Shown in pieces: positions 1-64,000 of a DNA stretch of 64,000 nucleotides. The position numbers and the translations under genes were made by a program. The notes under the pieces were generated by a model that was not told the origin of the DNA, ran no database searches, and worked only from the letters and a program-made list of their open reading frames with translations. The stretch is from Halalkalibacter krulwichiae. Lineage in GTDB: Bacteria > Bacillota > Bacilli > Bacillales > Bacillaceae_D. Numbering within the stretch: position 1 is the stretch's first letter; the number at the start of each line of letters is the position of its first letter. Where the stretch lies: the NCBI RefSeq assembly GCF_002109385.1, contig NZ_CP020814.1, positions 2,007,501 through 2,071,500 on the forward strand, in the 5' to 3' direction.

Positions 1-290
1 CTCCATCTATCCATATGATTAAGGTGGATGTTGAATCTGAATTTGCTCCAATCATTGGGACTGAGAAACAAAGTGAAGAGCTAGTAAGATATTTAATGCA
101 GGATTTTGAAGAGAACCCACTATCCATCTGGAACTCGGATATTTTTGGGCGATCGTTAAATTCAATTGTTCGTGAAGGGATATCAGCAAAGCTATCCCTT
201 ATGCCAGAAAATGCACGTTATAAGTTAAAGGAAACGCTAGAAAGAATTATAAATGAAGGTTCCGGAGGACTTATCGCGATCATTCTTTAA
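1..290 (+). CDS. spoIVA: SpoIVA, spore coat morphogenetic ATPase (C-terminal part)
   Basis: This is the C-terminal end of a gene that begins before the window; the frame is open from base 3. The ending MPENARYKLKETLERIINEG followed by SGGLIAIIL is the hallmark C-terminus of SpoIVA. That family uses ATP to polymerise on the forespore surface and forms the basement layer of the spore coat. The ATG at 15 is internal, not a start. The N-terminal ATPase domain lies outside the window, so only the C-terminal region that anchors to SpoVM and the membrane is visible. A strong terminator follows directly. Identification is secure from sequence memory of the family. Confidence 0.93.
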   Translation, partial: PSIHMIKVDVESEFAPIIGTEKQSEELVRYLMQDFEENPLSIWNSDIFGRSLNSIVREGISAKLSLMPENARYKLKETLERIINEGSGGLIAIIL

Positions 291-305
291 GTAATATGCT
301 TAATC

Positions 306-340
306 GAGGAACCCCCTATTTTCATAGGGGGTTCCTTTTG
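306..340 (+). terminator. Intrinsic terminator after spoIVA
   Basis: A perfect 12-bp stem, GGAACCCCCTAT (308-319) with ATAGGGGGTTCC (324-335), closes a TTTC loop and is followed by TTTT. It separates spoIVA from mtrB. Confidence 0.9.
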
Positions 341-481
341 CTTTATAAGCAATCTTTATGCTAAGATTTTAACGGGATACGAAGAGATTTCTGCAATTAT
401 TGAACATATGAAGCGAAATTGTTTGTTTCATGTTAAAATAGAAAAAGTGAATTCATCCGTTTTAGAGATAGGAGAGTTGAG

Positions 482-700
482 ATGAGTAATGAAAATGAAT
501 TTTTTGTGATTAAAGCTAAGGAAAACGGTGTAAATGTAATAGGGCTTACACGTGGTTCAGATACTCGCTTTCATCACTCGGAAAAATTAGATAAAGGCGA
601 AGTAATGATCGCTCAATTTACGGAGCATACTTCTGCTGTGAAAATTAGAGGGAAGGCAGTTATTCAGACTAGTCATGGAACAATAGAAACCGATGAATAG
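482..700 (+). CDS. mtrB: TRAP, tryptophan-activated RNA-binding attenuation protein
   Basis: A 72-residue protein closely matching B. subtilis TRAP (75 aa). TRAP forms an 11-subunit ring that binds tryptophan between subunits and wraps GAG/UAG repeats of trp leader RNA. Lys35, Lys54 and Arg56 occupy the places of the RNA-contacting Lys37, Lys56 and Arg58 of B. subtilis, and the [17 protein letters not shown] and QFTEHTSA blocks are intact. The ATG at 482 has the Shine-Dalgarno GATAGGAG 7 bases upstream. A matching target leader is visible before trpE in this window. The usual neighbours hbs and folE (mtrA) are absent between it and spoIVA. Confidence 0.97.
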
Positions 701-736
701 TTACGGTTTAGGTAAAACAGAATAGATTACTTTCAC

Positions 737-765
737 TTACTCGCTATAAGAAGCTATGTTATAAT
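737..765 (+). promoter_or_regulatory. Probable sigma-A extended -10 promoter for hepS
   Basis: TATAAT at 760-765 is preceded by TGT (757-759), an extended -10. The -35 region TTACTC at 737-742 is weak, with a 17-base spacer. It lies 57 bases before the hepS start, so hepS need not depend on the mtrB promoter. Confidence 0.55.
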
Positions 766-822
766 AGAGTGCATTAATTAAAGCGAGTACAACAATGTTG
801 GACGGAATTTGGGGGATTTTGA

Positions 823-1611
823 ATGGTGAGTATGAGTCAGTTTAATGACAAAGTAAAAGAAATCAAAAAGAGCTTCTATGGCCTTACAGAGCATCGCTTC
901 TTACAGAAATATGTACATGAGCCGCATCTGGATGAAGATAAGGTACGGTTTCTATATGCGATGATGCAGAAAAGGATATCTACAAACGAAGCTAAAATGT
1001 TTACGATTTCAGCTCTATTACTGCAAGCTGCTCTAGATATGCATGATGAAGTCTCCCTTCATCCTATTCATTCGGATCGGCTCCGTAAGAATCGTCAATT
1101 AACCGTTCTCGCAGGTGATTATTACGTTGGGCTCTATTATTATTTATTAGCAGAAAAGAAACAGCTGCCAATGATTCGAGTATTTAGTCAATCAATCCAA
1201 GAAATCAATGAACATAAGATGAATCTCATGAACACCGATAACCTTTCTTATGAAGAAATTCAGAATAATGCAGCTCAAATTGAATCAGTTCTGTTACAAA
1301 ACATGTGTGATTATTTTGATGAAGGAAATTGGAAGAGAGTTATCAAGGACTTCTTTTATTTAAAACGGTTATTAGGTGACAAGGCCAAATGGTTTGAAGG
1401 CAAAACAAGTCCTATTATGAGTTCTATCCTTAAAGATTCCGATGGAAAAGGTAGTGAGTTAAAGGCGATTGAAGCTAAAATAGAAGACGTCAAAGATCGG
1501 TTACTAGCAAATAGTAAGGCATTGAAATCATTCGATCGCTTTGTGATTGAACATGTGGATGAACTAATTAAACGTACGTCGCTGCAAGAGATCGTAGCAG
1601 AAGAAGGGTGA
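823..1611 (+). CDS. hepS: Heptaprenyl diphosphate synthase, component I
   Basis: 262 residues resembling HepS, the small regulatory subunit of the two-component heptaprenyl diphosphate synthase that makes the C35 side chain of menaquinone-7. The block [16 protein letters not shown], then [14 protein letters not shown], then [15 protein letters not shown] is typical. There is no aspartate-rich catalytic motif, as expected for component I; catalysis lies in HepT downstream. The start ATG at 823 has GGGGG about 7 bases upstream; an alternative ATG is at 832. It overlaps the open frame of menG and heads the quinone operon. Confidence 0.9.
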
Positions 1612-1616
1612 GACAG

Positions 1617-2321
1617 ATGGTACAGTCGAAAGAAGAACGAGTTCATCAAGTATTTGAATCGATTTATAAAAAATACGATGTTATGAACTCTGTAATTAGT
1701 TTCCAGCGTCATAAAGCATGGCGTAAGGACACTATGAAGAAAATGAATGTGAAACCAGGAGATCATGCGCTAGATGTGTGTTGTGGTACGGCAGATTGGG
1801 CAATAGCATTGGCAGAAGCAGTTGGGCCAACAGGAAAAGTAGAAGGACTTGACTTTAGTCAAAATATGCTGAAAATTGGACAAGAGAAAGTGGAAGAACG
1901 TAAATTGTCTCAAGTTCATTTGAATCATGGGAATGCAATGGAGTTGCCATATCCAGACAATAGTTTCGATTTTGTTACAATTGGATTTGGTTTGAGAAAC
2001 GTCCCTGATTATATGCAGGTGTTAAAAGAGATGTATCGCGTGACAAAGCCTGGAGGTATGACGGTTTGTTTAGAAACATCGCAACCAACTATCCCAGTCT
2101 TTAAACAGCTGTACTTTTTTTATTTTCAGAAAATCATGCCGATATTCGGAAAAGTCTTTGCAAAGAGTTATGATGAATACTCATGGTTACAAGAATCTTC
2201 GATGTCATTTCCCAATCGTGAAAAGTTGGCTGAAATGTTTAAAGAGGCGGGGTTCAAAGAAGTAGAAGTTAAAGCTTATTCTGGTGGTGTAGCAGCAATG
2301 CACCTTGGTAAGAAGGAGTAG
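1617..2321 (+). CDS. menG: Demethylmenaquinone methyltransferase
   Basis: 234-residue UbiE/MenG-family SAM methyltransferase that methylates demethylmenaquinone in the last step of menaquinone synthesis. The SAM-binding motif I is [15 protein letters not shown] (near residue 50), and the family signatures [15 protein letters not shown] and [14 protein letters not shown] are present. I chose ATG 1617, not the upstream GTG 1608, because AAGGGTGA sits correctly before it and B. subtilis MenG starts at the same point. The start is 5 bases after the hepS stop. It is co-transcribed with hepS and probably with ubiA. Confidence 0.95.
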
Positions 2322-2337
2322 AATTGGAGTAGATATT

Positions 2338-3201
2338 GTGATTAGAAAGATAAAAATCATCTTAGAAATGATTAAGTTCGAACATACAGTTTTTGCATTA
2401 CCATTTGCTTATTTTGGAGCTGTTTTAGGTTCTTTTATTGTGAATGGAGGTTTCCCATCACTCTCTCAATGGATTTGGATCACTATTGCCATGGTAGGGG
2501 CAAGAAGTGCTGCAATGTCATTAAATCGTGTCATTGATGAACAAATTGACAAACATAATCCAAGGACGGCAACAAGAGCGATACCAGCAGGATTAGTGTC
2601 AAAAATCGAAGTTTTATTATTCATTATTGTTTCTTTCGCATTACTTTTCTATTCAGCGTTTCAGTTAAATATGTTAGCAGTTTACTTATTACCACTAGCT
2701 GTCTTCTTTCTTGTTATTTATTCTTATACGAAACGGTTTACTTGGGCATGCCATCTTATATTAGGCGTTACAATTGCACTTGCTCCACTTGGAGGCTGGG
2801 TAGGTGCAACTGGAACACTAACGTGGGAGGCACTGTTATTATTCCTTGCTGTTGCATTATGGACGGCTGGTTTTGATGTGATTTATGCTACTCAAGATGC
2901 CGATTATGACCGTGAACATCATTTACACTCTATTCCGAGTCGGTTCGGTATAGGACGATCACTAAAGATTGCTCGAGTTCTTCATGTGTTAAGTTTCTTA
3001 TCTTTTGTTAGTTTGTTTTTTATAAGCCCACTCGGTTGGATTTACTTTATAGGTGTTCTAATCGCGGGAGCCATTATGGTGTATGAGCACACACTTGTAT
3101 CTGAAAATGATTTATCTAAATTAGATGTAGCATTTTTTACAATGAATGGCATACTAAGCCTTGTAATGTTCATATTTGCGATTGGAGATATTTTACTATG
3201 A
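2338..3201 (+). CDS. UbiA-family polyprenyltransferase, probably MqnP of the futalosine pathway
   Basis: 287-residue membrane protein with about eight hydrophobic segments. The first aspartate-rich motif is NRVIDEQIDKHNPRT (near residue 75) and the second is DVIYATQDADYDREHHL, both diagnostic for UbiA-type aromatic prenyltransferases. Its place directly before ubiX and mqnA suggests it prenylates the 1,4-dihydroxy-6-naphthoate product of the futalosine pathway, the job given to MqnP. The GTG at 2338 is preferred, with TTGGAG 8 bases upstream; a TTG at 2305 inside menG is a weaker alternative. Substrate is inferred from context. A 4-hydroxybenzoate prenyltransferase annotation would also fit the fold. 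Confidence 0.85.
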   Translation: MIRKIKIILEMIKFEHTVFALPFAYFGAVLGSFIVNGGFPSLSQWIWITIAMVGARSAAMSLNRVIDEQIDKHNPRTATRAIPAGLVSKIEVLLFIIVSFALLFYSAFQLNMLAVYLLPLAVFFLVIYSYTKRFTWACHLILGVTIALAPLGGWVGATGTLTWEALLLFLAVALWTAGFDVIYATQDADYDREHHLHSIPSRFGIGRSLKIARVLHVLSFLSFVSLFFISPLGWIYFIGVLIAGAIMVYEHTLVSENDLSKLDVAFFTMNGILSLVMFIFAIGDILL

Positions 3202-3806
3202 CCAACAGACAGAAAGGGATATACGTTGTCGGAATTACAGGAGCGAGTGGGGCCGTCTATGGGGTAAGGTTGGTGCAGGAACTCTTAAGACAATCATATA
3301 AAGTCCACTTAATATTAACTGAGGCAGCATGGCGTGTTTTCAAAGAAGAATTATTATTAGATACAGAAGATCGAAATGCTGTCATTCATGATTTATTTGG
3401 TGAATTTGATGGGGAGCTTCATACCCATCATCTTCACGACTATGGAGCACCTATTGCAAGCGGTTCTTATCAAAATGATGGAATGATTATAATTCCGTGT
3501 TCAATGGGGACGCTCTCAGGAATTGCAACTGGAGCATCCGGAAATTTATTAGAGCGAACAGCTGACGTTATGCTAAAAGAAGGCCGGCAATTAATTCTTG
3601 TTCCAAGAGAAACACCGTTGAATCAACTTCATTTAGAAAATATGCTCCGTGTCTCAAAAGTTGGGGCGAAAATCTTACCTGCGATGCCAGGTTACTACCA
3701 CTTACCAAAATCCATGGATGATTTAATTAATTTTCTAGTTGGGAAGGCTTTGGATAGTTTGGGTGTTGAACATCAATTGTTTACAAGGTGGGGAGAAAAG
3801 CAATGA
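3198..3806 (+). CDS. UbiX-family flavin prenyltransferase
   Basis: 202 residues of the UbiX/Pad1 family, which attaches a dimethylallyl group to FMN to make prenylated FMN for UbiD-type decarboxylases. The N-terminal GITGASGAVYGVRLV flavin-binding loop and the C-terminal LILVPRETPLNQLHLENML and PAMPGYYH blocks are intact. It overlaps ubiA by four bases (ATGA) and mqnA by four bases, so the three genes are translationally coupled. In the futalosine route a UbiX/UbiD pair removes the naphthoate carboxyl. No UbiD partner lies in this window. Confidence 0.92.
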   Translation: MTNRQKGIYVVGITGASGAVYGVRLVQELLRQSYKVHLILTEAAWRVFKEELLLDTEDRNAVIHDLFGEFDGELHTHHLHDYGAPIASGSYQNDGMIIIPCSMGTLSGIATGASGNLLERTADVMLKEGRQLILVPRETPLNQLHLENMLRVSKVGAKILPAMPGYYHLPKSMDDLINFLVGKALDSLGVEHQLFTRWGEKQ

Positions 3807-4654
3807 GTGTTGTCGTTGGGGAAATCTCATATACCAATATTCTTCCTTTTTTTTACTACCTTGACCGAGAAGAACTACATAAACGTCATTGTACGTTTAT
3901 TCCTCAGGTACCAGCACAGTTAAATAAGGGGATGTCTGAAGGAGTAATTGATATAGGAGGCATTTCGTCATTTGCCTATGCCACTAATGCTAATTCCTAT
4001 TCATTGTTACCTAACCTTTCAGTTACTTCATATGGAGCAGTTAATTCGATTTTTCTAATATCTAAAAAACCGTTAATGGAGTTAAATGGTTCGAAGATTG
4101 CGTTAACATCAAGTTCTGCTACATCGGTTCATTTGCTTAAGATCATATTGGAACACTTTCATTCATTTACGATTGAGTGTAAGATGATGAAGCCTAATCT
4201 TGCAATGATGTTACAGGACTATGATGCCTGTTTACTGATTGGTGATGACGCTATTGTTGCAAAGAGAGAAGTAGGTCATCTGTATCACTTTTATGATTTG
4301 GGTGAATTATGGTATAAGCAAACGGGTTACTCGATGACGTTTGCCGTTTTTGCAGTTCGTAATGAAACATTACAAAAGCATTCCAGTATTGTTGGGTATG
4401 TGTATCGCTCCTTTTTAGAAAGTAAAAGAAAGAGTGAAATTGATCAGTATGAACAGATGATTGATGATATCGTTCTGACGCATGGTGGCGAACGATTATT
4501 TTGGAATACATATTTTCAAAATTTATGTAATGATTTTGGTGAACGGGAACAAGAGGGCTTGATCTATTATTATCAACTTCTATATAAGTTGGGGTACTTG
4601 CCTAGTCCGGTTACGAGTTTAAATATATGGGATGTTACGCGAACACTTGAGTAA
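3803..4654 (+). CDS. mqnA: MqnA-type chorismate dehydratase, menaquinone futalosine pathway
   Basis: 283 residues with a periplasmic-binding-protein fold of the MqnA/MqnD family. The start VVVGEISYTNILPFFYYL, the block GISSFAYATNANSYSLLPNLSVTSYGAVNSIFL, and LLIGDDAI match MqnA, which dehydrates chorismate to 3-enolpyruvoyl benzoate. ATG 3803 follows AAGGTGGGGA and overlaps the ubiX stop; the upstream in-frame start at 3788 is ignored. The gene lies between menG and hepT, which are adjacent in B. subtilis. Other futalosine genes (mqnB to mqnE) are not in this window. The family call is firm, while pathway completeness is inference. Confidence 0.88.
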   Translation: MSVVVGEISYTNILPFFYYLDREELHKRHCTFIPQVPAQLNKGMSEGVIDIGGISSFAYATNANSYSLLPNLSVTSYGAVNSIFLISKKPLMELNGSKIALTSSSATSVHLLKIILEHFHSFTIECKMMKPNLAMMLQDYDACLLIGDDAIVAKREVGHLYHFYDLGELWYKQTGYSMTFAVFAVRNETLQKHSSIVGYVYRSFLESKRKSEIDQYEQMIDDIVLTHGGERLFWNTYFQNLCNDFGEREQEGLIYYYQLLYKLGYLPSPVTSLNIWDVTRTLE

Positions 4655-4747
4655 GCACTTGCAAATATTACAATACAATGATCTAATAAATACAGTGATT
4701 GAGTACCGGCGATGTGAAATCGCCTTCGAATAAATAAGGTGGACGAC

Positions 4748-5719
4748 ATGAAACTAGCAGAAATATATATGCAATTTCAATCTGATATTACGATAATTGA
4801 GAAGGAACTTGAGAGCTCAGTTAAATCAAACAATGACATTTTGCAAGAGGCTTCTATCCAGTTACTTAAAGCAGGAGGAAAACGAATTCGTCCTGTATTT
4901 GTCTTGTTGGCTGCTAAATTTGGGCAATATGATATTTGTGCTTTAAAGCATATTGCAGTACCACTTGAATTGATTCATATGGGTTCTCTTGTTCATGATG
5001 ATGTAATTGATGATGCGGAACTTCGAAGAGGAAAAAAGACGATAAAGTCACAATGGAATAACCGTATTGCCATGTATACGGGTGATTTTATTTTTGGAAA
5101 AGCAATTGAGACAACGACTTTCTTTGATAACCCTAAAATACATGAAATATTAGCTAATGCGATGCTTGAAATGTGTCTAGGAGAAATTGAACAAATTAAA
5201 GACCAGTACAATTGGGAGCAAAATTTCCGTATTTATCTTAGGAGAATTAAAAGGAAGACTGCACTTTTAATTGCTGTTAGTTGTGAGTTAGGAGCCTTAG
5301 CAGCTAAGGCTGATTATAAGACGCAAAGGAATTTATATCGATTTGGTTATAATGTTGGGATGGCATTTCAAATAACAGATGATGTATTAGATTTCATTGG
5401 GACAGAGGAACAATTAGGAAAACCAGCTGGTGGAGATCTTCGTCAAGGAAATGTGACCTTACCTGCTCTTTATGCGATGCATAAGGATCCTGATATTTTT
5501 AATCTTATTAAGGAGATGCTAGCGACTAAGTTTCCAGAGAACATTGATCTCACCGAAATTCTAACAGAAGTTAAACAATCAGGTGGAATTGAATATTCTC
5601 TCTCAATTAGTGATCGTTATTTACAAAAGGCTTACGATGCTTTAGAACAGTTACCTGATATAGAGGAAAAGCAATATTTAAGAGAGATTGCAGCATATAT
5701 TGGGAAACGGAAATTCTAA
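4748..5719 (+). CDS. hepT: Heptaprenyl diphosphate synthase, component II
   Basis: 323-residue trans-prenyltransferase. The first aspartate-rich motif is DDVIDD (about residues 84-89) followed by AELRRGK. The second is DDVLDF, followed by GKPAGGDLRQGNVTLP. The C-terminus AAYIGKRKF is typical of the family. It extends farnesyl diphosphate to the C35 chain with HepS. ATG 4748 is chosen because AAGGTGG ends six bases before it; an upstream GTG at 4739 is unlikely. A 93-base gap separates it from mqnA. A terminator follows. Confidence 0.95.
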   Translation: MKLAEIYMQFQSDITIIEKELESSVKSNNDILQEASIQLLKAGGKRIRPVFVLLAAKFGQYDICALKHIAVPLELIHMGSLVHDDVIDDAELRRGKKTIKSQWNNRIAMYTGDFIFGKAIETTTFFDNPKIHEILANAMLEMCLGEIEQIKDQYNWEQNFRIYLRRIKRKTALLIAVSCELGALAAKADYKTQRNLYRFGYNVGMAFQITDDVLDFIGTEEQLGKPAGGDLRQGNVTLPALYAMHKDPDIFNLIKEMLATKFPENIDLTEILTEVKQSGGIEYSLSISDRYLQKAYDALEQLPDIEEKQYLREIAAYIGKRKF

Positions 5720-5723
5720 TTGG

Positions 5724-5760
5724 AAAAGATCTCAAATTTGTTTATTTGAGATCTTTTTTT
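5724..5760 (+). terminator. Intrinsic terminator after hepT
   Basis: A perfect 14-bp stem, AAAAGATCTCAAAT (5724-5737) with ATTTGAGATCTTTT (5744-5757), is followed by a run of T. It ends the quinone operon. Confidence 0.9.
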
Positions 5761-5813
5761 GGTAAAGAATTTGACATTGTTTGCGTTTTCCAAGAAATAT
5801 TTCACAAGTAATA

Positions 5814-5842
5814 TTGTTCAGTAAATAATTGTTTGATATACT
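5814..5842 (+). promoter_or_regulatory. Probable sigma-A promoter for ndk
   Basis: TTGTTC (5814-5819) and TATACT (5837-5842) are 17 bases apart. A second TTGACA at 5771 lacks a good -10. Confidence 0.6.
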
Positions 5843-5890
5843 GATAGATGTGTTTTGATACTACTTATACTCTGATAGGAGAGGTTACAG

Positions 5891-6334
5891 ATGGAACGTA
5901 CATATTTAATGATTAAACCAGATGGAGTTCAACGCAATTTAATCGGAGAGATTGTTTCACGCTTCGAAAAGAAAGGGTTTACATTGGTTGCTGCCAAATT
6001 AATGACTGTATCAAAAGAAACTGCTGAGACACATTACGGTGAGCATAAAGAGCGTCCTTTCTTTGGGGAGCTTGTTAGCTTTATTACTTCAGGACCTGTA
6101 TTTGCGATGGTATGGGAAGGTGAAAGCGTTATTTCGACAGCACGCACAATGATGGGAGCAACTAACCCGCAAGAGGCAGCACCTGGTACCATTCGTGGAG
6201 ACTATGGTGTTCAAGTTGCTATGAATGTTATTCATGGTTCTGACTCTCCAGAAAGCGCTGAAAGAGAAATTAACATCTTCTTCAATGAGGAAGAATTAAA
6301 TTCTTATGATAAAGAAGTAAATAAATGGGTTTAA
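5891..6334 (+). CDS. ndk: Nucleoside diphosphate kinase
   Basis: 147 residues, the usual Ndk length. The protein starts [20 protein letters not shown], contains [20 protein letters not shown], and has the phosphohistidine motif [16 protein letters not shown] near residue 115. It transfers the gamma phosphate among nucleoside triphosphates. The Shine-Dalgarno GATAGGAGAGG lies about 7 bases before the ATG. It has its own promoter and terminator, so it is a single-gene unit. Confidence 0.98.
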
Positions 6335-6346
6335 TGTAAGCGTATT

Positions 6347-6386
6347 AAAAAGAAAGCTCGTCCATCCTTGGACGAGCTTTCTTTTT
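6347..6386 (+). terminator. Intrinsic terminator after ndk
   Basis: A 16-bp stem, AAAAGAAAGCTCGTCC (6347-6362) with its complement (6370-6385), has a T-rich 3' arm. Confidence 0.88.
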
Positions 6387-6447
6387 GGCTAGTATTTTAC
6401 ATTTTTTCATCGTATCATTAACTCAGAACACATTGAGGAGAAAAGAA

Positions 6448-7221
6448 ATGATCGACGATTATCAACAGTTTATTGCGAAGGTTAAAAAGAAAACGGGCAT
6501 TGATTTATCATTATATAAAGAAGCCCAGATGAAAAGACGACTTGAAGCATTGCGAACGAAAAAAGGGTATCCTGATTTTATGTCCTTTTATCAAGCGATG
6601 ATTTATGACAATGAGATGTTTAATGAATTCCTAGATCGAATGACAATTAACGTCTCAGAATTTTTCCGGAATGCAAAAAGGTGGGAAGTGCTTGAGAACG
6701 TTGTTCTTCCTCAAATAATACAAGAAAATCCAAACCCAAAAGTATGGAGTGCAGCTTGTTCGACAGGTGAAGAACCTTTTACACTTGCTATGATTCTTTC
6801 AAAATTCATGTCATTATCAAAGGTTTCTGTTTTAGCTACTGATATAGATCGAGGAATTCTTGAACAGGCAAAGGCGGGCTTTTATACTGAACGTTCATTA
6901 AAGGAAGTTCCTAAGGAAATGTTAACTACCTATTTTACGAAAGATTCTGTAGGATACAAAGTCGATGACTTAATAAAACGAGCTGTACGTTTTAAACAGC
7001 AAAATCTTTTGGCTGACCGTTTTGAGGAAAGCTTTGATTTAATTGTTTGTCGTAACGTCATGATTTATTTTACAGAAGAAGCTAAAGAAGAGCTCTATCA
7101 TAAATTTAGTAGAGCATTAAGACCTGGTGGAGTATTATTTGTTGGTAGTACCGAACAAATTTTTAATCCTGCTGCGTATCAATTCAAGACAGAAGAAACG
7201 TTTTTCTACAAAAAAATATAG
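6448..7221 (+). CDS. cheR: Chemotaxis receptor glutamate methyltransferase
   Basis: 257-residue CheR. The N-terminal alpha-helical domain contains [20 protein letters not shown] and the linker [11 protein letters not shown]. The SAM-binding domain has [17 protein letters not shown] and ends with [17 protein letters not shown]. The enzyme methylates glutamates on chemoreceptors in the membrane. ATG 6448 follows GAGGAG by about 8 bases; the longer frame from 6385 overlaps the ndk terminator and is rejected. The ndk-cheR-aroC order is conserved with B. subtilis. Confidence 0.95.
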
Positions 7222-7235
7222 TTGCAACTGTGAAT

Positions 7236-7290
7236 GAAAGTTTGGTAACTCGACAGGAAAGAGAAGAATGGGGCCAAACTTTCTTTTTTT
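7236..7290 (+). terminator. Probable terminator after cheR
   Basis: GAAAGTTTGG (7236-7245) pairs with CCAAACTTTC (7274-7283) and is followed by a T run. The loop is 28 bases, longer than usual. Confidence 0.65.
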
Positions 7291-7355
7291 CCTTAGACTA
7301 AAGTCTGCTGATTTGTTACAATATTTAAATAATAATGAAATTGTCTTAATTTTTC

Positions 7356-7384
7356 GAGACACCAATAAAAAATCATGTTATAAT
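7356..7384 (+). promoter_or_regulatory. Extended -10 promoter for the aromatic supraoperon
   Basis: TATAAT (7379-7384) is preceded by TGT (7376-7378). GAGACA at 7356-7361 is the -35 position with a 17-base spacer. It lies 50 bases before aroC. Confidence 0.65.
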
Positions 7385-7433
7385 TTAACGCATAAAAGCG
7401 ATAAAGAGAAAGAGCTAAATTGGAGGAGTAGAG

Positions 7434-8606
7434 ATGAGATACTTAACTGCTGGTGAATCACATGGACCGCAATTAACAACGATTATTGAAGGAATACCAG
7501 CTCAACTAGAGTTGGTGGCTGAAGACATAAATCAAGATTTAGCGCGTCGCCAAGGTGGATATGGACGTGGAAGAAGAATGCAAATCGAAAAGGATCAAGT
7601 CCAGATCTTAAGCGGGGTTCGACATGGTAAAACAACTGGGGCTCCTATTGCATTAGTAGTTGAAAATAAGGATTGGACACACTGGACAAAAATTATGGGT
7701 GCTGAGCCAATTGGTGAAGACGCAGAAAAGGAAGTTAAGCGTAAATTGACAAGACCGCGTCCTGGACATGCTGATTTAAATGGCGCAATTAAATACGGAC
7801 ACCGTGATATGCGTAATGTTCTAGAGCGTTCCTCAGCGCGTGAAACAACAGTTCGAGTAGCAACAGGAGCTGTCGCGAAAAAGTTGCTTTCGACTTTTGG
7901 CATTAAAGTTGGTGGTCATGTTCTTGAAATTGGTGGAGTGAAAGCAGAAAATACTTCTTTCGATTCAGTAGAAGATTTACAAGTTCGCTCTGAAGCATCA
8001 CAAGTTCGTTGTTTAGACGAAGAAGCAAGTGTCAAAATGATGGAAGCAATTGATGCTGCCAAGAATGACGGGGATTCTATTGGGGGCGTCGTTGAAGTAG
8101 TCGTTGAAAATGTGCCAGTAGGACTTGGAAGTCATGTTCATTACGACCGGAAGCTTGATGCGAAATTAGCAGCTGCAGTTATGAGCATTAATGCATTTAA
8201 AGGTGTTGAGATTGGAATTGGCTTTGAAGCTGCTCGTTTACCTGGTAGCCAAGTCCATGATGAGATAATTTGGGATGAAGAAAAAGGATATACACGTAAA
8301 ACAAATCGTTTAGGTGGGTTTGAAGGGGGCATGACTACAGGAATGCCGATCGTTGTTCGTGGAGTAATGAAGCCAATTCCAACACTTTATAAGCCTCTTC
8401 AAAGTGTCGATATTGATACGAAAGAACCGTTCGAGGCAAGTATTGAGCGTTCGGATAGTTGTGCTGTCCCTGCGGCGTCTGTAGTAGCAGAAGCTGTAGT
8501 AGCTTGGGAAATAGCTAATGCACTTCTAGAAACGTTCGGGCACGATCAAATGTCAACGATTGAAGCAAATGTTAAACGTCACCAGGATGAAGCGAGGACC
8601 TTTTAA
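7434..8606 (+). CDS. aroC: Chorismate synthase
   Basis: 390 residues (called aroF in B. subtilis). It converts 5-enolpyruvylshikimate-3-phosphate to chorismate using reduced FMN. Family blocks visible: [14 protein letters not shown] at the start, [51 protein letters not shown] and the C-terminal [29 protein letters not shown] lies before the ATG at 7434. It overlaps the aroB start by one base, so it opens a coupled aroC-aroB-aroH unit. Confidence 0.98.
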
Positions 8607-9697
8607 TGAATCAAGTGCAAATTGAAGCCAAATCAAAAACATATGGTGTTTACATCGATGCCGGTATTCGTCATCAAGTTGGTGATTTGATTCAAGATGT
8701 AGTGACTGAGCCGATTTCATCGGTTCTAGTCATTACAGATTCCACTGTAGAACCACTTTATTTGCAAGATGTTGTAGCAAGCTTTCAAGATGTAGACATC
8801 TATACGGAAGTCATTAAGAGTGGAGAAGCATCTAAATCTTTTTCTGTGTATGAACAAGTCTTAACGAAGGCATTGGAAAGTTCTTTGGACAGGAAATCTT
8901 TAATCGTTGCTTTAGGTGGGGGAGTAGTTGGTGATTTAGCTGGTTTTGTAGCTGCTACTTACATGCGTGGGATTCGCTTCGTTCAAGTCCCAACGACCTT
9001 ACTAGCACACGATAGTAGTGTTGGGGGAAAGGTGGCAATTAATCATCCGCTCGGTAAAAATATGATCGGAAGCTTTCATCAACCTGAAGCTGTATTTTAC
9101 GATACAGAGGCATTATCTTCATTACCTGATAAGGAATGGAGATCAGGTTTTGCCGAAGTGATAAAACATGGATTTATCCAAGATGAGAATTTCTTAGTTT
9201 GGTTGCAAGGAATTAATAAGGTTAAAGAAATTCCTCTTGATCAACTTAGCACGTTATTAAAAAGGTCCATTTCAGTGAAAGCAAAAATCGTTCAAGAAGA
9301 CGAACAAGAATCGGGTGTACGTGCTTACTTGAATTTTGGGCATACACTAGGCCATGCAATAGAATCTGAACTAGGTTATGGAGCAATAACGCATGGAGAA
9401 GCTGTAGTGATTGGAATGGTTTTTGCTTTAAGAGTAAGTGAAGAAGTCAATCAGGTTGATTTAAATGTAACACAATATGAACAGTGGTTTAACGAATTAG
9501 GCTATCAAACGAAGGTACCTATGTCGTGTGATAAGAAAAGTCTTATTAGCAAAATGAAGCAAGATAAAAAGGCTGAGGCAAAATCAATAAAACTGGTTCT
9601 TTTAAATCGTGTTGGAGACCCTATTTTGATGAAAGTTCCACCGACCATTATTGAGAAAATATTAGTTGAACGAATGGAGGTGGAAAGTGTTGGTTAG
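8606..9697 (+). CDS. aroB: 3-dehydroquinate synthase
   Basis: 363 residues. AroB cyclises DAHP to 3-dehydroquinate with NAD and a divalent metal. The NAD-binding GGGVVGDLAGFVAATYMRG, the FVQVPTTLLAHDSSVGGKVAIN block and the metal-ligand regions GFAEVIKHGFI, LNFGHTLGHAIE and THGEAV are present. ATG 8606 shares its A with the aroC stop. The C-terminus runs 11 bases into aroH. Confidence 0.98.
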   Translation: MNQVQIEAKSKTYGVYIDAGIRHQVGDLIQDVVTEPISSVLVITDSTVEPLYLQDVVASFQDVDIYTEVIKSGEASKSFSVYEQVLTKALESSLDRKSLIVALGGGVVGDLAGFVAATYMRGIRFVQVPTTLLAHDSSVGGKVAINHPLGKNMIGSFHQPEAVFYDTEALSSLPDKEWRSGFAEVIKHGFIQDENFLVWLQGINKVKEIPLDQLSTLLKRSISVKAKIVQEDEQESGVRAYLNFGHTLGHAIESELGYGAITHGEAVVIGMVFALRVSEEVNQVDLNVTQYEQWFNELGYQTKVPMSCDKKSLISKMKQDKKAEAKSIKLVLLNRVGDPILMKVPPTIIEKILVERMEVESVG

Positions 9698-10061
9698 AGG
9701 TATAAGAGGTGCTATAACAATTGAACAAAATACTGATCAAGAGATTACAGAGGCATCGAAGGAATTAGTTCAAATCTTAATTGAACAAAATAATATTGAT
9801 CCAGAAACTGTAGCCCAAGTACTTTTTACTGTTACAGAAGATGTTACTGCGACATTCCCAGCAAAAGTGTTGAGAGAATTCCCAGGTTGGTCTTTTGTTC
9901 CTGTTGTATGTGCACGTGAAATTCCTGTTCCAGGTTCATTGCCGATGTGTATTCGTGTTCTTTTAACGGTTAATACAGAGTTAAAGCAAGATCAAATCTT
10001 TCATGCTTACTTACGAGATGCTAAAAAGCTCAGACCCGATTTAACCTTGACGAATGAATAA
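9687..10061 (+). CDS. aroH: Chorismate mutase, AroH type
   Basis: About 124 residues of the monofunctional AroH class, which rearranges chorismate to prephenate. The start VRGIRGAITIEQNTDQEI and the blocks FPAKVLREFPGWSFVPVVCAREI and CIRVLLTVNTE match B. subtilis AroH. No ATG is available. GTG 9687 lies 6 bases after GGAGG and is preferred over TTG 9690 (also plausible) and TTG 9666. It overlaps aroB by 11 bases. The trp promoter begins inside its last codons. Confidence 0.93.
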   Translation: MLVRGIRGAITIEQNTDQEITEASKELVQILIEQNNIDPETVAQVLFTVTEDVTATFPAKVLREFPGWSFVPVVCAREIPVPGSLPMCIRVLLTVNTELKQDQIFHAYLRDAKKLRPDLTLTNE

Positions 10062-10075
10062 GAACAGGGTAGACT
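10047..10075 (+). promoter_or_regulatory. trp operon promoter
   Basis: TTGACG (10047-10052) and TAGACT (10070-10075) are 17 bases apart, giving a start near 10082. It overlaps the end of aroH, as in B. subtilis. Its position places the TRAP leader entirely within the transcript. Confidence 0.8.
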
Positions 10076-10081
10076 GAGGGC

Positions 10082-10326
10082 AGATGAGAAAAGGAAAAAG
10101 AATTCCTTTATAGTTTAGTTTAAGTATGAGAAGAATTTGTATTAAATGAGAGATGAGTAGAGAATGAGATTGAGTTGAGGAGAGCAGAGTTTAGTTGAGG
10201 GATAAGTCTACCTATTAACCTCCTAAACAATTAGTTTAGGAGGTTTTATTATAATTAATTTCATATAAAGCTTTTATTCCCCCTCTCACTCATTTCATTC
10301 ATTCCAAAATTAAGGAGTGATTGTTA
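10082..10326 (+). promoter_or_regulatory. TRAP-controlled trp leader with attenuator
   Basis: A 5' stem-loop (AAAGGAA 10090-10096 with TTCCTTT 10103-10109) is followed by TAG 10111, TAG 10116, AAG 10122 and GAG 10128. The main array is GAG at 10148, 10155, 10160, 10166, 10172, 10177, 10182, 10187, TAG 10192 and GAG 10197, mostly 2-3 bases apart. GTTTAG (10189-10194) and GAGG (10197-10200) can pair with CCTCCTAAAC (10219-10228) as an antiterminator. The same segment pairs instead with GTTTAGGAGG (10234-10243), followed by TTTT, as a terminator. TRAP bound to the triplets would block the antiterminator. Confidence 0.93.
10217..10248 (+). terminator. trp attenuator terminator
   Basis: AACCTCCTAAAC (10217-10228) pairs perfectly with GTTTAGGAGGTT (10234-10245) around a 5-base loop, with a T run following. 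It is mutually exclusive with the antiterminator described for the leader. Confidence 0.92.
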
Positions 10327-11838
10327 ATGATAACCCCAACGTTTTTAGAATTTGAGAAAGCTGCATCGTCGTATCAAACTATTCCCGTTTATCAGCGTTT
10401 TTTTGCGGATGGATTAACTCCTATTCAAATTGTCCATCAATTATCCGACCAAGTTTCCTTTTTACTTGAAAGTAAAGATGAACAATCACCGTGGTCTAGA
10501 TATTCTTTTATTGGATTAAACCCAATGTTTGAACTAGTAGAAGAAGAACGCGTTTATCGTACGTACTCAAAAGACCGCGAAGTGATTATTGAATCAAGTT
10601 CATTTCAAGAGGCTTTTAACGACACAATGAATTATTTGAATGTTCAGCCGGTTGATATCCCAATTCCATTTCGTGGTGGAGCAGTTGGATACATGAGTTA
10701 TGATGCAATTGAAACAATTGAACCTATTCTTTTGACTAATTCTACAGATCGTTTGCCATATTATCAGTTTCTCTTTTGTCAAACATTAATTGCATATGAT
10801 CATACGAATAAAGAGCTTTCGATTGTCGTTCACGCACAGCCAAGTGAAGGAGAATCTTTAGTTAATACGTATCATTGTGCTCGAGCAGAGATTAAACGAA
10901 TTTCTTCTATATTGGAAAATCCGACTAATGGATTAAACTTGAAAAACACGCCTAATGCTGAAGAAGAAGTTTCTTTTGAACATATTACATCAAACTATGA
11001 AAAAGAGTCATTTATAGCTGATGTTGAAAAAATAAAAGAGTATATCAAAGCTGGGGATGTCTTCCAGACCGTGTTATCTCAACGTTTTGAAATGAATCTG
11101 TCTGCATCTGCCCTAGATGTTTATCGTGTACTAAGAATGGTCAATCCATCTCCATACTTGTTTTATTTAAAGTTCGATGAGGTTGAAGTTGTTGGAAGTT
11201 CTCCAGAACGACTTGTTCAAGTACAAGATGGTCACGTGGAAATTCATCCGATTGCCGGAACGAGAAAGCGCGGAAAAACAGAGCTCGAAGATCGTTTATT
11301 GGAAGAAGATTTATTAGCTGATGAAAAAGAAAGAGCTGAACATTATATGCTTGTTGATCTAGCCCGAAATGATGTAGGTCGTATTGCTGAATATGGCTCT
11401 GTAGAAACCCCTACTTTACTCGAGGTTGGAAGATTCTCACATGTGATGCATATTATATCGAAAGTAACCGGTAGGCTACGTCAAGGTACTGAGCCATTAG
11501 AAGCACTTATGGCATCTTTCCCGGCAGGAACGGTATCTGGAGCTCCGAAAATTCGTGCAATGGAAATTTTACAAGAGCTTGAGCCGACTAAACGTGGGAT
11601 CTATGCAGGTGCAATCGGTTATCTTGGATATGACGGAAATATAGATTCGTGTATCGCAATTCGGACAATGGTCATTCAAAATGGTAAAGCCTTTATTCAA
11701 GCAGGAGCAGGAATTGTAGCAGATTCAGATCCTGAAAAAGAGTATGAAGAAACGCAAAATAAGGCGAAAGCATTGATTCGAGCAGCTCAAATGGCGGAAG
11801 AAATGTTTGGTGAGAAAGGGGTAACTAATCATGCTTAA
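10327..11838 (+). CDS. trpE: Anthranilate synthase component I
   Basis: 503 residues. It makes anthranilate from chorismate with ammonia supplied by a glutamine amidotransferase subunit. Chorismate-binding blocks are visible: GDVFQTVLSQRFE, PSPYLFYLKFDEVEVVGSSPE, HPIAGTRKRGKT, DLARNDVGRI, SFPAGTVSGAPKIRAMEI and GYDGNIDSCIAIRTM. The N-terminal feedback element LLESKDEQSPWSRYSFIG (near residue 50) is typical. ATG 10327 follows AAGGAGTGA; the TTG at 10321 is rejected. It is the first gene of trpEDCFBA and no trpG follows it. Confidence 0.98.
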   Translation: MITPTFLEFEKAASSYQTIPVYQRFFADGLTPIQIVHQLSDQVSFLLESKDEQSPWSRYSFIGLNPMFELVEEERVYRTYSKDREVIIESSSFQEAFNDTMNYLNVQPVDIPIPFRGGAVGYMSYDAIETIEPILLTNSTDRLPYYQFLFCQTLIAYDHTNKELSIVVHAQPSEGESLVNTYHCARAEIKRISSILENPTNGLNLKNTPNAEEEVSFEHITSNYEKESFIADVEKIKEYIKAGDVFQTVLSQRFEMNLSASALDVYRVLRMVNPSPYLFYLKFDEVEVVGSSPERLVQVQDGHVEIHPIAGTRKRGKTELEDRLLEEDLLADEKERAEHYMLVDLARNDVGRIAEYGSVETPTLLEVGRFSHVMHIISKVTGRLRQGTEPLEALMASFPAGTVSGAPKIRAMEILQELEPTKRGIYAGAIGYLGYDGNIDSCIAIRTMVIQNGKAFIQAGAGIVADSDPEKEYEETQNKAKALIRAAQMAEEMFGEKGVTNHA

Positions 11839-12847
11839 GAACATTTTGAGGTCTTGTTTAGATGGATATACGATGACTGAGCAAGAGGCGCAAGAGGTTA
11901 TGGATGAAATCATGACCGGTCAAGCGACGGCAAGCCAAATTGCAAGTCTTTTAACATTAATGAGATTTCGAGGAGAAACAGTTGATGAAATGACCGGCTT
12001 TGCTCGATCTATGCAAGCTCATTCGATTCGTATTAAAACAGATGACTTTACTGTTGTTGATACGTGTGGAACTGGTGGAGATGAATTAAGTACGTTTAAC
12101 ATCTCAACGGCTTCAGCTATTGTGTTATCAGCTTTGGGTGTTCGTGTTGCAAAACATGGGAATCGCGCTGTATCTTCTAAAAGTGGTAGTGCAGATGTTC
12201 TAGAAGAACTTCAAGTTCCAACTCAACACACAAAAGAAGAAGCTAGGAAATCTCTGGTTAATTCCAACTTGTGTTTCTTATTTGCACCTCTTTATCACCA
12301 ATCTATGAAACATGCTGTTACTCCTAGAAAAGAAATTGGATTTAGAACCATTTTTAATTTACTTGGTCCTTTAACGAATCCAGCAGGTGCCAAGCATCAA
12401 TTATTAGGAGTATATAACCATGATTTTGCAAAGAAAATGGCAGATACATTAATCCGCTTAGGGACGACGAGAACGCTTCTGGTCACTGGTGGAGAGGGCT
12501 TAGATGAGTTATCAATTACAACTGAATCGAAAGTGATTGAAGTGAACGGAACAGAAAAGAAAATCTATACGATTAGTCCTGAGGATGTGGGATTAAAGCG
12601 AGGGGCTTTAGAAGACATACAAGTAAAGACTCCGTCTGAAAGTGCTGCTTTAATTCAGCAAATTTTTAAAGGTGAAGCAAATGAATCAGCTACTGGAATT
12701 GTTGCGTTCAATTCAGCAGCAGCTCTTTACGCTGTTAAAGAGGTCTCATCAATCGCCGAAGGCGTTGAAATAGTTCAAAAGGCCATCCAAACTGGAGTGG
12801 TTTACAAGCACTATCAATCGATACAGGAGGCTCGTCAACATGCTTGA
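11831..12847 (+). CDS. trpD: Anthranilate phosphoribosyltransferase
   Basis: 338 residues. The enzyme joins anthranilate to PRPP. The PRPP-binding motif DTCGTGGDELSTFNIST (near residue 76) and KHGNRAVSSKSGSADVLEEL are intact, as are RKEIGFRTIFNLLGPLTNPAG and VTGGEGLDELS. It overlaps the end of trpE and the start of trpC by 8 bases each, indicating coupled translation. Confidence 0.98.
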   Translation: MLKNILRSCLDGYTMTEQEAQEVMDEIMTGQATASQIASLLTLMRFRGETVDEMTGFARSMQAHSIRIKTDDFTVVDTCGTGGDELSTFNISTASAIVLSALGVRVAKHGNRAVSSKSGSADVLEELQVPTQHTKEEARKSLVNSNLCFLFAPLYHQSMKHAVTPRKEIGFRTIFNLLGPLTNPAGAKHQLLGVYNHDFAKKMADTLIRLGTTRTLLVTGGEGLDELSITTESKVIEVNGTEKKIYTISPEDVGLKRGALEDIQVKTPSESAALIQQIFKGEANESATGIVAFNSAAALYAVKEVSSIAEGVEIVQKAIQTGVVYKHYQSIQEARQHA

Positions 12848-13613
12848 AAAAATACTTGAAACGAAGCGAGAGGAAATTGCGGCATTAACACTTCCTGATC
12901 AAGTTGATGTTCCGCATTTCTCTCTATACAAAGCATTAAAAAAACCTAAGCGCTCTATTGGCTTAATTGCTGAAGTGAAAAAAGCATCACCGTCGAAAGG
13001 GCTTATTAAAGAACATTTTAACCCTGAAGAAATAGCAAAAGGGTATGAAGCAGGAGGGGCAGATGCGATTTCTGTTCTAACAGACCAAAAGTACTTTCAA
13101 GGTCATCGTAATTATTTAACAACTGTGAAAAAAACAGTTGCATTACCAATTATGAGAAAAGACTTTATCATAAGTAAACAACAAATTGATGAGACAGTAA
13201 GAATGGGCGCCGATGCAATGTTATTAATTGTAGGGACGGTCCCTATTAATGAATTAAAAGAGCTTTATGACTATGCGTATAGTCTAGGGCTAGAGTGCTT
13301 AGTTGAAGTTCATGCGAAAAGTGAATTAGAAGAACTAGTATCATTATTTCATCCGAAAATTATTGGAGTAAACAATCGTAATCTTAAAACGTTTGAAACC
13401 TCCTTATCGCAAACAGACGAGATGGCGTCACTTATTCCAAAAGGTAGCCTTTTTGTAAGTGAGAGTGGTATCCATCATAAAGAAGATCTCGAACGAGTAG
13501 GAAAAGCTGGAGCTTCTGGAGTACTAGTCGGAGAATCGTTAATGAGGGCTGTCACACCAGAGGAAGGTATTTCCGTTTTGTTTGGGGGAGAGTCTATTGT
13601 ATCCTCTTCTTAA
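12840..13613 (+). CDS. trpC: Indole-3-glycerol phosphate synthase
   Basis: 257-residue (beta/alpha)8 barrel. Catalytic blocks: IAEVKKASPSKGLI (Lys and Ser near residues 52-56), AISVLTDQKYFQG, LPIMRKDFIISKQQI, GADAMLLIV, CLVEVHAKSELE, IIGVNNRNLKTFE and SESGIHHKED. It closes the indole ring from the carboxyphenylamino precursor. ATG 12840 overlaps trpD by 8 bases, and an AGGAGG lies shortly before it. Confidence 0.98.
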   Translation: MLEKILETKREEIAALTLPDQVDVPHFSLYKALKKPKRSIGLIAEVKKASPSKGLIKEHFNPEEIAKGYEAGGADAISVLTDQKYFQGHRNYLTTVKKTVALPIMRKDFIISKQQIDETVRMGADAMLLIVGTVPINELKELYDYAYSLGLECLVEVHAKSELEELVSLFHPKIIGVNNRNLKTFETSLSQTDEMASLIPKGSLFVSESGIHHKEDLERVGKAGASGVLVGESLMRAVTPEEGISVLFGGESIVSSS

Positions 13614-14253
13614 GCTTTGTGGAAATCACTCTTCTGATGATACGAAACTAGTTTTCTCTAGTACGGCAGATTACGTCGGTTTCGTTTTTGCACAAAGCAA
13701 GCGACAAGTGTCCGTGGATCAGCTGAAACGGTGGTTAAAGGATAGAAAAACAGAAGAAAAAAAGGTTGTAGCCTTATTTGTTAATGAGTCAGTTGAGACA
13801 ATCAAGGAAGTTGTTTCAACGTTACCTATTGATATTATCCAATGTCATGGGAGTGAAAGCGCGGAACAATTAAGAGAAGTAAAGAGCGTTACAGGTTTAC
13901 CCATATGGAAAGCCATTCACCACAATGAACAAGCGATAAATACGATGAGCAGCTATACAGGAATTGTTGATGGATATATTGTTGATTGTAAAGTTGGCAA
14001 TCAGTGGGGAGGAACAGGAGTTTCTTTTGACTGGAACTATATTCCAAACTATTTAGCAGAAGGAAAAGTTCAAGGGGTTCCTGTGTTTATCGCTGGTGGA
14101 ATCAACCCTAGCAATATTAAAAAAGTTCTTCGCTACAAGCCAGACGGAATCGATGTTTCTAGTGGGATTGAAGAAGAAGGTAGAAAATCGCGGAAATTAA
14201 TAGCAGAGCTAGAAGAAAGGATGAATCGGCATGATAACAGCACATCCAGATAA
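13597..14253 (+). CDS. trpF: Phosphoribosylanthranilate isomerase
   Basis: 218 residues. [12 protein letters not shown] carries the conserved cysteine near the N-terminus; [57 protein letters not shown] and GIDVSSGIE follow. It isomerises phosphoribosylanthranilate. TTG 13597 is chosen because GGGGGAG sits 7 bases upstream and the length then matches B. subtilis TrpF; the earlier TTG 13582 lacks a good site. It overlaps trpC by 17 bases. Confidence 0.95.
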
Positions 14254-15433
14254 AAACGGGCGCTTCGGTGAATTTGGAGGGAAATATGTTCCTGAGACGC
14301 TTATGAGTGTAATTGAAGAACTAGAAGCAGCTTTAGACGAAGCGATGGCTGATGAATCTTTTAAAGAGGAATATTTAACAAATTTGAAGGAATATGCTGG
14401 ACGACCAACAACTTTGTCATATGCGGAAAATGTGACGAAGGAACTAGGAGGAGCCAAAATATACTTAAAACGTGAAGACTTGCTTCACACAGGCGCGCAC
14501 AAGTTAAATAATGCAATGGGACAAGCACTTCTAGCTAAAAAGATGGGGAAAACAAAAATAGTCGCAGAGACAGGTGCAGGCCAGCACGGTGTAGCTTCAG
14601 CGACGATTGCAGCTAGATTTGGCCTTGAGTGCAAAGTATTTATGGGTGCCGAAGATATGGAACGTCAAGCATTAAATGTGTTTCGAATGGAGATGCTTGG
14701 AGCGGAGGTTGTTCCTGCGACGTCAGGAAGCAAAACATTAAAGGATGCCACAAACGAGGCGATTCGTTATTGGGTAGCGAACGCTGAAGATACATTCTAC
14801 TTAATTGGATCAGTAGTTGGTCCTCATCCGTACCCGAAGATGGTTCGAGATTTTCAAAGAATCATTGGTGATGAAGCAAAGGCACAGTTTTTAAATAGAG
14901 AAAAACACCTCCCAAATGAAATAATTGCATGTGTAGGTGGAGGTAGTAATGCAATTGGTATGTTTTACCCGTTTCTCGAAGATGAAGTTACGTTAATTGG
15001 AGTAGAAGCCGCTGGTTTAGGTGTGGAAACAGATAAACATGCTGCCACAATCACTCATGGTCGAAAGGGAGTAATACATGGCTCTCTAACCTATTTATTG
15101 CAGGATGAAGCCGGCCAAATTATTGAGCCATATTCGATTTCTGCTGGGTTAGATTATCCGGGTATTGGACCTGAGCATGCCTTTTTAGCGAATAATGGAC
15201 GGGTTAAATATGAGGCAGTTACTGATCAGCAAGCACTTGATGCTTTGAAGCTACTATCGGAGAAAGAAGGGATTATTCCAGCAGTTGAGTCAGCTCATGC
15301 TTTAGCTAAAGCATTTGAACGTGCGCAAGAACTATCACCAGATGATACAATTCTTGTTTGTCTATCAGGGCGTGGAGACAAAGATGTTCATACTTTAATG
15401 AAACATTTCCGAGGTGAGACAGATGGCAAGTAA
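14231..15433 (+). CDS. trpB: Tryptophan synthase beta subunit
   Basis: 400 residues. PLP-dependent synthesis of tryptophan from indole and serine. Visible are [16 protein letters not shown] at the start, [19 protein letters not shown] with the PLP lysine of [21 protein letters not shown], the phosphate-binding [13 protein letters not shown] and the C-terminal [14 protein letters not shown]. The start at 14231 lies 23 bases inside trpF, after AGAAAGGATG. Confidence 0.98.
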
Positions 15434-16226
15434 TCGTATGCAAATAGCAACAGAAAGTGAGAAGCCATTATTCATCCCTTTTATCACGGCGGGGGATCCA
15501 ACGGCAGAAGTAACAGTTGAAATTGCTCTAAGTTTAGAAGAAGCTGGAGCGAGTATTTTAGAACTTGGTATTCCATATTCAGACCCTCTCGCTGATGGAC
15601 CTACAATTCAGGAAGCATCAAAGAGAGCACTAAGTTCTGGAATGTCATTAGAAAAAGCTTTAAAACTAGTTCCTTTAATGAGAGAACGAGGGTTATCAAT
15701 ACCAGTGGTTATTTTCACTTACTATAATCCATTGTTGCAATATGGGGAAGAGCGCTTTGCGAGTGTTGCAGCTGAGTTAGGAATTGATGGGGTGCTTGTC
15801 CCAGATCTACCATATGAAGAAAGTGAATATTTAGACCAACTATGTGAAAAGAACCATCTTTCCTTAATTTCTTTAGTTGCTCCTACTTCAAAGCAACGAA
15901 TGATTAAAATAGCAAAACGAGCTAAAGGATTTTTATATTGTGTTTCATCGTTAGGTGTAACAGGGGTACGTAATCAATTAGACCCTCGTATTTATGACTT
16001 TTTAAAAACAGTAAGAGAAGCAAGTACGATTCCGACAGCAGTCGGCTTTGGGATTTCGTCAAATGAGCAAGTGAAAGCGATGAGTGAGCATGCCGATGGT
16101 GTCGTTGTTGGTAGTGCACTTGTAGCCGAAATTGGTGCGAGACAAAAAGAACTTACCGATAGTAACACGCGTCCTGAAGCACTTCAAGAAATAAAAAGGT
16201 TTGTTTCGACACTGATTTCATCGTAA
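15423..16226 (+). CDS. trpA: Tryptophan synthase alpha subunit
   Basis: 267-residue barrel enzyme releasing indole from indoleglycerol phosphate and channelling it to TrpB. Active-site regions are [21 protein letters not shown] (Glu and Asp) and the phosphate-binding [28 protein letters not shown] 15423 follows GAGGTGA; GTG 15414 is possible but less well placed. It overlaps trpB by 11 bases. hisC follows after 42 bases. Confidence 0.97.
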
Positions 16227-16268
16227 CATAATAATGTAGGACATTTCTGATAAATGAGGTGCTAATGA

Positions 16269-17369
16269 ATGCAAGCAAAACCACAGTTGCTTGGTTTACC
16301 TTCGTATAAACCAGGTAAACCGATCGATGAAGTAAAAAGAGAGTTAGGATTATCTAAAGTTATAAAGCTAGCTTCCAACGAGAACCCATATGGTTCATCC
16401 AAGAAAGCATCAGAAGCAATTCAAAGTATAGCTTTCGATACGGCCATTTATCCTGATGGATATGCGGCTACTATTCGTGAAAAAATTGCGGCTAAAATAG
16501 GTGTTAATGAGAACCAACTTGTCTTTGGCAATGGTTCAGATGAGGTCATTCAATTTTTATGCAGAGCGTTTCTAACGCCAGACACGAATACGATAACAGC
16601 CGATCCAACTTTTTCACAATATAAATTAAACGCAACGATTGAAGGGGCTGAGGTGCGTGAAGTACCGTCTGTAGACGGTGTTCATGATCTTGAGGCAATG
16701 TTAGAGGCAATTGACGAAAATACTCGTATTATTTGGGTGTGTAATCCGAATAACCCTTCTGGTACATATGTGAATGAGGATGCGTTTGTTGACTTTTTGG
16801 AGCGTGTACCTGAACATGTTCTAGTCGTATCTGATGAGGCTTATTATGAGTATGTTACTGCTAATGATTATCCAGAGACAGTTCCTTTACTTGAAAAGTT
16901 TGACAACTTAATTATTCTACGTACTTTTTCAAAAGCTTATGGATTAGCAGCTTTACGAATAGGATACGGAATAGCTAATCCACAATTGATTTCAACACTT
17001 GATCCTGTAAGGCCGCCATTTAATAACACAACTTTTGCTCATGCAGCTGCTGTTGCTGCTTTAGAGGATGAAGGTTTTATTGCAGACTGTGTAGAGAAAA
17101 ACACGAAATCATTGAAGCAGTTTGAAGATTTTTGTGATAAATATAATCTTAAATATTACCCATCACAAACAAATTTTATTTTAATTGACTTTAAACGCTC
17201 TGGTGATGAGGTATTTAACTATTTGTTAAAGAAAGGTTTTATCATTCGTTCAGGCGAAGCACTTGGTTTTCCAACGTGTGCTCGTATTACTGTAGGAACA
17301 GATGAGGAAAATAAAGAATTGTTCTCAGTATTAGAGGAGATGCTTACGGCCCACCCAGTAGAACAATGA
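16269..17369 (+). CDS. hisC: Histidinol-phosphate / aromatic aminotransferase
   Basis: 366-residue fold-type I PLP aminotransferase. Features: [40 protein letters not shown], the VSDEAYYEY stretch, and the PLP-lysine region [17 protein letters not shown]. In B. subtilis the hisC gene at this position serves both histidine synthesis and transamination of prephenate-derived keto acids. The location between trpA and tyrA suggests the same dual role here, which is inference. Confidence 0.95.
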
Positions 17370-17377
17370 TTCAGGAT

Positions 17378-17413
17378 AAGAAATCGTCTTTCTAACTGAG
17401 AGACGGTTTTCTT
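17378..17413 (+). terminator. Weak intercistronic hairpin between hisC and tyrA
   Basis: AAGAAATCGTCT (17378-17389) can pair with AGACGGTTTTCTT (17401-17413) with one bulge. No T run follows the stem, so it is more likely a processing site or leaky attenuator than a full stop. Confidence 0.35.
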
Positions 17414-17437
17414 ACTAGGTGTTGAGGAGAGTATAAA

Positions 17438-18535
17438 ATGGAGCGAACGGTTTTCATTGTTGGCCTTGGATTAATTGGCGGTTCTATTGCTCTTGCTATT
17501 CGTAAAGAGCATAACGTTAACATCTGTGGCTTTGACATTTCAGAAGAACAGCTGAAAATGGCTTTGTCTCTTAAAGTAATTGATGAGGCATTTCAGACGA
17601 TTGAAGAAGGTGTAAAGAAAGCGGATTTAATTATTCTTGCGACACCTGTTACAAAGACTGAACGTTTAATGCGGGAAATATCGACTTATGAGTTGAAACC
17701 TGGTGCAATTATAACGGATGTTGGTAGTACGAAAAAACGTATCGTTAAAGAAGCAAGTTGTTTAAAAGAAAAAGGCGTTACTTTCATTGGTGGTCACCCT
17801 ATGGCAGGTTCACATAAAAGTGGAGTTGAAGCTGCAAGAGAGCATTTATTTGAGAATGCATTTTATATTTTAACACCAGCTGAAGGTACGGATGTCCGCG
17901 CAATCATTCAGCTTCAAAATTGGCTTAAAGGAACAAGAGCGACTTTCATTGAATTAACGGCTGAGCAGCATGATAGATTAGCTGGTGCGATTAGTCATTT
18001 TCCACACGTAATTGCCGCAAGCCTTGTTCATCAAATTGCAAAAATTGAGGGAGAAGATCCACTCGTTTCAAGGTTGGCTGCAGGTGGATTTCGAGACATT
18101 ACACGGATAGCCTCAGCAAGTCCAACGATGTGGCGTGATATTCTTTTACATAATAAAGAAAGTCTATTGCAACTTCTTAAATCATGGACTAATGAAATGG
18201 AACATGTCAAAACTTTAATAGAAGAAGAGAGTGCAGACGAAATATTTTCATATTTCCAAGTAGCTAAAGAATTTCGGGATGGCCTTCCAGTAAGGGAAAA
18301 AGGCGCAATTCCATCTTTCTATGATTTATTTGTCGATGTTCCAGACCACCCTGGTGTTATTTCTGACGTGACGAGTATTCTCGCGCAACATCAAATTAGT
18401 TTGACAAATATTCGTATTTTAGAAACAAGAGAGGATATCATGGGGGTTCTTCGATTAAGTTTTCGTTCAGAAGAAGACCGGGAAAGAGCACAAATAAAAC
18501 TACATCAAGAAATGTATGATACGTATATTTTGTAA
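17438..18535 (+). CDS. tyrA: Prephenate dehydrogenase with C-terminal ACT domain
   Basis: 365 residues. The NAD-binding site is [17 protein letters not shown] at the N-terminus. [30 protein letters not shown] and [16 protein letters not shown] are prephenate dehydrogenase signatures. The last ~70 residues ([24 protein letters not shown] onward) form an ACT domain, which usually binds tyrosine for feedback control. It converts prephenate to 4-hydroxyphenylpyruvate. A good Shine-Dalgarno (TTGAGGAGAG) precedes the ATG. Confidence 0.97.
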
Positions 18536-18546
18536 GGAGTGGTAAA

Positions 18547-19836
18547 ATGAGTACGACAATCGTAAAAAAAGTAGAAAGTGGCCTTACAGGATCAATTAAG
18601 ATTCCTGGCGATAAATCTATATCTCATCGAGCGGTCATGTTTGGTGCTATCGCAAACGGAACAACGACTGTAGAAGGTTTCTTACCTGGGGAAGATTGTC
18701 TCAGTACAATTGACTGTTTTCGTAAACTTGGAGTTAAGATCGAACAAGAAGAAGAGAAAGTAACGATTGAAGGGAAAGGTTGGGAAGGACTAACAGAACC
18801 TTCAGAAATTCTAGATGTAGGAAACTCAGGAACAACAACTCGCTTAATGCTAGGTATTTTAGCTACACGTCCATTTCATTCAGTTGTTATTGGTGACGAT
18901 TCAATTGCAAAAAGACCGATGGCGCGAGTGACAGACCCTCTTCGTAGTATGGGTTCAGACATTGATGGAAGAGATAATGGCAATTACACCCCTTTATCAA
19001 TTAGAGGCGGAGAAACAAAAGCGATTGCTTTTGAGTCTAAAGTTGCAAGTGCCCAAGTTAAGTCTGCCATTCTGTTGGCTGGTTTGCAAAGTGAGGGAGT
19101 TACATCCGTTACTGAACCTGCACTGTCTCGTGATCACACAGAAAGAATGCTTGAAGCTTATGGGGTAGAGGTAAAAAGAGATGGTTTAACGGTTTCAGTT
19201 GAAGGTGGCCAAACATTAACTGCTCAACATATTGTAGTTCCTGGTGACATCTCATCTGCTGCGTTTTTCTTAGTGGCAGGTGCTATTGTCCCTAATAGTA
19301 AAATTACTTTAGAAGCAGTTGGTCTTAATCCAACCCGCTCGGGAATTATTGATGTTTTGAAACAAATGGGAGCAGACCTTGTCATTCATAATGAAAAAAT
19401 GGTTGGTGGAGAACCACTTGCAGATGTCACTATTTCAACTTCGCATTTAAAAGGAATTGAAATTAGTGGAGATTTGATTCCAAGGCTAATTGATGAAGTT
19501 CCAGTGATTGCTGTTTTAGCAACTCAAGCAGAAGGGCAAACGGTTATCCGTGATGCAGAAGAACTAAAAGTAAAAGAAACTAACCGAATAGATACGGTTG
19601 TAAGTGAGCTTAAGAAACTTGGAGCAAACATTAAAGCAACTGAAGATGGCATGATCATCGAAGGTAGAGCTTCTTTAAATGGTGCATCGGTTAGCAGTCA
19701 TGGAGATCACCGTATTGGAATGGCGATGGCGATTGCTGGATTAATTACAAACGGAAATGTTACGGTTAATAGAAGTGATGCCATAGCGGTTTCTTACCCT
19801 AGCTTCTTTGAGCATATTGAGGCATTAAAAAAATAA
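18547..19836 (+). CDS. aroA: 5-enolpyruvylshikimate-3-phosphate synthase
   Basis: 429 residues (aroE in B. subtilis). [28 protein letters not shown] carries the substrate-binding Lys and Ser. [73 protein letters not shown] and [16 protein letters not shown] are all present. The glycine-rich GNSGTTTR resembles glyphosate-tolerant class II enzymes. It sits 11 bases after tyrA and ends the supraoperon. Confidence 0.97.
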
Positions 19837-19848
19837 ATAATCTGGGAT

Positions 19849-19881
19849 AAAGCTTAGATCTAATGATTTAAGCTTTTTTTA
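19849..19881 (+). terminator. Terminator of the aromatic supraoperon
   Basis: AAAGCTTA (19849-19856) pairs with TAAGCTTT (19869-19876) and runs into a T tract. It lies just downstream of aroA. Confidence 0.8.
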
Positions 19882-19888
19882 TGTGGAA

Positions 19889-19987
19889 TAAAAAAATCTC
19901 CTTATCAAAAACGAAAGCGTTTTCAATAAGGAGTTTAGCAAAAGCTAAAATTTGTATGGATAGGAGTGGAGAGAAACCATACGCTTA
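19889..19987 (-). ncRNA. Predicted ~98-nt small RNA on the minus strand
   Basis: Read on the minus strand, a perfect -35 TTGACA (complement of 20016-20021) and a perfect -10 TATAAT (complement of 19994-19999) are 16 bases apart, giving a start near 19987. Hairpin 1 is GTATGG with CCATAC (19977-19982 and 19954-19959), closing a 17-base CU-rich loop. Hairpin 2 is TTTAGC-TTTT-GCTAAA (19934-19949). Hairpin 3 (19898-19933) has an 8-bp outer and 6-bp inner stem and is followed by seven U (19890-19896), a textbook terminator. No open reading frame is evident. No gene lies on this strand nearby, so the unit stands alone. The loop UCUCUCCACUCCUAU resembles anti-Shine-Dalgarno loops of regulatory RNAs. 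I do not recognise a known family. Confidence 0.75.
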
Positions 19988-19993
19988 ATTCAT

Positions 19994-20021
19994 ATTATAG
20001 ACGAATTGAAATTATTGTCAA
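19994..20021 (-). promoter_or_regulatory. Consensus sigma-A promoter for the minus-strand small RNA
   Basis: TTGACA and TATAAT both match the consensus 6/6, with a 16-base spacer (20000-20015). It points away from the plus-strand gene at 20119 and directly into the hairpin-rich segment ending in a U run. Confidence 0.85.
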
Positions 20022-20118
20022 TAGAGTTATTAAAAATTCTGAAATCATTTATTCCCTGTTCTGATTTTTCATTGCTATACATAGCTTGTCTATAACATGT
20101 TTGATAGGAGGAGTGGCG

Positions 20119-21078
20119 ATGTATTTATTAGATAAGGCAATTAGAGTTGAAGACTGTAAAAGAACGTTACGTTCCTATTTAATTAAAGATGGACAAATAC
20201 AATATGTAACGAAAACATTTGAAAAGTGGAATAAAAGAAGAGTAGCAATGAATGGAATTGCGATGGCTGATGGAAGAGTTATGTTTGATGATGGTATCTT
20301 AAAATGTACGGACTTTCATGGATTTCAAAAACGACAGATCGAATTGATACGAAAGGGCTGTACAACCATTGCTGCGGCTCCTAACGTGAAATATGAAAAG
20401 GATATTGAAGCTGAATTGAAAAGAGCAAAACATTCGATGGCAAGTAGCACGCTAGACTATACTATCGGTTTAACCATTCCTATAAAGTTATTACGGCCAT
20501 CTCTTTTAAGAGTTTGCCAACAACATCGTATCCCTTTTTTAAAGGTGCAAATTGAATCATTCTCTGACATTAAACACTTACCTTGGACACACATATCTCA
20601 AACACTTCTCACTTACCATTCTGTCTTGATTCCTGATTTCAACTTGGTTTCTGAGAAGTTCAAGGACCTAGCATTTAAAGAATGGATGAGATGTTGTGAA
20701 AGATTTCAAATTCATACAGATGCTCCTATGCAATCATTAAAAAGGTGGTCAAAAACTAGTTTACAAAAAGTGGGGTTATATCCTAAGAAAGGGGTATTGC
20801 TCAATGGAAGTGATGCAGATTATTTATTATTCCATATAAATGAAACTCAAAATCAAATTTCGCTAGAGCAAAATGTTGCACGTCAAGCGCAGAATGTTTA
20901 TGATGAGAAAGAACCGGTTATAGTAGTTTTAAAAAGTGAAATTATAAAATCGAATGAACAGATTACCCTTCGTCCTGGTTTTGGTCGTTTGGTTGAAGTG
21001 AAAAGGCCTGGACGATTTCTATCTTTATCGGACGTTTCGTATTATGAACAACTACACCGGCAGCTAAGTAGTAGTTGA
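20119..21078 (+). CDS. Uncharacterised protein with amidohydrolase-like outline
   Basis: 319 residues, not recognised as a named family. The outline resembles metal-dependent amidohydrolases of the dihydropyrimidinase type: an N-terminal YLLDKAIRVED and MADGRVMFDDGIL part like their small beta domain, then ELIRKGCTTIAAAP, then DYTIGLTIPIKLLRPSLLRVCQQHRIPFLKVQIES. The HxH metal motif, the carboxylated lysine and the later histidines are not visible, so any such relation would be to a dead enzyme. ATG 20119 follows GATAGGAGGAGTGG. It stands between aroA and ypiA and ends in its own hairpin. Function unknown. Confidence 0.7.
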   Translation: MYLLDKAIRVEDCKRTLRSYLIKDGQIQYVTKTFEKWNKRRVAMNGIAMADGRVMFDDGILKCTDFHGFQKRQIELIRKGCTTIAAAPNVKYEKDIEAELKRAKHSMASSTLDYTIGLTIPIKLLRPSLLRVCQQHRIPFLKVQIESFSDIKHLPWTHISQTLLTYHSVLIPDFNLVSEKFKDLAFKEWMRCCERFQIHTDAPMQSLKRWSKTSLQKVGLYPKKGVLLNGSDADYLLFHINETQNQISLEQNVARQAQNVYDEKEPVIVVLKSEIIKSNEQITLRPGFGRLVEVKRPGRFLSLSDVSYYEQLHRQLSSS

Positions 21079-21094
21079 GTCAAATTTTTATGTG

Positions 21095-21122
21095 CCGTCA
21101 TTCCTAGAATGATGGTTTCTTC
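21095..21122 (+). terminator. Short terminator before ypiA
   Basis: CCGTCATT (21095-21102) pairs with AATGATGG (21108-21115), followed by a T-rich stretch. Confidence 0.7.
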
Positions 21123-21192
21123 ATTTTTTGCAAGGGTTCCGGGGAAGGGCTGTCGAAAAAGTCTAGACGGTAAATACATTGGAGGAATATAG

Positions 21193-22446
21193 ATGAATGC
21201 AATTGAAAGGGCAATTCAGGAAATAGAAAACGGGCATATTGAAGAAGGGCTGAGTAAGCTTAATTCTTTAGAGAAAACAGCCGATCATCAAATGAAGTAT
21301 GATATTGCTCAAGTGTATCATGAATTAGGGCATATCGAAAAAGCTAAAGAGATTATTGATGAATTATTAATGTTGTACCCTGATGAAGGGAGTTTATACG
21401 CGCTGGCTGCTGAATTATTGATTGATCTAGATCAAGAAGATGAAGCAATTGAACTTCTTTTAGAAATAAAAGAGGATGATCCCGCTTATCTTCAAGCGCA
21501 ATTATTGCTTGCTGATTTGTATCAGATGCAATCTTTAGATGAAGTAGCAGAGCAAAAGTTACTTTTAGCAGCAAAAAAGGCACCTAATGAAACGATTATT
21601 TCATATGGACTTGGGGAATTTTATTTAGAGCGCGGCGATTACATAAAAAGTATTCCTTATTTAAAAAAAGCTGTTCATGCAAAAGGGGAAATCCCTAATC
21701 TTCATGTGGAGTTACTATTAGCTGAGGCATATAGTGCTAGTGGTCAATTTGAAGATGCTCTACATTATTATAAAGAAGGATTACAAGATCACCTAGATGC
21801 GAATGCATTGTTTGGTTATGCTTTTACCGCCTATCAAATTGGTGATATGATCTTAGCGATAGAGCAGTTTGAGGCTTTGCTCGCTCTTGATCCTGATTAT
21901 TCTAGTCTATACCCTTACTTAGCAAAAGCATATGAAGCTGAGGGAAGGTTAGAAGATGCTAATGAAGCCCTTGATAAAGGCATAAGTGTTGATGAATACA
22001 ATGAGCAACTTTATGTCTTAGCAGGAAAATTAAACTTTAAACGTCAAAACCCCGAAGATGGAGAGCACTATTTAAGAAAAGTGATTGCATTAAATCCATC
22101 AAATGTCGAGGCCGTACATACATTAGCAGCATACCTTAAGCATAGTGAACAATATGATGAATTACTTGAGTTGATGGAACATATGAAAGAATATGGTGAA
22201 GAAGACATTTTATATACATGGTTTAAGGCGAGTGCTTTAAAAGAACTAGATGATTACGAAGCGGCATATACGTGTTATCAAACCATTGAACTTGCATTGC
22301 AAGAAGATATTGACTTTCTGGAAGAATATGGTTACTTTTTATTGGAATTTGGAATGAGAGAAAAAGCAAAACTTACATTCGAAAAACGATTAGCGATTCA
22401 ACCAGAGAACCCAGACATTATTGAGCTATTACATTCATTAGAATAA
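21193..22446 (+). CDS. ypiA: TPR-repeat protein YpiA
   Basis: 417 residues made of about ten tetratricopeptide repeats, seen as repeated patterns such as YDIAQVYHELGHIEKAKEI, LLLAEAYSASGQFEDALHYY, YPYLAKAYEAEGRLEDANEAL and the last one ending in ENPDIIELLHSLE. It is cytoplasmic with no signal peptide. Position before reoY matches B. subtilis ypiA, reported to act with ReoY and ClpCP in control of MurA turnover; this link is from memory of the family. GGAGGAATATAG precedes the ATG. Confidence 0.88.
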   Translation: MNAIERAIQEIENGHIEEGLSKLNSLEKTADHQMKYDIAQVYHELGHIEKAKEIIDELLMLYPDEGSLYALAAELLIDLDQEDEAIELLLEIKEDDPAYLQAQLLLADLYQMQSLDEVAEQKLLLAAKKAPNETIISYGLGEFYLERGDYIKSIPYLKKAVHAKGEIPNLHVELLLAEAYSASGQFEDALHYYKEGLQDHLDANALFGYAFTAYQIGDMILAIEQFEALLALDPDYSSLYPYLAKAYEAEGRLEDANEALDKGISVDEYNEQLYVLAGKLNFKRQNPEDGEHYLRKVIALNPSNVEAVHTLAAYLKHSEQYDELLELMEHMKEYGEEDILYTWFKASALKELDDYEAAYTCYQTIELALQEDIDFLEEYGYFLLEFGMREKAKLTFEKRLAIQPENPDIIELLHSLE

Positions 22447-22551
22447 TTTTTAAACATAATAAAGGAAATAAAAGAAATTTAGAGAATATATCATCATACA
22501 ATCTTATTCATGAATAACCATGAAATGAATGACCTTAAGGAGGGGTGAAGC

Positions 22552-23097
22552 GTGGGCAACATCATTCCAGTTGTAGATAAAAAGGAGTTTCTGAAAAGTT
22601 TTTTACAACAGTTTGAGTTGAAGCGGCGTGAATGTGCTTGGTTATTAAATTATTTAATGAGTGACGATGAATTAATGGAAAGAGTTCATTTTGTTGAACA
22701 AGCGGCACATTCTCCTAAAGCCTTAATAATCTCAGCAAAAGGGGTCGATAGCATACCGTTTTCTTTCCATAAAGAAAAGCATATAACCACCGATGCAGAA
22801 AAAGCATTTCATGATATTCGTTTAAATCAACATGAAGATATTTATATTGAGTTGCATTTCAATGGGGCTAAACAGTATCCTCCTTATTTGGTTGTGTTGG
22901 AGGATAATCCGCATATACCTGAAAATATGGAATTAGCTGCTGCTTTTCAAAGAGAAGCCGAGTTGTTGTTGGAACGCTCTATTCGAACATTCAGAAAAGA
23001 GCAACTTTTAGCTGAAATTGACCGTGCTCTTGATCACCAGAATGAAGCTTACTTTCGAATACTTGTAGAACAATTAAAGATGTTAGATGAACAATAA
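22552..23097 (+). CDS. reoY: ReoY/YpiB, UPF0302 protein with IDEAL motif
   Basis: 181 residues. The UPF0302 part (IIPVVDKKEFLKSFLQQFELKRRECAWLLNYLMSDDELM) matches YpiB, known as ReoY in Listeria, where it helps ClpCP degrade the peptidoglycan enzyme MurA. The C-terminal LLAEIDRALDHQNEAYFRIL is an IDEAL-type motif. GTG 22552 follows AAGGAGGGGTG at a good distance. A strong terminator closes the gene, so ypiF is a separate unit. Confidence 0.9.
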   Translation: MGNIIPVVDKKEFLKSFLQQFELKRRECAWLLNYLMSDDELMERVHFVEQAAHSPKALIISAKGVDSIPFSFHKEKHITTDAEKAFHDIRLNQHEDIYIELHFNGAKQYPPYLVVLEDNPHIPENMELAAAFQREAELLLERSIRTFRKEQLLAEIDRALDHQNEAYFRILVEQLKMLDEQ

Positions 23098-23119
23098 ATG
23101 TCCTAACAATTAAGTTGAT

Positions 23120-23160
23120 GAGGGCATTCAAAAGTTTTTTACTTTTGAATGCCCTCTTTT
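23120..23160 (+). terminator. Strong terminator after reoY
   Basis: A perfect 15-bp stem, GAGGGCATTCAAAAG (23120-23134) with its complement (23142-23156), is followed by TTTT. Confidence 0.93.
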
Positions 23161-23228
23161 ATTTGTTTGTTTTGATTTTTATAGGTAAAATAATAGAATG
23201 AAATTTTTTGGAATATGAGGTGTATCAA

Positions 23229-23687
23229 ATGAAATGGCAGGCAACTGAAATGGATACCTATTTAAAGGAGAAAGAATATGTTGATACAGCATTAATTACA
23301 TTAACGCCTATTTCGTGGGAGAAAGATGTAAAGCAAACTGTGGCAATGGGAGAATTTATTTCGATCATTGCATTAGAGGTTGAAAAACAGTTCCACGGTC
23401 GAGTGATTCAGTTTCCCGAATTTTCCTATTTAAAAAAGGAAGATCGAACAAGCCGCATTGATAGAATGAAAAGTTGGGAGGAAGAATTGAAGGCGGGAGG
23501 GATCAAGCACCTTATATATTTAACATCAGATAGTGATTGGAAGATCGTTGAAGATGAGCTAGGAGGAATGTTAGTCTGGCTCCCGACTTTGCCACTTGAG
23601 CATATGGATTCTGAGTATAAGCGTGATGTTGTAAAAGATCAAATGAAGCAACTAATTCCTATCATGACAAATAAGTGGCGAGAATAA
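23229..23687 (+). CDS. ypiF: YpiF, DUF2487 protein
   Basis: 152 residues. The start MKWQATEMDTYLKEKEYVDTALI and the block GEFISIIALEVEKQFHGRVIQFPEFSY match YpiF of B. subtilis, of unknown function. ATG 23229 follows GAGGTG by about 8 bases; a longer frame from TTG 23208 is not used. It always sits before qcrABC in this group, which hints at a link to the cytochrome bc complex, but nothing in the sequence shows a role. Confidence 0.85.
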   Translation: MKWQATEMDTYLKEKEYVDTALITLTPISWEKDVKQTVAMGEFISIIALEVEKQFHGRVIQFPEFSYLKKEDRTSRIDRMKSWEEELKAGGIKHLIYLTSDSDWKIVEDELGGMLVWLPTLPLEHMDSEYKRDVVKDQMKQLIPIMTNKWRE

Positions 23688-23873
23688 TAACGAGATAAGG
23701 ATAGAGTCAAGAAACAATGAAATAGATCACAGAAAATATGCCGATTTTGTGCCAAATTGCGGAAATTGTTGCTTATTACTTCATGTTGTATTATCATGGG
23801 TATGTCCTAGTATAATATGTGTTTAATAATGCCCATTAGTGGGTTTACCTATTGTGTAAGGGGGGGAAGACGA

Positions 23874-24374
23874 GTGAGCGAAAAAGACCACAAAGTTTCA
23901 CGAAGACAATTTTTAACGTACACACTTACAGGTGTAGGTGGTTTTATGGCTGCGAGTGCAATCATGCCTATGGCACGATTTGCATTAGATCCGGCATTAA
24001 AGGCTGGAGCAGAAAGTGACCTTAAGTATGTATGTGATGTTGCAGAATTAACGGAAGATCCTCAAAAGTTTAGCTTCTCATTTGAGCAAGTTGATGCTTG
24101 GTATGAATCTGAGGTTACTCGTGAAGCGTACATTTTCATTCGTGATAATACAGTAACAGCTTTATCACCGACATGTACCCATTTAGGTTGTACCGTAGCC
24201 TATGGTACTCAAGAAGAACATCCAGACCGTTTCTTCTGTCCATGTCACTTTGGAATGTTTGATAAAGACGGTATTAACATTCCAGGTACACCTCCGCAAC
24301 GTCCACTAGATGTGTATGATGTTGTGGTTGAAGATGGAAAAGTCTACTTAGGTCAAATTAATCAGCGAACATAA
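23874..24374 (+). CDS. qcrA: Menaquinol:cytochrome c reductase Rieske subunit
   Basis: 166 residues. The N-terminus SRRQFLTYTLTGVGGFMAASAIM is a twin-arginine-type membrane anchor. The Rieske 2Fe-2S ligands are CTHLGC and CPCHFG (about residues 101-106 and 122-127). It accepts electrons from menaquinol at the outer face of the membrane. GTG 23874 follows AAGGGGGGGAAGA; the ATG at 23817 has no site. A -10-like TATAAT at 23811-23816 lies upstream with a poor -35, so an activator is likely. Confidence 0.95.
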   Translation: MSEKDHKVSRRQFLTYTLTGVGGFMAASAIMPMARFALDPALKAGAESDLKYVCDVAELTEDPQKFSFSFEQVDAWYESEVTREAYIFIRDNTVTALSPTCTHLGCTVAYGTQEEHPDRFFCPCHFGMFDKDGINIPGTPPQRPLDVYDVVVEDGKVYLGQINQRT

Positions 24375-24389
24375 GGAGGGGCGTAATCG

Positions 24390-25061
24390 ATGCTTCAAAA
24401 AATTTACGACTACGTTGATGAGCGTCTAGATATTACGCCTATGTGGCGCGATATTGCTGACCATGAAGTTCCTGAGCACGTTAACCCGGCTCACCACTTC
24501 TCTGCGTTCGTTTACTGTTTTGGAGGTTTAACTTTCTTCATCACAGTTATTCAGATCTTATCTGGAATGTTCTTAACGATGTATTATGTTCCGGATATTG
24601 TCAACGCTTATCAATCAGTAGCATACTTACAAAATGAAGTCGCTTTCGGTGTGATCGTACGTGGTATGCACCACTGGGGCGCAAGTTTAGTTATCGTAAT
24701 GATGTTCTTACATACATTGCGTGTATTCTTTACAGGTTCATATAAAAAACCTCGTGAATTAAACTGGGTAGTTGGTGTCCTTATTTTCTTTGTTATGCTT
24801 GCATTAGGAGTAACGGGTTACTTATTACCTTGGGATATGAAAGCATACTTTGCTACAGCAGTTGTTCTTCAAATTGCTGAAAGTGTACCTTTAATCGGTG
24901 GATTTGCTAAGACGCTACTTGCCGGTGGTGAAGTGATCGGTGCAGCTACACTAGCACGATTCTTTGCGATTCATGTCTTCTTCTTACCAGCAGCATTGCT
25001 TGGTTTATTAGCGGCTCACTTCTATATGATCCGTAAACAAGGTATTTCTGGTCCGTTGTAA
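24390..25061 (+). CDS. qcrB: Cytochrome b6 subunit of the bc complex
   Basis: 223 residues, the short b6-type cytochrome b. Four transmembrane segments are evident, with the haem-ligand histidines in GMHHWGASLVIVMMFLHTLRVF and in FFAIHVFFLPAALLGLLAAHFYMIRKQG. The quinol-site region ALGVTGYLLPWDMKAYFATAVV is intact. Sixteen bases after qcrA, with AAGGAGGGGCG before the ATG. It forms the core of menaquinol oxidation with QcrA and QcrC. Confidence 0.97.
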   Translation: MLQKIYDYVDERLDITPMWRDIADHEVPEHVNPAHHFSAFVYCFGGLTFFITVIQILSGMFLTMYYVPDIVNAYQSVAYLQNEVAFGVIVRGMHHWGASLVIVMMFLHTLRVFFTGSYKKPRELNWVVGVLIFFVMLALGVTGYLLPWDMKAYFATAVVLQIAESVPLIGGFAKTLLAGGEVIGAATLARFFAIHVFFLPAALLGLLAAHFYMIRKQGISGPL

Positions 25062-25153
25062 AAAATATTAGGTTTTGCAAAAGAGTAACCAACTGACAAA
25101 GTTTGATTCTCTTTTGTACATACTTGCAGACAAATGAAAAAGGAGGGAACGAG

Positions 25154-25933
25154 ATGGAACGTGGTAAAGGGATGAAGTTTGTCGGTGACTCTCGTGTCAA
25201 GGCAAACAACCGAAAACCCAATATTCCTAAAGACTACTCGGAGTATCCAGGTAAAACAGAAGCGTTCTGGCCGAACTTCCTCTTGAAAGAGTGGATGGTT
25301 GGTGCTGTTTTCTTAATGGGTTACTTGCTTATTACAGTTGCTCATCCAGCGCCGCTAGAGCGTATGGCTGACCCTACTGATGCTGGATATATTCCGTTAC
25401 CTGACTGGTACTTTTTATTCTTGTATCAACTTTTAAAATATCAATATGCTTCTGGTGACTATAATGTTATCGGAACAATCGTTATGCCAGGTTTAGCTTT
25501 TGGTGCTTTATTACTTGCTCCTTGGTTAGACACTGGTAGAGAACGTCGACCGTTTAGACGTCCTATTGCAACAAGTATGATGCTTCTAGGATTTATCTCT
25601 GTCTTCTACTTAACATGGGAATCAGTGGACCAACACGATTGGGAAGCCGCTGCTGAACAAGGTGCAATTGTAGAAGAAGCAGACATTAATACAGATGCTG
25701 AAGGATATTCTATTTATGCTGTTCAATCATGTATTGGCTGTCACGGTGACACAATGGCTGGTGGAGCTGGTGGTCCTTCAATCCTTACTACTGAGAAAAA
25801 TGCTGAAGAAGTTAAGGATGTCATTATTAATGGTATTGGTGCAATGCCAGCAGGATTATTCGATGGATCTGATGAAGAGCTTGAGATTCTAGCAGAATAC
25901 ATCGCAGCACATGGTAATCCTGAAGACGAATAA
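25154..25933 (+). CDS. qcrC: Cytochrome c/subunit IV fusion of the bc complex
   Basis: 259 residues. The first ~160 residues contain subunit IV-like transmembrane segments with LPDWYFLFLYQLLKY. The C-terminal ~80 residues form a class I cytochrome c with the haem site CIGCH (near residue 193) and a distal methionine in IGAMPAGLFD. This fusion is typical of Bacillaceae. The c domain is rich in Asp and Glu, as is common for extracellular proteins of alkaliphiles. ATG 25154 follows AAGGAGGG. Confidence 0.96.
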   Translation: MERGKGMKFVGDSRVKANNRKPNIPKDYSEYPGKTEAFWPNFLLKEWMVGAVFLMGYLLITVAHPAPLERMADPTDAGYIPLPDWYFLFLYQLLKYQYASGDYNVIGTIVMPGLAFGALLLAPWLDTGRERRPFRRPIATSMMLLGFISVFYLTWESVDQHDWEAAAEQGAIVEEADINTDAEGYSIYAVQSCIGCHGDTMAGGAGGPSILTTEKNAEEVKDVIINGIGAMPAGLFDGSDEELEILAEYIAAHGNPEDE

Positions 25934-25941
25934 GATTTAGT

Positions 25942-25969
25942 AGAGCTGACTGTTACAGTCAGCTCTTTT
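25942..25969 (+). terminator. Terminator of qcrABC
   Basis: AGAGCTGACTG (25942-25952) and CAGTCAGCTCT (25956-25966) form a perfect 11-bp stem with a TTA loop, followed by TTT. Confidence 0.9.
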
Positions 25970-25997
25970 CATATCATGACAGAAGGTAGGATACGCG

Positions 25998-26597
25998 ATG
26001 ATAACAAATTTACTTCGTTTTTTTGGTCAAAAGTGGGTTATCATTTTAATGCTAGTAATAAATATTCCAGGAACGATCTTTGGATATGTTTGGTATGGAA
26101 AGCAACTCGAGCAGACCCCTTGGTACTTTTTACTTTTTGTACCTGATAGTCCAACAGCAAGTTTGTTTTTTGTCTTTGTTTTAATTGCCTTCTTATTTCA
26201 TAAGAATTGGCCGCTAATGGAAGCGTTAGGTGCTGTAACTTTGATTAAATATGGCATTTGGGCGGTTGCCATGAATATTTCTGGTGGAATTGCTGGGGCA
26301 ACATTAACTTTTGATAATTATATGCTGATCTTTTCTCATTTAGGAATGGCAATTCAAGCTGTCCTCTATGCACCTTATTACCGAATGAAACTTTGGCATT
26401 TGCTTGTTGCGGCAATATGGACGTTACATAATGATATAATCGATTACGTATTCATGATGCATCCATGGGTGTCGCATCAGTTACTTCCGAATATTGATTT
26501 AATTGGTTATTTTACATTTTGGTTAAGTATTATTTCTATTTCTCTCGTATATGTTATTGGTGTTAGAGGAAATCGTTTAACTCTAGAAATCAAATAG
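25998..26597 (+). CDS. ypjA: YpjA, DUF1405 membrane protein
   Basis: 199 residues, six or so hydrophobic segments. Blocks such as NIPGTIFGYVWYGKQLEQTPWYFLLFVPDSP and AAIWTLHNDIIDYVFMMHPWV match the DUF1405 family. Function unknown. The gene sits between qcrC and ypjB as in B. subtilis, with its own terminator downstream. The conserved proline and aspartate next to the first long helix could suggest an enzyme or transporter, but that is a guess. Confidence 0.87.
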   Translation: MITNLLRFFGQKWVIILMLVINIPGTIFGYVWYGKQLEQTPWYFLLFVPDSPTASLFFVFVLIAFLFHKNWPLMEALGAVTLIKYGIWAVAMNISGGIAGATLTFDNYMLIFSHLGMAIQAVLYAPYYRMKLWHLLVAAIWTLHNDIIDYVFMMHPWVSHQLLPNIDLIGYFTFWLSIISISLVYVIGVRGNRLTLEIK

Positions 26598-26609
26598 AGC
26601 AGATTATTC

Positions 26610-26640
26610 AAGGGAGCTTACTAGTGAGCTCCCTTATTTT
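26610..26640 (+). terminator. Terminator after ypjA
   Basis: AAGGGAGCT pairs with AGCTCCCTT across a short loop (about 26610-26634), followed by ATTTT. Confidence 0.85.
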
Positions 26641-26745
26641 TGGTGATTTCTTACAATCTCACGTTAATGTAACGTTTGTCTCTCTTTCTTGGTCTACTCT
26701 TGTCCATTTCTTCATAGGATGAAAATAGAAGAAGGAGGGACAAAC

Positions 26746-27534
26746 ATGCGTAAACGAATCATATTAATGATCTTAATACTAGTATTCTCTGTACCACAAA
26801 GTATCTTAGCTGATGAAAATTCATCCGTACATACATGGAAAAGTTTAAACAACACATCTGATCAAATCCTTCAGCTAGTCAAACAACAAGAATTTGAAGA
26901 AGCGAAGCAATTGTTGGATTATTTTTCAGCTTCTTTTCTTGAAGTTGACTTCCAAAAAGAAGGGGTAACGATGAGTGCTTTACGAACAGTGACTAGCTCT
27001 TTTGAAAGTGCTGTAGAAGCTGTTACAGCTATGGATATGTCTCTTGATCGGAGGATTTATAAAGTGACAGCGTTTAGGTTAGCTGTGGACGCCTTGTCGA
27101 GTGATTACCATCCTCTCTGGCTTCACACGGAAGAATCCATTATGAATGCACTGTCAAGGATGAAAGAAACAGTAGAAGAAAGTGAAATACAAGCATTTCA
27201 ACATCGTTTTAATGAATTTTTGCGACACTATGAAATGATAAGACCAGCATTGTTTATTGATATCGAACCACAACAATTACAAAGAATCGATTCACAAATC
27301 AATTATTTAGAAAGTATAAGATCGGGGCATGTAGATGAAGATAAAGTATTGTCTCACTTAACGATTATGGAAAGTGAATGGAGTAATCTGTACAAGAGAG
27401 TGAAGGAAGATAATGCGGACCCTTCACTCTGGTGGGTCATGTTTTCTATTGGCGGAATGATTACTCTATCTCTATCGTATGTCGGCTGGAAAAAGTATAA
27501 AGCAGAAAAACAGAAAGTTAGACAGAAAGACTAA
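26746..27534 (+). CDS. ypjB: YpjB, secreted/membrane sporulation-associated protein
   Basis: 262 residues. A signal peptide (RKRIILMILILVFSVPQSILA) is followed by a helical extracytoplasmic domain. A single C-terminal transmembrane segment (WWVMFSIGGMITLSLSYVGW) precedes a basic tail. It matches the YpjB family, named after B. subtilis and described as sporulation related; mechanism unknown. ATG 26746 follows GAAGGAGGGA. The longer frame from 26689 is not used. Confidence 0.85.
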   Translation: MRKRIILMILILVFSVPQSILADENSSVHTWKSLNNTSDQILQLVKQQEFEEAKQLLDYFSASFLEVDFQKEGVTMSALRTVTSSFESAVEAVTAMDMSLDRRIYKVTAFRLAVDALSSDYHPLWLHTEESIMNALSRMKETVEESEIQAFQHRFNEFLRHYEMIRPALFIDIEPQQLQRIDSQINYLESIRSGHVDEDKVLSHLTIMESEWSNLYKRVKEDNADPSLWWVMFSIGGMITLSLSYVGWKKYKAEKQKVRQKD

Positions 27535-27652
27535 TGTGACAAAAATGTGAGAACTTCACGAAGCCACTACGTGAATAGTGTTTTTGTTTTGACTTTGTTT
27601 GATATTCCTTTTAAAATAAATAGTAAGAAATACTTATAGAGGTGATACATCA

Positions 27653-28330
27653 ATGGCTTTTTTGATTTACTTTATCTTGTTGCTCATCATCCCGATTTGG
27701 GCACAAATGAGAGTAAAAGGCGCTTATCGCAAATATTCTCAAGTACATGCTTCATCAGGTTTAACGGGAGCGCAAGTAGCTAGAAAGATTTTAGATGATA
27801 ACGGTTTATATGACGTGAGAATTGAAGAAACACGTGGAACATTGACAGACCACTATGATCCTCGTTCAAAGGTTGTTCGTCTCTCCACGGATAACTATCA
27901 TGGAACGAGTGTTGCAGGTGCAGCAGTTGCTGCTCACGAAGTCGGTCACGCAATGCAGGATGCAGAGGGGTATGCTTTCTTAAGATTCCGTCATGCATTA
28001 GTTCCGGTTGCAAGTTTTGGTTCCAATGCATCCTTTTTCTTAATTCTTGCAGGTATTTTGATGGGCGCTTCTGGTTTTATACTATTAGGAATTTTTGCGA
28101 TGGCAGCAGCAGTTCTTTTCCAGCTTGTTACATTACCGGTTGAGTTCAATGCATCTAGTCGAGCGATGGAACAGATTGTATCGACTGGTGTAATTCGAAA
28201 CGATGAAGAACGTGAGACTCGCAAAGTGTTAAATGCAGCAGCTTTAACGTATGTTGCAGGTGCACTTGTAGCGTTATTAGAGTTAGCTCGTTTTATCCTT
28301 ATGTATATTGGGATGAATAATGATGATTAA
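27653..28330 (+). CDS. YugP-family membrane zinc metallopeptidase
   Basis: 225 residues. The motif VAAHEVGHAMQDAEGY (near residue 90) is a HExxH zinc site. The downstream PVEFNASSRAMEQI supplies the distal glutamate region of the YugP (neutral zinc metallopeptidase) family. An N-terminal and three later transmembrane helices place it in the membrane. The substrate is unknown. GAGGTGATACATCA precedes ATG 27653. A hairpin ends the gene toward the convergent YitT gene. Confidence 0.88.
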   Translation: MAFLIYFILLLIIPIWAQMRVKGAYRKYSQVHASSGLTGAQVARKILDDNGLYDVRIEETRGTLTDHYDPRSKVVRLSTDNYHGTSVAGAAVAAHEVGHAMQDAEGYAFLRFRHALVPVASFGSNASFFLILAGILMGASGFILLGIFAMAAAVLFQLVTLPVEFNASSRAMEQIVSTGVIRNDEERETRKVLNAAALTYVAGALVALLELARFILMYIGMNNDD

Positions 28331-28331
28331 G

Positions 28332-28362
28332 AAGCTTGGGGCATTAGCTCCAAGCTTTTTTT
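28332..28362 (+). terminator. Terminator after the YugP-like gene
   Basis: AAGCTTGG (28332-28339) pairs with CCAAGCTT (28350-28357), followed by TTTTT. Confidence 0.88.
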
Positions 28363-28364
28363 GT

Positions 28365-29237
28365 TTATATGTTTAATGGTTTTTTATTTTCATCTAAAGT
28401 GAAACCTTCTCCAATGACATCTTGAACATCATTTACAGTAACAAAGGCATGTGGATCGATTCTCTCTACCAGGGTCTTTAGGCGAATCAATTCATTACGA
28501 CCAACGACACAATAGAGGATTTCTTTATCAGTACCAGTGAAGCTTCCTTTGCCTTTAAGTATTGTAGCTCCACGGTCCATCTCTTGCATGATGGCTGATG
28601 CAATTTCTGGAACTTTATCTGAGATGATGTGAGAAGCTTTTGCTGAATAAGCACCTTGTTGGATAAAATCAATTACTTTTGCAGCGACGAAAACAGCAAG
28701 AAGTGTATACATAGCTTCACGATAATTTAAGTATATTAAAGAAGTTGCAATCACTAACGCATCAAACATAAACATTGTTTTTCCCATACTCCAACCTAAA
28801 TACTTATATCCAAGTTTGGCTATTATATCAACCCCACCTGTTGTCCCGCCATAACGAAAAACAATTCCTAATCCAACGCCAATAAAGACCCCAGCGAAAA
28901 GAGCAGCTAATGTCATGTCGTCATGTAAAGGGATATTGATTACACGATATCGTTGAAAAATTTCAAGAAAAAGGGAAACACCAACTGTCCCGATAATTGT
29001 ATAAATAAAAGTAACTTTGCCAAGGACTTTCCATCCAATGAAGAAAAGAGGTATATTTAAGATAAGATTTGAAATCGCTGGATTAATAAGAAAAATAAAA
29101 TAAAGTATTAGTGTAATGCCTGTAAAGCCACCGTCAGCTAAATTATTTTCCATATTAAAATAAACAAGTCCAAAGGATAAAATGGCAGAGCCAAACAATA
29201 TAAATAATATATTTTTTATACGCACCTTATAAGCCAT
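28365..29237 (-). CDS. ypjC: YitT-family membrane protein with DUF2179 domain
   Basis: 290 residues on the minus strand. Five to six transmembrane helices with the family signature FRYGGTTGGVDIIAKLGYKYLGWSMGK, then a C-terminal soluble DUF2179 domain (HIISDKVPEIASAIMQEMDRGATILKGKGSFTG onward). It matches ypjC at this locus. Transport function is suspected for the family but not known. Start ATG at 29237 follows AAGGAGGTC. A second YitT paralogue without the soluble domain occurs at 60285. Confidence 0.9.
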   Translation of the reverse strand: MAYKVRIKNILFILFGSAILSFGLVYFNMENNLADGGFTGITLILYFIFLINPAISNLILNIPLFFIGWKVLGKVTFIYTIIGTVGVSLFLEIFQRYRVINIPLHDDMTLAALFAGVFIGVGLGIVFRYGGTTGGVDIIAKLGYKYLGWSMGKTMFMFDALVIATSLIYLNYREAMYTLLAVFVAAKVIDFIQQGAYSAKASHIISDKVPEIASAIMQEMDRGATILKGKGSFTGTDKEILYCVVGRNELIRLKTLVERIDPHAFVTVNDVQDVIGEGFTLDENKKPLNI

Positions 29238-29422
29238 GAAGACCTCCTTATGATAAAATAATATTGGAATTTCATGCCTATTATATAGAAACTATCTGAC
29301 AACGGCAAATCCAAAGATCAATCGTTTTCTTTTTGGCCCTCGGACTCTATAACAGGTGTATGTATTTGTCAAAATGGTCACAATTCGTTAACATGGATTT
29401 CGAGAGAGTAGAGGTGAAGTAA

Positions 29423-29770
29423 ATGTCAGAGAAATCAATGAAACAAATGCAAGAAGAAGTTGATACATATATAAGTCAATTTAAAGAAGGTTATTTTTCT
29501 CCGCTAGCTATGCTTGCACGAATGAGTGAGGAGGTAGGAGAACTAGCAAGAGAAGTGAATCATTATTATGGTGAGAAGCCAAAAAAGGCTAATGAAGAAG
29601 CGAACACGATGGAACAGGAAATGGGCGATATCTTATTTGTGTTAATCTGTTTTGCCAATTCCTTGAATATTAATTTGGATGAAGCTTTCGATTTAGTAAT
29701 GAAAAAATTTGAAGTACGTGATAAAAATAGATGGACAAGAATAGAAGGAGACGGTAAAGATGATGAATAA
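29423..29770 (+). CDS. ypjD: MazG-like nucleotide pyrophosphohydrolase
   Basis: 115 residues. The MazG-type metal motif is visible as MSEEVGELAREVNH (EExxE) followed by EMGDILFVLICFANSL (ExxD). The family hydrolyses nucleoside triphosphates to monophosphates, probably as house-cleaning. AGAGGTGAAGTAA precedes the ATG. It overlaps dapB by 11 bases. Confidence 0.92.
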   Translation: MSEKSMKQMQEEVDTYISQFKEGYFSPLAMLARMSEEVGELAREVNHYYGEKPKKANEEANTMEQEMGDILFVLICFANSLNINLDEAFDLVMKKFEVRDKNRWTRIEGDGKDDE

Positions 29771-30563
29771 AGTTAAGATTGTAGTAGCTGGGCCTCGGGG
29801 GAATATGGGAAAAGAAGCTGTGAAAATGGTATCGGAAACAGAGCATTTTAGTCTTGTAGCAGTTGTTGATTCAAAACATGAGGGAATGAATTTAAGTGAA
29901 ATAGAAGGATTTCACGGTATAGACGCACCTGTTTATATAGATATGCAAAAGTGTTTTGAAGAATTGGACGTGGATGTACTAATTGATTTAACGGCACCGG
30001 CCTTTGGTCGTAAACATATGGAGATTGCTTTTGCAAATGGAGTACGTCCAGTTGTAGGAACAACAGGGTTTACGGATTCTGATATTTCTGAGTTGAGAGC
30101 AATCGCTGAAGAGAAAGGACTCGGAGCGATTATTGCTCCAAACTTTGCTATAGGAGCTATCTTAATGATGAAATTCTCACAATTAGCTGCTAAGTATTTA
30201 CCAGATGTAGAAATTATTGAACAACATCATGACCGGAAATTAGATGCCCCTTCTGGTACGGCGATAAAAACCGCTCAGCTTATCTCGGAAGTACGTGCAG
30301 AGAAAGCTCAAGGCCACCCAAATGAAACAGAAGAATTACAAGGGGCAAGAGGAGCAGATTTTGAAGGGATGCGTATACATAGTGTTCGATTACCTGGGCG
30401 TGTCGCTCATCAGGAAGTGATTTTTGGTGGGGAAGGTCAAACATTAACGATTCGTCACGATTCGATTAATCGTGCTTCATTTATGCCTGGAGTAAAATTA
30501 GCAGTTGAATCTGCTTTAAAGATTGATACGTTAGTCTATGGATTAGAGCACATTATTGAATAA
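29760..30563 (+). CDS. dapB: 4-hydroxy-tetrahydrodipicolinate reductase
   Basis: 267 residues. The nucleotide-binding [41 protein letters not shown] and the substrate loop [22 protein letters not shown] are present. It acts in lysine and diaminopimelate synthesis. The motif is GPRGNMG, where many DapB have GxxGRMG. AGAAGGAGACGG precedes the ATGATG start; 29763 is an equal alternative. Confidence 0.96.
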
Positions 30564-30592
30564 AGAATTCATTTATTAAGGGGGAGAAACAA

Positions 30593-31000
30593 ATGAGAAT
30601 TGCACTAATTGCACACGATAAGAAAAAGCCAGATATGGTTCAATTTGCGATAGCCTATGAAAAGATTTTAGCAAAACATGAGCTTTATGGAACAGGAACG
30701 ACAGGTACTAAAGTGATGGAAGCAACCAATTTAACAGTAAAAAGATTTAAATCTGGCCCATTAGGGGGAGACCAGCAAATTGGTGCGCTTGTTGCTGACA
30801 ACAAATTTGATCTTATTTTATTTTTCCGTGATCCTTTAACTGCCCAACCGCATGAGCCAGATGTTTCTGCTCTTATCCGCCTTTGTGATGTTCGTCAAGT
30901 TCCTCTTGCAACCAATATGGGAACAGCTGAAGTATTAATTAAGGGATTAGAGAGAGGAGATTTTGCTTGGCGAGAAGAAGATAAGGATGGGTTTGAATGA
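30593..31000 (+). CDS. mgsA: Methylglyoxal synthase
   Basis: 135 residues. [47 protein letters not shown] and [17 protein letters not shown] match MgsA, which converts dihydroxyacetone phosphate to methylglyoxal as a glycolytic bypass. AAGGGGGAG precedes the ATG. The last codons overlap the bshB1 start by four bases. Methylglyoxal is detoxified by bacillithiol-dependent enzymes, so the neighbourhood makes sense. Confidence 0.97.
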
Positions 31001-31722
31001 TGAAGCTTGATATTCTGGCTTTTGGTGCCCATCCTGATGATGTTGAAATCGGGATGGGGGCTACTTTAGCCCAGTATTCTGCAAATGGATACAAGATTGG
31101 CATATGTGATTTAACAAAGGCTGAATTATCATCAAATGGGACCGTAGAAATTAGACAAAAAGAAGCTAAAGCTGCTAGTACAATTCTCGGGATCACTACT
31201 CGTGTTCAGATGGAAATACAAGATAGAGGTTTAAAATACATTACCCAAATGGAATTAGCTGAAGTTGTTTCGGTCATTAGAGAATACCGTCCTACTTTTG
31301 TTTTTGCACCATATGAAAAAGACCGTCACCCTGATCACGGGGCGTGTGCTTCAATAATTCGCGAAGCGGTTTTTAACGCAGGAATAAAAAACTATCAGTG
31401 TGCTCGTCGTATAGAGGCCCATCGAACGGACGACTTATTCTACTATTTTATTAATGGTTATGAGCACCCTGATTTTGTGATTGATGTTTCTAACGAGATG
31501 GAACAAAAGGTCAATGCGTTGCAGGCGTATAAAAGTCAATTTACCTCAACTGCTCAATCTATTTCTACGCCATTAACTGATGATTATATTGCAAGTGTAA
31601 AAGCTCGAGAACGACTGTTTGGAAAAGAAGTGGGAGTTAAGTTCGCAGAAGGATTTATAACATCTAAACCGCTCATTCTATCAGATCTATTTAATAGGCA
31701 GGGAACGAACGATGAAGCTTAA
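30997..31722 (+). CDS. bshB1: N-acetylglucosaminylmalate deacetylase of bacillithiol synthesis
   Basis: 241 residues of the LmbE-like zinc deacetylase family. The metal motif is [12 protein letters not shown] (near residue 10), with [21 protein letters not shown] and the later [13 protein letters not shown] histidines. BshB1 removes the acetyl group from GlcNAc-malate. The next gene is bshA, supplying its substrate, with an 11-base overlap. The start ATG at 30997 overlaps the mgsA stop; ATG 31000 is an alternative. Confidence 0.94.
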
Positions 31723-32839
31723 GATTGGAATTAGTTGCTATCCTACAGTTGGGGGATCGGGTGTTGTTGCAACGGAACTTGGGAAATTGTTAGCAGCACG
31801 TGGACACGAGGTACATTTTATTACCTCAAGTGTGCCGTTTCGTCTTGACCGTGTATATCCAAATATCTATTATCATGAAGTTGAGGTTAATCAATATTCG
31901 GTCTTTCAATATCCTCCATACGATTTAACACTTGCTAGCAAAATAGCAGAAGTTGCAAAAAGGCAAAAATTAGATTTAATTCATGTACACTACGCTGTAC
32001 CACATGCAATTTGTGCGATTTTAGCGAAACAAATTTTAAATGGAGATTTAAAAATTATTACTACACTACATGGAACAGATATAACTGTATTAGGGTACGA
32101 TCCCTCAATGAAAGACTTAATTAAATTTGGGATTGAACAGTCAGACCTTGTTACAGCAGTATCAGATGATTTAGTAAAACAAACAAGAGCTCTTATCGCA
32201 ACAAATAAAGAAATTCAGACGGTTTATAATTTTATTGATGAGAACGTATATAAGAAGCTCAACGTTGATGAACTAAAGAAACATTACAAAATTGAAGAAG
32301 ATGAAAAAGTCGTTATACATATTTCTAACTTTAGACCAGTTAAGAGAATACCTGATATTATAAAAAGTTTTGCTCTTATTGCCGAGAAGGTAAAAGCAAA
32401 ATTACTCTTAATTGGCAATGGACCTGAGTTGGCGATTGCAAGACAACTAGTAAATGATTTTAAAATAAAAGACAGAGTATTGTTTTTAGGTAACCAAAAA
32501 CATATTGCTGAATTACTTTCAATGAGTAACTTAATGCTGTTGTTGAGTGAGAAAGAAAGTTTCGGACTTGTAGCTCTAGAAGCAATGGCATGCGGTGTGC
32601 CAGTTATCGGTACAAATGCTGGCGGAATACCAGAAGTAATAGTTGATGGTCAAACAGGTTATTTATGTGATATTGGTGATGTGAATTGTGTAGCAGACAA
32701 AGCAGTGTCTCTACTATTAGATCAATCGAGTTACGAAGCGTTCTCGTTGAGAGCGATGGAGCATGTTCAGTCGGTCTTTCACTCTGAGACAGTTGTTTCC
32801 GAGTATGAAAGACTTTATTGTCAAGTCATTCAGAAATGA
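31712..32839 (+). CDS. bshA: L-malate glycosyltransferase of bacillithiol synthesis
   Basis: 375-residue GT4 glycosyltransferase. The N-terminus [27 protein letters not shown] is highly specific for BshA, which links GlcNAc to L-malate. [35 protein letters not shown] and the [27 protein letters not shown] donor site follow. It is coupled to bshB1. Confidence 0.96.
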
Positions 32840-32851
32840 GGGTAAGTTGTG

Positions 32852-33985
32852 ATGCAGCATTGGCAAGAAGCACAGGCAGTCATTCAGACGTTGAAAACAA
32901 ATGGTTATGAAGCTTATGTGGTAGGTGGGGCTGTACGTGATTTACTATTACAACGGCCAGTAGCTGATATTGACATCGTCACCACTGCTAAGCCTAATGA
33001 TGTATCACAAATATTCTCTAGTGTTCATCAATTGAATACAGAGCATCAAACAATCCTCGTTAAAGTTAAAGGAATTCTTTTTGAAGTAACGACAATAAAA
33101 GGTTCAAGTCTTGAAGAAGATCTAAAAGCTAGGGATTTAACGATCAATAGCTTAGCTCTAAATGAGAAGGAAGAACTCGTTGACCTTGTAAACGGAAAAC
33201 AAGACCTATCCCTGAAGCTTTTGCGTTCAGTTGAACCAGAAAGGCGGATGACAGAAGACCCGTTACGCATGTTGAGAGTGTTTCGTTTTGTTAGCGAATT
33301 AGGATTTGTTATTGATGAACAGTTATTGAATACAATCAATAAGCATCGTGGAGCAGTAAAGGAGATTGCAATTGAACGGGTTGTGAAAGAATGGTTAAAG
33401 CTAATAAAGGGAAGTTACCGTAATGATTCCCTTACTTTGATGCAAAAGGCAAAACTTCACCATTCACTTCCAGGATTGAGGCTTACCTCAATTGGCATAC
33501 AGAAACTTTCAATGTTAAGAAGTTTGGCGGGGCAATCTGAAATTGTTTGTTGGACTGCTTATTGTATTTGTATGGGGCATGAAGATGAAAAGCCTTTAAA
33601 ACGGTTAGCGCTTTCGAATCAAATACAAAGAGCAGTTAAGCTGAGAATGAAATTTTATAAATTAAGATTAGAGAAAAGTTGGACTCCTTTTGAACTTTAT
33701 AATGCGACCTTAAATGTGGCACTAGACGTGGAGAATTTACGTTTTCTATTTAACTTAACATCCATTAGTAAAGATAATGTATCTTCAATGTGGACGAGCC
33801 TACCGATTCAAAGCAGAACCGAACTTGCTATTACAGGTAGTGACTTATTAAGAATAACAAGGAAAGAGCAAGGGCCTTGGATAAGGGATGCTTTAAATCA
33901 GGCTGAACGATTGGTTGTAACAGGAGAATGCCCGAATTCAATAGAAGACCTTATAAAGGCATTGAGGAGGTGTGAGCAATGTTAA
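32852..33985 (+). CDS. cca: tRNA nucleotidyltransferase, probably CC-adding
   Basis: 377-residue class II tRNA nucleotidyltransferase. Motif A is VVGGAVRDLLLQRPVADIDI, with the two metal-binding aspartates. The segment that follows runs FEVTTIKGSSLEEDLKARDL. In CCA-adding enzymes such as that of B. subtilis, a flexible loop of about 17-20 residues (with RxxxxYxDxRRP) lies between FEVTTF and the EDLKRRD motif; here it is missing. This loop deletion is the known hallmark of CC-adding enzymes, so a separate A-adding enzyme is expected elsewhere. ATG 32852 or GTG 32849 are both plausible starts. It overlaps birA by 7 bases. Confidence 0.88.
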   Translation: MQHWQEAQAVIQTLKTNGYEAYVVGGAVRDLLLQRPVADIDIVTTAKPNDVSQIFSSVHQLNTEHQTILVKVKGILFEVTTIKGSSLEEDLKARDLTINSLALNEKEELVDLVNGKQDLSLKLLRSVEPERRMTEDPLRMLRVFRFVSELGFVIDEQLLNTINKHRGAVKEIAIERVVKEWLKLIKGSYRNDSLTLMQKAKLHHSLPGLRLTSIGIQKLSMLRSLAGQSEIVCWTAYCICMGHEDEKPLKRLALSNQIQRAVKLRMKFYKLRLEKSWTPFELYNATLNVALDVENLRFLFNLTSISKDNVSSMWTSLPIQSRTELAITGSDLLRITRKEQGPWIRDALNQAERLVVTGECPNSIEDLIKALRRCEQC

Positions 33986-34959
33986 AAGAAGAATTATTGA
34001 AAGTTTTTGCAGAACACCCAGGTGAGTTTGTTTCAGGTGAGAAGATTAGTCAGAAATTAGGATGCTCAAGAACCGCTATTTGGAAACATATTGATGAACT
34101 AAGAAAAAATGGTTACCAACTTGAATCTGCTCCACGTAAGGGCTATCGTTTGGTAAGCAAAGGGGACGGCATTCAACCCCATGAAGTAAAGGTAGCCTTA
34201 AAGACCAATCGCTTTGGAAGCGAAATTACTTATTTTAATGAGATAGAGTCAACTCAAACGGTTGCTCATGAACTTTCACATAAGGGCGTAAAAGAAGGTC
34301 ATGTTGTAATTGCAAATGAGCAAACTGCTGGGAAAGGACGCCTAGGGAGAAAATGGTATTCAAAATCAGGTACTAGTGTTTCGATGAGTATTATTTTAAG
34401 ACCAGAACTCCCTCCCCAACAAACACCGCAACTTACTTTATTGGCAGCAGTTGCTGTTGTCCGAGCTATCAAAAGTAACGTTGGGATTAGCTGTGATATC
34501 AAATGGCCGAATGATATTTTATTGAATGGAAAGAAATTGGTTGGCATCTTAACCGAAATGCAAGCTGATCCAGATGTTGTTCACTCGATCATTATTGGAA
34601 TCGGTTTAAACGTAAACCAAGATTCAAGTGAGTTTGATGACGAAATTAAAGAAGTAGCAACTTCATTACGGATTGTTAAAGGTAGAGTAATTGAGAGAGC
34701 TCAGTTAATTGCTGCTATATTAAACGAACTAGAGACATTATATGATTTATATTTAGAAGAAGGTTTTAAGCCAATAAAATCGCTATGGGAAGCTAATTCC
34801 ATAAGTGTTGGAACATATATATATGCCAGAACAATGAGAGAAGTAATTTATGGATTTGCTAAAGGCATAACCGATGATGGCGTATTGTTGGTTGAAGATC
34901 AGCAAGGTGTTACACATAAGATTTATTCTGCAGACATTGAAATTGCTTCCCAAAAGTAA
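33979..34959 (+). CDS. birA: Biotin-protein ligase and biotin repressor
   Basis: 326 residues. The N-terminal winged helix (GEKISQKLGCSRTAIWKHIDELRKNGYQLES) binds biotin operators. The ligase domain has the biotinyl-AMP loop AGKGRLGRKWYSKSG (near residue 120), then SMSIILRP, DIKWPNDILLNGKKLVGILTEM and GIGLNVNQ. The C-terminal SH3-like cap is present. It attaches biotin to acetyl-CoA and pyruvate carboxylases. Start ATG 33979 lies inside the end of cca. Confidence 0.95.
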   Translation: MLKEELLKVFAEHPGEFVSGEKISQKLGCSRTAIWKHIDELRKNGYQLESAPRKGYRLVSKGDGIQPHEVKVALKTNRFGSEITYFNEIESTQTVAHELSHKGVKEGHVVIANEQTAGKGRLGRKWYSKSGTSVSMSIILRPELPPQQTPQLTLLAAVAVVRAIKSNVGISCDIKWPNDILLNGKKLVGILTEMQADPDVVHSIIIGIGLNVNQDSSEFDDEIKEVATSLRIVKGRVIERAQLIAAILNELETLYDLYLEEGFKPIKSLWEANSISVGTYIYARTMREVIYGFAKGITDDGVLLVEDQQGVTHKIYSADIEIASQK

Positions 34960-34969
34960 TAGATGCTGT

Positions 34970-34975
34970 TATACT
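34970..34975 (+). promoter_or_regulatory. Extended -10 promoter for the panB leader
   Basis: TATACT (34970-34975) is preceded by TGT. The -35 region (TTCCCA, 34947-34952) is poor. Predicted start near 34982 places the first Pan-motif hairpin at the 5' end of the transcript. Confidence 0.6.
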
Positions 34976-34984
34976 TTTTGTGAT

Positions 34985-35063
34985 GGGCGGTATCCATTTG
35001 GAACTGCACCGTAATACTTATTAAAATAGCGGATCTGCCTTGATCCAGTTTGGACTAGGACAG
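34985..35063 (+). promoter_or_regulatory. Tandem Pan-motif RNA upstream of panB
   Basis: Two hairpins of the same plan are visible. Copy 1 (34985-35010): GG-GCGGT-[A92]-TCC stem paired with GGA-ACTGC-[A108]-CC. Copy 2 (35035-35063): CTG-CCT, G, [A43], TCCA paired with TGGA, C, AGG, [A60], CAG. Each stem has one bulged adenine on each side. The Pan motif, known from comparative genomics of pantothenate operons, is described as a stem with two conserved bulged A residues, often in tandem before panB. Both copies here fit, and panB follows. The ligand and mechanism are not known to me. Confidence 0.85.
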
Positions 35064-35090
35064 AGGGGTTGCATAACTTAAACGTACGCA

Positions 35091-35196
35091 AGGCCAATTT
35101 TTGGCTTTGATTTTTATTCAAGCCAATATTGGCTATGAGAGTTACCTCTGTGCTCAAGGTTACGTATGTATCTTGTTCTCTAGGTAACTTTTTTTA
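35091..35196 (+). terminator. Expression platform of the panB leader
   Basis: AGTTACCT (35140-35147) pairs with AGGTAACT (35182-35189), enclosing an inner hairpin, and eight T follow: an intrinsic terminator about 55 bases before panB. Upstream, two small hairpins (GGCCAA/TTGGCT at 35092-35106 and AGCCAA/TTGGCT at 35121-35134) compete with one longer stem formed by TTGGCTTTGA (35101-35110) and TCAAGCCAA (35118-35126). This is a possible switch between the Pan hairpins and the terminator. Confidence 0.7.
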
Positions 35197-35223
35197 ATTG
35201 GTGCGTTTTTCGTTACATGAGCC

Positions 35224-35242
35224 CCTCCTTTAAAAAAGGAGG
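35224..35242 (+). promoter_or_regulatory. Hairpin occluding the panB ribosome-binding site
   Basis: CCTCCTTT (35224-35231) pairs perfectly with AAAGGAGG (35235-35242), the panB Shine-Dalgarno, around a 3-base loop. It could mask translation initiation when folded. Confidence 0.6.
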
Positions 35243-35249
35243 ATATGAA

Positions 35250-36088
35250 ATGAAAACTACTGCAAGCTTTTTTAAGATGAAAAAGGAGAAGGAAAAGATC
35301 ACAATGATGACAGCGTATGATGCACCTGCTGCAAAACATGTTGAAGACGCTGGCACAGATATGATTCTTGTTGGAGATTCTCTTGGAATGGTCGTATTAG
35401 GGTATGATTCAACCATTCCTGTTACACTTGATGATATGGTGCTTCATACTAAGGCGGCTCGTCGAGGAGCAAAAGATACTTTTATTGTGACGGACATGCC
35501 TTTTTTAACGTACCATTCAAGCATTGAAGAAACGTTTAAAAATGCGAGCCAATTAATGCAAGAAGCTGGAGCAAATGCTGTGAAGCTCGAAGGTGCAGGT
35601 GATGTCATTGGAACCATTTCCAAGCTGACAGCTGCAGGTGTTCCGGTAATGGGACATTTAGGTTTGACTCCCCAATCGGTGGGGTTTTAGGTGGATATCG
35701 TGTTCAAGGAAAGGATGTACAATCTGCATTGACACTTGTCGATGACGCTAAAGCTCTTGAAGAAGCTGGAGTATTTGCGATTGTTGTAGAGTGCGTGCCT
35801 GAACAAGTAGGCAAAATGCTTTCAGAGGCTTGCAATGTTCCTATTATTGGAATTGGCGCGGGAGTCGATACTGATGGTCAAGTTCTGGTTTATCATGATG
35901 TCATAGGCTATGGAAATGTTCATGTACCTAAATTTGTTAAAAGTTATACGAAGATTTCTCCAATGATTGAAGATGCATTAAAAATGTATGTTACAGAAGT
36001 AAAGGAAAAGAGATTTCCAGCGAAAGAACATTCTTTCACAATGAGTGAAGAAGCCCTAAGAGGATTATATGGGGGAGTTCATTCGTGA
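35250..36088 (+). pseudogene. panB: Ketopantoate hydroxymethyltransferase, frameshifted
   Basis: PanB makes ketopantoate from ketoisovalerate and methylenetetrahydrofolate. The first part reads [37 protein letters not shown] and LGLTPQSVG, then meets TAG at 35688. The family continues VGVLGGYKVQGKD; here [15 protein letters not shown] is found in the next frame, then GVFAIVVECVPEQ, PIIGIGAGVDTDGQVLVYHD and GLYGGVHS. One base is missing at the G run 35681-35684; restoring it gives 279 residues, the normal length. All motifs are intact, so a sequencing error is more likely than decay. ATG 35250 follows AAAGGAGG. It overlaps panC by 4 bases. Confidence 0.9.
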
Positions 36089-36927
36089 AAATCATAGAAA
36101 CGATAGAAAAAGTAAGAAGAGAAGTTCAAAATGCAAAGAGCAAAGGTCAAACAGTTGGTTTTGTGCCAACAATGGGTTATTTACATGAAGGGCATCTTAG
36201 CTTAATTGATGAAGCTAGAAAGAAACACGATATTGTCGTTGTTAGTATTTTTGTTAACCCTTTACAATTTGGACCTAATGAAGATCTTGATCGCTATCCA
36301 CGTGATATAGAGCGAGATGAACGTTTGGCAAATGGAGCAGGCGCAGATTTATTATTCTATCCTTCCGTTGATGAAATGTATCCTGTGGAGATGCCCATGA
36401 CAATACATGTTAATAAAGGTGTTGACGTTTTATGTGGAGCAAGCAGACCAGGTCATTTTGATGGAGTGGCTACCGTCGTCATGAAGTTATTTCAAATTGT
36501 TCAGCCGACGGAAGCGTTTTTTGGTCAGAAAGATGCTCAACAAGTAGCAATTATTATGAATATGGTTTCGGCATTTAATATCCCTGTTGACATAGTTATC
36601 TGTCAGACAATAAGGGAAGAGGATGGATTAGCTAAGAGCTCTAGAAATGTCTATCTTTCTGATGGTGAAAGAAATGAGGCGTCTTTCCTTTATCGTACAC
36701 TTTTGTATGGGAAAGAGCTTATAGAGAATGGAGAAAGAATCCCTCAATTAGTATTAGATAAAATGAATACGAAGTTGCAATCGGGTTCTGGCAAACTTGA
36801 TTATTTATCAATTCTTCGTTATCCAAGTTTGGATCGACCTGAAGAACTTAACGGAACTATAATCTTGGCAATTGCCTACCAATACAAAAATGCGCGATTA
36901 ATTGACAATCTTATTTTGGAAATCTAG
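36085..36927 (+). CDS. panC: Pantothenate synthetase
   Basis: 280 residues. The nucleotide-binding [17 protein letters not shown] (near residue 30) and [23 protein letters not shown] are present, as are [28 protein letters not shown] and [14 protein letters not shown]. It ligates pantoate and beta-alanine. The GTG start at 36085 overlaps the panB stop (GTGA). The next gene, panD, supplies beta-alanine. Confidence 0.97.
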
Positions 36928-36940
36928 GGGGAAAATATTC

Positions 36941-37324
36941 ATGTTTCGTACAATGATGAAAGCAAAAATCCATCGTGCTCGTGTAACAGAATCCAATTTA
37001 AATTATGTTGGTAGTATTACGATAGATGAAGACATTATGGACGCGGTTGATATTGCAGAAAATGAAAAAGTTCAAATAGTTAACAATAATAATGGTGCTC
37101 GCTTCGAGACATATGTAATTAAAGGTGCAAGAGGCAGTAATGTATTTTGTTTAAATGGTGCAGCAGCAAGACTTGTTCAAGAAGGTGATGTTATTATCGT
37201 GATTTCTTACGCGCTAGTTGCGGAAGAAAAGGTTAAGAATCATCAGCCAAAAGTAGCGATCATGAATGAAAACAATCAAATTGTTGAAATGGTACACCAA
37301 GAGCCAGCTTCTACCGTTCTTTAA
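36941..37324 (+). CDS. panD: Aspartate 1-decarboxylase proenzyme
   Basis: 127 residues. The self-cleavage site Gly24-Ser25 is visible in [15 protein letters not shown]; cleavage makes the pyruvoyl cofactor. [25 protein letters not shown] and CLNGAAARL are family blocks. It makes beta-alanine for PanC. ATG 36941 follows a Shine-Dalgarno (AGGGGGAAA); the frame from 36902 overlaps panC and is not used. Confidence 0.97.
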
Positions 37325-37334
37325 CTCGCATATT

Positions 37335-37389
37335 CCTCTCCTCTTCGATAAACACTTATTTATAAGGATCGAGAGGAGGGGATTTTTTT
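37335..37389 (+). terminator. Terminator of panBCD whose 3' arm is the next gene's ribosome-binding site
   Basis: CCTCTCCTC (37335-37343) plus TCGAT (37345-37349) pair with ATCGA and GAGGAGGGG (37368-37381), with T44 bulged, about 14 bp. Seven T follow (37383-37389). The same GAGGAGGGG is the Shine-Dalgarno of the TTG start at 37388. Confidence 0.75.
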
Positions 37390-38368
37390 GAATGACTGGT
37401 TATTCACATGGCAGTCCATTTTTAAAGAAACAGAAAAGAAATGGGCACTTTTGTCAAAAGATGAGCAAGACGAACAAATTAAATATTTAGAGGAAGCTGC
37501 AGGAACGCTTTTAGATACATGGACAGAATTAGATGAAAAATTAAATCAACTTCGTGTAGAAGTCGGAAATAAAAGTTCCATTTGTTATCACTCGAAAGGG
37601 ACCCTTTACTACGAGCTAGAAATGTTTGAACACGCGATTTATGAACTAAAAAGAGAAAAAACAAATGGAGATAAAGAAGAGCTTAGAAGGTTGTATTTAG
37701 GTTTTGCATTCCTTTTTGCAAATAAGTTTGCAGAAGCGAAAGAAATGTTTCTGTATTTAGTTCATATAAGTCGACAGACAGTCATAAAACATTTTGCTCA
37801 TGTTGGTCTTGGGTGTGTTTTAACGAAAGAAGAACGATTTGATGATGCAATTGCTTCCTTTGAAGCGGCTAAAGAACTTACTTCTACTGTAGATGTCGTG
37901 TATAATTTAGGAATATGCAACTTCCTGAAGGCAGCCTATCCACTTGCTAAAGACTATTTTATCACTTATTGTGAACAAATACCTGAAGATGGTGAAGCGT
38001 TATTTTACCTAGGGTGCTGTCAATGGGAAGAGGGTGACAAGGATGCTGCATGGGCTTCTTGGACAACCAGTATCCACTTATTAGACTCACAACAAGCATT
38101 GCTATCTTTAGCCTATGTCTGTGAGTGGCATGGGTATCATTATGCAGCTATTCATTGTTATAAAAGGATTCAAGAAAAACATGGAAATTCTATTCAAGTA
38201 CTACATGGTTTTGCTTGGAATTATGCTTTATTGGATGATAAGGAAAATGCTTTTAAATTTTTCCGCGAAGTATATGTGCTTGACCCAAGTAATCAAGGTG
38301 CAAAAGATTCTCTTAACTGGCTTGAAAAATCCTGGCCAGACATTAGAGAACGCATGCTTATGGAATAG
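37388..38368 (+). CDS. Uncharacterised TPR-like protein
   Basis: 326 residues with repeated helical pairs resembling tetratricopeptide repeats: ICYHSKGTLYYELEMFEHAIYEL, HVGLGCVLTKEERFDDAIASFE, YNLGICNFLKAAYPLAKDYF and GFAWNYALLDDKENAFKFFREV. No signal peptide. It is not a family I can name. The start is TTG 37388, 7 bases after GAGGAGGGG; no in-frame ATG is near. It sits between panD and dinG, and its ribosome site is buried in the panD terminator, which could limit its translation. Confidence 0.8.
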   Translation: MNDWLFTWQSIFKETEKKWALLSKDEQDEQIKYLEEAAGTLLDTWTELDEKLNQLRVEVGNKSSICYHSKGTLYYELEMFEHAIYELKREKTNGDKEELRRLYLGFAFLFANKFAEAKEMFLYLVHISRQTVIKHFAHVGLGCVLTKEERFDDAIASFEAAKELTSTVDVVYNLGICNFLKAAYPLAKDYFITYCEQIPEDGEALFYLGCCQWEEGDKDAAWASWTTSIHLLDSQQALLSLAYVCEWHGYHYAAIHCYKRIQEKHGNSIQVLHGFAWNYALLDDKENAFKFFREVYVLDPSNQGAKDSLNWLEKSWPDIRERMLME

Positions 38369-38389
38369 GTTTTATAGTTGAGGTGAAAG

Positions 38390-41202
38390 ATGAAAGAACG
38401 ATATACAGTAGTAGATGTGGAAACAACGGGACATTCGGTCACAAAGGGTGATCGGGTGATCCAAATAGGTGCAGTTGTTATTGAGGATGGGGAGATTGTA
38501 GAAACATTTGCTTCATTTGTTAATCCAGGGAAGCCGATCCCACCCTTTATTAAGGACTTAACAGGAATTTCAGATGAAACAGTAGCAACTGCCCCTACTT
38601 TTTTTGAGATTATCCCGAATTGCTTTCACTTTTTGAAGAGAGTGCATTCGTTGCGCACAATGTTGATTTTGATTTATCTTTTTTGCGTAAGCAAGTTGAA
38701 CATGAAGGATACCAATTTCCCAGAATGCCCGTATTTGATACAGTTGAATTGTCGAGAATTTTATTGCCGCAACAAGAAAGTTATAAATTAAGTCACTTAG
38801 CAGAGCATTTAGGTTTTTCTCATGATCGACCTCATCAAGCGGACAGCGATGCTGAGGTAACAGCAGCTTTATTCTTAAAACTAATACATACATTAAAACA
38901 GTTACCGGTATTAACTTTACAACAATTAGTCCCGTTAGTACGGAAATTTAAAAGTGATTTAGAACCAGTTTTATCTGAGATGATTCATGAAAAATTAAAT
39001 AAAGGTGAAGATAATGAGGAGCGCTTTGATTGCTATCGACAATTGGCCATTAAAAGAATTCCTGAAGGTTCATCAAATGTAGAAAATACTCAGACTTATT
39101 CCTTTTCCAGTTACTCCCAAAAGTTATTTGCGGAAGAAGGGACATTACAAGACGCATTTACAAATTATGAGTTAAGACCTGGTCAGAGACGAATGATGAA
39201 AGAAGTAGATTATGCCTTTCAATTAAATGAACACTTAATGATTGAGGCAGGTACTGGTACTGGGAAATCTTTAGGTTACTTGGTTCCAGCTGCTTTTTAT
39301 GCACACGAACACCAGCAACCGGTTATCGTAAGTACTCAAACCATTCCATTACAGGAACAGTTATTAACGAGAGATTTGCCTTTATTAAAAACGATACTGC
39401 CTTTTTCCATTGATGTTACGCTACTCAAAGGGAGAAGTCATTATTTATGTTTACGAAAATTTGAACAGTCCTTATCGACAATTGATAGTGATAGTTATGA
39501 TGTCATTTTAACTAAGGCATTGCTGCTAATTTGGATAACAGAAACTGAGACAGGTGATGTTGAAGAATTAAATCTACCCTCTGGGGGAAAGGGCTTTTGG
39601 TTTGAAGTTCAAAGTGATGCTGCATCAGATCTAGGCCGTTATAATCCATGGTTCCAAAGATGTTATTATCATAGAGCAAGGAGAAAGGCACAAAAAGCCG
39701 ATTTAGTCATTACCAATCACGCACTATTATGTACAGATATAATGAACGAACAAGGGTTACTTCCAACGTATTACTATGCTGTAATTGATGAGGCTCATCA
39801 TCTTGAAGAAACAGCAAGCGACCATTTAGGAGCAAAAACTGATTATTTTACTTTTACCTATTTAATTCAGCGACTTGGGCTAGATGTAGAGGATGAAATG
39901 TTAGGATATTTATATCAGCTAATCGAACAATATCAACTTCCCTCGGTGAAGAAAGATTTGCCAGACTTATTAGGCAGCCTAAAAGAAGAACTCGATGAGT
40001 TATTTAGAATGCTACATGGGTTTGTTCTTCAAAAGCAAAAAACAAGTTCTTCTGATGTCGGAAGAATCAGGTACCGATATCAAAGTTACCTTGAAAAAGA
40101 TCTTGTTTGGCAAGCAATTTTGGAATGTTCTATGAGAGTTCATATGATTGCAAAAGATTGTCTTGTTCAATTAAAAAGGGTCCTTAAAACAATGCAAGAA
40201 ATGAGAGAAGATATGACTTATCAAGATCGTGGATTTGTAGCTGATCTGGATAGTGTCGTTCAATCTTTATCCGAACAAGAGGATATTTTGTATGATTTGT
40301 TGCTCGAATACGATCCAAACTATGTTTATTGGATTGAAGTTGAACCTAGAGGGGCAAAGAATGCCACTTTTCTGTTTAAAAAACCAATAGATGTTTCCGA
40401 TTTATTGGCAGATCATTTTTTCACCAAAAAGAAAAGCGTAGTGTTAACATCTGCAACATTATCCGTCAATGGGACCTTTCGTTATCAGGAAAAAAGACTG
40501 GGACTTACCGATTTCGGTGTCAAAACAACAATTATCCCATCACCATTTTCTTACATGGAACAAGTTCGACTGCTTATGCCAACTGATATCCCAGCTATAA
40601 AAGAGGTTGGTGAAGAAGCATTTGCCGAGGAACTATCTTTAAAACTGTGGAGAATGATGGAAGTCTCAAAAGGAAAAATGTTAGTGTTATTTACATCTTA
40701 TGATATGTTGAAACAAGTATATAAACATGTTAAACATTTAAATGAAATTGGAACGTATCAAATAATCGGCCAAGGAATAACAAGTGGAAGTAGAGCGAAG
40801 TTAACAAAGATGTTTAAGCAAAGTGAAGAAGCCGTCTTATTTGGTACGAGTAGTTTTTGGGAAGGAATTGATCTACCAGGTGATGAACTCAAAACGCTTG
40901 TCATCGTTCGACTCCCTTTCGCTCCTCCAGATCAACCTTTGCTACAAGCTCAATATGATAAAGCAAAAGAAGATGGGCGAAATCCTTTTATGGAAATATC
41001 CTTACCACAGGCGATTATTCGGTTTAAACAAGGGTTTGGTCGTTTAATAAGAACGACCCATGATCGCGGTTGTGTTTTTGTGTTTGATCGAAGAATTTCT
41101 ACTACTCGATATGGGAAACAATTTATTCGTTCTTTACCAGATGTTCCTGTTTATGAAGATGATCTAGAAGCATTACTTGAACAATTTCAAGACTACATGT
41201 AA
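38390..41202 (+). pseudogene. dinG: DinG-type exonuclease-helicase, frameshifted
   Basis: About 937 residues if one base is restored. The N-terminal DEDDh exonuclease has VVDVETTGHSVTKGD, LTGISDETV, FVAHNVDFDLSFL and HQADSDAE. The helicase part has MIEAGTGTGKSLGYLVPAA (Walker A), VIDEAHHLEETASDHLG (DEAH), VLTSATLS, LFGTSSFWEGIDLPGDELKTLVIVRLPF and KQGFGRLIRT. Too few cysteines are present for the Fe-S cluster of proteobacterial DinG. The frame breaks near 38606-38608: TTT TTT GAG ATT should read about GAN GAT TAT CCC GAA TTG CTT. One missing base explains it. All other motifs are intact, so an assembly error is likely. Confidence 0.9.
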
Positions 41203-41221
41203 TTTTGGAGGCGAACGTGTC

Positions 41222-42067
41222 ATGCATAGGCGTCTTTTCGGGATAATGTTAGCTCTACTCCTTTTAGTGGTTGGGTTTGATATCCGTATTACTACAAATG
41301 AAACGGATGAAGAAGTCCAATTAGACTTGCAATTGGAAGAGCAGGATATTGGTGTTGTATTTCTTGATATTACAGATGGAGAGGCGACCTACGTTGAATT
41401 TCCAAACAATGAATCAATGCTGATTGGAACTGGATCGAAAGCATCATCCGATGAGTTATTGTTTCGGTTGAGGAAACTAAATGTCGATCAAATTGAAACG
41501 GTCATTCTTCCGCGTTTTGAAGAAGAATATAGTGGGAATGTTCAACTAATTATTAACGAGTTTCAAACAGAGGAGATTATTGTTCCGGAAGAAGGACTTG
41601 AGCAAGCGATTAATCAATATCAAAAATTAGGAATCGATATTAAGGGGTTTGAAGCGGATCAAAAGTATGACTTTAACGAACAAGTATCTTTTCAAACGAT
41701 GCCTTCTCAACCGTCACTTATGCCGATGCTTTCTTTTATTATGTCTATACACGAGAAGCATCATATTTTCTTTTCATCAGAAGCTAATGAACAATTAGAA
41801 AGAAATTGGATTGAAAACGGATTAACACGTGTTTCCCTATTAAAAGTAGCTGAATTTGGAGCAAATGAAGGAACATCACAACGATTTCTAAACGAGATCG
41901 ATCCAGAAGTTGCTATTTTATTCTCAAAACAAAACTCAGAGGTAAGTGGTCAACTATTAGAAAGATTACAGGAAACTTGGATTGATACGTATGCACTAAA
42001 ACAAAATGGCTCCGTTATTATGAAGATTAATGATTTTGATTATGAAATAGTTACCGTCCATTTTTAA
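41222..42067 (+). CDS. Membrane-anchored degenerate ComEC-like beta-lactamase-fold protein
   Basis: 281 residues. An N-terminal hydrophobic segment (FGIMLALLLLVVGFDI) suggests a signal anchor. The rest follows the metallo-beta-lactamase domain of ComEC: GVVFLDITDGEATYVEFPNNESMLIGTG at the place of FIDVGQGDA..LIDGG, VETVILPRFEEEYSGNVQLI-like text at the place of LSHPDADHIGG, and LLKVAEFGANEGTSQRFLNEIDPEVAILF at the place of LKVGHHGSKTSTSEEFL. The metal-binding histidines are missing at both places, so it should not bind zinc or be a nuclease. ATG 41222 follows GGAGGCGAACGTGTC. It lies between dinG and ypmA. Confidence 0.72.
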   Translation: MHRRLFGIMLALLLLVVGFDIRITTNETDEEVQLDLQLEEQDIGVVFLDITDGEATYVEFPNNESMLIGTGSKASSDELLFRLRKLNVDQIETVILPRFEEEYSGNVQLIINEFQTEEIIVPEEGLEQAINQYQKLGIDIKGFEADQKYDFNEQVSFQTMPSQPSLMPMLSFIMSIHEKHHIFFSSEANEQLERNWIENGLTRVSLLKVAEFGANEGTSQRFLNEIDPEVAILFSKQNSEVSGQLLERLQETWIDTYALKQNGSVIMKINDFDYEIVTVHF

Positions 42068-42090
42068 TTAACCTGTAATTAGGGGTTTTT

Positions 42091-42119
42091 TTGGGCTGTA
42101 TTGATAACGACGGTATAAT
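42091..42119 (+). promoter_or_regulatory. Sigma-A promoter for the ypmA leader RNA
   Basis: TTGGGC (42091-42096) and a consensus TATAAT (42114-42119) are 17 bases apart. Predicted start near 42126, about 390 bases before ypmA. Confidence 0.65.
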
Positions 42120-42125
42120 AGTAAG

Positions 42126-42438
42126 CAAGAGGAATGCAAATGGTAAATTCAAAATAAATGTTCTGCACTGGGCATTGTGCAGAACAACTTGAGGTGTGAG
42201 TAGGAAATGTTGTTGTTTGTTTTTTAACTATGCCGTATGATGAAACATATCGACGTTTTTACTCGCGCTTCGTCTGGAAGATCGTTGGAAATAATGTTTG
42301 GCGAATGGAAACTGGAAACACTTTAGGCCATTCCAACCCATTCCGACGTAACAATGCAATTTCATTCTTTTCTTTTTGGAATCGTTTTGCAGTAGATTGT
42401 ATGGACAAAGGTACGCCTCCTTTCAACGGCGTACTTTT
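42126..42438 (+). ncRNA. Unidentified structured leader or independent RNA before ypmA
   Basis: A stretch of about 310 bases with promoter and terminator but no convincing gene. It opens with a perfect 10-bp hairpin, TGTTCTGCAC (42159-42168) with GTGCAGAACA (42177-42186). The middle has competing complementary blocks: GTTGGAA and GAATGG can pair alternately with TTCCAAC and two copies of CCATTC. It ends in a terminator, GTACGCC (42411-42417) with GGCGTAC (42428-42434) then TTTT. The open frame from 42230 has no ribosome site and runs through the terminator, so I do not call it a gene. It does not match T-box or riboswitch signatures I know. Confidence 0.55.
42411..42438 (+). terminator. Terminator at the end of the ypmA leader
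   Basis: GTACGCC and GGCGTAC form a 7-bp stem extended by A-T pairs, with TTTT following. It lies 78 bases before the ypmA start. Confidence 0.8.
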
Positions 42439-42516
42439 ATTATCACCTTTTTCGATTTATCTATGTTTAGCAATACTTGTACATCAAGGAATAACTTTAA
42501 TTGGTAGGAGGAAAAA

Positions 42517-42687
42517 ATGGAAGAAAAAATGGTCGTATTATCAACAGTGCGTGTTAATAAAGCACCTGATCTTTATAAAATTGTTGACTCATTAAACAGA
42601 ACACTGAAAGAAAAGGATTTAATGTTTGGTTTAGCTTTAGATAAGCAAGATCAAGAGAAAATGGTTTTTACCATTTACCGAACATAG
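42517..42687 (+). CDS. ypmA: YpmA, DUF4264 small protein
   Basis: A 56-residue protein: it starts MEEKMVVLSTVRVNKAPDLY, contains VDSLNRTLKEKDLMFGLALD and ends KMVFTIYRT. This is the YpmA family of Bacillaceae, function unknown. The ATG at 42517 follows GGTAGGAGGAAAA, a strong ribosome site. It is 9 bases before ypmB, so the two are co-translated. Identified by conservation of sequence and locus. Confidence 0.92.
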   Translation: MEEKMVVLSTVRVNKAPDLYKIVDSLNRTLKEKDLMFGLALDKQDQEKMVFTIYRT

Positions 42688-42696
42688 GGGCTCCAA

Positions 42697-43179
42697 ATGA
42701 AGAAACTAATTATTTTCATTGTAATAATACTGGTTTGCTCAATGGTGGGAGCTGGAGTCTATGCTTACCAAATGGTTCGTGACCCTTTATTAGAACAATA
42801 CGAGCGAGCTGAACAGTACATCAAGGCAGAAGACTTGTTACAATCTGTAACAGATATTTCCTATTACCATGGAACAAATTCTTATTATGTCGTTACAGGT
42901 TTATCACAAGATCAAGAAGAGAAAGTAGTATGGGTGAGGGAGGATTTCAATTCACATCATTTAGAGTTCCAGAAAGATGGGATCTCAGAAGAGGATGCTA
43001 TTTCGATTGTTTATCAAGAAGACCAAGTGAAGGAAATCCACTCTGTTAAATTAGGGTTTGAAAGAGGCCTACCGATTTATGAAGTGACTTATTTAAATGA
43101 AGACAATCGTAAAGGTTATTATTATGTAACTTTTGAAGACGGGACATTTATGAAACGGTATGTATTAAGAACAGATTGA
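42697..43179 (+). CDS. ypmB: YpmB, membrane-anchored DUF5590 protein
   Basis: 160 residues. A single N-terminal transmembrane segment (LIIFIVIILVCSMVGAGVYAY) is followed by an extracytoplasmic domain with two PepSY-like units (AEDLLQSVTDISYYHGTNSYYVVTGL and GLPIYEVTYLNEDNRKGYYYVTFEDG). It matches YpmB of B. subtilis, of unknown function, between ypmA and aspB. Confidence 0.88.
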   Translation: MKKLIIFIVIILVCSMVGAGVYAYQMVRDPLLEQYERAEQYIKAEDLLQSVTDISYYHGTNSYYVVTGLSQDQEEKVVWVREDFNSHHLEFQKDGISEEDAISIVYQEDQVKEIHSVKLGFERGLPIYEVTYLNEDNRKGYYYVTFEDGTFMKRYVLRTD

Positions 43180-43272
43180 AAATTAATTTTTATTAAATTA
43201 TTCAAAGTACTTGAATGATTTTAGATGAAACACTATAGTGTTATATATATTATTTTGGAGGGACAATTAACA

Positions 43273-44457
43273 ATGAACTTAGCTAAAAGAGTGTCAACAT
43301 TAACACCGTCTTCAACGTTAGCAATTACTGCAAAAGCAAAAGAACTAAAAGAGCAAGGACATGATGTGATTGGGCTTGGTGCTGGTGAACCAGATTTTAA
43401 TACACCAAAATATATCATTGATGCTGCTGTAAGATCCATGGAAGAAGGACATACAAAATATACGCCATCAGCTGGTTTGCCTAAGCTAAAAGAAGCCATT
43501 ATCGGCAAATTTGAACAAGATCAAAAACTTACATATAAACAAAATGAGGTATTTGTAGGCTCAGGGGCAAAACATGTCCTTTACACACTTTTTCAAGCGA
43601 TTTTAGATGAAGGTGATGAAGTTGTTATCCCGACACCGTACTGGGTTAGTTATCCAGAGCAAGTTAAATTAGCTGATGGAAATCCTGTATATATTGAAGG
43701 GTTTGAAAGCAATGATTTCAAAGTAACGGCCGAGCAACTTGAGCAAGCAATTACAGAAAAAACGAAAGCATTTATTTTAAATTCACCGAGTAATCCAACA
43801 GGATCCATGTATTCTCCTGAAGAATTAAAAGAATTAGCAGATGTATGTGTAAAACATGATATTCTTATTGTTTCTGATGAGATTTATGAGAAGCTCGTTT
43901 ATGGGGGAGCCGTTCATACATCTGTAGCTCAATTATCAGAACAAATAAAAGAGCAAACAATTGTAGTTAATGGGGTATCCAAATCTCACTCAATGACAGG
44001 CTGGAGAATTGGATATGCTGCAGGAAATGCAGATATTATCAAAGCTATGACGAATCTTGCTAGTCATAGCACTTCAAATCCTACTACAACGGCACAGTAC
44101 GGGACGATCGCAGCATATACAGAGGAAGATGGTTCTGTTGAAAACATGCGTCAAGCATTTGAAGAGCGTCTAAATAAAGTATTTGATCAACTCATCGCTA
44201 TTCCAGGTGTTTCTTGTGTTAAACCAAAAGGTGCGTTTTACTTGTTCCCTAATGTAAGTGAAGCAGTAAAGTTAAATGGCTTCAATGATGTTGATGCATG
44301 GGTTGAGGCAATCTTAGAAGAAGAAAAAGTAGCATTAGTTCCAGGTTCTGGATTTGGAGCACCAAATAATGTTCGTTTATCTTATGCTACTTCTTTAGAT
44401 GCGATTGAAGAAGCGCTAACTAGAATTGAACGTTTTGTTCGAAACAATACTATATAA
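43273..44457 (+). CDS. aspB: Aspartate aminotransferase
   Basis: 394-residue class I PLP aminotransferase. ITAKAKELKEQGHDVIGLGAGEPDFNTP, the substrate region GSGAKHVLYTLFQA, NSPSNPTGSMYSPEEL, SDEIYEKLVYG and the PLP-lysine motif VVNGVSKSHSMTGWRIGYAAG are present. It exchanges the amino group between aspartate and oxoglutarate. ATG 43273 follows TTGGAGGGACAATTA; the frame from 43225 is not used. Neighbour asnS uses aspartate-derived asparagine. Confidence 0.96.
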   Translation: MNLAKRVSTLTPSSTLAITAKAKELKEQGHDVIGLGAGEPDFNTPKYIIDAAVRSMEEGHTKYTPSAGLPKLKEAIIGKFEQDQKLTYKQNEVFVGSGAKHVLYTLFQAILDEGDEVVIPTPYWVSYPEQVKLADGNPVYIEGFESNDFKVTAEQLEQAITEKTKAFILNSPSNPTGSMYSPEELKELADVCVKHDILIVSDEIYEKLVYGGAVHTSVAQLSEQIKEQTIVVNGVSKSHSMTGWRIGYAAGNADIIKAMTNLASHSTSNPTTTAQYGTIAAYTEEDGSVENMRQAFEERLNKVFDQLIAIPGVSCVKPKGAFYLFPNVSEAVKLNGFNDVDAWVEAILEEEKVALVPGSGFGAPNNVRLSYATSLDAIEEALTRIERFVRNNTI

Positions 44458-44476
44458 TAGAATTATACAAATATAC

Positions 44477-44510
44477 GAAAGAGGCTGACATTTTGTCGGC
44501 CTCTTTCATT
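44477..44510 (+). terminator. Terminator after aspB
   Basis: GAAAGAGGCTGAC (44477-44489) pairs with GTCGGCCTCTTTC (44495-44507), with one G-U pair. Confidence 0.85.
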
Positions 44511-44513
44511 TCA

Positions 44514-44543
44514 TTGACTTAAAAAATTAATGAAGGGTATAAT
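44514..44543 (+). promoter_or_regulatory. Sigma-A promoter for asnS
   Basis: TTGACT (44514-44519) and TATAAT (44538-44543) are 18 bases apart. The leader to GTG 44582 is only about 30 bases, too short for a T-box. Confidence 0.8.
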
Positions 44544-44581
44544 GGAGGATGTTATACATAGTAGTTGATGGAGGTAAAAAC

Positions 44582-45874
44582 GTGAAAACGACTATAGCTA
44601 AAGTAGGTCAATTTGTTGAACGAGAAGTCACAATTGGTGCCTGGATTGCAGGTAAACGTTCAAGTGGTAAAATCGCTTTTTTACAACTTAGAGATGGAAC
44701 AGGCTTTATTCAGGGCGTTGTTGTAAAGGCAGAGGTAGGAGAGGGAATTTTCCAACAAGCTAAAAACATAACACAAGAAAGTTCATTATATGTATCAGGA
44801 GTTGTACGGGCAGATGATCGTGCACCTTCAGGATATGAACTAACGATTACAAAAATAGAAGTGATCCATGAGGCAACAGATTATCCAATTACACCGAAAG
44901 AACACGGTACTGAATTTTTAATGGATCATCGTCATCTATGGCTTCGTTCTAAGCGTCAACATGCCGTAATGAAAATTAGAAATGAAATCATTCGTGCAAC
45001 ATATCAATTTTTCAACGAAAACGATTTTGTTAAGATTGATCCACCTATTTTAACAGGAAGTTCTCCTGAAGGTACTTCTGAACTGTTCCATACAAAGTAT
45101 TTTGATGAAGATGCTTATCTCTCTCAAAGTGGACAGCTTTACATGGAAGCAGCAGCAATGGCTTTAGGCAGAGTGTTCTCTTTTGGTCCTACATTCCGAG
45201 CTGAAAAATCGAAAACACGGCGTCATCTGATCGAATTTTGGATGATTGAACCAGAAATGGCTTTTGTTGAATTTGATGAAAATCTTGAAATTCAAGAACA
45301 GTATGTTTCATATATTGTTCAATCAGTTATAAAAAATTGTCAATTAGAACTTAAAGTCCTTGGAAGAGATATTTCTAAGCTAGAACAAATAAAAGCACCA
45401 TTCCCTAGAATTACATATGATGATGCGTTAGCGTTTTTGCATGAAAAAGGTTTCGATGATATTTCGTGGGGAGATGACTTTGGAGCGCCGCATGAAACAG
45501 CAATTGCTGAGCATTATGACATGCCTGTGTTCATTACACATTACCCAACTTCTTTAAAACCATTTTATATGCAACCAGATCCAAACCGTGAAGATGTAGT
45601 TCTTTGTGCGGATTTGATTGCGCCAGAAGGGTATGGTGAAATTATTGGTGGGTCTGAGCGAATTCATAATTATGAAATGCTCAAGGAAAATATTGAATCC
45701 CATAACCTTTCACTGGATGCTTATCAGTGGTATTTGGAATTACGTAAATATGGATCTGTGCCCCATTCTGGCTTTGGATTAGGTCTTGAACGGACAGTTG
45801 CTTGGATCTCTGGAGTAGAACATGTCCGTGAAACGATTCCATTTCCAAGGCTGTTAAATCGCTTATATCCTTAA
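44582..45874 (+). CDS. asnS: Asparaginyl-tRNA synthetase
   Basis: 430-residue class IIb synthetase. The N-terminal OB-fold anticodon domain ([32 protein letters not shown]) is followed by motif 1, motif 2 ([30 protein letters not shown]) and motif 3 ([15 protein letters not shown]). GTG 44582 follows TGGAGGTAAAAAC and gives the normal length; the frame from 44549 is upstream of the ribosome site. It charges tRNA-Asn. Confidence 0.97.
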
Positions 45875-45890
45875 GCGCAAGAGGATTTCT

Positions 45891-45940
45891 AGGATGATTA
45901 AAAAAAGGTCGGTAATTTCCTTTTTTAGTCATCCTTTTTG
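45891..45940 (+). terminator. Terminator after asnS
   Basis: A long stem, AGGATGATTAAAAAAAGG (45891-45908) with its near complement (45919-45935), is followed by TTTT. Confidence 0.88.
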
Positions 45941-46014
45941 CGTTGTTTCAGTAAGGAAAAGGAAGTACTTATGTTTGCATCACATGTTATAATAAAGAGT
46001 AGAGGTGTTTGCTA

Positions 46015-46722
46015 ATGGATCAGAAATTATTAATCAAATGGACGACACAAAGACAATTATCCATTCCTACATTGCTGCTTAAGCATTATAAACAATTAGG
46101 TCTTATAGAATATGAATTAGTTGCTTTATTGCAAATTCAATCTTGTATAGATGAAGGCGATGGCTTTCCTACGCCGGAGTTATTAAGTGAAAGAATGACA
46201 CTTTCTATGAATGAATGTGCTGACATGTTAGGAAGGCTCATTCGAAAAGGATTTTTGACATTAGATAAAAAGTGGGATGAGCAGGGAGTGTTATTTGAAT
46301 TTTACACGCTTGAACCATTATGGGCTAAGTTGATCCAGCTATTAAAAGGGGAACAAGTTACCGTACAAGAACAACAAAAGCAAAACGATGAAGGAAGTTT
46401 GTATAAGAAGTTTGAAGAAGAATTTTGTAGGCCCTTATCCCCGATTGAAGCAGAAACGTTATCGATGTGGTTGGACCAAGATCAACATGCGTCAGAACTC
46501 ATTCTCGCTGCATTACGTGAAGCGGTAGTTTCTGGGAAATTAAATTTTCGTTATATTGATCGAATATTATTTGAATGGAAACGAAATGGCATTAAAACAA
46601 TTGATCAAGCCAAAGCGCATGGAGAAAAGTTTAGAAAATACAACCAGGCACAATCAAAACAAACACAACAAAAAACGCGGACTGAATCCTATCCAACTTT
46701 TAGCTGGCTTGATCAGAGGTAA
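46015..46722 (+). CDS. dnaD: DNA replication initiation protein DnaD
   Basis: 235 residues. The N-terminal winged helix (IPTLLLKHYKQLGLIEYELVALLQIQSC...TPELLSERMTLSMNECADMLGRLIRKGFL) and the C-terminal DnaB/DnaD domain (FEEEFCRPLSPIEAETLSMWLDQ... LNFRYIDRILFEWKRNGIKTIDQAK) are clear. It helps load the replicative helicase at oriC and at restart sites. An extended -10 promoter (TGT-TATAAT, 45988-45993) precedes it; ATG 46015 follows AGAGGTG. nth follows after 21 bases. Confidence 0.94.
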   Translation: MDQKLLIKWTTQRQLSIPTLLLKHYKQLGLIEYELVALLQIQSCIDEGDGFPTPELLSERMTLSMNECADMLGRLIRKGFLTLDKKWDEQGVLFEFYTLEPLWAKLIQLLKGEQVTVQEQQKQNDEGSLYKKFEEEFCRPLSPIEAETLSMWLDQDQHASELILAALREAVVSGKLNFRYIDRILFEWKRNGIKTIDQAKAHGEKFRKYNQAQSKQTQQKTRTESYPTFSWLDQR

Positions 46723-46743
46723 GATCGTTAAGGGAGAGAGTTT

Positions 46744-47400
46744 ATGCTATCAAAGAAACAGACAATGGAAGCACTAGATGTTATTGCAGAAATGTACCCA
46801 AATGCGGAATGTGAACTAGTTCATTCCAATCCTTTTGAATTAGTTATTGCGGTACTACTATCTGCTCAATGTACCGATGCCTTGGTAAATAAGGTGACTC
46901 CTAACTTATTTGCTAAATACAAGGAGCCAGAAGATTATTTAGCTGTTCCGTTAGAAGAGTTAGAGCAAGATATTCGTTCCATTGGTTTATTCCGTAGCAA
47001 AGCAAAAAATATAAAAAAGCTTTGCGAAACATTGCTACAAAATTATAATGGAGAAGTACCTAAAGAAAGAGATGAGCTTGTTAAACTTGCTGGAGTTGGA
47101 AGAAAAACGGCAAATGTAGTCACATCGGTTGCGTTTGGTGTACCTGCTATTGCGGTTGATACACATGTTGAACGTGTCTCAAAACGTCTAGGCATTTGTC
47201 GTTGGAAAGACAGTGTCCTTCAAGTAGAAGAGACTCTAATGAAGAAAATTCCGAAAGAACGCTGGTCTGATTCGCATCATCAATTGATTTTTTTCGGTCG
47301 ATATCATTGTAAAGCACAGTCGCCACAATGTAATGCATGTCCATTATTAGATCAATGCCGCGAAGGGAAAAAACGAATGAAAGCAAATGTAAAAAAATGA
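46744..47400 (+). CDS. nth: Endonuclease III
   Basis: 218 residues. The helix-hairpin-helix VKLAGVGRKTANVV carries the catalytic lysine, and VDTHVERVSKRLG carries the catalytic aspartate. The 4Fe-4S cluster ligands are C-x6-C-x2-C-x5-C in CKAQSPQCNACPLLDQC. It excises oxidised pyrimidines. AAGGGAGAG precedes the ATG. Overlaps ypoC by four bases. Confidence 0.97.
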   Translation: MLSKKQTMEALDVIAEMYPNAECELVHSNPFELVIAVLLSAQCTDALVNKVTPNLFAKYKEPEDYLAVPLEELEQDIRSIGLFRSKAKNIKKLCETLLQNYNGEVPKERDELVKLAGVGRKTANVVTSVAFGVPAIAVDTHVERVSKRLGICRWKDSVLQVEETLMKKIPKERWSDSHHQLIFFGRYHCKAQSPQCNACPLLDQCREGKKRMKANVKK

Positions 47401-47894
47401 CAGATTTGCCCAAATCTTTTCAAGTAGATCCATTTTATCAACAGTCAATAAGCAATGTACCAAGTTCAAGTAAGTCATTAAGAGACATTTTGAATCTATA
47501 TCCCTTTTATTATGATATTACAGAGGAGCAAACTTACTGGGTTGAACCAAACCATTACATCATTCAGGAATTACTTGATTGGTGGGAAGAAGAAGAACCT
47601 AAGCTCAAAGCTTATTATCAGGAACGTGATACTAAAAAAGCGAGAACACTAATAATCACAATGTCAGCTGTTTTTATTGATTTGTTATTTTGGATAAATC
47701 ATCAAAAGGTTCCAGGGTTAATCGAAATTGACTTCAAAATAGAAGAATTACCTTACAAGCCTGTTAATTGTAACGAGAGAATCCATTACGTCATTTCCTC
47801 TCCGAGCCAGTACCATGCATATATTCAATTAAATGCATTATTTAATGAAATCAAAAAGATATACGCGAGGAAGAGAGTATTGGAAGATAAATAA
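47397..47894 (+). CDS. ypoC: YpoC family protein
   Basis: 165 residues. ATG 47397 overlaps the nth stop. NVPSSSKSLRDILNLYPFYYDI, VEPNHYIIQELLDWWEEEEPKLKAYYQ and MSAVFIDLLFWINHQKVPGL match YpoC of B. subtilis at the same locus (dnaD-nth-ypoC). Function is unknown. No clear ribosome site is seen, so translation is probably coupled to nth. Confidence 0.87.
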   Translation: MTDLPKSFQVDPFYQQSISNVPSSSKSLRDILNLYPFYYDITEEQTYWVEPNHYIIQELLDWWEEEEPKLKAYYQERDTKKARTLIITMSAVFIDLLFWINHQKVPGLIEIDFKIEELPYKPVNCNERIHYVISSPSQYHAYIQLNALFNEIKKIYARKRVLEDK

Positions 47895-47895
47895 G

Positions 47896-48147
47896 AAAAG
47901 GAAAGAGGCTGGGGAAAAAAGAGTTTTTATTACGAAAATGCGAACGTAAATAGATACATTGAATCCGCTCTGGAAATTCACATCGTTTTCCCGGTGCGGC
48001 TGGTGAGCCTCCTCGTGCTAAAACGCTGTGGAGTCTCACCCTTGCCTTTTAATCCTGCAGGAATCTACTTATAATTCCTCTGCTAAGATTGTCATAGTTC
48101 GTATTTTCAATAAAACCCTTTCGTTATGTCCCAGCCTTCTTCCTTTT
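47896..48147. repeat. MITE-like element with imperfect 18-bp terminal inverted repeats
   Basis: AAAAGGAAAGAGGCTGGG (47896-47913) and the complement of 48130-48147 (AAAAGGAAGAAGGCTGGG) match 16 of 18. Between them are 216 bases with no gene, including a GC-rich core around 47990-48040 (CGTTTTCCCGGTGCGGCTGG) unlike the AT-rich neighbours. Similar intergenic elements with GAGGCTGGG ends are common in Bacillus genomes, from memory. The paired ends followed by TTTT may also terminate ypoC. Confidence 0.7.
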
Positions 48148-48194
48148 ATAAGTAGTCAGAATACATAGGAAACTAAAGAAAAGCGGGTGGGAAT

Positions 48195-51100
48195 ATGAAT
48201 AAAGCAATAGCATTGCAAGAAATAAATGTGGTTGATAAGACTGAACAAGAGGTAGAACGTGAGAGGTTAGTTAAAGAAAAATATAAAGAGGATTCTTTTC
48301 AAGTATCGTTTTGTGGTCACTTCTCTGCTGGTAAGTCAACTATTTTAAATCATCTTTTAGGAGCAGAAATGTTACCTACAAGTCCAATCCCAACAAGTGC
48401 AAACATTATTGGAATTAAAAATGGGGAATTAAGTTTATCTGTATATGCTACAGAAGGCGATGAAAAAACATGGCAAGGAGAGATTCCTTGGCAACAGGTT
48501 AGAGAATGGGGAATGAATGGAAGTGATATTTCATCGATTACCATTCAAGCACCTTTACCATTTTTAGGGGACCACAGTACAATATACGATACTCCTGGAG
48601 TTGATTCGACAGACCCCACGCATCAAGCGGTCACATTGGAAGCACTTTACACAACTGACTTTATTTGTTATGTGATGGACTACAATCATGTCCAATCGGA
48701 AACAAATTTGTTATTTTTAAAACAACTATCTGATGAAAAGAAACCATTGTACTTAATCGTTAATCAAGTAGATAAGCACGATGAGAGTGAATTGTCGTTT
48801 GAGCAATTTGATCAATCTATTCGAGCTACATTTGCTTCTTGGGGAATTAATATCTTGAAGCTCCGTTACACAAGTATGAAAGTAAAGGATCATCCTTTAA
48901 ATCAACTGTCTTTATTTGAAAATGAGATGAAAGCTATTCTATTTCGTGGCAAAGAGCTTTTACCATATGCCAAACAACGTTTACAGCAAGGCTTTTATTT
49001 AAGTATGATCAACCGCTTAATCGAGGATAAAGAAGATGATTTAGAGCAAGTGAAAGAACAGATGAAACAAGAAGGCTTTTCTGAAAATCAACTTGAACAA
49101 AGGCAAATCCTTTCGGTTGAATACGAACAAGCCCTTAATGCAAAAAGTCTTTTTGAAGAGAATTTTGAAAGGGAATGGCAAAAACTTGTAAAAGACATTA
49201 CCATTTTTCCTTATACAACAACCGAACTTGTAAGAAGTTGGTTTGAAAGTATTGAACCTGGATTTAAAGTAGGTTTTCTATTTGCTAAGAAGAAAACAGA
49301 AGAAGAACAAGAAATACGCTTAAATAAATTAATTGAAGAAACACAGGATAAAGTAAAAAGTCAGTTAGAGTTCCACTTGCATAAATTGTTCCAAGCTTAT
49401 GATTATACGTTGCTTTCAAACCGTGAACAAGTAGAGCAAGAACTCAACCGCTTTCATCTAACCATTGATGCAGCCTTTTTTAAGGATGCTGTAAAACCAG
49501 GTCCTAAAAACAGAGAGTATGTTTATACATTTACAAAAGAAAGAACTCAAGCAGCGGTTCGAACTCTTCGTCAAAAAGCAGCTTCTATTATTGATTTAAT
49601 GACCAAAGGTATGGAAGAGTATTGGGAACAAAATCAGCAGAGTATAGAAAAACAATTAGAACAGTTACAAGAAGTAGATGCATTTGTGATTCACTTATCT
49701 AACATTGAAGATCGTTACAATGAGAAGATAAAAGCATATCAAAAGCACGTAAATGATTATCAAGATGCTGGTGCGTATGAACGTGTCATCGGTGAAGCGA
49801 TGGGCAAAGGTGTTCCGAGCTTGAATGTTTCGTCTCAACTAGCTGCTATCACAATGCCAGAAGAAACGGTTATTGATACAAATTGGCAGCAAGAAGAAGT
49901 CGGTCGAAATGACGATTTTAATCAAGTGGAAGCAAATGAATGGGCAATAAAAGTAGAAGCGGCACTTGAGGGTTTTCAATCTGAAGATCGTATGAGCTAC
50001 GAACGTTCTATGCTTTCTGAAAGAGTAAAAAGGTTTAAGAATCAAACTTTTACTATTTCTTTATTTGGAGCGTTCAGCGCTGGGAAGTCAAGTTTTGCTA
50101 ATGCGCTTTTAGGTTCAACCGTTTTGCCTGTGTCACCACATCCAACAACGGCAACAGTCAATATTGTGAAACGATCAGAGAAAGGTCATCCTTCTCGGAG
50201 CGCTATTGTTCAAGTGAAGACAAGAAAACAATTGTCTGAAGAAATACAATCAGTTGCACAGCAGCTCGATCAGAGTGTGACTTTAGAAACAATTTCCTCT
50301 TGGAAAGAGGACCCAACAGTTACAACAAGTTGGCAAAAAACGTATCAAGCGTATTTATCAACATTAAAGCATAGTCTCGCAGATGAAAGATGGGAATTAG
50401 GTTCGTCATTTCAAGTTTCTTTAGAGGAATTACAACCGTTCGTAGCAAATGAACATGATGCTTGTTTAATTAATCAGGTGACGTTATTTTACGATTGTCC
50501 TTTAACTGAACAAGGAATTATATTGGTTGATACACCAGGGGTTAATTCAATTCACGGCAGGCATACAAACGTTGCATTTAAACAATTGAGAGATTCTGAT
50601 GCTATTTTCTATTTGACTTATTATAATCATGCTTTCTCAAAAGCGGATCAACAGTTTTTACAGCAAATGGCAAAGGTAAATGAAGGATTTAGGACTGATA
50701 AATTGTATTTTATTTTAAATGCAGCTGATTTAGCTAGTAGTGAATTTGAATTAAACGGAGTAAGAAAACATGTCTATGATCAATTAATTTTAAATGGTAT
50801 AAATGAACCGCGATTATACCCACTATCAAGTAAGCAGGGGCTAAAAGGCAAGCAGCAACAAGGCCAAGGTGATCAATTATTCTCAACTTTTGAGAAAGCA
50901 TTTTATGATAAAACAATTTTAGAATTGAAGCGTCTTAGCTTTGAATTAGTTGTTGAGGAATTTGAGAGATATAAGGCGTTGCTTGTAAAAGGGTTAGAAT
51001 ATGCCACAGGAGAAGAAGTGAATCGTAATCAGCAACTTGATGAATTAACAAAGTCTCTCATGGTGTGGAAAGAGAAGATTGATGCGACTAGGCCAATGAC

Positions 51101-51769
51101 TGCATTTCAGAATAGTAGGCAAGAAGTTATCCAACTTTACTTGTATTTACGAGATCGGGTTCGTTTTGTTCTTGGAGATCAATTTTCTGAAGCTGTAAAT
51201 GTGACTACTGTTGTTGGTTCAAGTAAGAAAGCACAGCAGCAAGCATTACTAACGGCGTTAAAAGAATGGAGAAGTGAGGGGAGCACTTTATTAAACAAGA
51301 AGTGCAGGCTACCTTTGTCCGTATTGAAATAGCATTAGAAAATGCCATTCAAGATTGGATAAAAGAACAGATAGAAGATATAAGAAAAGAGTTTCCTGGT
51401 TTTTCGGCATTTTATGGAGCAGAAAAGCTTGAGCTTGATTTAACAAAAGGCAGAAAGTTCATTTCCCTCGAGTTAGAAGAATTCAAGAAATATTTCCATT
51501 CTGCAAAAGCTTTTTTTGAAGAACGTCATGTTAAGAAATTAAAAGACGATGTTGTCCAAAAAGGAACAGAACTGGCTAGCAAAGAATTAAGAAATTTGGA
51601 AAAAGAAACACTTGTCGAAGTAGAAAAAGGGTTTAATGAAGCGAGTGAAAAGGCAAAAGAAGCTTTAGCTAAAGGGTTGATTCGAGAGAGAGAACGTTTT
51701 GAAGCTTTAACAGATCCTAAACAAATCGCTACTTTAAAAGAAGAAATTACCGTACTTCAATCAGTTTAA
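48195..51769 (+). pseudogene. dynA: DynA-type double dynamin-like GTPase, frameshifted near its end
   Basis: About 1191 residues if one base is restored, matching B. subtilis DynA (YpbR, 1193 aa), which fuses and protects membranes. Two dynamin units are fused. The first P-loop is GHFSAGKSTILNHLLG (about 41-56) with switch TSANI and IYDTPGVDS. The second is GAFSAGKSSFANALLG (about 624-640) with VDTPGVNS. Long coiled-coil stretches follow each. The frame ends at 51332 after STLLNKKCRLPLS; the expected STLLKQEVQATFVRI is found in the next frame to 51769. One A is missing from the run at 51293-51295. All motifs are intact, so an assembly error is likely. Confidence 0.9.
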
Positions 51770-51775
51770 CAAAAA

Positions 51776-51803
51776 GAGGCCCGCATATGCGGGCCTTATT
51801 TTT
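51776..51803. terminator. Bidirectional terminator between dynA and ponA
   Basis: A perfect palindrome GGCCCGCATATGCGGGCC (51778-51795) with A-rich and T-rich flanks serves dynA (+) and ponA (-). Confidence 0.9.
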
Positions 51804-51822
51804 GTAACTAGAAAAGATAAGC

Positions 51823-54435
51823 TTACTGTTCCTCTTCTTCAACCTCTTCTTCTTCTGTAGTTGTTTGGTCTTCAAAAGTAGGTTCTTCATCAGCAGGCTC
51901 TTCTTCATCAGCGTCATCTTCGACTTCATCAAGAGGATCTGGAATAACTTCTTCTTCTTCGATATCCTCTTCCTGTTCAGGCTCTTCTTCCACATTCTCT
52001 TCAAGTTCTTCTTCTTCTTCTTCTTCTATTTTCACTTGAACAGAAACTGGGTCACTTCGTAACGAGCTATCGTCATCTGATATAGCTCTGACAGTAAAGA
52101 CATAGGTCGAACCTGGCTGTGGATTTCCAAATACATATTGCATATCTTTTTGACGATCAAGTGTTTGAGGACTACCACCGTCTACAGCCATTTGAATTTC
52201 AAAGGTGACGTTAGAGCGTTGTTCTTCAGGGTAGTTCCATGTAACAACAATTTGATTTGAGTCTTCTTGATAGTTTGCATTTAAACCAGTTGGGGCATCT
52301 AGCTTAGCAAATTGTTCAGACACTCGAGTTGGTTCATTTCCACGAACAAACAATTCTTGAATAATCTCACTTTGTGGTGTCCAATCACTTGGTAGTAGGC
52401 CGGTTGAACGCTCAACTCCTACACGAACAACTGAATTTGGCATTGTGAAATCTTCTGTTTCCACCCCGTTGGATACTTCTTGCATAATAGCTTTGAAGAT
52501 TTGTTGGGCTGCTTGACGTTCGTTTGAACCGCTAGGGAAGTAATTAATACTTTCATTTTCCTTGTTGCGGAGAAAACCAGTCCATACTGAAATCGTGTAG
52601 TTTGTTGTGTAACCTGAGAACCAAATATCTGGTACGCCACCTTCAGGGATGCCGCGTCTTGTTCGTTCATCTTGAGAAAAGTTTGTTGTTCCAGTCTTTC
52701 CTGCCATCGGTAAACCTGCAATGTTTGCTACGCCACCTGTACCATTTGTGACAGCCGTCTTTAACATATCAGTAATCATATAAGCTGTATAATCACTCAT
52801 GGCGACTTTTGACTCTGGTTGTAAGTTAATGATTCTACCGTCTGGAAATTCAACACGGCGAACTGCGTGAGGTTCAACGTAATTCCCATTGTTCCCGAAT
52901 GCAGCATATGCACCTGCTAATTCTTTCGTGGTCACACCGTCAGCGAAACCTCCAAGCCCATAAGCTTCAGGCATTTGTGATTCATTTTCTAAAAGTTGTT
53001 CTTCAATTGGTATGCCAAGCCCTTCTGCAAAAGCTTGAGCACGGTCAACGCCAACTTCTTGTAACGCCTTTATTGCGGTAACGTTACGAGAGCGAGCCAA
53101 TGCAGTACGCATCGACATTGGACCATCATATCTACGGTCAAAGTTTCTGACAGGTGTACGAGATGTGTCATTATAAGTATGTTCTTCATCGACAAGGCGA
53201 TGAGCAGTCGACCATTGTAAGTATTCTATAGCTGGACCATAATCAAGTATCGGCTTAATCGTTGACCCAGGCTGACGGCGCTCATCAGTAGCTAAGTTAT
53301 AGCCACGTTGATGACCTGTGTCTTCACGACCGCTTCCTAAAGCTTTAATTTCACCCGTTTTCGTATCTAACAGAGTAACAGCAGCAGTGAAATCTTCTTT
53401 ATCTGGATAAACATTAACATATTCTTCTGACTGTAATACTCTCTCAACGTGTTCTTGCGCATCGACATCAAGCGTTGTGTATACTTTTAACCCTGCATTG
53501 TAAATATCACTAATCGTTATGCCTTCCATAGCTTCAAGCTCTGATAGAACTTGATTGTAAAAAGCCTCGTAAGGATAGGACTCACGTTCTGTTAATTCTA
53601 ATTGTTCTTCTAAAGGTATAGCTTGTGCTTCAGCAGCTTCTTCACTTGTAATTTTCCCATGTTGTTCCATTAGGGAGAGAACAAGATTTCTTCTGCTTTC
53701 AGCAGCTTCTGGATTTTGAGTCGGATCATAAAAACTAGGGCGACGCGGAATTCCCGCTAATAAAGCTGCATCAGCTAATGTTAAATCTTGGACAGATTTA
53801 TTAAAATACGTTTGCGAAGCTAGCTCAACACCATAGACACCAGATCCCAAATAAATTTGGTTTAAATACATCTGTAAAATCTGATCTTTAGAATAATGCT
53901 GTTCAAGTTTAATGGCTAAGTATTGTTCTTGTACTTTTCTAGTTAATTTCTTTTCGTCGTTAAGGAAGAGGTTTTTTACTAGTTGCTGAGTAATCGTACT
54001 GGCTCCTTCAGCACCGAATCCTCCTGTGATATTAGCGCGTACGGCACCAAATAGTCTTCTAATATCTATTCCGAAATGTTCGCGAAATCTAATATCCTCA
54101 ACAGCAATAAAGGCATCTTCAACAACTGGCGGAATATCCTGAATACTTACATTTACTCGACGCTCTGATGTTTCAAGTTGTGAAACAAAGGAGTCATTTT
54201 GATCATGAACGAGAAGACCTTGAGTAAGAGTAAGTTTTTCTTCATCTAGTTCTGGTGCTCCTTGAATCATAGCAAAAAAGGTAATGCCTCCTGCTAATAC
54301 AGCAACAAAAGCTGCAATAATAAAAGCAATAAATATTTTTTTCCACAAACCTTTTTTTGATGTTTTTTTATTTTTGTTTTTGCTTTGTCGTGCTTGTCGA
54401 CGCCCTTGTCTAGTGTTATTCATTTCATTTGACAT
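51823..54435 (-). CDS. ponA: Class A penicillin-binding protein 1
   Basis: 870 residues. A cytoplasmic basic tail and one transmembrane helix (IFIAFIIAAFVAVLAGGITFF) are followed by the glycosyltransferase domain (EDIRFREHFGIDIRRL, GGFGAEGASTITQQLVKN) and the transpeptidase domain with SxxK (RQPGSTIKPILDY), SxN (SRNVTAI) and KTG (MAGKTGTTNF). A fibronectin-type domain follows, then a tail of some 70 residues that is mostly Glu and Asp. ATG 54435 follows GGAAAGGAAG; the frame extends 25 residues upstream without a site. It polymerises and cross-links peptidoglycan. recU lies just upstream. Confidence 0.96.
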   Translation of the reverse strand: MSNEMNNTRQGRRQARQSKNKNKKTSKKGLWKKIFIAFIIAAFVAVLAGGITFFAMIQGAPELDEEKLTLTQGLLVHDQNDSFVSQLETSERRVNVSIQDIPPVVEDAFIAVEDIRFREHFGIDIRRLFGAVRANITGGFGAEGASTITQQLVKNLFLNDEKKLTRKVQEQYLAIKLEQHYSKDQILQMYLNQIYLGSGVYGVELASQTYFNKSVQDLTLADAALLAGIPRRPSFYDPTQNPEAAESRRNLVLSLMEQHGKITSEEAAEAQAIPLEEQLELTERESYPYEAFYNQVLSELEAMEGITISDIYNAGLKVYTTLDVDAQEHVERVLQSEEYVNVYPDKEDFTAAVTLLDTKTGEIKALGSGREDTGHQRGYNLATDERRQPGSTIKPILDYGPAIEYLQWSTAHRLVDEEHTYNDTSRTPVRNFDRRYDGPMSMRTALARSRNVTAIKALQEVGVDRAQAFAEGLGIPIEEQLLENESQMPEAYGLGGFADGVTTKELAGAYAAFGNNGNYVEPHAVRRVEFPDGRIINLQPESKVAMSDYTAYMITDMLKTAVTNGTGGVANIAGLPMAGKTGTTNFSQDERTRRGIPEGGVPDIWFSGYTTNYTISVWTGFLRNKENESINYFPSGSNERQAAQQIFKAIMQEVSNGVETEDFTMPNSVVRVGVERSTGLLPSDWTPQSEIIQELFVRGNEPTRVSEQFAKLDAPTGLNANYQEDSNQIVVTWNYPEEQRSNVTFEIQMAVDGGSPQTLDRQKDMQYVFGNPQPGSTYVFTVRAISDDDSSLRSDPVSVQVKIEEEEEEELEENVEEEPEQEEDIEEEEVIPDPLDEVEDDADEEEPADEEPTFEDQTTTEEEEVEEEEQ

Positions 54436-54460
54436 CGTATTTCTTCCTTTCCTTTTGCGA

Positions 54461-55069
54461 TTATAACTCGTCCGGAAAATAAACTGAGTCAACCACTTGC
54501 AAATAGTCAATACGTGGATGATATCCTATTTTAATCAAAAATCCGTATTTTTCAATATCTGTTTTTCGAATGGACTTTCGATTTGAGTCTTTTTGATCAT
54601 AAAAGTGAATTAAATGTGTCGCATCAAGTAAAAAAATTTGATCTGTAACAACAAACTTTAAAATTACAAAGGCAATTCCGTTTTGTAAAAGTACTTGCTT
54701 CATATGTTCAATTTGATGTTCATGAAAATTTTGTAACGGAAAAGAGGTTTTATTTTTCGTTTCTTTCGCCTCAAAGTCTAAATAACGACCTCGATAAACA
54801 CCGTTATAGTCAGTTGTCGATGCTTGTTTAAAATATGCTTCCTTAATGACCGCAGCACTTCTTTTTGGATAATCTACTTGAACAATTTGTACTGGAGTAG
54901 GCTTTTTATGAATGACGGCTTGCTTTTTTTCTAAATAGTACTGATTTGTTACATTTAAGTCTTCCTCTAATGTCATCCCCCGATTGCTATAAGTTAATTC
55001 TTTAGAGGAAGTTTGTTTTTTTTGTTGCTCACCTTTGAATTGCCGCCCATTTGGGTAACGTATGACCAT
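54461..55069 (-). CDS. recU: Holliday junction resolvase RecU
   Basis: 202 residues. [66 protein letters not shown] with the catalytic Asp, Glu and Lys, and [17 protein letters not shown] are near-identical to B. subtilis RecU. It resolves Holliday junctions and acts with RecA. Start ATG 55069 ([11 protein letters not shown]) matches the family; the longer frame from TTG 55090 is less likely. A 25-base gap separates it from ponA. Confidence 0.96.
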
Positions 55070-55227
55070 GTCACTTTCAAACCTTTCCAAAACTTAATAA
55101 CCATGTATGGATCTCTTCCTAAATGAAGACAGTAAAGATAGATTCCATCATTTAATCTTACCATAAGAAGGTAATCTTTAGATATAAGATTTTATGTAAA
55201 AGTATTGAAAATGAAGGAGGTTCTGCA

Positions 55228-56169
55228 TTGCTAACTAAATTAAAAACAGAAATTGTAAACCAGTCAGAAAAGGGCAATGTCGATAATATTTCACGTACCA
55301 TATTTTATGAACAATTTTTTAAAAATCATCCTGAAATAATCTGGTCGTTATTAGCTGGAATCGTTTCTAGGAATGCTGGCTGGAATATGACGGATTTAAA
55401 AAGTGAATGGTTTCAAGTTTTATTAAAAAAAGACTTTAGGAATTTATTATTTCATACATATGAACGAGCTAACTGGACCATTTTTGCTGATGCTTATCCA
55501 CAACTACTTTGGTATGCAATAGCCAAAGAAACGGGGAAACCCGAGTTTGAATTATTAGAGCAGTTACAAGTTTCGCGTTTCATGCAGAGAGAGTGGAGGC
55601 ATTTCTTAAATAAAAGAGATAAAAGGAGACTTTGTACAGCACTTATTATTAATGAACAATACATGCTTGAACAAACAGTTATGAAAAACCCTTTGTATCG
55701 CGATAAAGTATTTTCGTCACTTTTGTATAATTTAGAAGAATATGCACACATGAGTTATGTGATCTTTCCTACTGTTAATGGTCAAGTTTTTGGGCTTTAT
55801 GTAAGAAACTTTAAAAATGTTACTTCTAGAATTTGGTTAGGGAAACAGTTGCAGCAATTACTATTTCATCCATTTGTTCATCAAGATATTCTTCAATTTA
55901 CCATTGAAACACCACCAACTGGCTCTAGGGATGATTATCAACAGTACATGAAATGGAAGCCGAGTAATACAAGTCCTTTATTAAGAGAAGTGTATCCGGT
56001 AGTTACCCATCATTGGAAGGACAGGTATGATTGGTCAGAATTTTTCTTTGGAACTGAAAAGCTATTCGCTGACACAAAAACAATTAAGCCAGTTGAAAGA
56101 ACAAGATGGTTACACCTGAAGTGGGTAGAATTGTTTTGGTTAAAAAAAATGAAAGAGGTTGTCTTCTAA
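55228..56169 (+). CDS. yppC: YppC, DUF2515 protein
   Basis: 313 residues. ISRTIFYEQFFKNHPEIIWSLLAGIVSRNAGWNMTDLKSEWF and QYMLEQTVMKNPLYRDKVFSSL match the DUF2515 family. Function unknown. TTG 55228 lies 7 bases after AAGGAGG, with no better ATG. It is divergent from recU, as in B. subtilis. Its last codons lie inside an 18-bp hairpin. Confidence 0.88.
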   Translation: MLTKLKTEIVNQSEKGNVDNISRTIFYEQFFKNHPEIIWSLLAGIVSRNAGWNMTDLKSEWFQVLLKKDFRNLLFHTYERANWTIFADAYPQLLWYAIAKETGKPEFELLEQLQVSRFMQREWRHFLNKRDKRRLCTALIINEQYMLEQTVMKNPLYRDKVFSSLLYNLEEYAHMSYVIFPTVNGQVFGLYVRNFKNVTSRIWLGKQLQQLLFHPFVHQDILQFTIETPPTGSRDDYQQYMKWKPSNTSPLLREVYPVVTHHWKDRYDWSEFFFGTEKLFADTKTIKPVERTRWLHLKWVELFWLKKMKEVVF

Positions 56170-56199
56170 GGTCGATTTCCTGACCTTAGAAGACAACCT
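56156..56199. terminator. Perfect 18-bp hairpin overlapping the end of yppC
   Basis: AGGTTGTCTTCTAAGGTC (56156-56173) pairs perfectly with 56182-56199. It includes the yppC stop codon. The T run lies on the minus side (complement of 56143-56149), so it best terminates the minus-strand minigene at 56257. Confidence 0.75.
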
Positions 56200-56256
56200 T
56201 GTAGCAATTTATTATAGAATTTACGTTGATTGGAATATACCAATCAAAAAGTATGT

Positions 56257-56376
56257 TTATTCTGCAGGACGGTTTGGTCCTCCAAGCTTTTTATCGCCTG
56301 TATAACCTTTATTGGTTTGCTGCTTTGCTCTTTCTTGAGATTGCAATTTGTTTTGTTGTTTTTTGTTTTTAGCCAA
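56257..56376 (-). CDS. 39-residue sigma-G-type spore minigene
   Basis: A short gene with sequence MAKNKKQQNKLQSQERAKQQ, then TNKGYTGDKKLGGPNRPAE. It is rich in Lys, Gln and Asn, with no hydrophobic core, like small acid-soluble-type or spore matrix proteins. The TTG start follows TAAAGGAGG at a good distance. A promoter of sigma-G type lies upstream (GTATG-18-CATACTA). The C-terminal TGDKKL-GPNRP pattern occurs, from memory, in other short Bacillus spore proteins, but I cannot name the family securely. It lies antisense to the gap between yppC and racA. Confidence 0.8.
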   Translation of the reverse strand: MAKNKKQQNKLQSQERAKQQTNKGYTGDKKLGGPNRPAE

Positions 56377-56408
56377 TATAAATGCCTCCTTTACTATTCT
56401 TTCAACTT

Positions 56409-56438
56409 TAGTATGCGAGTCCTACATGTTCGACATAC
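56409..56438 (-). promoter_or_regulatory. Sigma-G-type promoter of the spore minigene
   Basis: On the minus strand, GTATG (-35, complement of 56434-56438) and CATACTA (-10, complement of 56409-56415) are exactly 18 bases apart, matching the forespore consensus GHATR-18-CATWHTA. Confidence 0.75.
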
Positions 56439-56467
56439 ACCACAATTAACAGCAAATGTTAACAAGT

Positions 56468-56588
56468 TTTGTCAAAAAGCGAACACCTTCTTCATTCAAT
56501 GGGGGATTGACACTTTCTTTGGCGAAACGATTCTAGTTTTGTCAGTAGTGGAGGATTCTTTAAAAGAAGGAAAGAATACTTTGACAAC
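56468..56588 (+). promoter_or_regulatory. Spo0A-box-like sites upstream of racA
   Basis: TTTGTCAAA (56468-56476) matches the 0A box TTTGTCRAA. TTTGTCAGT (56538-56546) and, on the minus strand, GTTGTCAAA (complement of 56580-56588) are close matches. Confidence 0.5.
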
Positions 56589-56613
56589 TAGGAATTTTAG
56601 GAGGGAACGCTTT

Positions 56614-57159
56614 ATGGAATGGACTTTGAAAACAAAGGAAGTATCTGAACAATTAGGTGTGAATCCGACAACAATCCAAAGGTGGGCAAAATACTTCGGT
56701 TTAAAATGTGAAACGAATGAGCACGGACATTACCTTTATACAAAGGAGCATGTGGCGATTATGAGAGAAGTTCAGCAGCAACTTCAGCAAGGGAAAAGAA
56801 TGCGAGAGATTAAGGTTGGTCAAAATGACCAACACCATGCAGAGATTGCACAGGATGGTAGGAAAGTAGAAACGTATCTATATGAAGAGAAATTAGAGAA
56901 AGTTATGAGCCGAATTGAAGAATTAGACGAAAAAATATCTAAAAAGGCAGATGAAGTGGTTAGCTATCAATTATTAAAACATCGTACAGAACTTGAAGAG
57001 ATGATGAAAATGATTAAGAGCTTAGAAGAGAGAATAATCCAAATGGAAGAAAGAATGCAGGACAATGAATATCAGGTGGAGCAAGAGTTACCGATGGTCG
57101 TTGGTGGGAACGAATCAAAAAAGAAGTGGAGATCATTTAAGCAAATGTTTTCCTTTTAA
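56614..57159 (+). CDS. racA: RacA-like chromosome anchoring protein
   Basis: 181 residues. A MerR-type winged helix-turn-helix (LKTKEVSEQLGVNPTTIQRWAKYFGLKCETNEHGHYLYTKEHV) is followed by a long coiled coil (EKLEKVMSRIEELDEKISKK, MKMIKSLEERIIQMEERMQ) and a basic C-terminus. RacA ties the origin region to the cell pole at the start of sporulation. ATG 56614 follows AGGAGGG; the upstream frame from 56230 overlaps the minus-strand gene and is rejected. Spo0A-box-like sequences lie upstream. Confidence 0.87.
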   Translation: MEWTLKTKEVSEQLGVNPTTIQRWAKYFGLKCETNEHGHYLYTKEHVAIMREVQQQLQQGKRMREIKVGQNDQHHAEIAQDGRKVETYLYEEKLEKVMSRIEELDEKISKKADEVVSYQLLKHRTELEEMMKMIKSLEERIIQMEERMQDNEYQVEQELPMVVGGNESKKKWRSFKQMFSF

Positions 57160-57203
57160 CTTCTCGGTTGATTTGCTAAGATGAGGGAACGGAGGTGCTG
57201 AAT

Positions 57204-57584
57204 ATGACTGAAGTGAACCGTTCCGAATTAAAAAAACTAACAGAAGAGTTAATCCAGTTGAATCAACAAGCCGAAAACCATTATTTAAAAGCTAGACAAG
57301 GACAAGCTGAAGTGGATTTTTGGGGAATGGTTAAACCTTTTGCAGAACATGTAGCAAATATTCGTGAACAATGGTTGCCGTTGGCACAAGCATTTGTTAG
57401 AACTGAAAAGCCACTGCATATACATCCTAATCAATTACAACAAACAGAGGAGAATCTAGAAATAGTGGCAATTAAATCGTTTTATAAAGAAACAAGCTTG
57501 AAAAGACAGATGGAAACATTCAAATCCGTTGAATTTGTTCTTAAGCAAATTTTGGTTTCTTTAAATAAAAAACAACCGAACTAA
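57204..57584 (+). CDS. yppE: YppE, DUF1798 protein
   Basis: 126 residues, all helical. LTEELIQLNQQAENHYLKARQGQAEVDFWGMVKPF and KPLHIHPNQLQQTEENLEIVAIKSFYKET match YppE of B. subtilis. Function unknown. ATG 57204 lies 8 bases after GGAGG; the GTG at 57195 overlaps that site. It ends inside a bidirectional terminator. Confidence 0.87.
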   Translation: MTEVNRSELKKLTEELIQLNQQAENHYLKARQGQAEVDFWGMVKPFAEHVANIREQWLPLAQAFVRTEKPLHIHPNQLQQTEENLEIVAIKSFYKETSLKRQMETFKSVEFVLKQILVSLNKKQPN

Positions 57585-57606
57585 TATTATTCGTTCGGTT
57601 GTTTAT
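57570..57606. terminator. Bidirectional terminator between yppE and the TRIC gene
   Basis: AAACAACCGAAC (57570-57581) pairs with GTTCGGTTGTTT (57593-57604), with A-rich and T-rich flanks. Confidence 0.88.
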
Positions 57607-57618
57607 TTAGATAATATA

Positions 57619-58259
57619 TTAGTTTGTTGTTGTAATTGCTTTTGTTTTCGGTCTTTCGTTTGTTGATATTAGTTTTCTACGTGGGAGCTGCCAGCTAAAA
57701 TGCACAGAACACATTCGAAGTACAATGATGACAATAAAGAGTATAATAAGTCCAATGGTTCCGGATAGTAAGTTAAGTCCAATGATAATTCCAGCTAACA
57801 TTGCCCAGCCTAGATATATTTCTTTCTGTAGAACGAGTGGTTTTCGCCCCGCTAAAATATCACGAACCATTCCACCCCAGCCCCTGTTAAAGCCGCTGCA
57901 ACAATAACTGCAGAGATTGGATGACCCATCTCTGTTGCGTATAAAGCTCCTTGAATGGCAAAAGCAGAGAGGCCAATGGCATCAAATAAATGACCAAATT
58001 TTCCCCATTGATTAAGTACTAGAGTAGGGAAGATAAATGCGATACTCATTGCGATTATGGCAATTGTAAACAGTGAGCCTTGCTCCCATAAAGCTGAAAC
58101 AGGAACACCGATCAAAAGGTTACGAATAGCCCCTCCCCCAAATGCTGTTACGAGCCCTAGAATGTAGACTCCCATAAGATCATAGTCTTCTTCCATTGCA
58201 ATAATTGCCCCACTTAGAGCAAAAGCAATTGTACCGATAATTGTTAGTATTTCCCACAT
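57619..58259 (-). pseudogene. TRIC/UPF0126-type membrane channel protein, frameshifted
   Basis: About 213 residues if one base is restored. Two halves of internal similarity with glycine-rich helices are visible: FALSGAIIAMEEDYDLMGVYILGLVTAFGGGAIRNLLIG and FAIQGALYATEMGHPISAVIVAAALTGAG...MVRDILAGRKPLVLQKEIY. This is the TRIC cation channel-like (UPF0126, YvgT/YadS) family. The frame breaks where TGAG should be followed by GGMVRD; a CCCC run on the plus strand (57875-57878) is one base short. ATG 58259 follows GGGAGAG. Probably a sequencing error. Confidence 0.85.
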
Positions 58260-58295
58260 GTTGTTCTCTCCCATGCCTTTACTTCATCAATCAAA

Positions 58296-58332
58296 AAAAG
58301 TGGACAATTGGATTGATTGTCCACTTTTCTAA
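58296..58332 (-). terminator. Terminator of the small membrane-protein gene
   Basis: AAAAGTGGACAAT (58296-58308) pairs with ATTGTCCACTTTT (58316-58328). On the minus strand a T run follows. Confidence 0.85.
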
Positions 58333-58530
58333 TTAACCATTATCGCGAAACGAGAAAAAAATCATTACGACTAAAGTTAAAATAGACATAATGGTTAATG
58401 TTGCCAATAACAGTCCAGATGGTTCTGCGTGAGCAGCATCTTCTGCTCCGCCTCCTGCTGCAAGAATTTGTCCAGGTGCGATGACAAAAGCCAATAAAAT
58501 GGCTGAAAGTAAAGTGCAAAGTCTTCTCAT
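58333..58530 (-). CDS. Small secreted or membrane protein of unknown function
   Basis: 65 residues. A signal peptide (RRLCTLLSAILLAFVIAPGQILA) is followed by a short Ala/Gly/Glu-rich segment and one transmembrane helix (LLLATLTIMSILTLVVMIFFSF) ending RDNG. ATG 58530 follows AAGGAGG by 7 bases. A sigma-A promoter (TTGATT-17-TATAAT, complement of 58599-58627) lies upstream and a terminator downstream, so it is a monocistronic gene. No family recognised. Confidence 0.75.
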   Translation of the reverse strand: MRRLCTLLSAILLAFVIAPGQILAAGGGAEDAAHAEPSGLLLATLTIMSILTLVVMIFFSFRDNG

Positions 58531-58598
58531 GATCAACCCTCCTTGAATGAAACAGATGTGTTAACTATGTATTTCAATACATCTTGTTTGTCTTCTCT

Positions 58599-58627
58599 AT
58601 TATAGTTAGGACGTTTTAAATAATCAA
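58599..58627 (-). promoter_or_regulatory. Sigma-A promoter of the 65-residue membrane protein
   Basis: On the minus strand, TTGATT and TATAAT (complement of 58599-58604) are 17 bases apart. Confidence 0.75.
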
Positions 58628-58767
58628 TGACGAAAATATCTATTTGCGAAAGCGCCAACTTTAACTTCTTGTATTTCACTTAATCTATAGGGTTACGCAA
58701 ACATCAACGGTTATGATAAGATAAACATATTATTTATTGAAGATTTTGAAGTGAAAGGATTAAAACA

Positions 58768-60015
58768 ATGGGAACCGTACATATTGAGGATATCATTATT
58801 GCTAACCAACGCTTAAAGGACGTTGTTACTCATACACCTTTACAGCTAAATCAAGTATTATCTGAAAGATATGAATGTAATGTTTATTTGAAGAGAGAGG
58901 ACTTGCAGGTTGTTCGTTCATTTAAAATTCGTGGAGCATTTCATCAAATTTCTAGTTTAACTAGAGAAGAGTTAAATAATGGTGTTGTTTGTGCGAGCGC
59001 TGGTAATCATGCGCAAGGTGTTGCATATTCTTGCCGTACTTTACGTATTCAAGGGAAAATATTTATGCCAACAACTACACCACGTCAAAAAGTTGATCAA
59101 GTGAAGTTTTTCGGTAAAGAGTATGTAGACGTTATTTTAGTAGGGGATACATTTGATGATTCTTATAATGAAGCAATAAGTTATTCCGATGAACACCAAA
59201 TGGCCTTTATTCACCCTTTCGATCAGGAGAAGATCGTTGCAGGACAAGGAACTGTTGGAATGGAAATTATGAATGATATTGATGAGAACATTGATTACTT
59301 ATTTGCATCAATAGGCGGTGGGGGCCTAATTAGTGGTGTGGGTACATACATTAAAAGTATTAGTCCTAGCACAACGGTAATTGGTTGTGAACCATTAGGT
59401 GCACCTTCAATGAAAGAATCAATTAAACAAGGCAAAGTAATCGAGTTGGAAAACATTGATAAATTTGTGGACGGTGCCGCTGTTAAAAAATCTGGAGAAA
59501 TACCTTTTGAAATTTGTAAGAACTTGCTAGATGATATCGTTCTCGTTCCAGAAGGTAAAATTTGTACGACGATCTTGGAGTTATATAATCAAAATGCCAT
59601 TGTGGCGGAGCCAGCAGGAGCAATGCCGATTACAGCATTAGATTTCTATAAAAATGAAATTAAAGGAAAAAATGTCGTATGTATCGTAAGCGGAGGAAAT
59701 AATGATATTGGACGGATGCAAGAGATGAGAGAACGCTCATTAATCTATGAAGGTTTACAGTATTATTTTATTATTCAATTTCCGCAACGCGCCGGTGCTT
59801 TAAGAGAGTTTATTCAAGAAGTTGTTGGGCCTGATGATGATATTACTAGGTTCGAATATACAAAGAAAAACAATAAATCTAATGGGCCGGTATTACTTGG
59901 TATTGAATTAAAACATCGTGAAGATTATCCAGGATTAATTGAACGTCTCGAAAAGAAAGGCTTTGATTATCAAGAAGTCAATAAAGACGAAAGCCTTTTC
60001 CATTTGCTAATTTAA
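58768..60015 (+). CDS. ilvA: Threonine dehydratase
   Basis: 415 residues. The PLP-lysine motif RSFKIRGAFHQI, CASAGNHAQGVAYSCR, GGGGLISGVGTYIKS and CIVSGGNNDIGRMQEM are present. The C-terminal regulatory domain (YYFIIQFPQRAGALREFIQEVVGPDDDITRFEY) is the short ACT-like type. It makes 2-oxobutyrate for isoleucine. AAAGG precedes the ATG at an acceptable distance. It ends with its own terminator. Confidence 0.95.
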   Translation: MGTVHIEDIIIANQRLKDVVTHTPLQLNQVLSERYECNVYLKREDLQVVRSFKIRGAFHQISSLTREELNNGVVCASAGNHAQGVAYSCRTLRIQGKIFMPTTTPRQKVDQVKFFGKEYVDVILVGDTFDDSYNEAISYSDEHQMAFIHPFDQEKIVAGQGTVGMEIMNDIDENIDYLFASIGGGGLISGVGTYIKSISPSTTVIGCEPLGAPSMKESIKQGKVIELENIDKFVDGAAVKKSGEIPFEICKNLLDDIVLVPEGKICTTILELYNQNAIVAEPAGAMPITALDFYKNEIKGKNVVCIVSGGNNDIGRMQEMRERSLIYEGLQYYFIIQFPQRAGALREFIQEVVGPDDDITRFEYTKKNNKSNGPVLLGIELKHREDYPGLIERLEKKGFDYQEVNKDESLFHLLI

Positions 60016-60073
60016 CTAGAAATTAATAGTAGCGAGAAATCGTGATTTTGATCAAGGGTTTAGCTCAATTGGT

Positions 60074-60112
60074 AAAGAACGAAGTGTAATTAGAATACTT
60101 CGTTCTTTTTTT
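60074..60112 (+). terminator. Terminator after ilvA
   Basis: AAAGAACGAAGT (60074-60085) pairs with ACTTCGTTCTTT (60097-60108), followed by T. Confidence 0.88.
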
Positions 60113-60284
60113 ATTTATTAATGAATAAAAAATGTATATTTCTATGATTGGAATGATAAAGGTGCACGATAAAAGTTGACTTTTCAGACAATTCTGATGA
60201 ATAATAATTCACAAAATTGCATTGACGATAGGTAGTGGATGACGTAAGGTAGATAGTGTAATAGAAAAATAGGGGGGTGGTTCG

Positions 60285-60917
60285 ATGGCTGAAAGAATTA
60301 AGAGTGTTACTTTTGTTCTATTAGGGTTGATTCTTACATCACTTGGCCTGAAATTTTTATCTATTAATGAGTTAACTTTTGGAGGAACAGCAGGACTTGC
60401 GACAGTATTAACATTTGTAAGCTCTTGGTCGTGGGGTGTGCTGTTTTTCTTAGTCAATTTACCATTTTTTTGGATGTCTTTTAAAAAGCTTGGTAAATGG
60501 TTTACTGTTTCAAGCTTTATGTCCATTATTGGGATTTCTATCATTCGTGATGGATTTGAGTTACTATCATTTTTTTCTATGCCTACATGGATTGCTCCAT
60601 TAATAGCAGGTCTTTGTATTGGTATAGGGGTAACACTTGTACTAAATAATGGTTCTTCGCTTGGTGGTATACACATTTTAGCTTTGTACTTAGACCAAAA
60701 ATGGAACATCAATCGTGGAATTACTATTTTTATAAGTGACCTAGCCATTATTATATTTGCGGGCTTATTAGTTGGATGGGGAAATGCTCTCCTATCAGTA
60801 ATCACGATTTTTATAGCGAGTGCAATTATTGGCAGATATAAAAAGTCACCAATTAAAGTACCTGAGCAGCAAGAGGAGTATGAAGGAGTCAGGTCTAGGT
60901 CAGTCAGTACTAGATAA
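60285..60917 (+). CDS. YitT-family membrane protein (short form)
   Basis: 210 residues with about five transmembrane helices. LRFGGTAGLATVL-like ELTFGGTAGLATVLTFVSSWSWG and the second glycine motif NNGSSLGGIHILALYLDQKWNINRG are typical of the YitT (DUF161) family. Unlike the gene at 28365, it lacks the C-terminal DUF2179 domain and ends in a short polar tail. AGGGGGGTGG precedes the ATG. Function unknown. Confidence 0.82.
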   Translation: MAERIKSVTFVLLGLILTSLGLKFLSINELTFGGTAGLATVLTFVSSWSWGVLFFLVNLPFFWMSFKKLGKWFTVSSFMSIIGISIIRDGFELLSFFSMPTWIAPLIAGLCIGIGVTLVLNNGSSLGGIHILALYLDQKWNINRGITIFISDLAIIIFAGLLVGWGNALLSVITIFIASAIIGRYKKSPIKVPEQQEEYEGVRSRSVSTR

Positions 60918-60925
60918 ATTCACTT

Positions 60926-60953
60926 AAGCAAGGGATTCGTTCCTTGCTTTTTT
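60926..60953 (+). terminator. Terminator after the short YitT gene
   Basis: AAGCAAGGGA (60926-60935) pairs with TTCCTTGCTT (60940-60949), followed by TTTT. Confidence 0.87.
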
Positions 60954-61054
60954 ATATGGAATTGGATCGTGATGAGTAACTTTTAATTATCATTTTTGTT
61001 AAAAGGCAAGTCATGCTATACTTGCAGGAAAGAAATTGAATTGGAGGCAGGATT

Positions 61055-61576
61055 ATGCGATTACAAGGGAAAAAAGTGATGGCAATACTTGATGAAGAAT
61101 TTGAAGATCTTGAATTATGGTATCCGATTATGCGTTTGCGTGAAGAAGGAGCAACTGTTGATTTAGTAGGATTGGAAGCAGGGAAAACATACATTGGTAA
61201 ATATGGAGTTCCTGCAACTGCAGATTTTTGTTATGAACAGGTTCGTTCAGAAGATTATGACGGAATACTTGTGCCTGGAGGCTGGGCACCAGATAAATTA
61301 CGTAGATATCCGGATGTTCTTCGCTTTGTCAATGAGATGAATGTAGCAAAAAAACCAATTGGTCAGATTTGTCATGCCGGCTGGGTATTAATCTCTGCAA
61401 AAATTTTGGATGGGGTAAAGGTTACAAGCACACCGGGGATACGGGATGATATGGAAAATGCTGGGGCAATTTGGGTGGATGAAGCAGTTGTCGTAGATGG
61501 GCATATTATTTCGAGTAGGAGGCCGCCTGATCTTCCTCCGTATGCTAAAGCTTTTGCAGATGCATTAGCGAATTAG
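61055..61576 (+). CDS. DJ-1/PfpI family protein
   Basis: 173 residues. KVMAILDEEFEDLELWYPIMRLREEGATVDLVG, DYDGILVPGGWAPDKLRRY and the nucleophile elbow KKPIGQICHAGWVLISA (Cys near residue 106) are typical of PfpI-type class I glutamine amidotransferase-like proteins. These act as deglycases, chaperones or peptidases against carbonyl stress. With mgsA elsewhere in the window a role against methylglyoxal is possible, but not shown. GGAGGCAGG precedes the ATG. Confidence 0.9.
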   Translation: MRLQGKKVMAILDEEFEDLELWYPIMRLREEGATVDLVGLEAGKTYIGKYGVPATADFCYEQVRSEDYDGILVPGGWAPDKLRRYPDVLRFVNEMNVAKKPIGQICHAGWVLISAKILDGVKVTSTPGIRDDMENAGAIWVDEAVVVDGHIISSRRPPDLPPYAKAFADALAN

Positions 61577-61585
61577 GTGGCTACG

Positions 61586-62497
61586 ATGGAATTTCATTTT
61601 TTAGGAACTGGTTCTGGAGTTCCTTCAACTTCGAGAAATGTCAGTAGTTTAGTTATTAGATTCCTTCAAGAAAAAAGTACACAGTGGTTATTTGATTGTG
61701 GAGAGGCTACACAGCATCAAATTTTGCACAGCCCTGTAACCTTATCAAAAATTAATCGGATTTTTATTACGCATTTGCATGGCGACCATATATTTGGTTT
61801 GCCGGGTCTGTTATGTTCCCGTTCTGCTCAAGGAGCTACTTCGCCATTATTCATTTATGGTCCTGCTGGAATTGAACAATATATCCAGTCTTCTTTAAGT
61901 CTGTCTCGATCATATTTGAGTTATGAGCTTGAATTTAAAATTATTGAAGAAGGAATAATTTTTCAAGATAATTCAATAAAAGTAGAGACGATTGAATTAG
62001 AACATGTGATGCCGAGCTTTGCGTTTAAAATAACGGAAGCTGACAAACCAGGTGCACTTCTGGTTGATCAATTAGAAGAGCTAGGTATTATGCCTGGTCC
62101 AATTTATAAAAGAATAAAAAATGGGGAAACAATTCAACTAGATAATGGACTCTCTATTAATGGGAACGATTTTATAAGTGCGAAAAAAAAAGGCCGGGTA
62201 GTCATAATAGCTGGAGATACTAAACCGATTACTAAGATGAGAAAGTTCAGTGAAGGAGCTGACCTTTTAATTCATGAAGGAACTTTCCGACATGATAAGA
62301 AAGGACATGCGGAACAATTTGGCCACTCAACTATTACGGATGTTGCTACTCTCGCTAAAGAATCAGAAGTTAAACAACTAATTATTACACATGTAAGTTC
62401 ACGTTATGCTGGAGAAGAAAAATTGCTTCAACAAGATGCTGAAGAGATCTTTCCTAATTCATTAATTGCTTATGATTTAATGGTACATAAGATATGA
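61586..62497 (+). CDS. rnz: Ribonuclease Z (tRNA 3' endonuclease)
   Basis: 303 residues. MEFHFLGTGSGVPSTSRNVSS, WLFDCGEATQHQIL and the zinc motif FITHLHGDHIFGLPGLL are followed by the exosite and the later histidines of IAGDTKP and ITHVSSRY. RNase Z cuts tRNA precursors lacking encoded CCA; its products are substrates of the nucleotidyltransferase at 32852. ATG 61586 follows AGGTGG; GTG 61577 is an alternative. Ten bases after the DJ-1-like gene. Confidence 0.96.
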   Translation: MEFHFLGTGSGVPSTSRNVSSLVIRFLQEKSTQWLFDCGEATQHQILHSPVTLSKINRIFITHLHGDHIFGLPGLLCSRSAQGATSPLFIYGPAGIEQYIQSSLSLSRSYLSYELEFKIIEEGIIFQDNSIKVETIELEHVMPSFAFKITEADKPGALLVDQLEELGIMPGPIYKRIKNGETIQLDNGLSINGNDFISAKKKGRVVIIAGDTKPITKMRKFSEGADLLIHEGTFRHDKKGHAEQFGHSTITDVATLAKESEVKQLIITHVSSRYAGEEKLLQQDAEEIFPNSLIAYDLMVHKI

Positions 62498-62562
62498 ATA
62501 AGGCCTTTGCAAGATGTGCAAAGTAAGATTAGGACTTCACATCGATAGTAGGAGGAATGATC

Positions 62563-62823
62563 ATGGCAGAACGCACTCATGTAGCGCAGTTTCTTGAACA
62601 GGTAGAGATGACATTGCAAGGGGCACAAAAAGTATTTGATGATTCGCAACGTGTAGAAGCGGGTGATCCTGAAGAATATACATTTATGCAAAATCAGTTG
62701 CAAGAAATGGATCAAGAACTTGAAACGTTACTTCATGCTGCAACACCTGAACAACGTGATGAGTTATACCGAGCGCAGATTCAAGTCCGTCAAATGCAAA
62801 ATCATTATATTTTAAAGCGCTAA
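62563..62823 (+). CDS. YtzC-like DUF2524 protein
   Basis: 86 residues, acidic and helical. THVAQFLEQVEMTLQGAQKVFDDSQRVEAGDPEEYTFMQNQLQEMDQELE resembles B. subtilis YtzC (DUF2524), of unknown function. ATG 62563 is 7 bases from GGAGG; ATG 62557 is too close. It is a separate unit with a terminator downstream. Confidence 0.78.
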   Translation: MAERTHVAQFLEQVEMTLQGAQKVFDDSQRVEAGDPEEYTFMQNQLQEMDQELETLLHAATPEQRDELYRAQIQVRQMQNHYILKR

Positions 62824-62830
62824 GTAATGG

Positions 62831-62866
62831 AAGGTGATTGACAAGCACGCTTGTGAATCACCTTTT
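62831..62866 (+). terminator. Terminator after the YtzC-like gene
   Basis: AAGGTGATT pairs with AATCACCTT (62831-62862 with inner ACAAGC/GCTTGT pairs), followed by T. Confidence 0.87.
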
Positions 62867-62945
62867 TTACATGTAGTCGTTAGTAATTTTATGCAAACAT
62901 CATTATTTTCTGTTAAAATAGAAAATGATGAAATGAGGGAGAGTA

Positions 62946-63287
62946 ATGGAGGAGATTTCAAGCAAAAAACTAGCTGAAAAATTAGCTGACAGAGACCCTA
63001 TCACTATTGTATTTGTGTATAGTCCATTGTGTGGGACATGTAAATTAGCAGAAAAAATGTTAAGGGTGGTTCAGTCTAGTTTTGATGCGTTGCCTATGTA
63101 TTCTCTAAATATTAATCATTCACCACTATTTGCACAACAATGGAAGGTTAAAAGCGTACCTTGCCTATTCATTTTTCAAAGAGGACTAGGGGTAGAACGT
63201 ATTTATGCTTTTCGATCAATTAGTTACGTGCATGAAATAGTCAAGCGATATGCGACAATTCTGAGTCTACAGGAAAAGAGCAAGTAA
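62946..63287 (+). CDS. Thioredoxin-like protein with CGTC motif
   Basis: 113 residues with a thioredoxin fold. The active site is PLCGTCKLAEKML (CxxC) near residue 30, and the cis-proline region is KSVPCLFIFQRG. There is no signal peptide, so it acts in the cytoplasm. The CGTC pair differs from the CGPC of thioredoxin. It is 16 bases before brxA, so a redox role beside bacilliredoxin is plausible. GAGGGAGAG precedes the ATG. Confidence 0.85.
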   Translation: MEEISSKKLAEKLADRDPITIVFVYSPLCGTCKLAEKMLRVVQSSFDALPMYSLNINHSPLFAQQWKVKSVPCLFIFQRGLGVERIYAFRSISYVHEIVKRYATILSLQEKSK

Positions 63288-63303
63288 GAAAGGGGAAATA
63301 ATT

Positions 63304-63741
63304 ATGTCAATGGCTTATGAAGAATATATGAGACAAGTTGTTTTGCCAATGAGAGCAGAACTAACAGAAAATGGCTTTAAGGAGCTAACTACCGCTGAGG
63401 AAGTCGATCAGTATATGAGGGCAGCAGAAGGAACGACTCTTGTTGTCATTAATTCCGTATGTGGCTGTGCGGCTGGGCTTGCCCGTCCGTCTGTTGTGAC
63501 ATCTTTGCAACATGACCAAACTCCAGACCACCTTGTGACGGTGTTTGCTGGTCAAGATAAGGAAGCGACCGCTCAAATGCGTTCTTATTTTTCAGATATC
63601 CCGCCATCTTCTCCATCAATGGCCTTGTTAAAAGGAAAAGAGGTTGTTCATTTTATTCCTAGAGAAGAGATTGAGGGCGCGACTCCGGAAAGTATTATTC
63701 GTAATTTAGCAATGGCTTATAATGAGCATTGTACTAAATAA
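63304..63741 (+). CDS. brxA: Bacilliredoxin BrxA (YphP)
   Basis: 145 residues. SMAYEEYMRQVVLPMRAELTENGFKELTTAEEVD, the CGC active site in VVINSVCGCAAGLARPSV, and PSSPSMALLKGKEVVHFIPREEIEG match YphP/BrxA. It reduces protein-bacillithiol mixed disulfides. bshB1 and bshA, which make bacillithiol, are in the same window. Start ATG 63304 follows AAAGGGGAAA. A clean terminator follows. Confidence 0.95.
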   Translation: MSMAYEEYMRQVVLPMRAELTENGFKELTTAEEVDQYMRAAEGTTLVVINSVCGCAAGLARPSVVTSLQHDQTPDHLVTVFAGQDKEATAQMRSYFSDIPPSSPSMALLKGKEVVHFIPREEIEGATPESIIRNLAMAYNEHCTK

Positions 63742-63747
63742 TGCAAA

Positions 63748-63783
63748 AAAAGGTGACTCTACTTATTGAGAGTCACCTTTTTA
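63748..63783 (+). terminator. Terminator after brxA
   Basis: AAAAGGTGACTCT (63748-63760) pairs with AGAGTCACCTTTT (63769-63781), followed by T. Confidence 0.92.
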
Positions 63784-63813
63784 AGTAAGTACCAGTTGAT
63801 AAGGATGATGAAT

Positions 63814-64000
63814 ATGATTAAAGCACCAAATTTCACATTGGCTTCTGTAGATGCTAAGACTAACTGGTCATTAGATGATGCCTCTAAAAAAGTTACAATG
63901 CTCACTTTTTGGACTTCTTGGTGTCCTGATTCACAAAAAGACTTAGTAGCAAAACAAGCCTTATTCGAATCAATGGCAACTAGTAATGAATTGGAAATGA
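63814..64000 (+). CDS. Redoxin/TlpA-like protein (N-terminal part)
   Basis: The frame is open to the window end. It reads MIKAPNFTLASVDAKTNWSL, then VTMLTFWTSWCPDSQKDLVA: a typical thioredoxin-like redoxin start, where the active-site CPDS has only one cysteine in view (CxxS). No signal peptide is seen. ATG 63814 is 8 bases after AAGGA; ATG 63805 and 63808 are in frame upstream. Its function cannot be narrowed from the visible part. Confidence 0.75.
   Translation, partial: MIKAPNFTLASVDAKTNWSLDDASKKVTMLTFWTSWCPDSQKDLVAKQALFESMATSNELEM

Follow-up and report, generated by a model that had tools for sequence, protein, structure and literature searches.

Organization of the predicted small RNA gene

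Within the window, by which we mean the whole stretch of 64,000 nucleotides that was analysed, a predicted small RNA (sRNA) gene locates on the minus strand at 19987–19890, between aroA (18547–19836) and the gene at 20119. Its features are as follows.

20016..20021, minus strand: −35 hexamer TTGACA, from the promoter scan
19994..19999, minus strand: −10 hexamer TATAAT behind a 16-nt spacer, from the promoter scan
19890..19987, minus strand: small RNA of about 98 nt, its start at 19987 predicted from the promoter only
19957..19980, minus strand: 24-nt core AUGGUUUCUCUCCACUCCUAUCCA, from reading homologous loci
19960..19976, minus strand: 17-nt CU loop UUUCUCUCCACUCCUAU of hairpin 1, from the fold
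19982–19977 paired with 19959–19954, minus strand: stem of hairpin 1, from the fold
19934..19949, minus strand: hairpin 2, lineage-specific and missing in some relatives, from the fold and the relatives' loci
19890..19933, minus strand: intrinsic terminator, a 16-pair stem (19933–19898) followed by seven U (T at 19896–19890)
19912..19925, minus strand: cre-like CcpA operator TGAAAACGCTTTCG within the terminator stem, from the sequence

The arrangement TTGACA-16-TATAAT is the sole 12/12 promoter in the 6 kb scanned, where the runners-up reach 10/12. The predicted fold of 19987–19889 (99 nt) contains three hairpins at −30.1 kcal/mol, and among 200 shuffles of this segment (mean −11.9, sd 2.8) none is as low, corresponding to a z of −6.5. 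The preliminary description had proposed an orphan unit of about 98 nt with three hairpins, its own promoter and a seven-U terminator, and the promoter scan and the fold bear out its coordinates and anatomy. The CU loop that it assigned to the first hairpin is indeed displayed at 19976–19960. The cre-like box at 19925–19912 did not figure in that description, nor did the targets, the invariant core and the breadth of the family.

Two further observations concern the surroundings. The neighbor gene at 20119–21078 on the plus strand has only weak dihydropyrimidinase-like matches. Further along the window, at 34984–35067 on the plus strand, a pan motif RNA (RF01749) is found with 64.2 bits, a leader to be expected at pantothenate genes.

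Conservation of the core, promoter and terminator

A blastn search with the element matched 52 of 100 genomes, its own included; the window's family is represented by all 41 of its genomes in the set, and the order level by 11 of 59. One of the order-level matches (G057) covers the terminator only and one match (G040) was not fetched, and 50 loci were read. The core AUGGUUUCUCUCCACUCCUAUCCA is unchanged in 49 of them, with one substitution in L043; in the window's family, 40 loci were read among the 41 matching genomes, and one carries a single core change. A pattern search for the core allowing up to three mismatches matched 73 of 397 order genomes, 72 of which hold an exact copy, and the reversed pattern gave one hit. 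Of 14 near-matches with one to three mismatches, six were read (L234–L239), none of which represents a variant form of the RNA. We rejected the idea that they are second sRNA copies (paralogues), since five of the six are ribosome-binding sites (RBSs) of targets; L239 (G050) looks like chance.

Among named genomes, at least 118 contigs contain the exact core. The 80 titles among the matches listed include Halalkalibacter, Shouchella, Pseudalkalibacillus, Fictibacillus, Alteribacillus, Marinococcus, Geomicrobium and Caldalkalibacillus, together with Brevibacillus, Aneurinibacillus, Paenibacillus, Cohnella, Thermobacillus, Thermoactinomyces and Melghirimyces. The bearers thus range over alkaliphilic Bacillaceae, Paenibacillaceae and Thermoactinomycetaceae as well as Brevibacillus and Aneurinibacillus. 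Invariance of the core within this named set holds by construction, as the search was for exact matches. The same exact-match search in viral contigs found none.

For the comparison of whole genes, 154 non-redundant loci were drawn from L002–L169 by removing those near an end, those with N and duplicates. Most of these were found by exact match, so that the fair test of core invariance is provided by the blastn search, the loci read and the mismatch-tolerant search. The promoter scores 12/12 in 88 of the 154 loci and at least 9 in all, with no 12/12 promoter in shuffles; a perfect TTGACA is the top-scoring −35 in 102 loci, and a perfect TATAAT the top-scoring −10 in 123. In all 154 loci, the T run comes after a hairpin. 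Hairpin 1 belongs to the predicted fold of only 94 loci, indicating that its stem is not universal, whereas the core sequence is.

Promoter, core and terminator are thus kept in close relatives, where a lack of conservation would have told against the preliminary description. Its suggestion that compensatory changes would prove the three stems does not work out: stem 1 shows almost no variation in alignment A1, hairpin 1 is folded in 94 of 154 loci, and some relatives have no hairpin 2. RNAalifold on A1 returned stem 1 alone because MAFFT misaligns the terminator, and we make no claim of covariation. A chance arrangement without function is practically out of the question, being refuted by the conservation in 41 of 41 family genomes and across the 154 loci.

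The preliminary description had also stated that the sRNA holds no reading frame. In fact, an AUG locates 7 nt past the predicted 5′ end and opens a frame of 11 codons (MVSLHSYPYKF), though this frame is not maintained among relatives. The AUG is present in 154 of 154 loci, which would suit a dual-function or coding RNA whose conserved AUG starts a short peptide (MVSLHSYP...). We consider this very improbable. The eight core codons show no change except the one substitution in L043, the frame varies in length from 8 to at least 39 codons and enters the terminator in 66 of the 154 loci, and a Shine-Dalgarno sequence is absent from the 7 nt ahead of the AUG.

The position of the gene is also kept, in two orientations. 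Of the 50 loci read from family to order level, 38 have the sRNA opposed to the nearest tyrA, aroA or ypiA homologue, and 12 have it in the same direction; for the named set (118 loci among the matches listed), the orientation is the same in 91 and opposite in 24, and 3 have no such neighbor. Since the same place carries both orientations, the sRNA is most probably neither a leader nor a processed 3′ UTR. In 106 of the 118 named loci among the matches listed, one of the window genes tyrA, aroA, ypiA, the 20119 gene and qcrA does have a homologue within 1 kb, and the RBSs of the 20119 gene (GATAGGAGGAGTGG) and of aroA each match the CU loop over 8 nt, as one might expect of a cis-acting element of the neighbors, either a leader, an attenuator or an antisense RNA to the aroA–ypiA intergenic region. 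Against the two orientations and the own promoter and terminator found throughout the loci, such an element is hardly credible, and the leader or attenuator form of it is rejected on the orientations. Judged by sequence, the gene has what a trans-encoded base-pairing sRNA should have, namely its own promoter and terminator and no host gene.

A cre-like operator in the promoter or terminator

The box TGAAAACGCTTTCG has one mismatch to TGNAANCGNWNNCW, which we take as the consensus of the catabolite-responsive element (cre) and used for scoring. With up to one mismatch allowed, a cre is found in 145 of the 154 non-redundant loci, vs about 12 in mononucleotide shuffles. It locates in the promoter only in 58 loci, in the terminator only in 48, in both in 39 and in neither in 9; the last include Aneurinibacillus, Melghirimyces, Thermoactinomyces and two Pseudalkalibacillus loci. 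In many Paenibacillus loci among the matches listed, the box occupies the spacer between −35 and −10. A terminator stem could mimic a cre, and therefore other terminators of the same loci were used as a control: 75 of 152 sRNA terminators contain a cre, vs 10 of 325 other terminators.

A cre conserved at the gene in 145 of 154 loci, on this consensus, is what a member of the CcpA regulon should possess. The sRNA gene thus appears to be a putative member of this regulon, to which CcpA would bind. By analogy with RosA and RsaI, beside which we place it, the sign of regulation would be repression.

Complementarity to ribosome-binding sites in the window's family

As a probe for targets, we used AGGAGTGGAGAG, the complement of 12 loop bases. 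In the 41 family genomes, it occurs at 47 places besides the sRNA itself (the sRNA copy being present in 40 genomes), vs 21 for the reversed control. All 47 places were read, and 40 are RBS-placed, which means that a start codon lies 12–18 nt past the first base of the match and opens a frame of 135 codons or more which does not lie within a much longer frame. These 40 sites include 11 at the homoserine dehydrogenase gene hom, 9 at the phosphoserine aminotransferase gene serC, 7 at DAHP synthase/chorismate mutase, 2 at folD and 1 at serA, so that the RBSs of hom, serC and DAHP synthase account for 27 of the 47 non-self perfect 12-nt complements. Targets were named by NCBIfam for one representative per gene and by eye for the remainder. 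In 41 order genomes without the core, by comparison, the probe occurs at 10 places (control 12), none of them at hom, serC or DAHP synthase.

We then consider orthologues fetched regardless of the presence of the 12-mer, taking the best 30 loci per gene of 40 (hom), 40 (serC) and 41 (DAHP synthase) matching genomes. Loop-complementary runs of at least 9 nt are found in 13 of 27 distinct hom RBSs, 13 of 25 serC RBSs and 18 of 25 DAHP synthase RBSs, vs a background of 1 in 206 RBSs, all from the window and the neighborhood of the sRNA. When RBSs with the discovery 12-mer are left out, the mean duplex energy is −21.4 kcal/mol for hom (n=19), −18.8 for serC (n=19) and −20.8 for DAHP synthase (n=22); among 300 shuffled loops, 0, 0 and 1, respectively, pair as well. 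The three families were picked because of their matches, the start codons were chosen by script with a few doubtful cases (L309, L313), and P-values of this test ignore shared ancestry; genomes lacking the RNA are the more telling control. Fifteen hom RBSs from such genomes give a mean of −14.7 kcal/mol, near background, although one of them scores −24.0 (L426) and L449 is a more distant homologue.

In the genome of the window, the hom RBS is a 12-nt perfect complement of sRNA nucleotides 19973–19962, and the DAHP synthase RBS is complementary over 10 nt. The serC RBS (L343) is only partly complementary, and no start was assigned there. An 8-nt pattern plus a start codon occurs at 35 places, vs 20 in the control; 30 loci were read, among which hom and DAHP synthase are strongest by run length with long frames, and nine-nucleotide matches also occur at thrS, rplS, ribF and others (names by eye). 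As a separate matter, we notice that the serC frame of this genome looks broken early in the gene, either by a sequencing error or in reality.

Taken together, the single-stranded region of the sRNA is complementary to RBSs of unlinked genes in the window's family, and this complementarity is conserved with the sRNA. Target prediction with the CU loop yields RBSs of recurring genes, in keeping with the anti-Shine-Dalgarno role that had been suggested for it. The sequences support a tie between complementarity to the hom, serC and DAHP synthase RBSs and the presence of the RNA in this family.

Targets in other lineages and the invariance of the core

On the side of Paenibacillus, Cohnella, Brevibacillus, Aneurinibacillus, Thermoactinomyces and Caldalkalibacillus, 12 sRNA-bearing genomes were compared, and in 11 of them the hom RBS has a complementary run of 5–7 nt; that of Caldalkalibacillus has 10 nt. 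One hom RBS with a run of at most 7 nt (L446) still reaches −26.9 with gaps. One of three sRNA-bearing genomes of other families is also without hom pairing. RBS complementarity at hom is therefore mostly absent on the Paenibacillaceae side though the core is kept, which indicates that our account lacks either a shared ancestral target or a different partner.

Among the matches listed for 11-nt complements on the Paenibacillaceae side, 50 loci were read, of which 15 are the sRNA itself. The 35 non-self sites divide into 24 without a start codon and a 100-codon frame and 11 that are RBS-like, at least 3 of the latter (L252, L269, L292) lying inside genes. No target gene recurs among these matches listed. 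Likewise, 859 RBSs of the 8-kb named loci contain no recurring strong target besides gapped matches at tyrA of the Brevibacillus type (L093, L099, L147), where the core complementarity amounts to about −23 to −25 kcal/mol.

We observed several single cases. In two Paenibacillus genomes, the RBSs of an HPr-family gene (L272) and of a SorC/DeoR-type sugar regulator (L268) carry GGAGTGGAGAG; the former gene has 92 codons and falls under the 100-codon cut. The two are suggestive as single candidate targets, and since HPr is the co-factor of CcpA, a feedback loop is conceivable. In one other family, galT RBSs (L234–L236, three of nine near-copies read) hold a near-perfect complement of the core reaching the start codon, which is the longest pairing observed. 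In one genus, the RBS TGGATAGGAGTGGAGAG (L237 and L238, two of three near-copies read) is complementary to the core over 17 nt and precedes, on the other strand, a homoserine-dehydrogenase-like oxidoreductase (named by eye).

These data bear on another reading, in which the sRNA is real and controlled by CcpA, its core is mainly there for a different partner (a protein, a second sRNA, or a mimic of the anti-Shine-Dalgarno sequence at the 16S rRNA 3′ end), and the pairing with hom, serC and DAHP synthase came later as a lineage-specific addition. We hold it possible but rather unlikely. It would account for the persistence of the core in Paenibacillaceae and Thermoactinomycetaceae, lineages in which the hom RBS mostly does not pair, for 11-nt complements that mostly lie outside RBSs there (24 of 35 without start and frame), and for an unchanged length that exceeds the needs of short seed pairing. 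However, the window's family shows strong, gene-specific complementarity that goes together with possession of the RNA, and Paenibacillaceae targets could use other parts of the core. In the same tentative vein, we speculate that the 24-nt core could rank among the least variable sRNA sequences of Bacillales owing to one universal partner besides mRNAs; it might, for instance, imitate the anti-Shine-Dalgarno tail of 16S rRNA and be recognized as such by the ribosome or an RNA-binding protein. The sRNA might then be an ancient CcpA-controlled brake on anabolism, with targets re-chosen in each lineage and the cre moving between promoter and terminator.

Proposed mechanism

From the anatomy of the gene, its conservation, the cre boxes and the recurring RBS complementarity with its negative control, all read from sequence, we think it likely that this is a CcpA-repressed, trans-acting base-pairing sRNA which, under a shortage of preferred carbon, keeps amino-acid-biosynthesis genes from being translated. 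Here we infer transcription of the gene, CcpA binding and the sign of its effect, as well as the translational block. When the preferred sugar is plentiful, active CcpA would sit on the cre boxes over the promoter spacer and/or the terminator stem and keep the sRNA off, either by obstructing RNA polymerase or by forming a roadblock. Once preferred carbon becomes scarce, the strong promoter would be released and the sRNA would accumulate. The exposed CU loop (CUCUCCACUCCU and its extensions) would pair with the Shine-Dalgarno region of target mRNAs and prevent ribosome binding. The targets would be hom (threonine and methionine), serC (serine) and DAHP synthase/chorismate mutase (aromatics), with serA, folD or galT in single lineages. 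The target enzymes commit carbon derived from oxaloacetate, 3-phosphoglycerate and erythrose phosphate to amino acids.

If this is true, CcpA gains a means of acting after transcription, by which amino-acid biosynthesis and not sugar catabolism is shut down at low preferred carbon, giving a direct link between carbon status and anabolism. A near-unchanged 24-nt core combined with lineage-specific targets would be a good case for studying what keeps an sRNA constant, and an operator built into the terminator stem of the gene itself would be notable. The galT RBS may be compared with the galactose-operon target of Spot 42, a catabolite-controlled sRNA of Escherichia coli. Spot 42 is repressed by CRP and so is high in glucose, a sign opposite to that proposed for the present sRNA.

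Comparison with known small RNAs

In Rfam 15, no family reaches its gathering threshold at the window locus, and matches up to E 10 contain nothing convincing, the sub-threshold ones being at chance level. The search agrees with the preliminary description, which knew of no RNA family here. Twelve other sRNA loci searched up to E 1 gave three matches, none of which reaches its threshold: in L052, Hrs13 (35.2 bits, cut-off 52), for the most part over the terminator; ylbH on the opposite strand of L159 (25.0 bits, cut-off 50); and DUF805b elsewhere in L048 (20.5 bits, cut-off 35.6). Together with the conservation and the RBS complementarity, the Rfam result supports the orphan regulatory RNA with an anti-Shine-Dalgarno loop that had been put forward. 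In the literature, no description of the sRNA was found among the matches listed. A transcriptome study of Paenibacillus riograndensis gives 27 small RNAs, 3 of them annotated (PMC5670726), and the present sRNA may be among the 27.

The systems closest in control are RosA and RsaI. RosA of Bacillus subtilis (S345) is a stand-alone sRNA repressed by CcpA via a site at its start (PMC8216469). It resembles the present sRNA in being stand-alone and CcpA-linked and in tying carbon supply to post-transcriptional control, but it is a sponge of ~225 nt whose G-rich regions bind RoxS and FsrA (PMC8216469). The present sRNA, in contrast, has ~98 nt, is CU-rich and is complementary to ribosome-binding sites of mRNAs, and 19987–19890 contains no G-rich single-stranded region. 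RsaI (RsaOG) of Staphylococcus aureus is also CcpA-regulated (PMC8216469); its two GGGG tracts bind RsaE, and it is reported to be conserved in Staphylococcus but not in Bacilli (PMC8216469, PMC9217828). For RsaOG, no Rfam match up to E 10 was found at the locus, and GGGG is absent from the sRNA sequence.

The mode of pairing resembles that of other sRNAs. FsrA of B. subtilis (RF02273) has 84 nt and a C-rich single-stranded region proposed to pair with RBSs, and differs in being Fur-controlled with iron-sparing targets (PMC8464778). We rejected an FsrA homologue, as the RF02273 covariance model has no match in the genome of the window. RoxS/RsaE likewise uses C-rich regions to bind metabolic mRNAs and inhibit translation, under the different control of ResD and Rex (PMC8464778), and it has no Rfam match at the sRNA locus. 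SR1 of B. subtilis is repressed under glycolytic conditions and has homologues across the order Bacillales; however, it is 205 nt long, mainly CcpN-controlled, encodes SR1P and targets ahrC and kinA (PMC8464778). The present sRNA, with 98 nt and an 11-codon frame, differs from an RNA of ~205 nt with SR1P. GcvB of Escherichia coli is an example of one sRNA acting over many amino-acid uptake and biosynthesis genes (PMC11878033); it is an enteric RNA and is likened to the present sRNA by role alone.

By the tests made, the sRNA belongs to none of FsrA, RoxS, RosA and RsaI. Our best reading, within the scope of Rfam and the literature among the matches listed, is an undescribed sRNA family that probably works like the C-rich RBS-binding sRNAs FsrA and RoxS, under control resembling that of RosA and RsaI.
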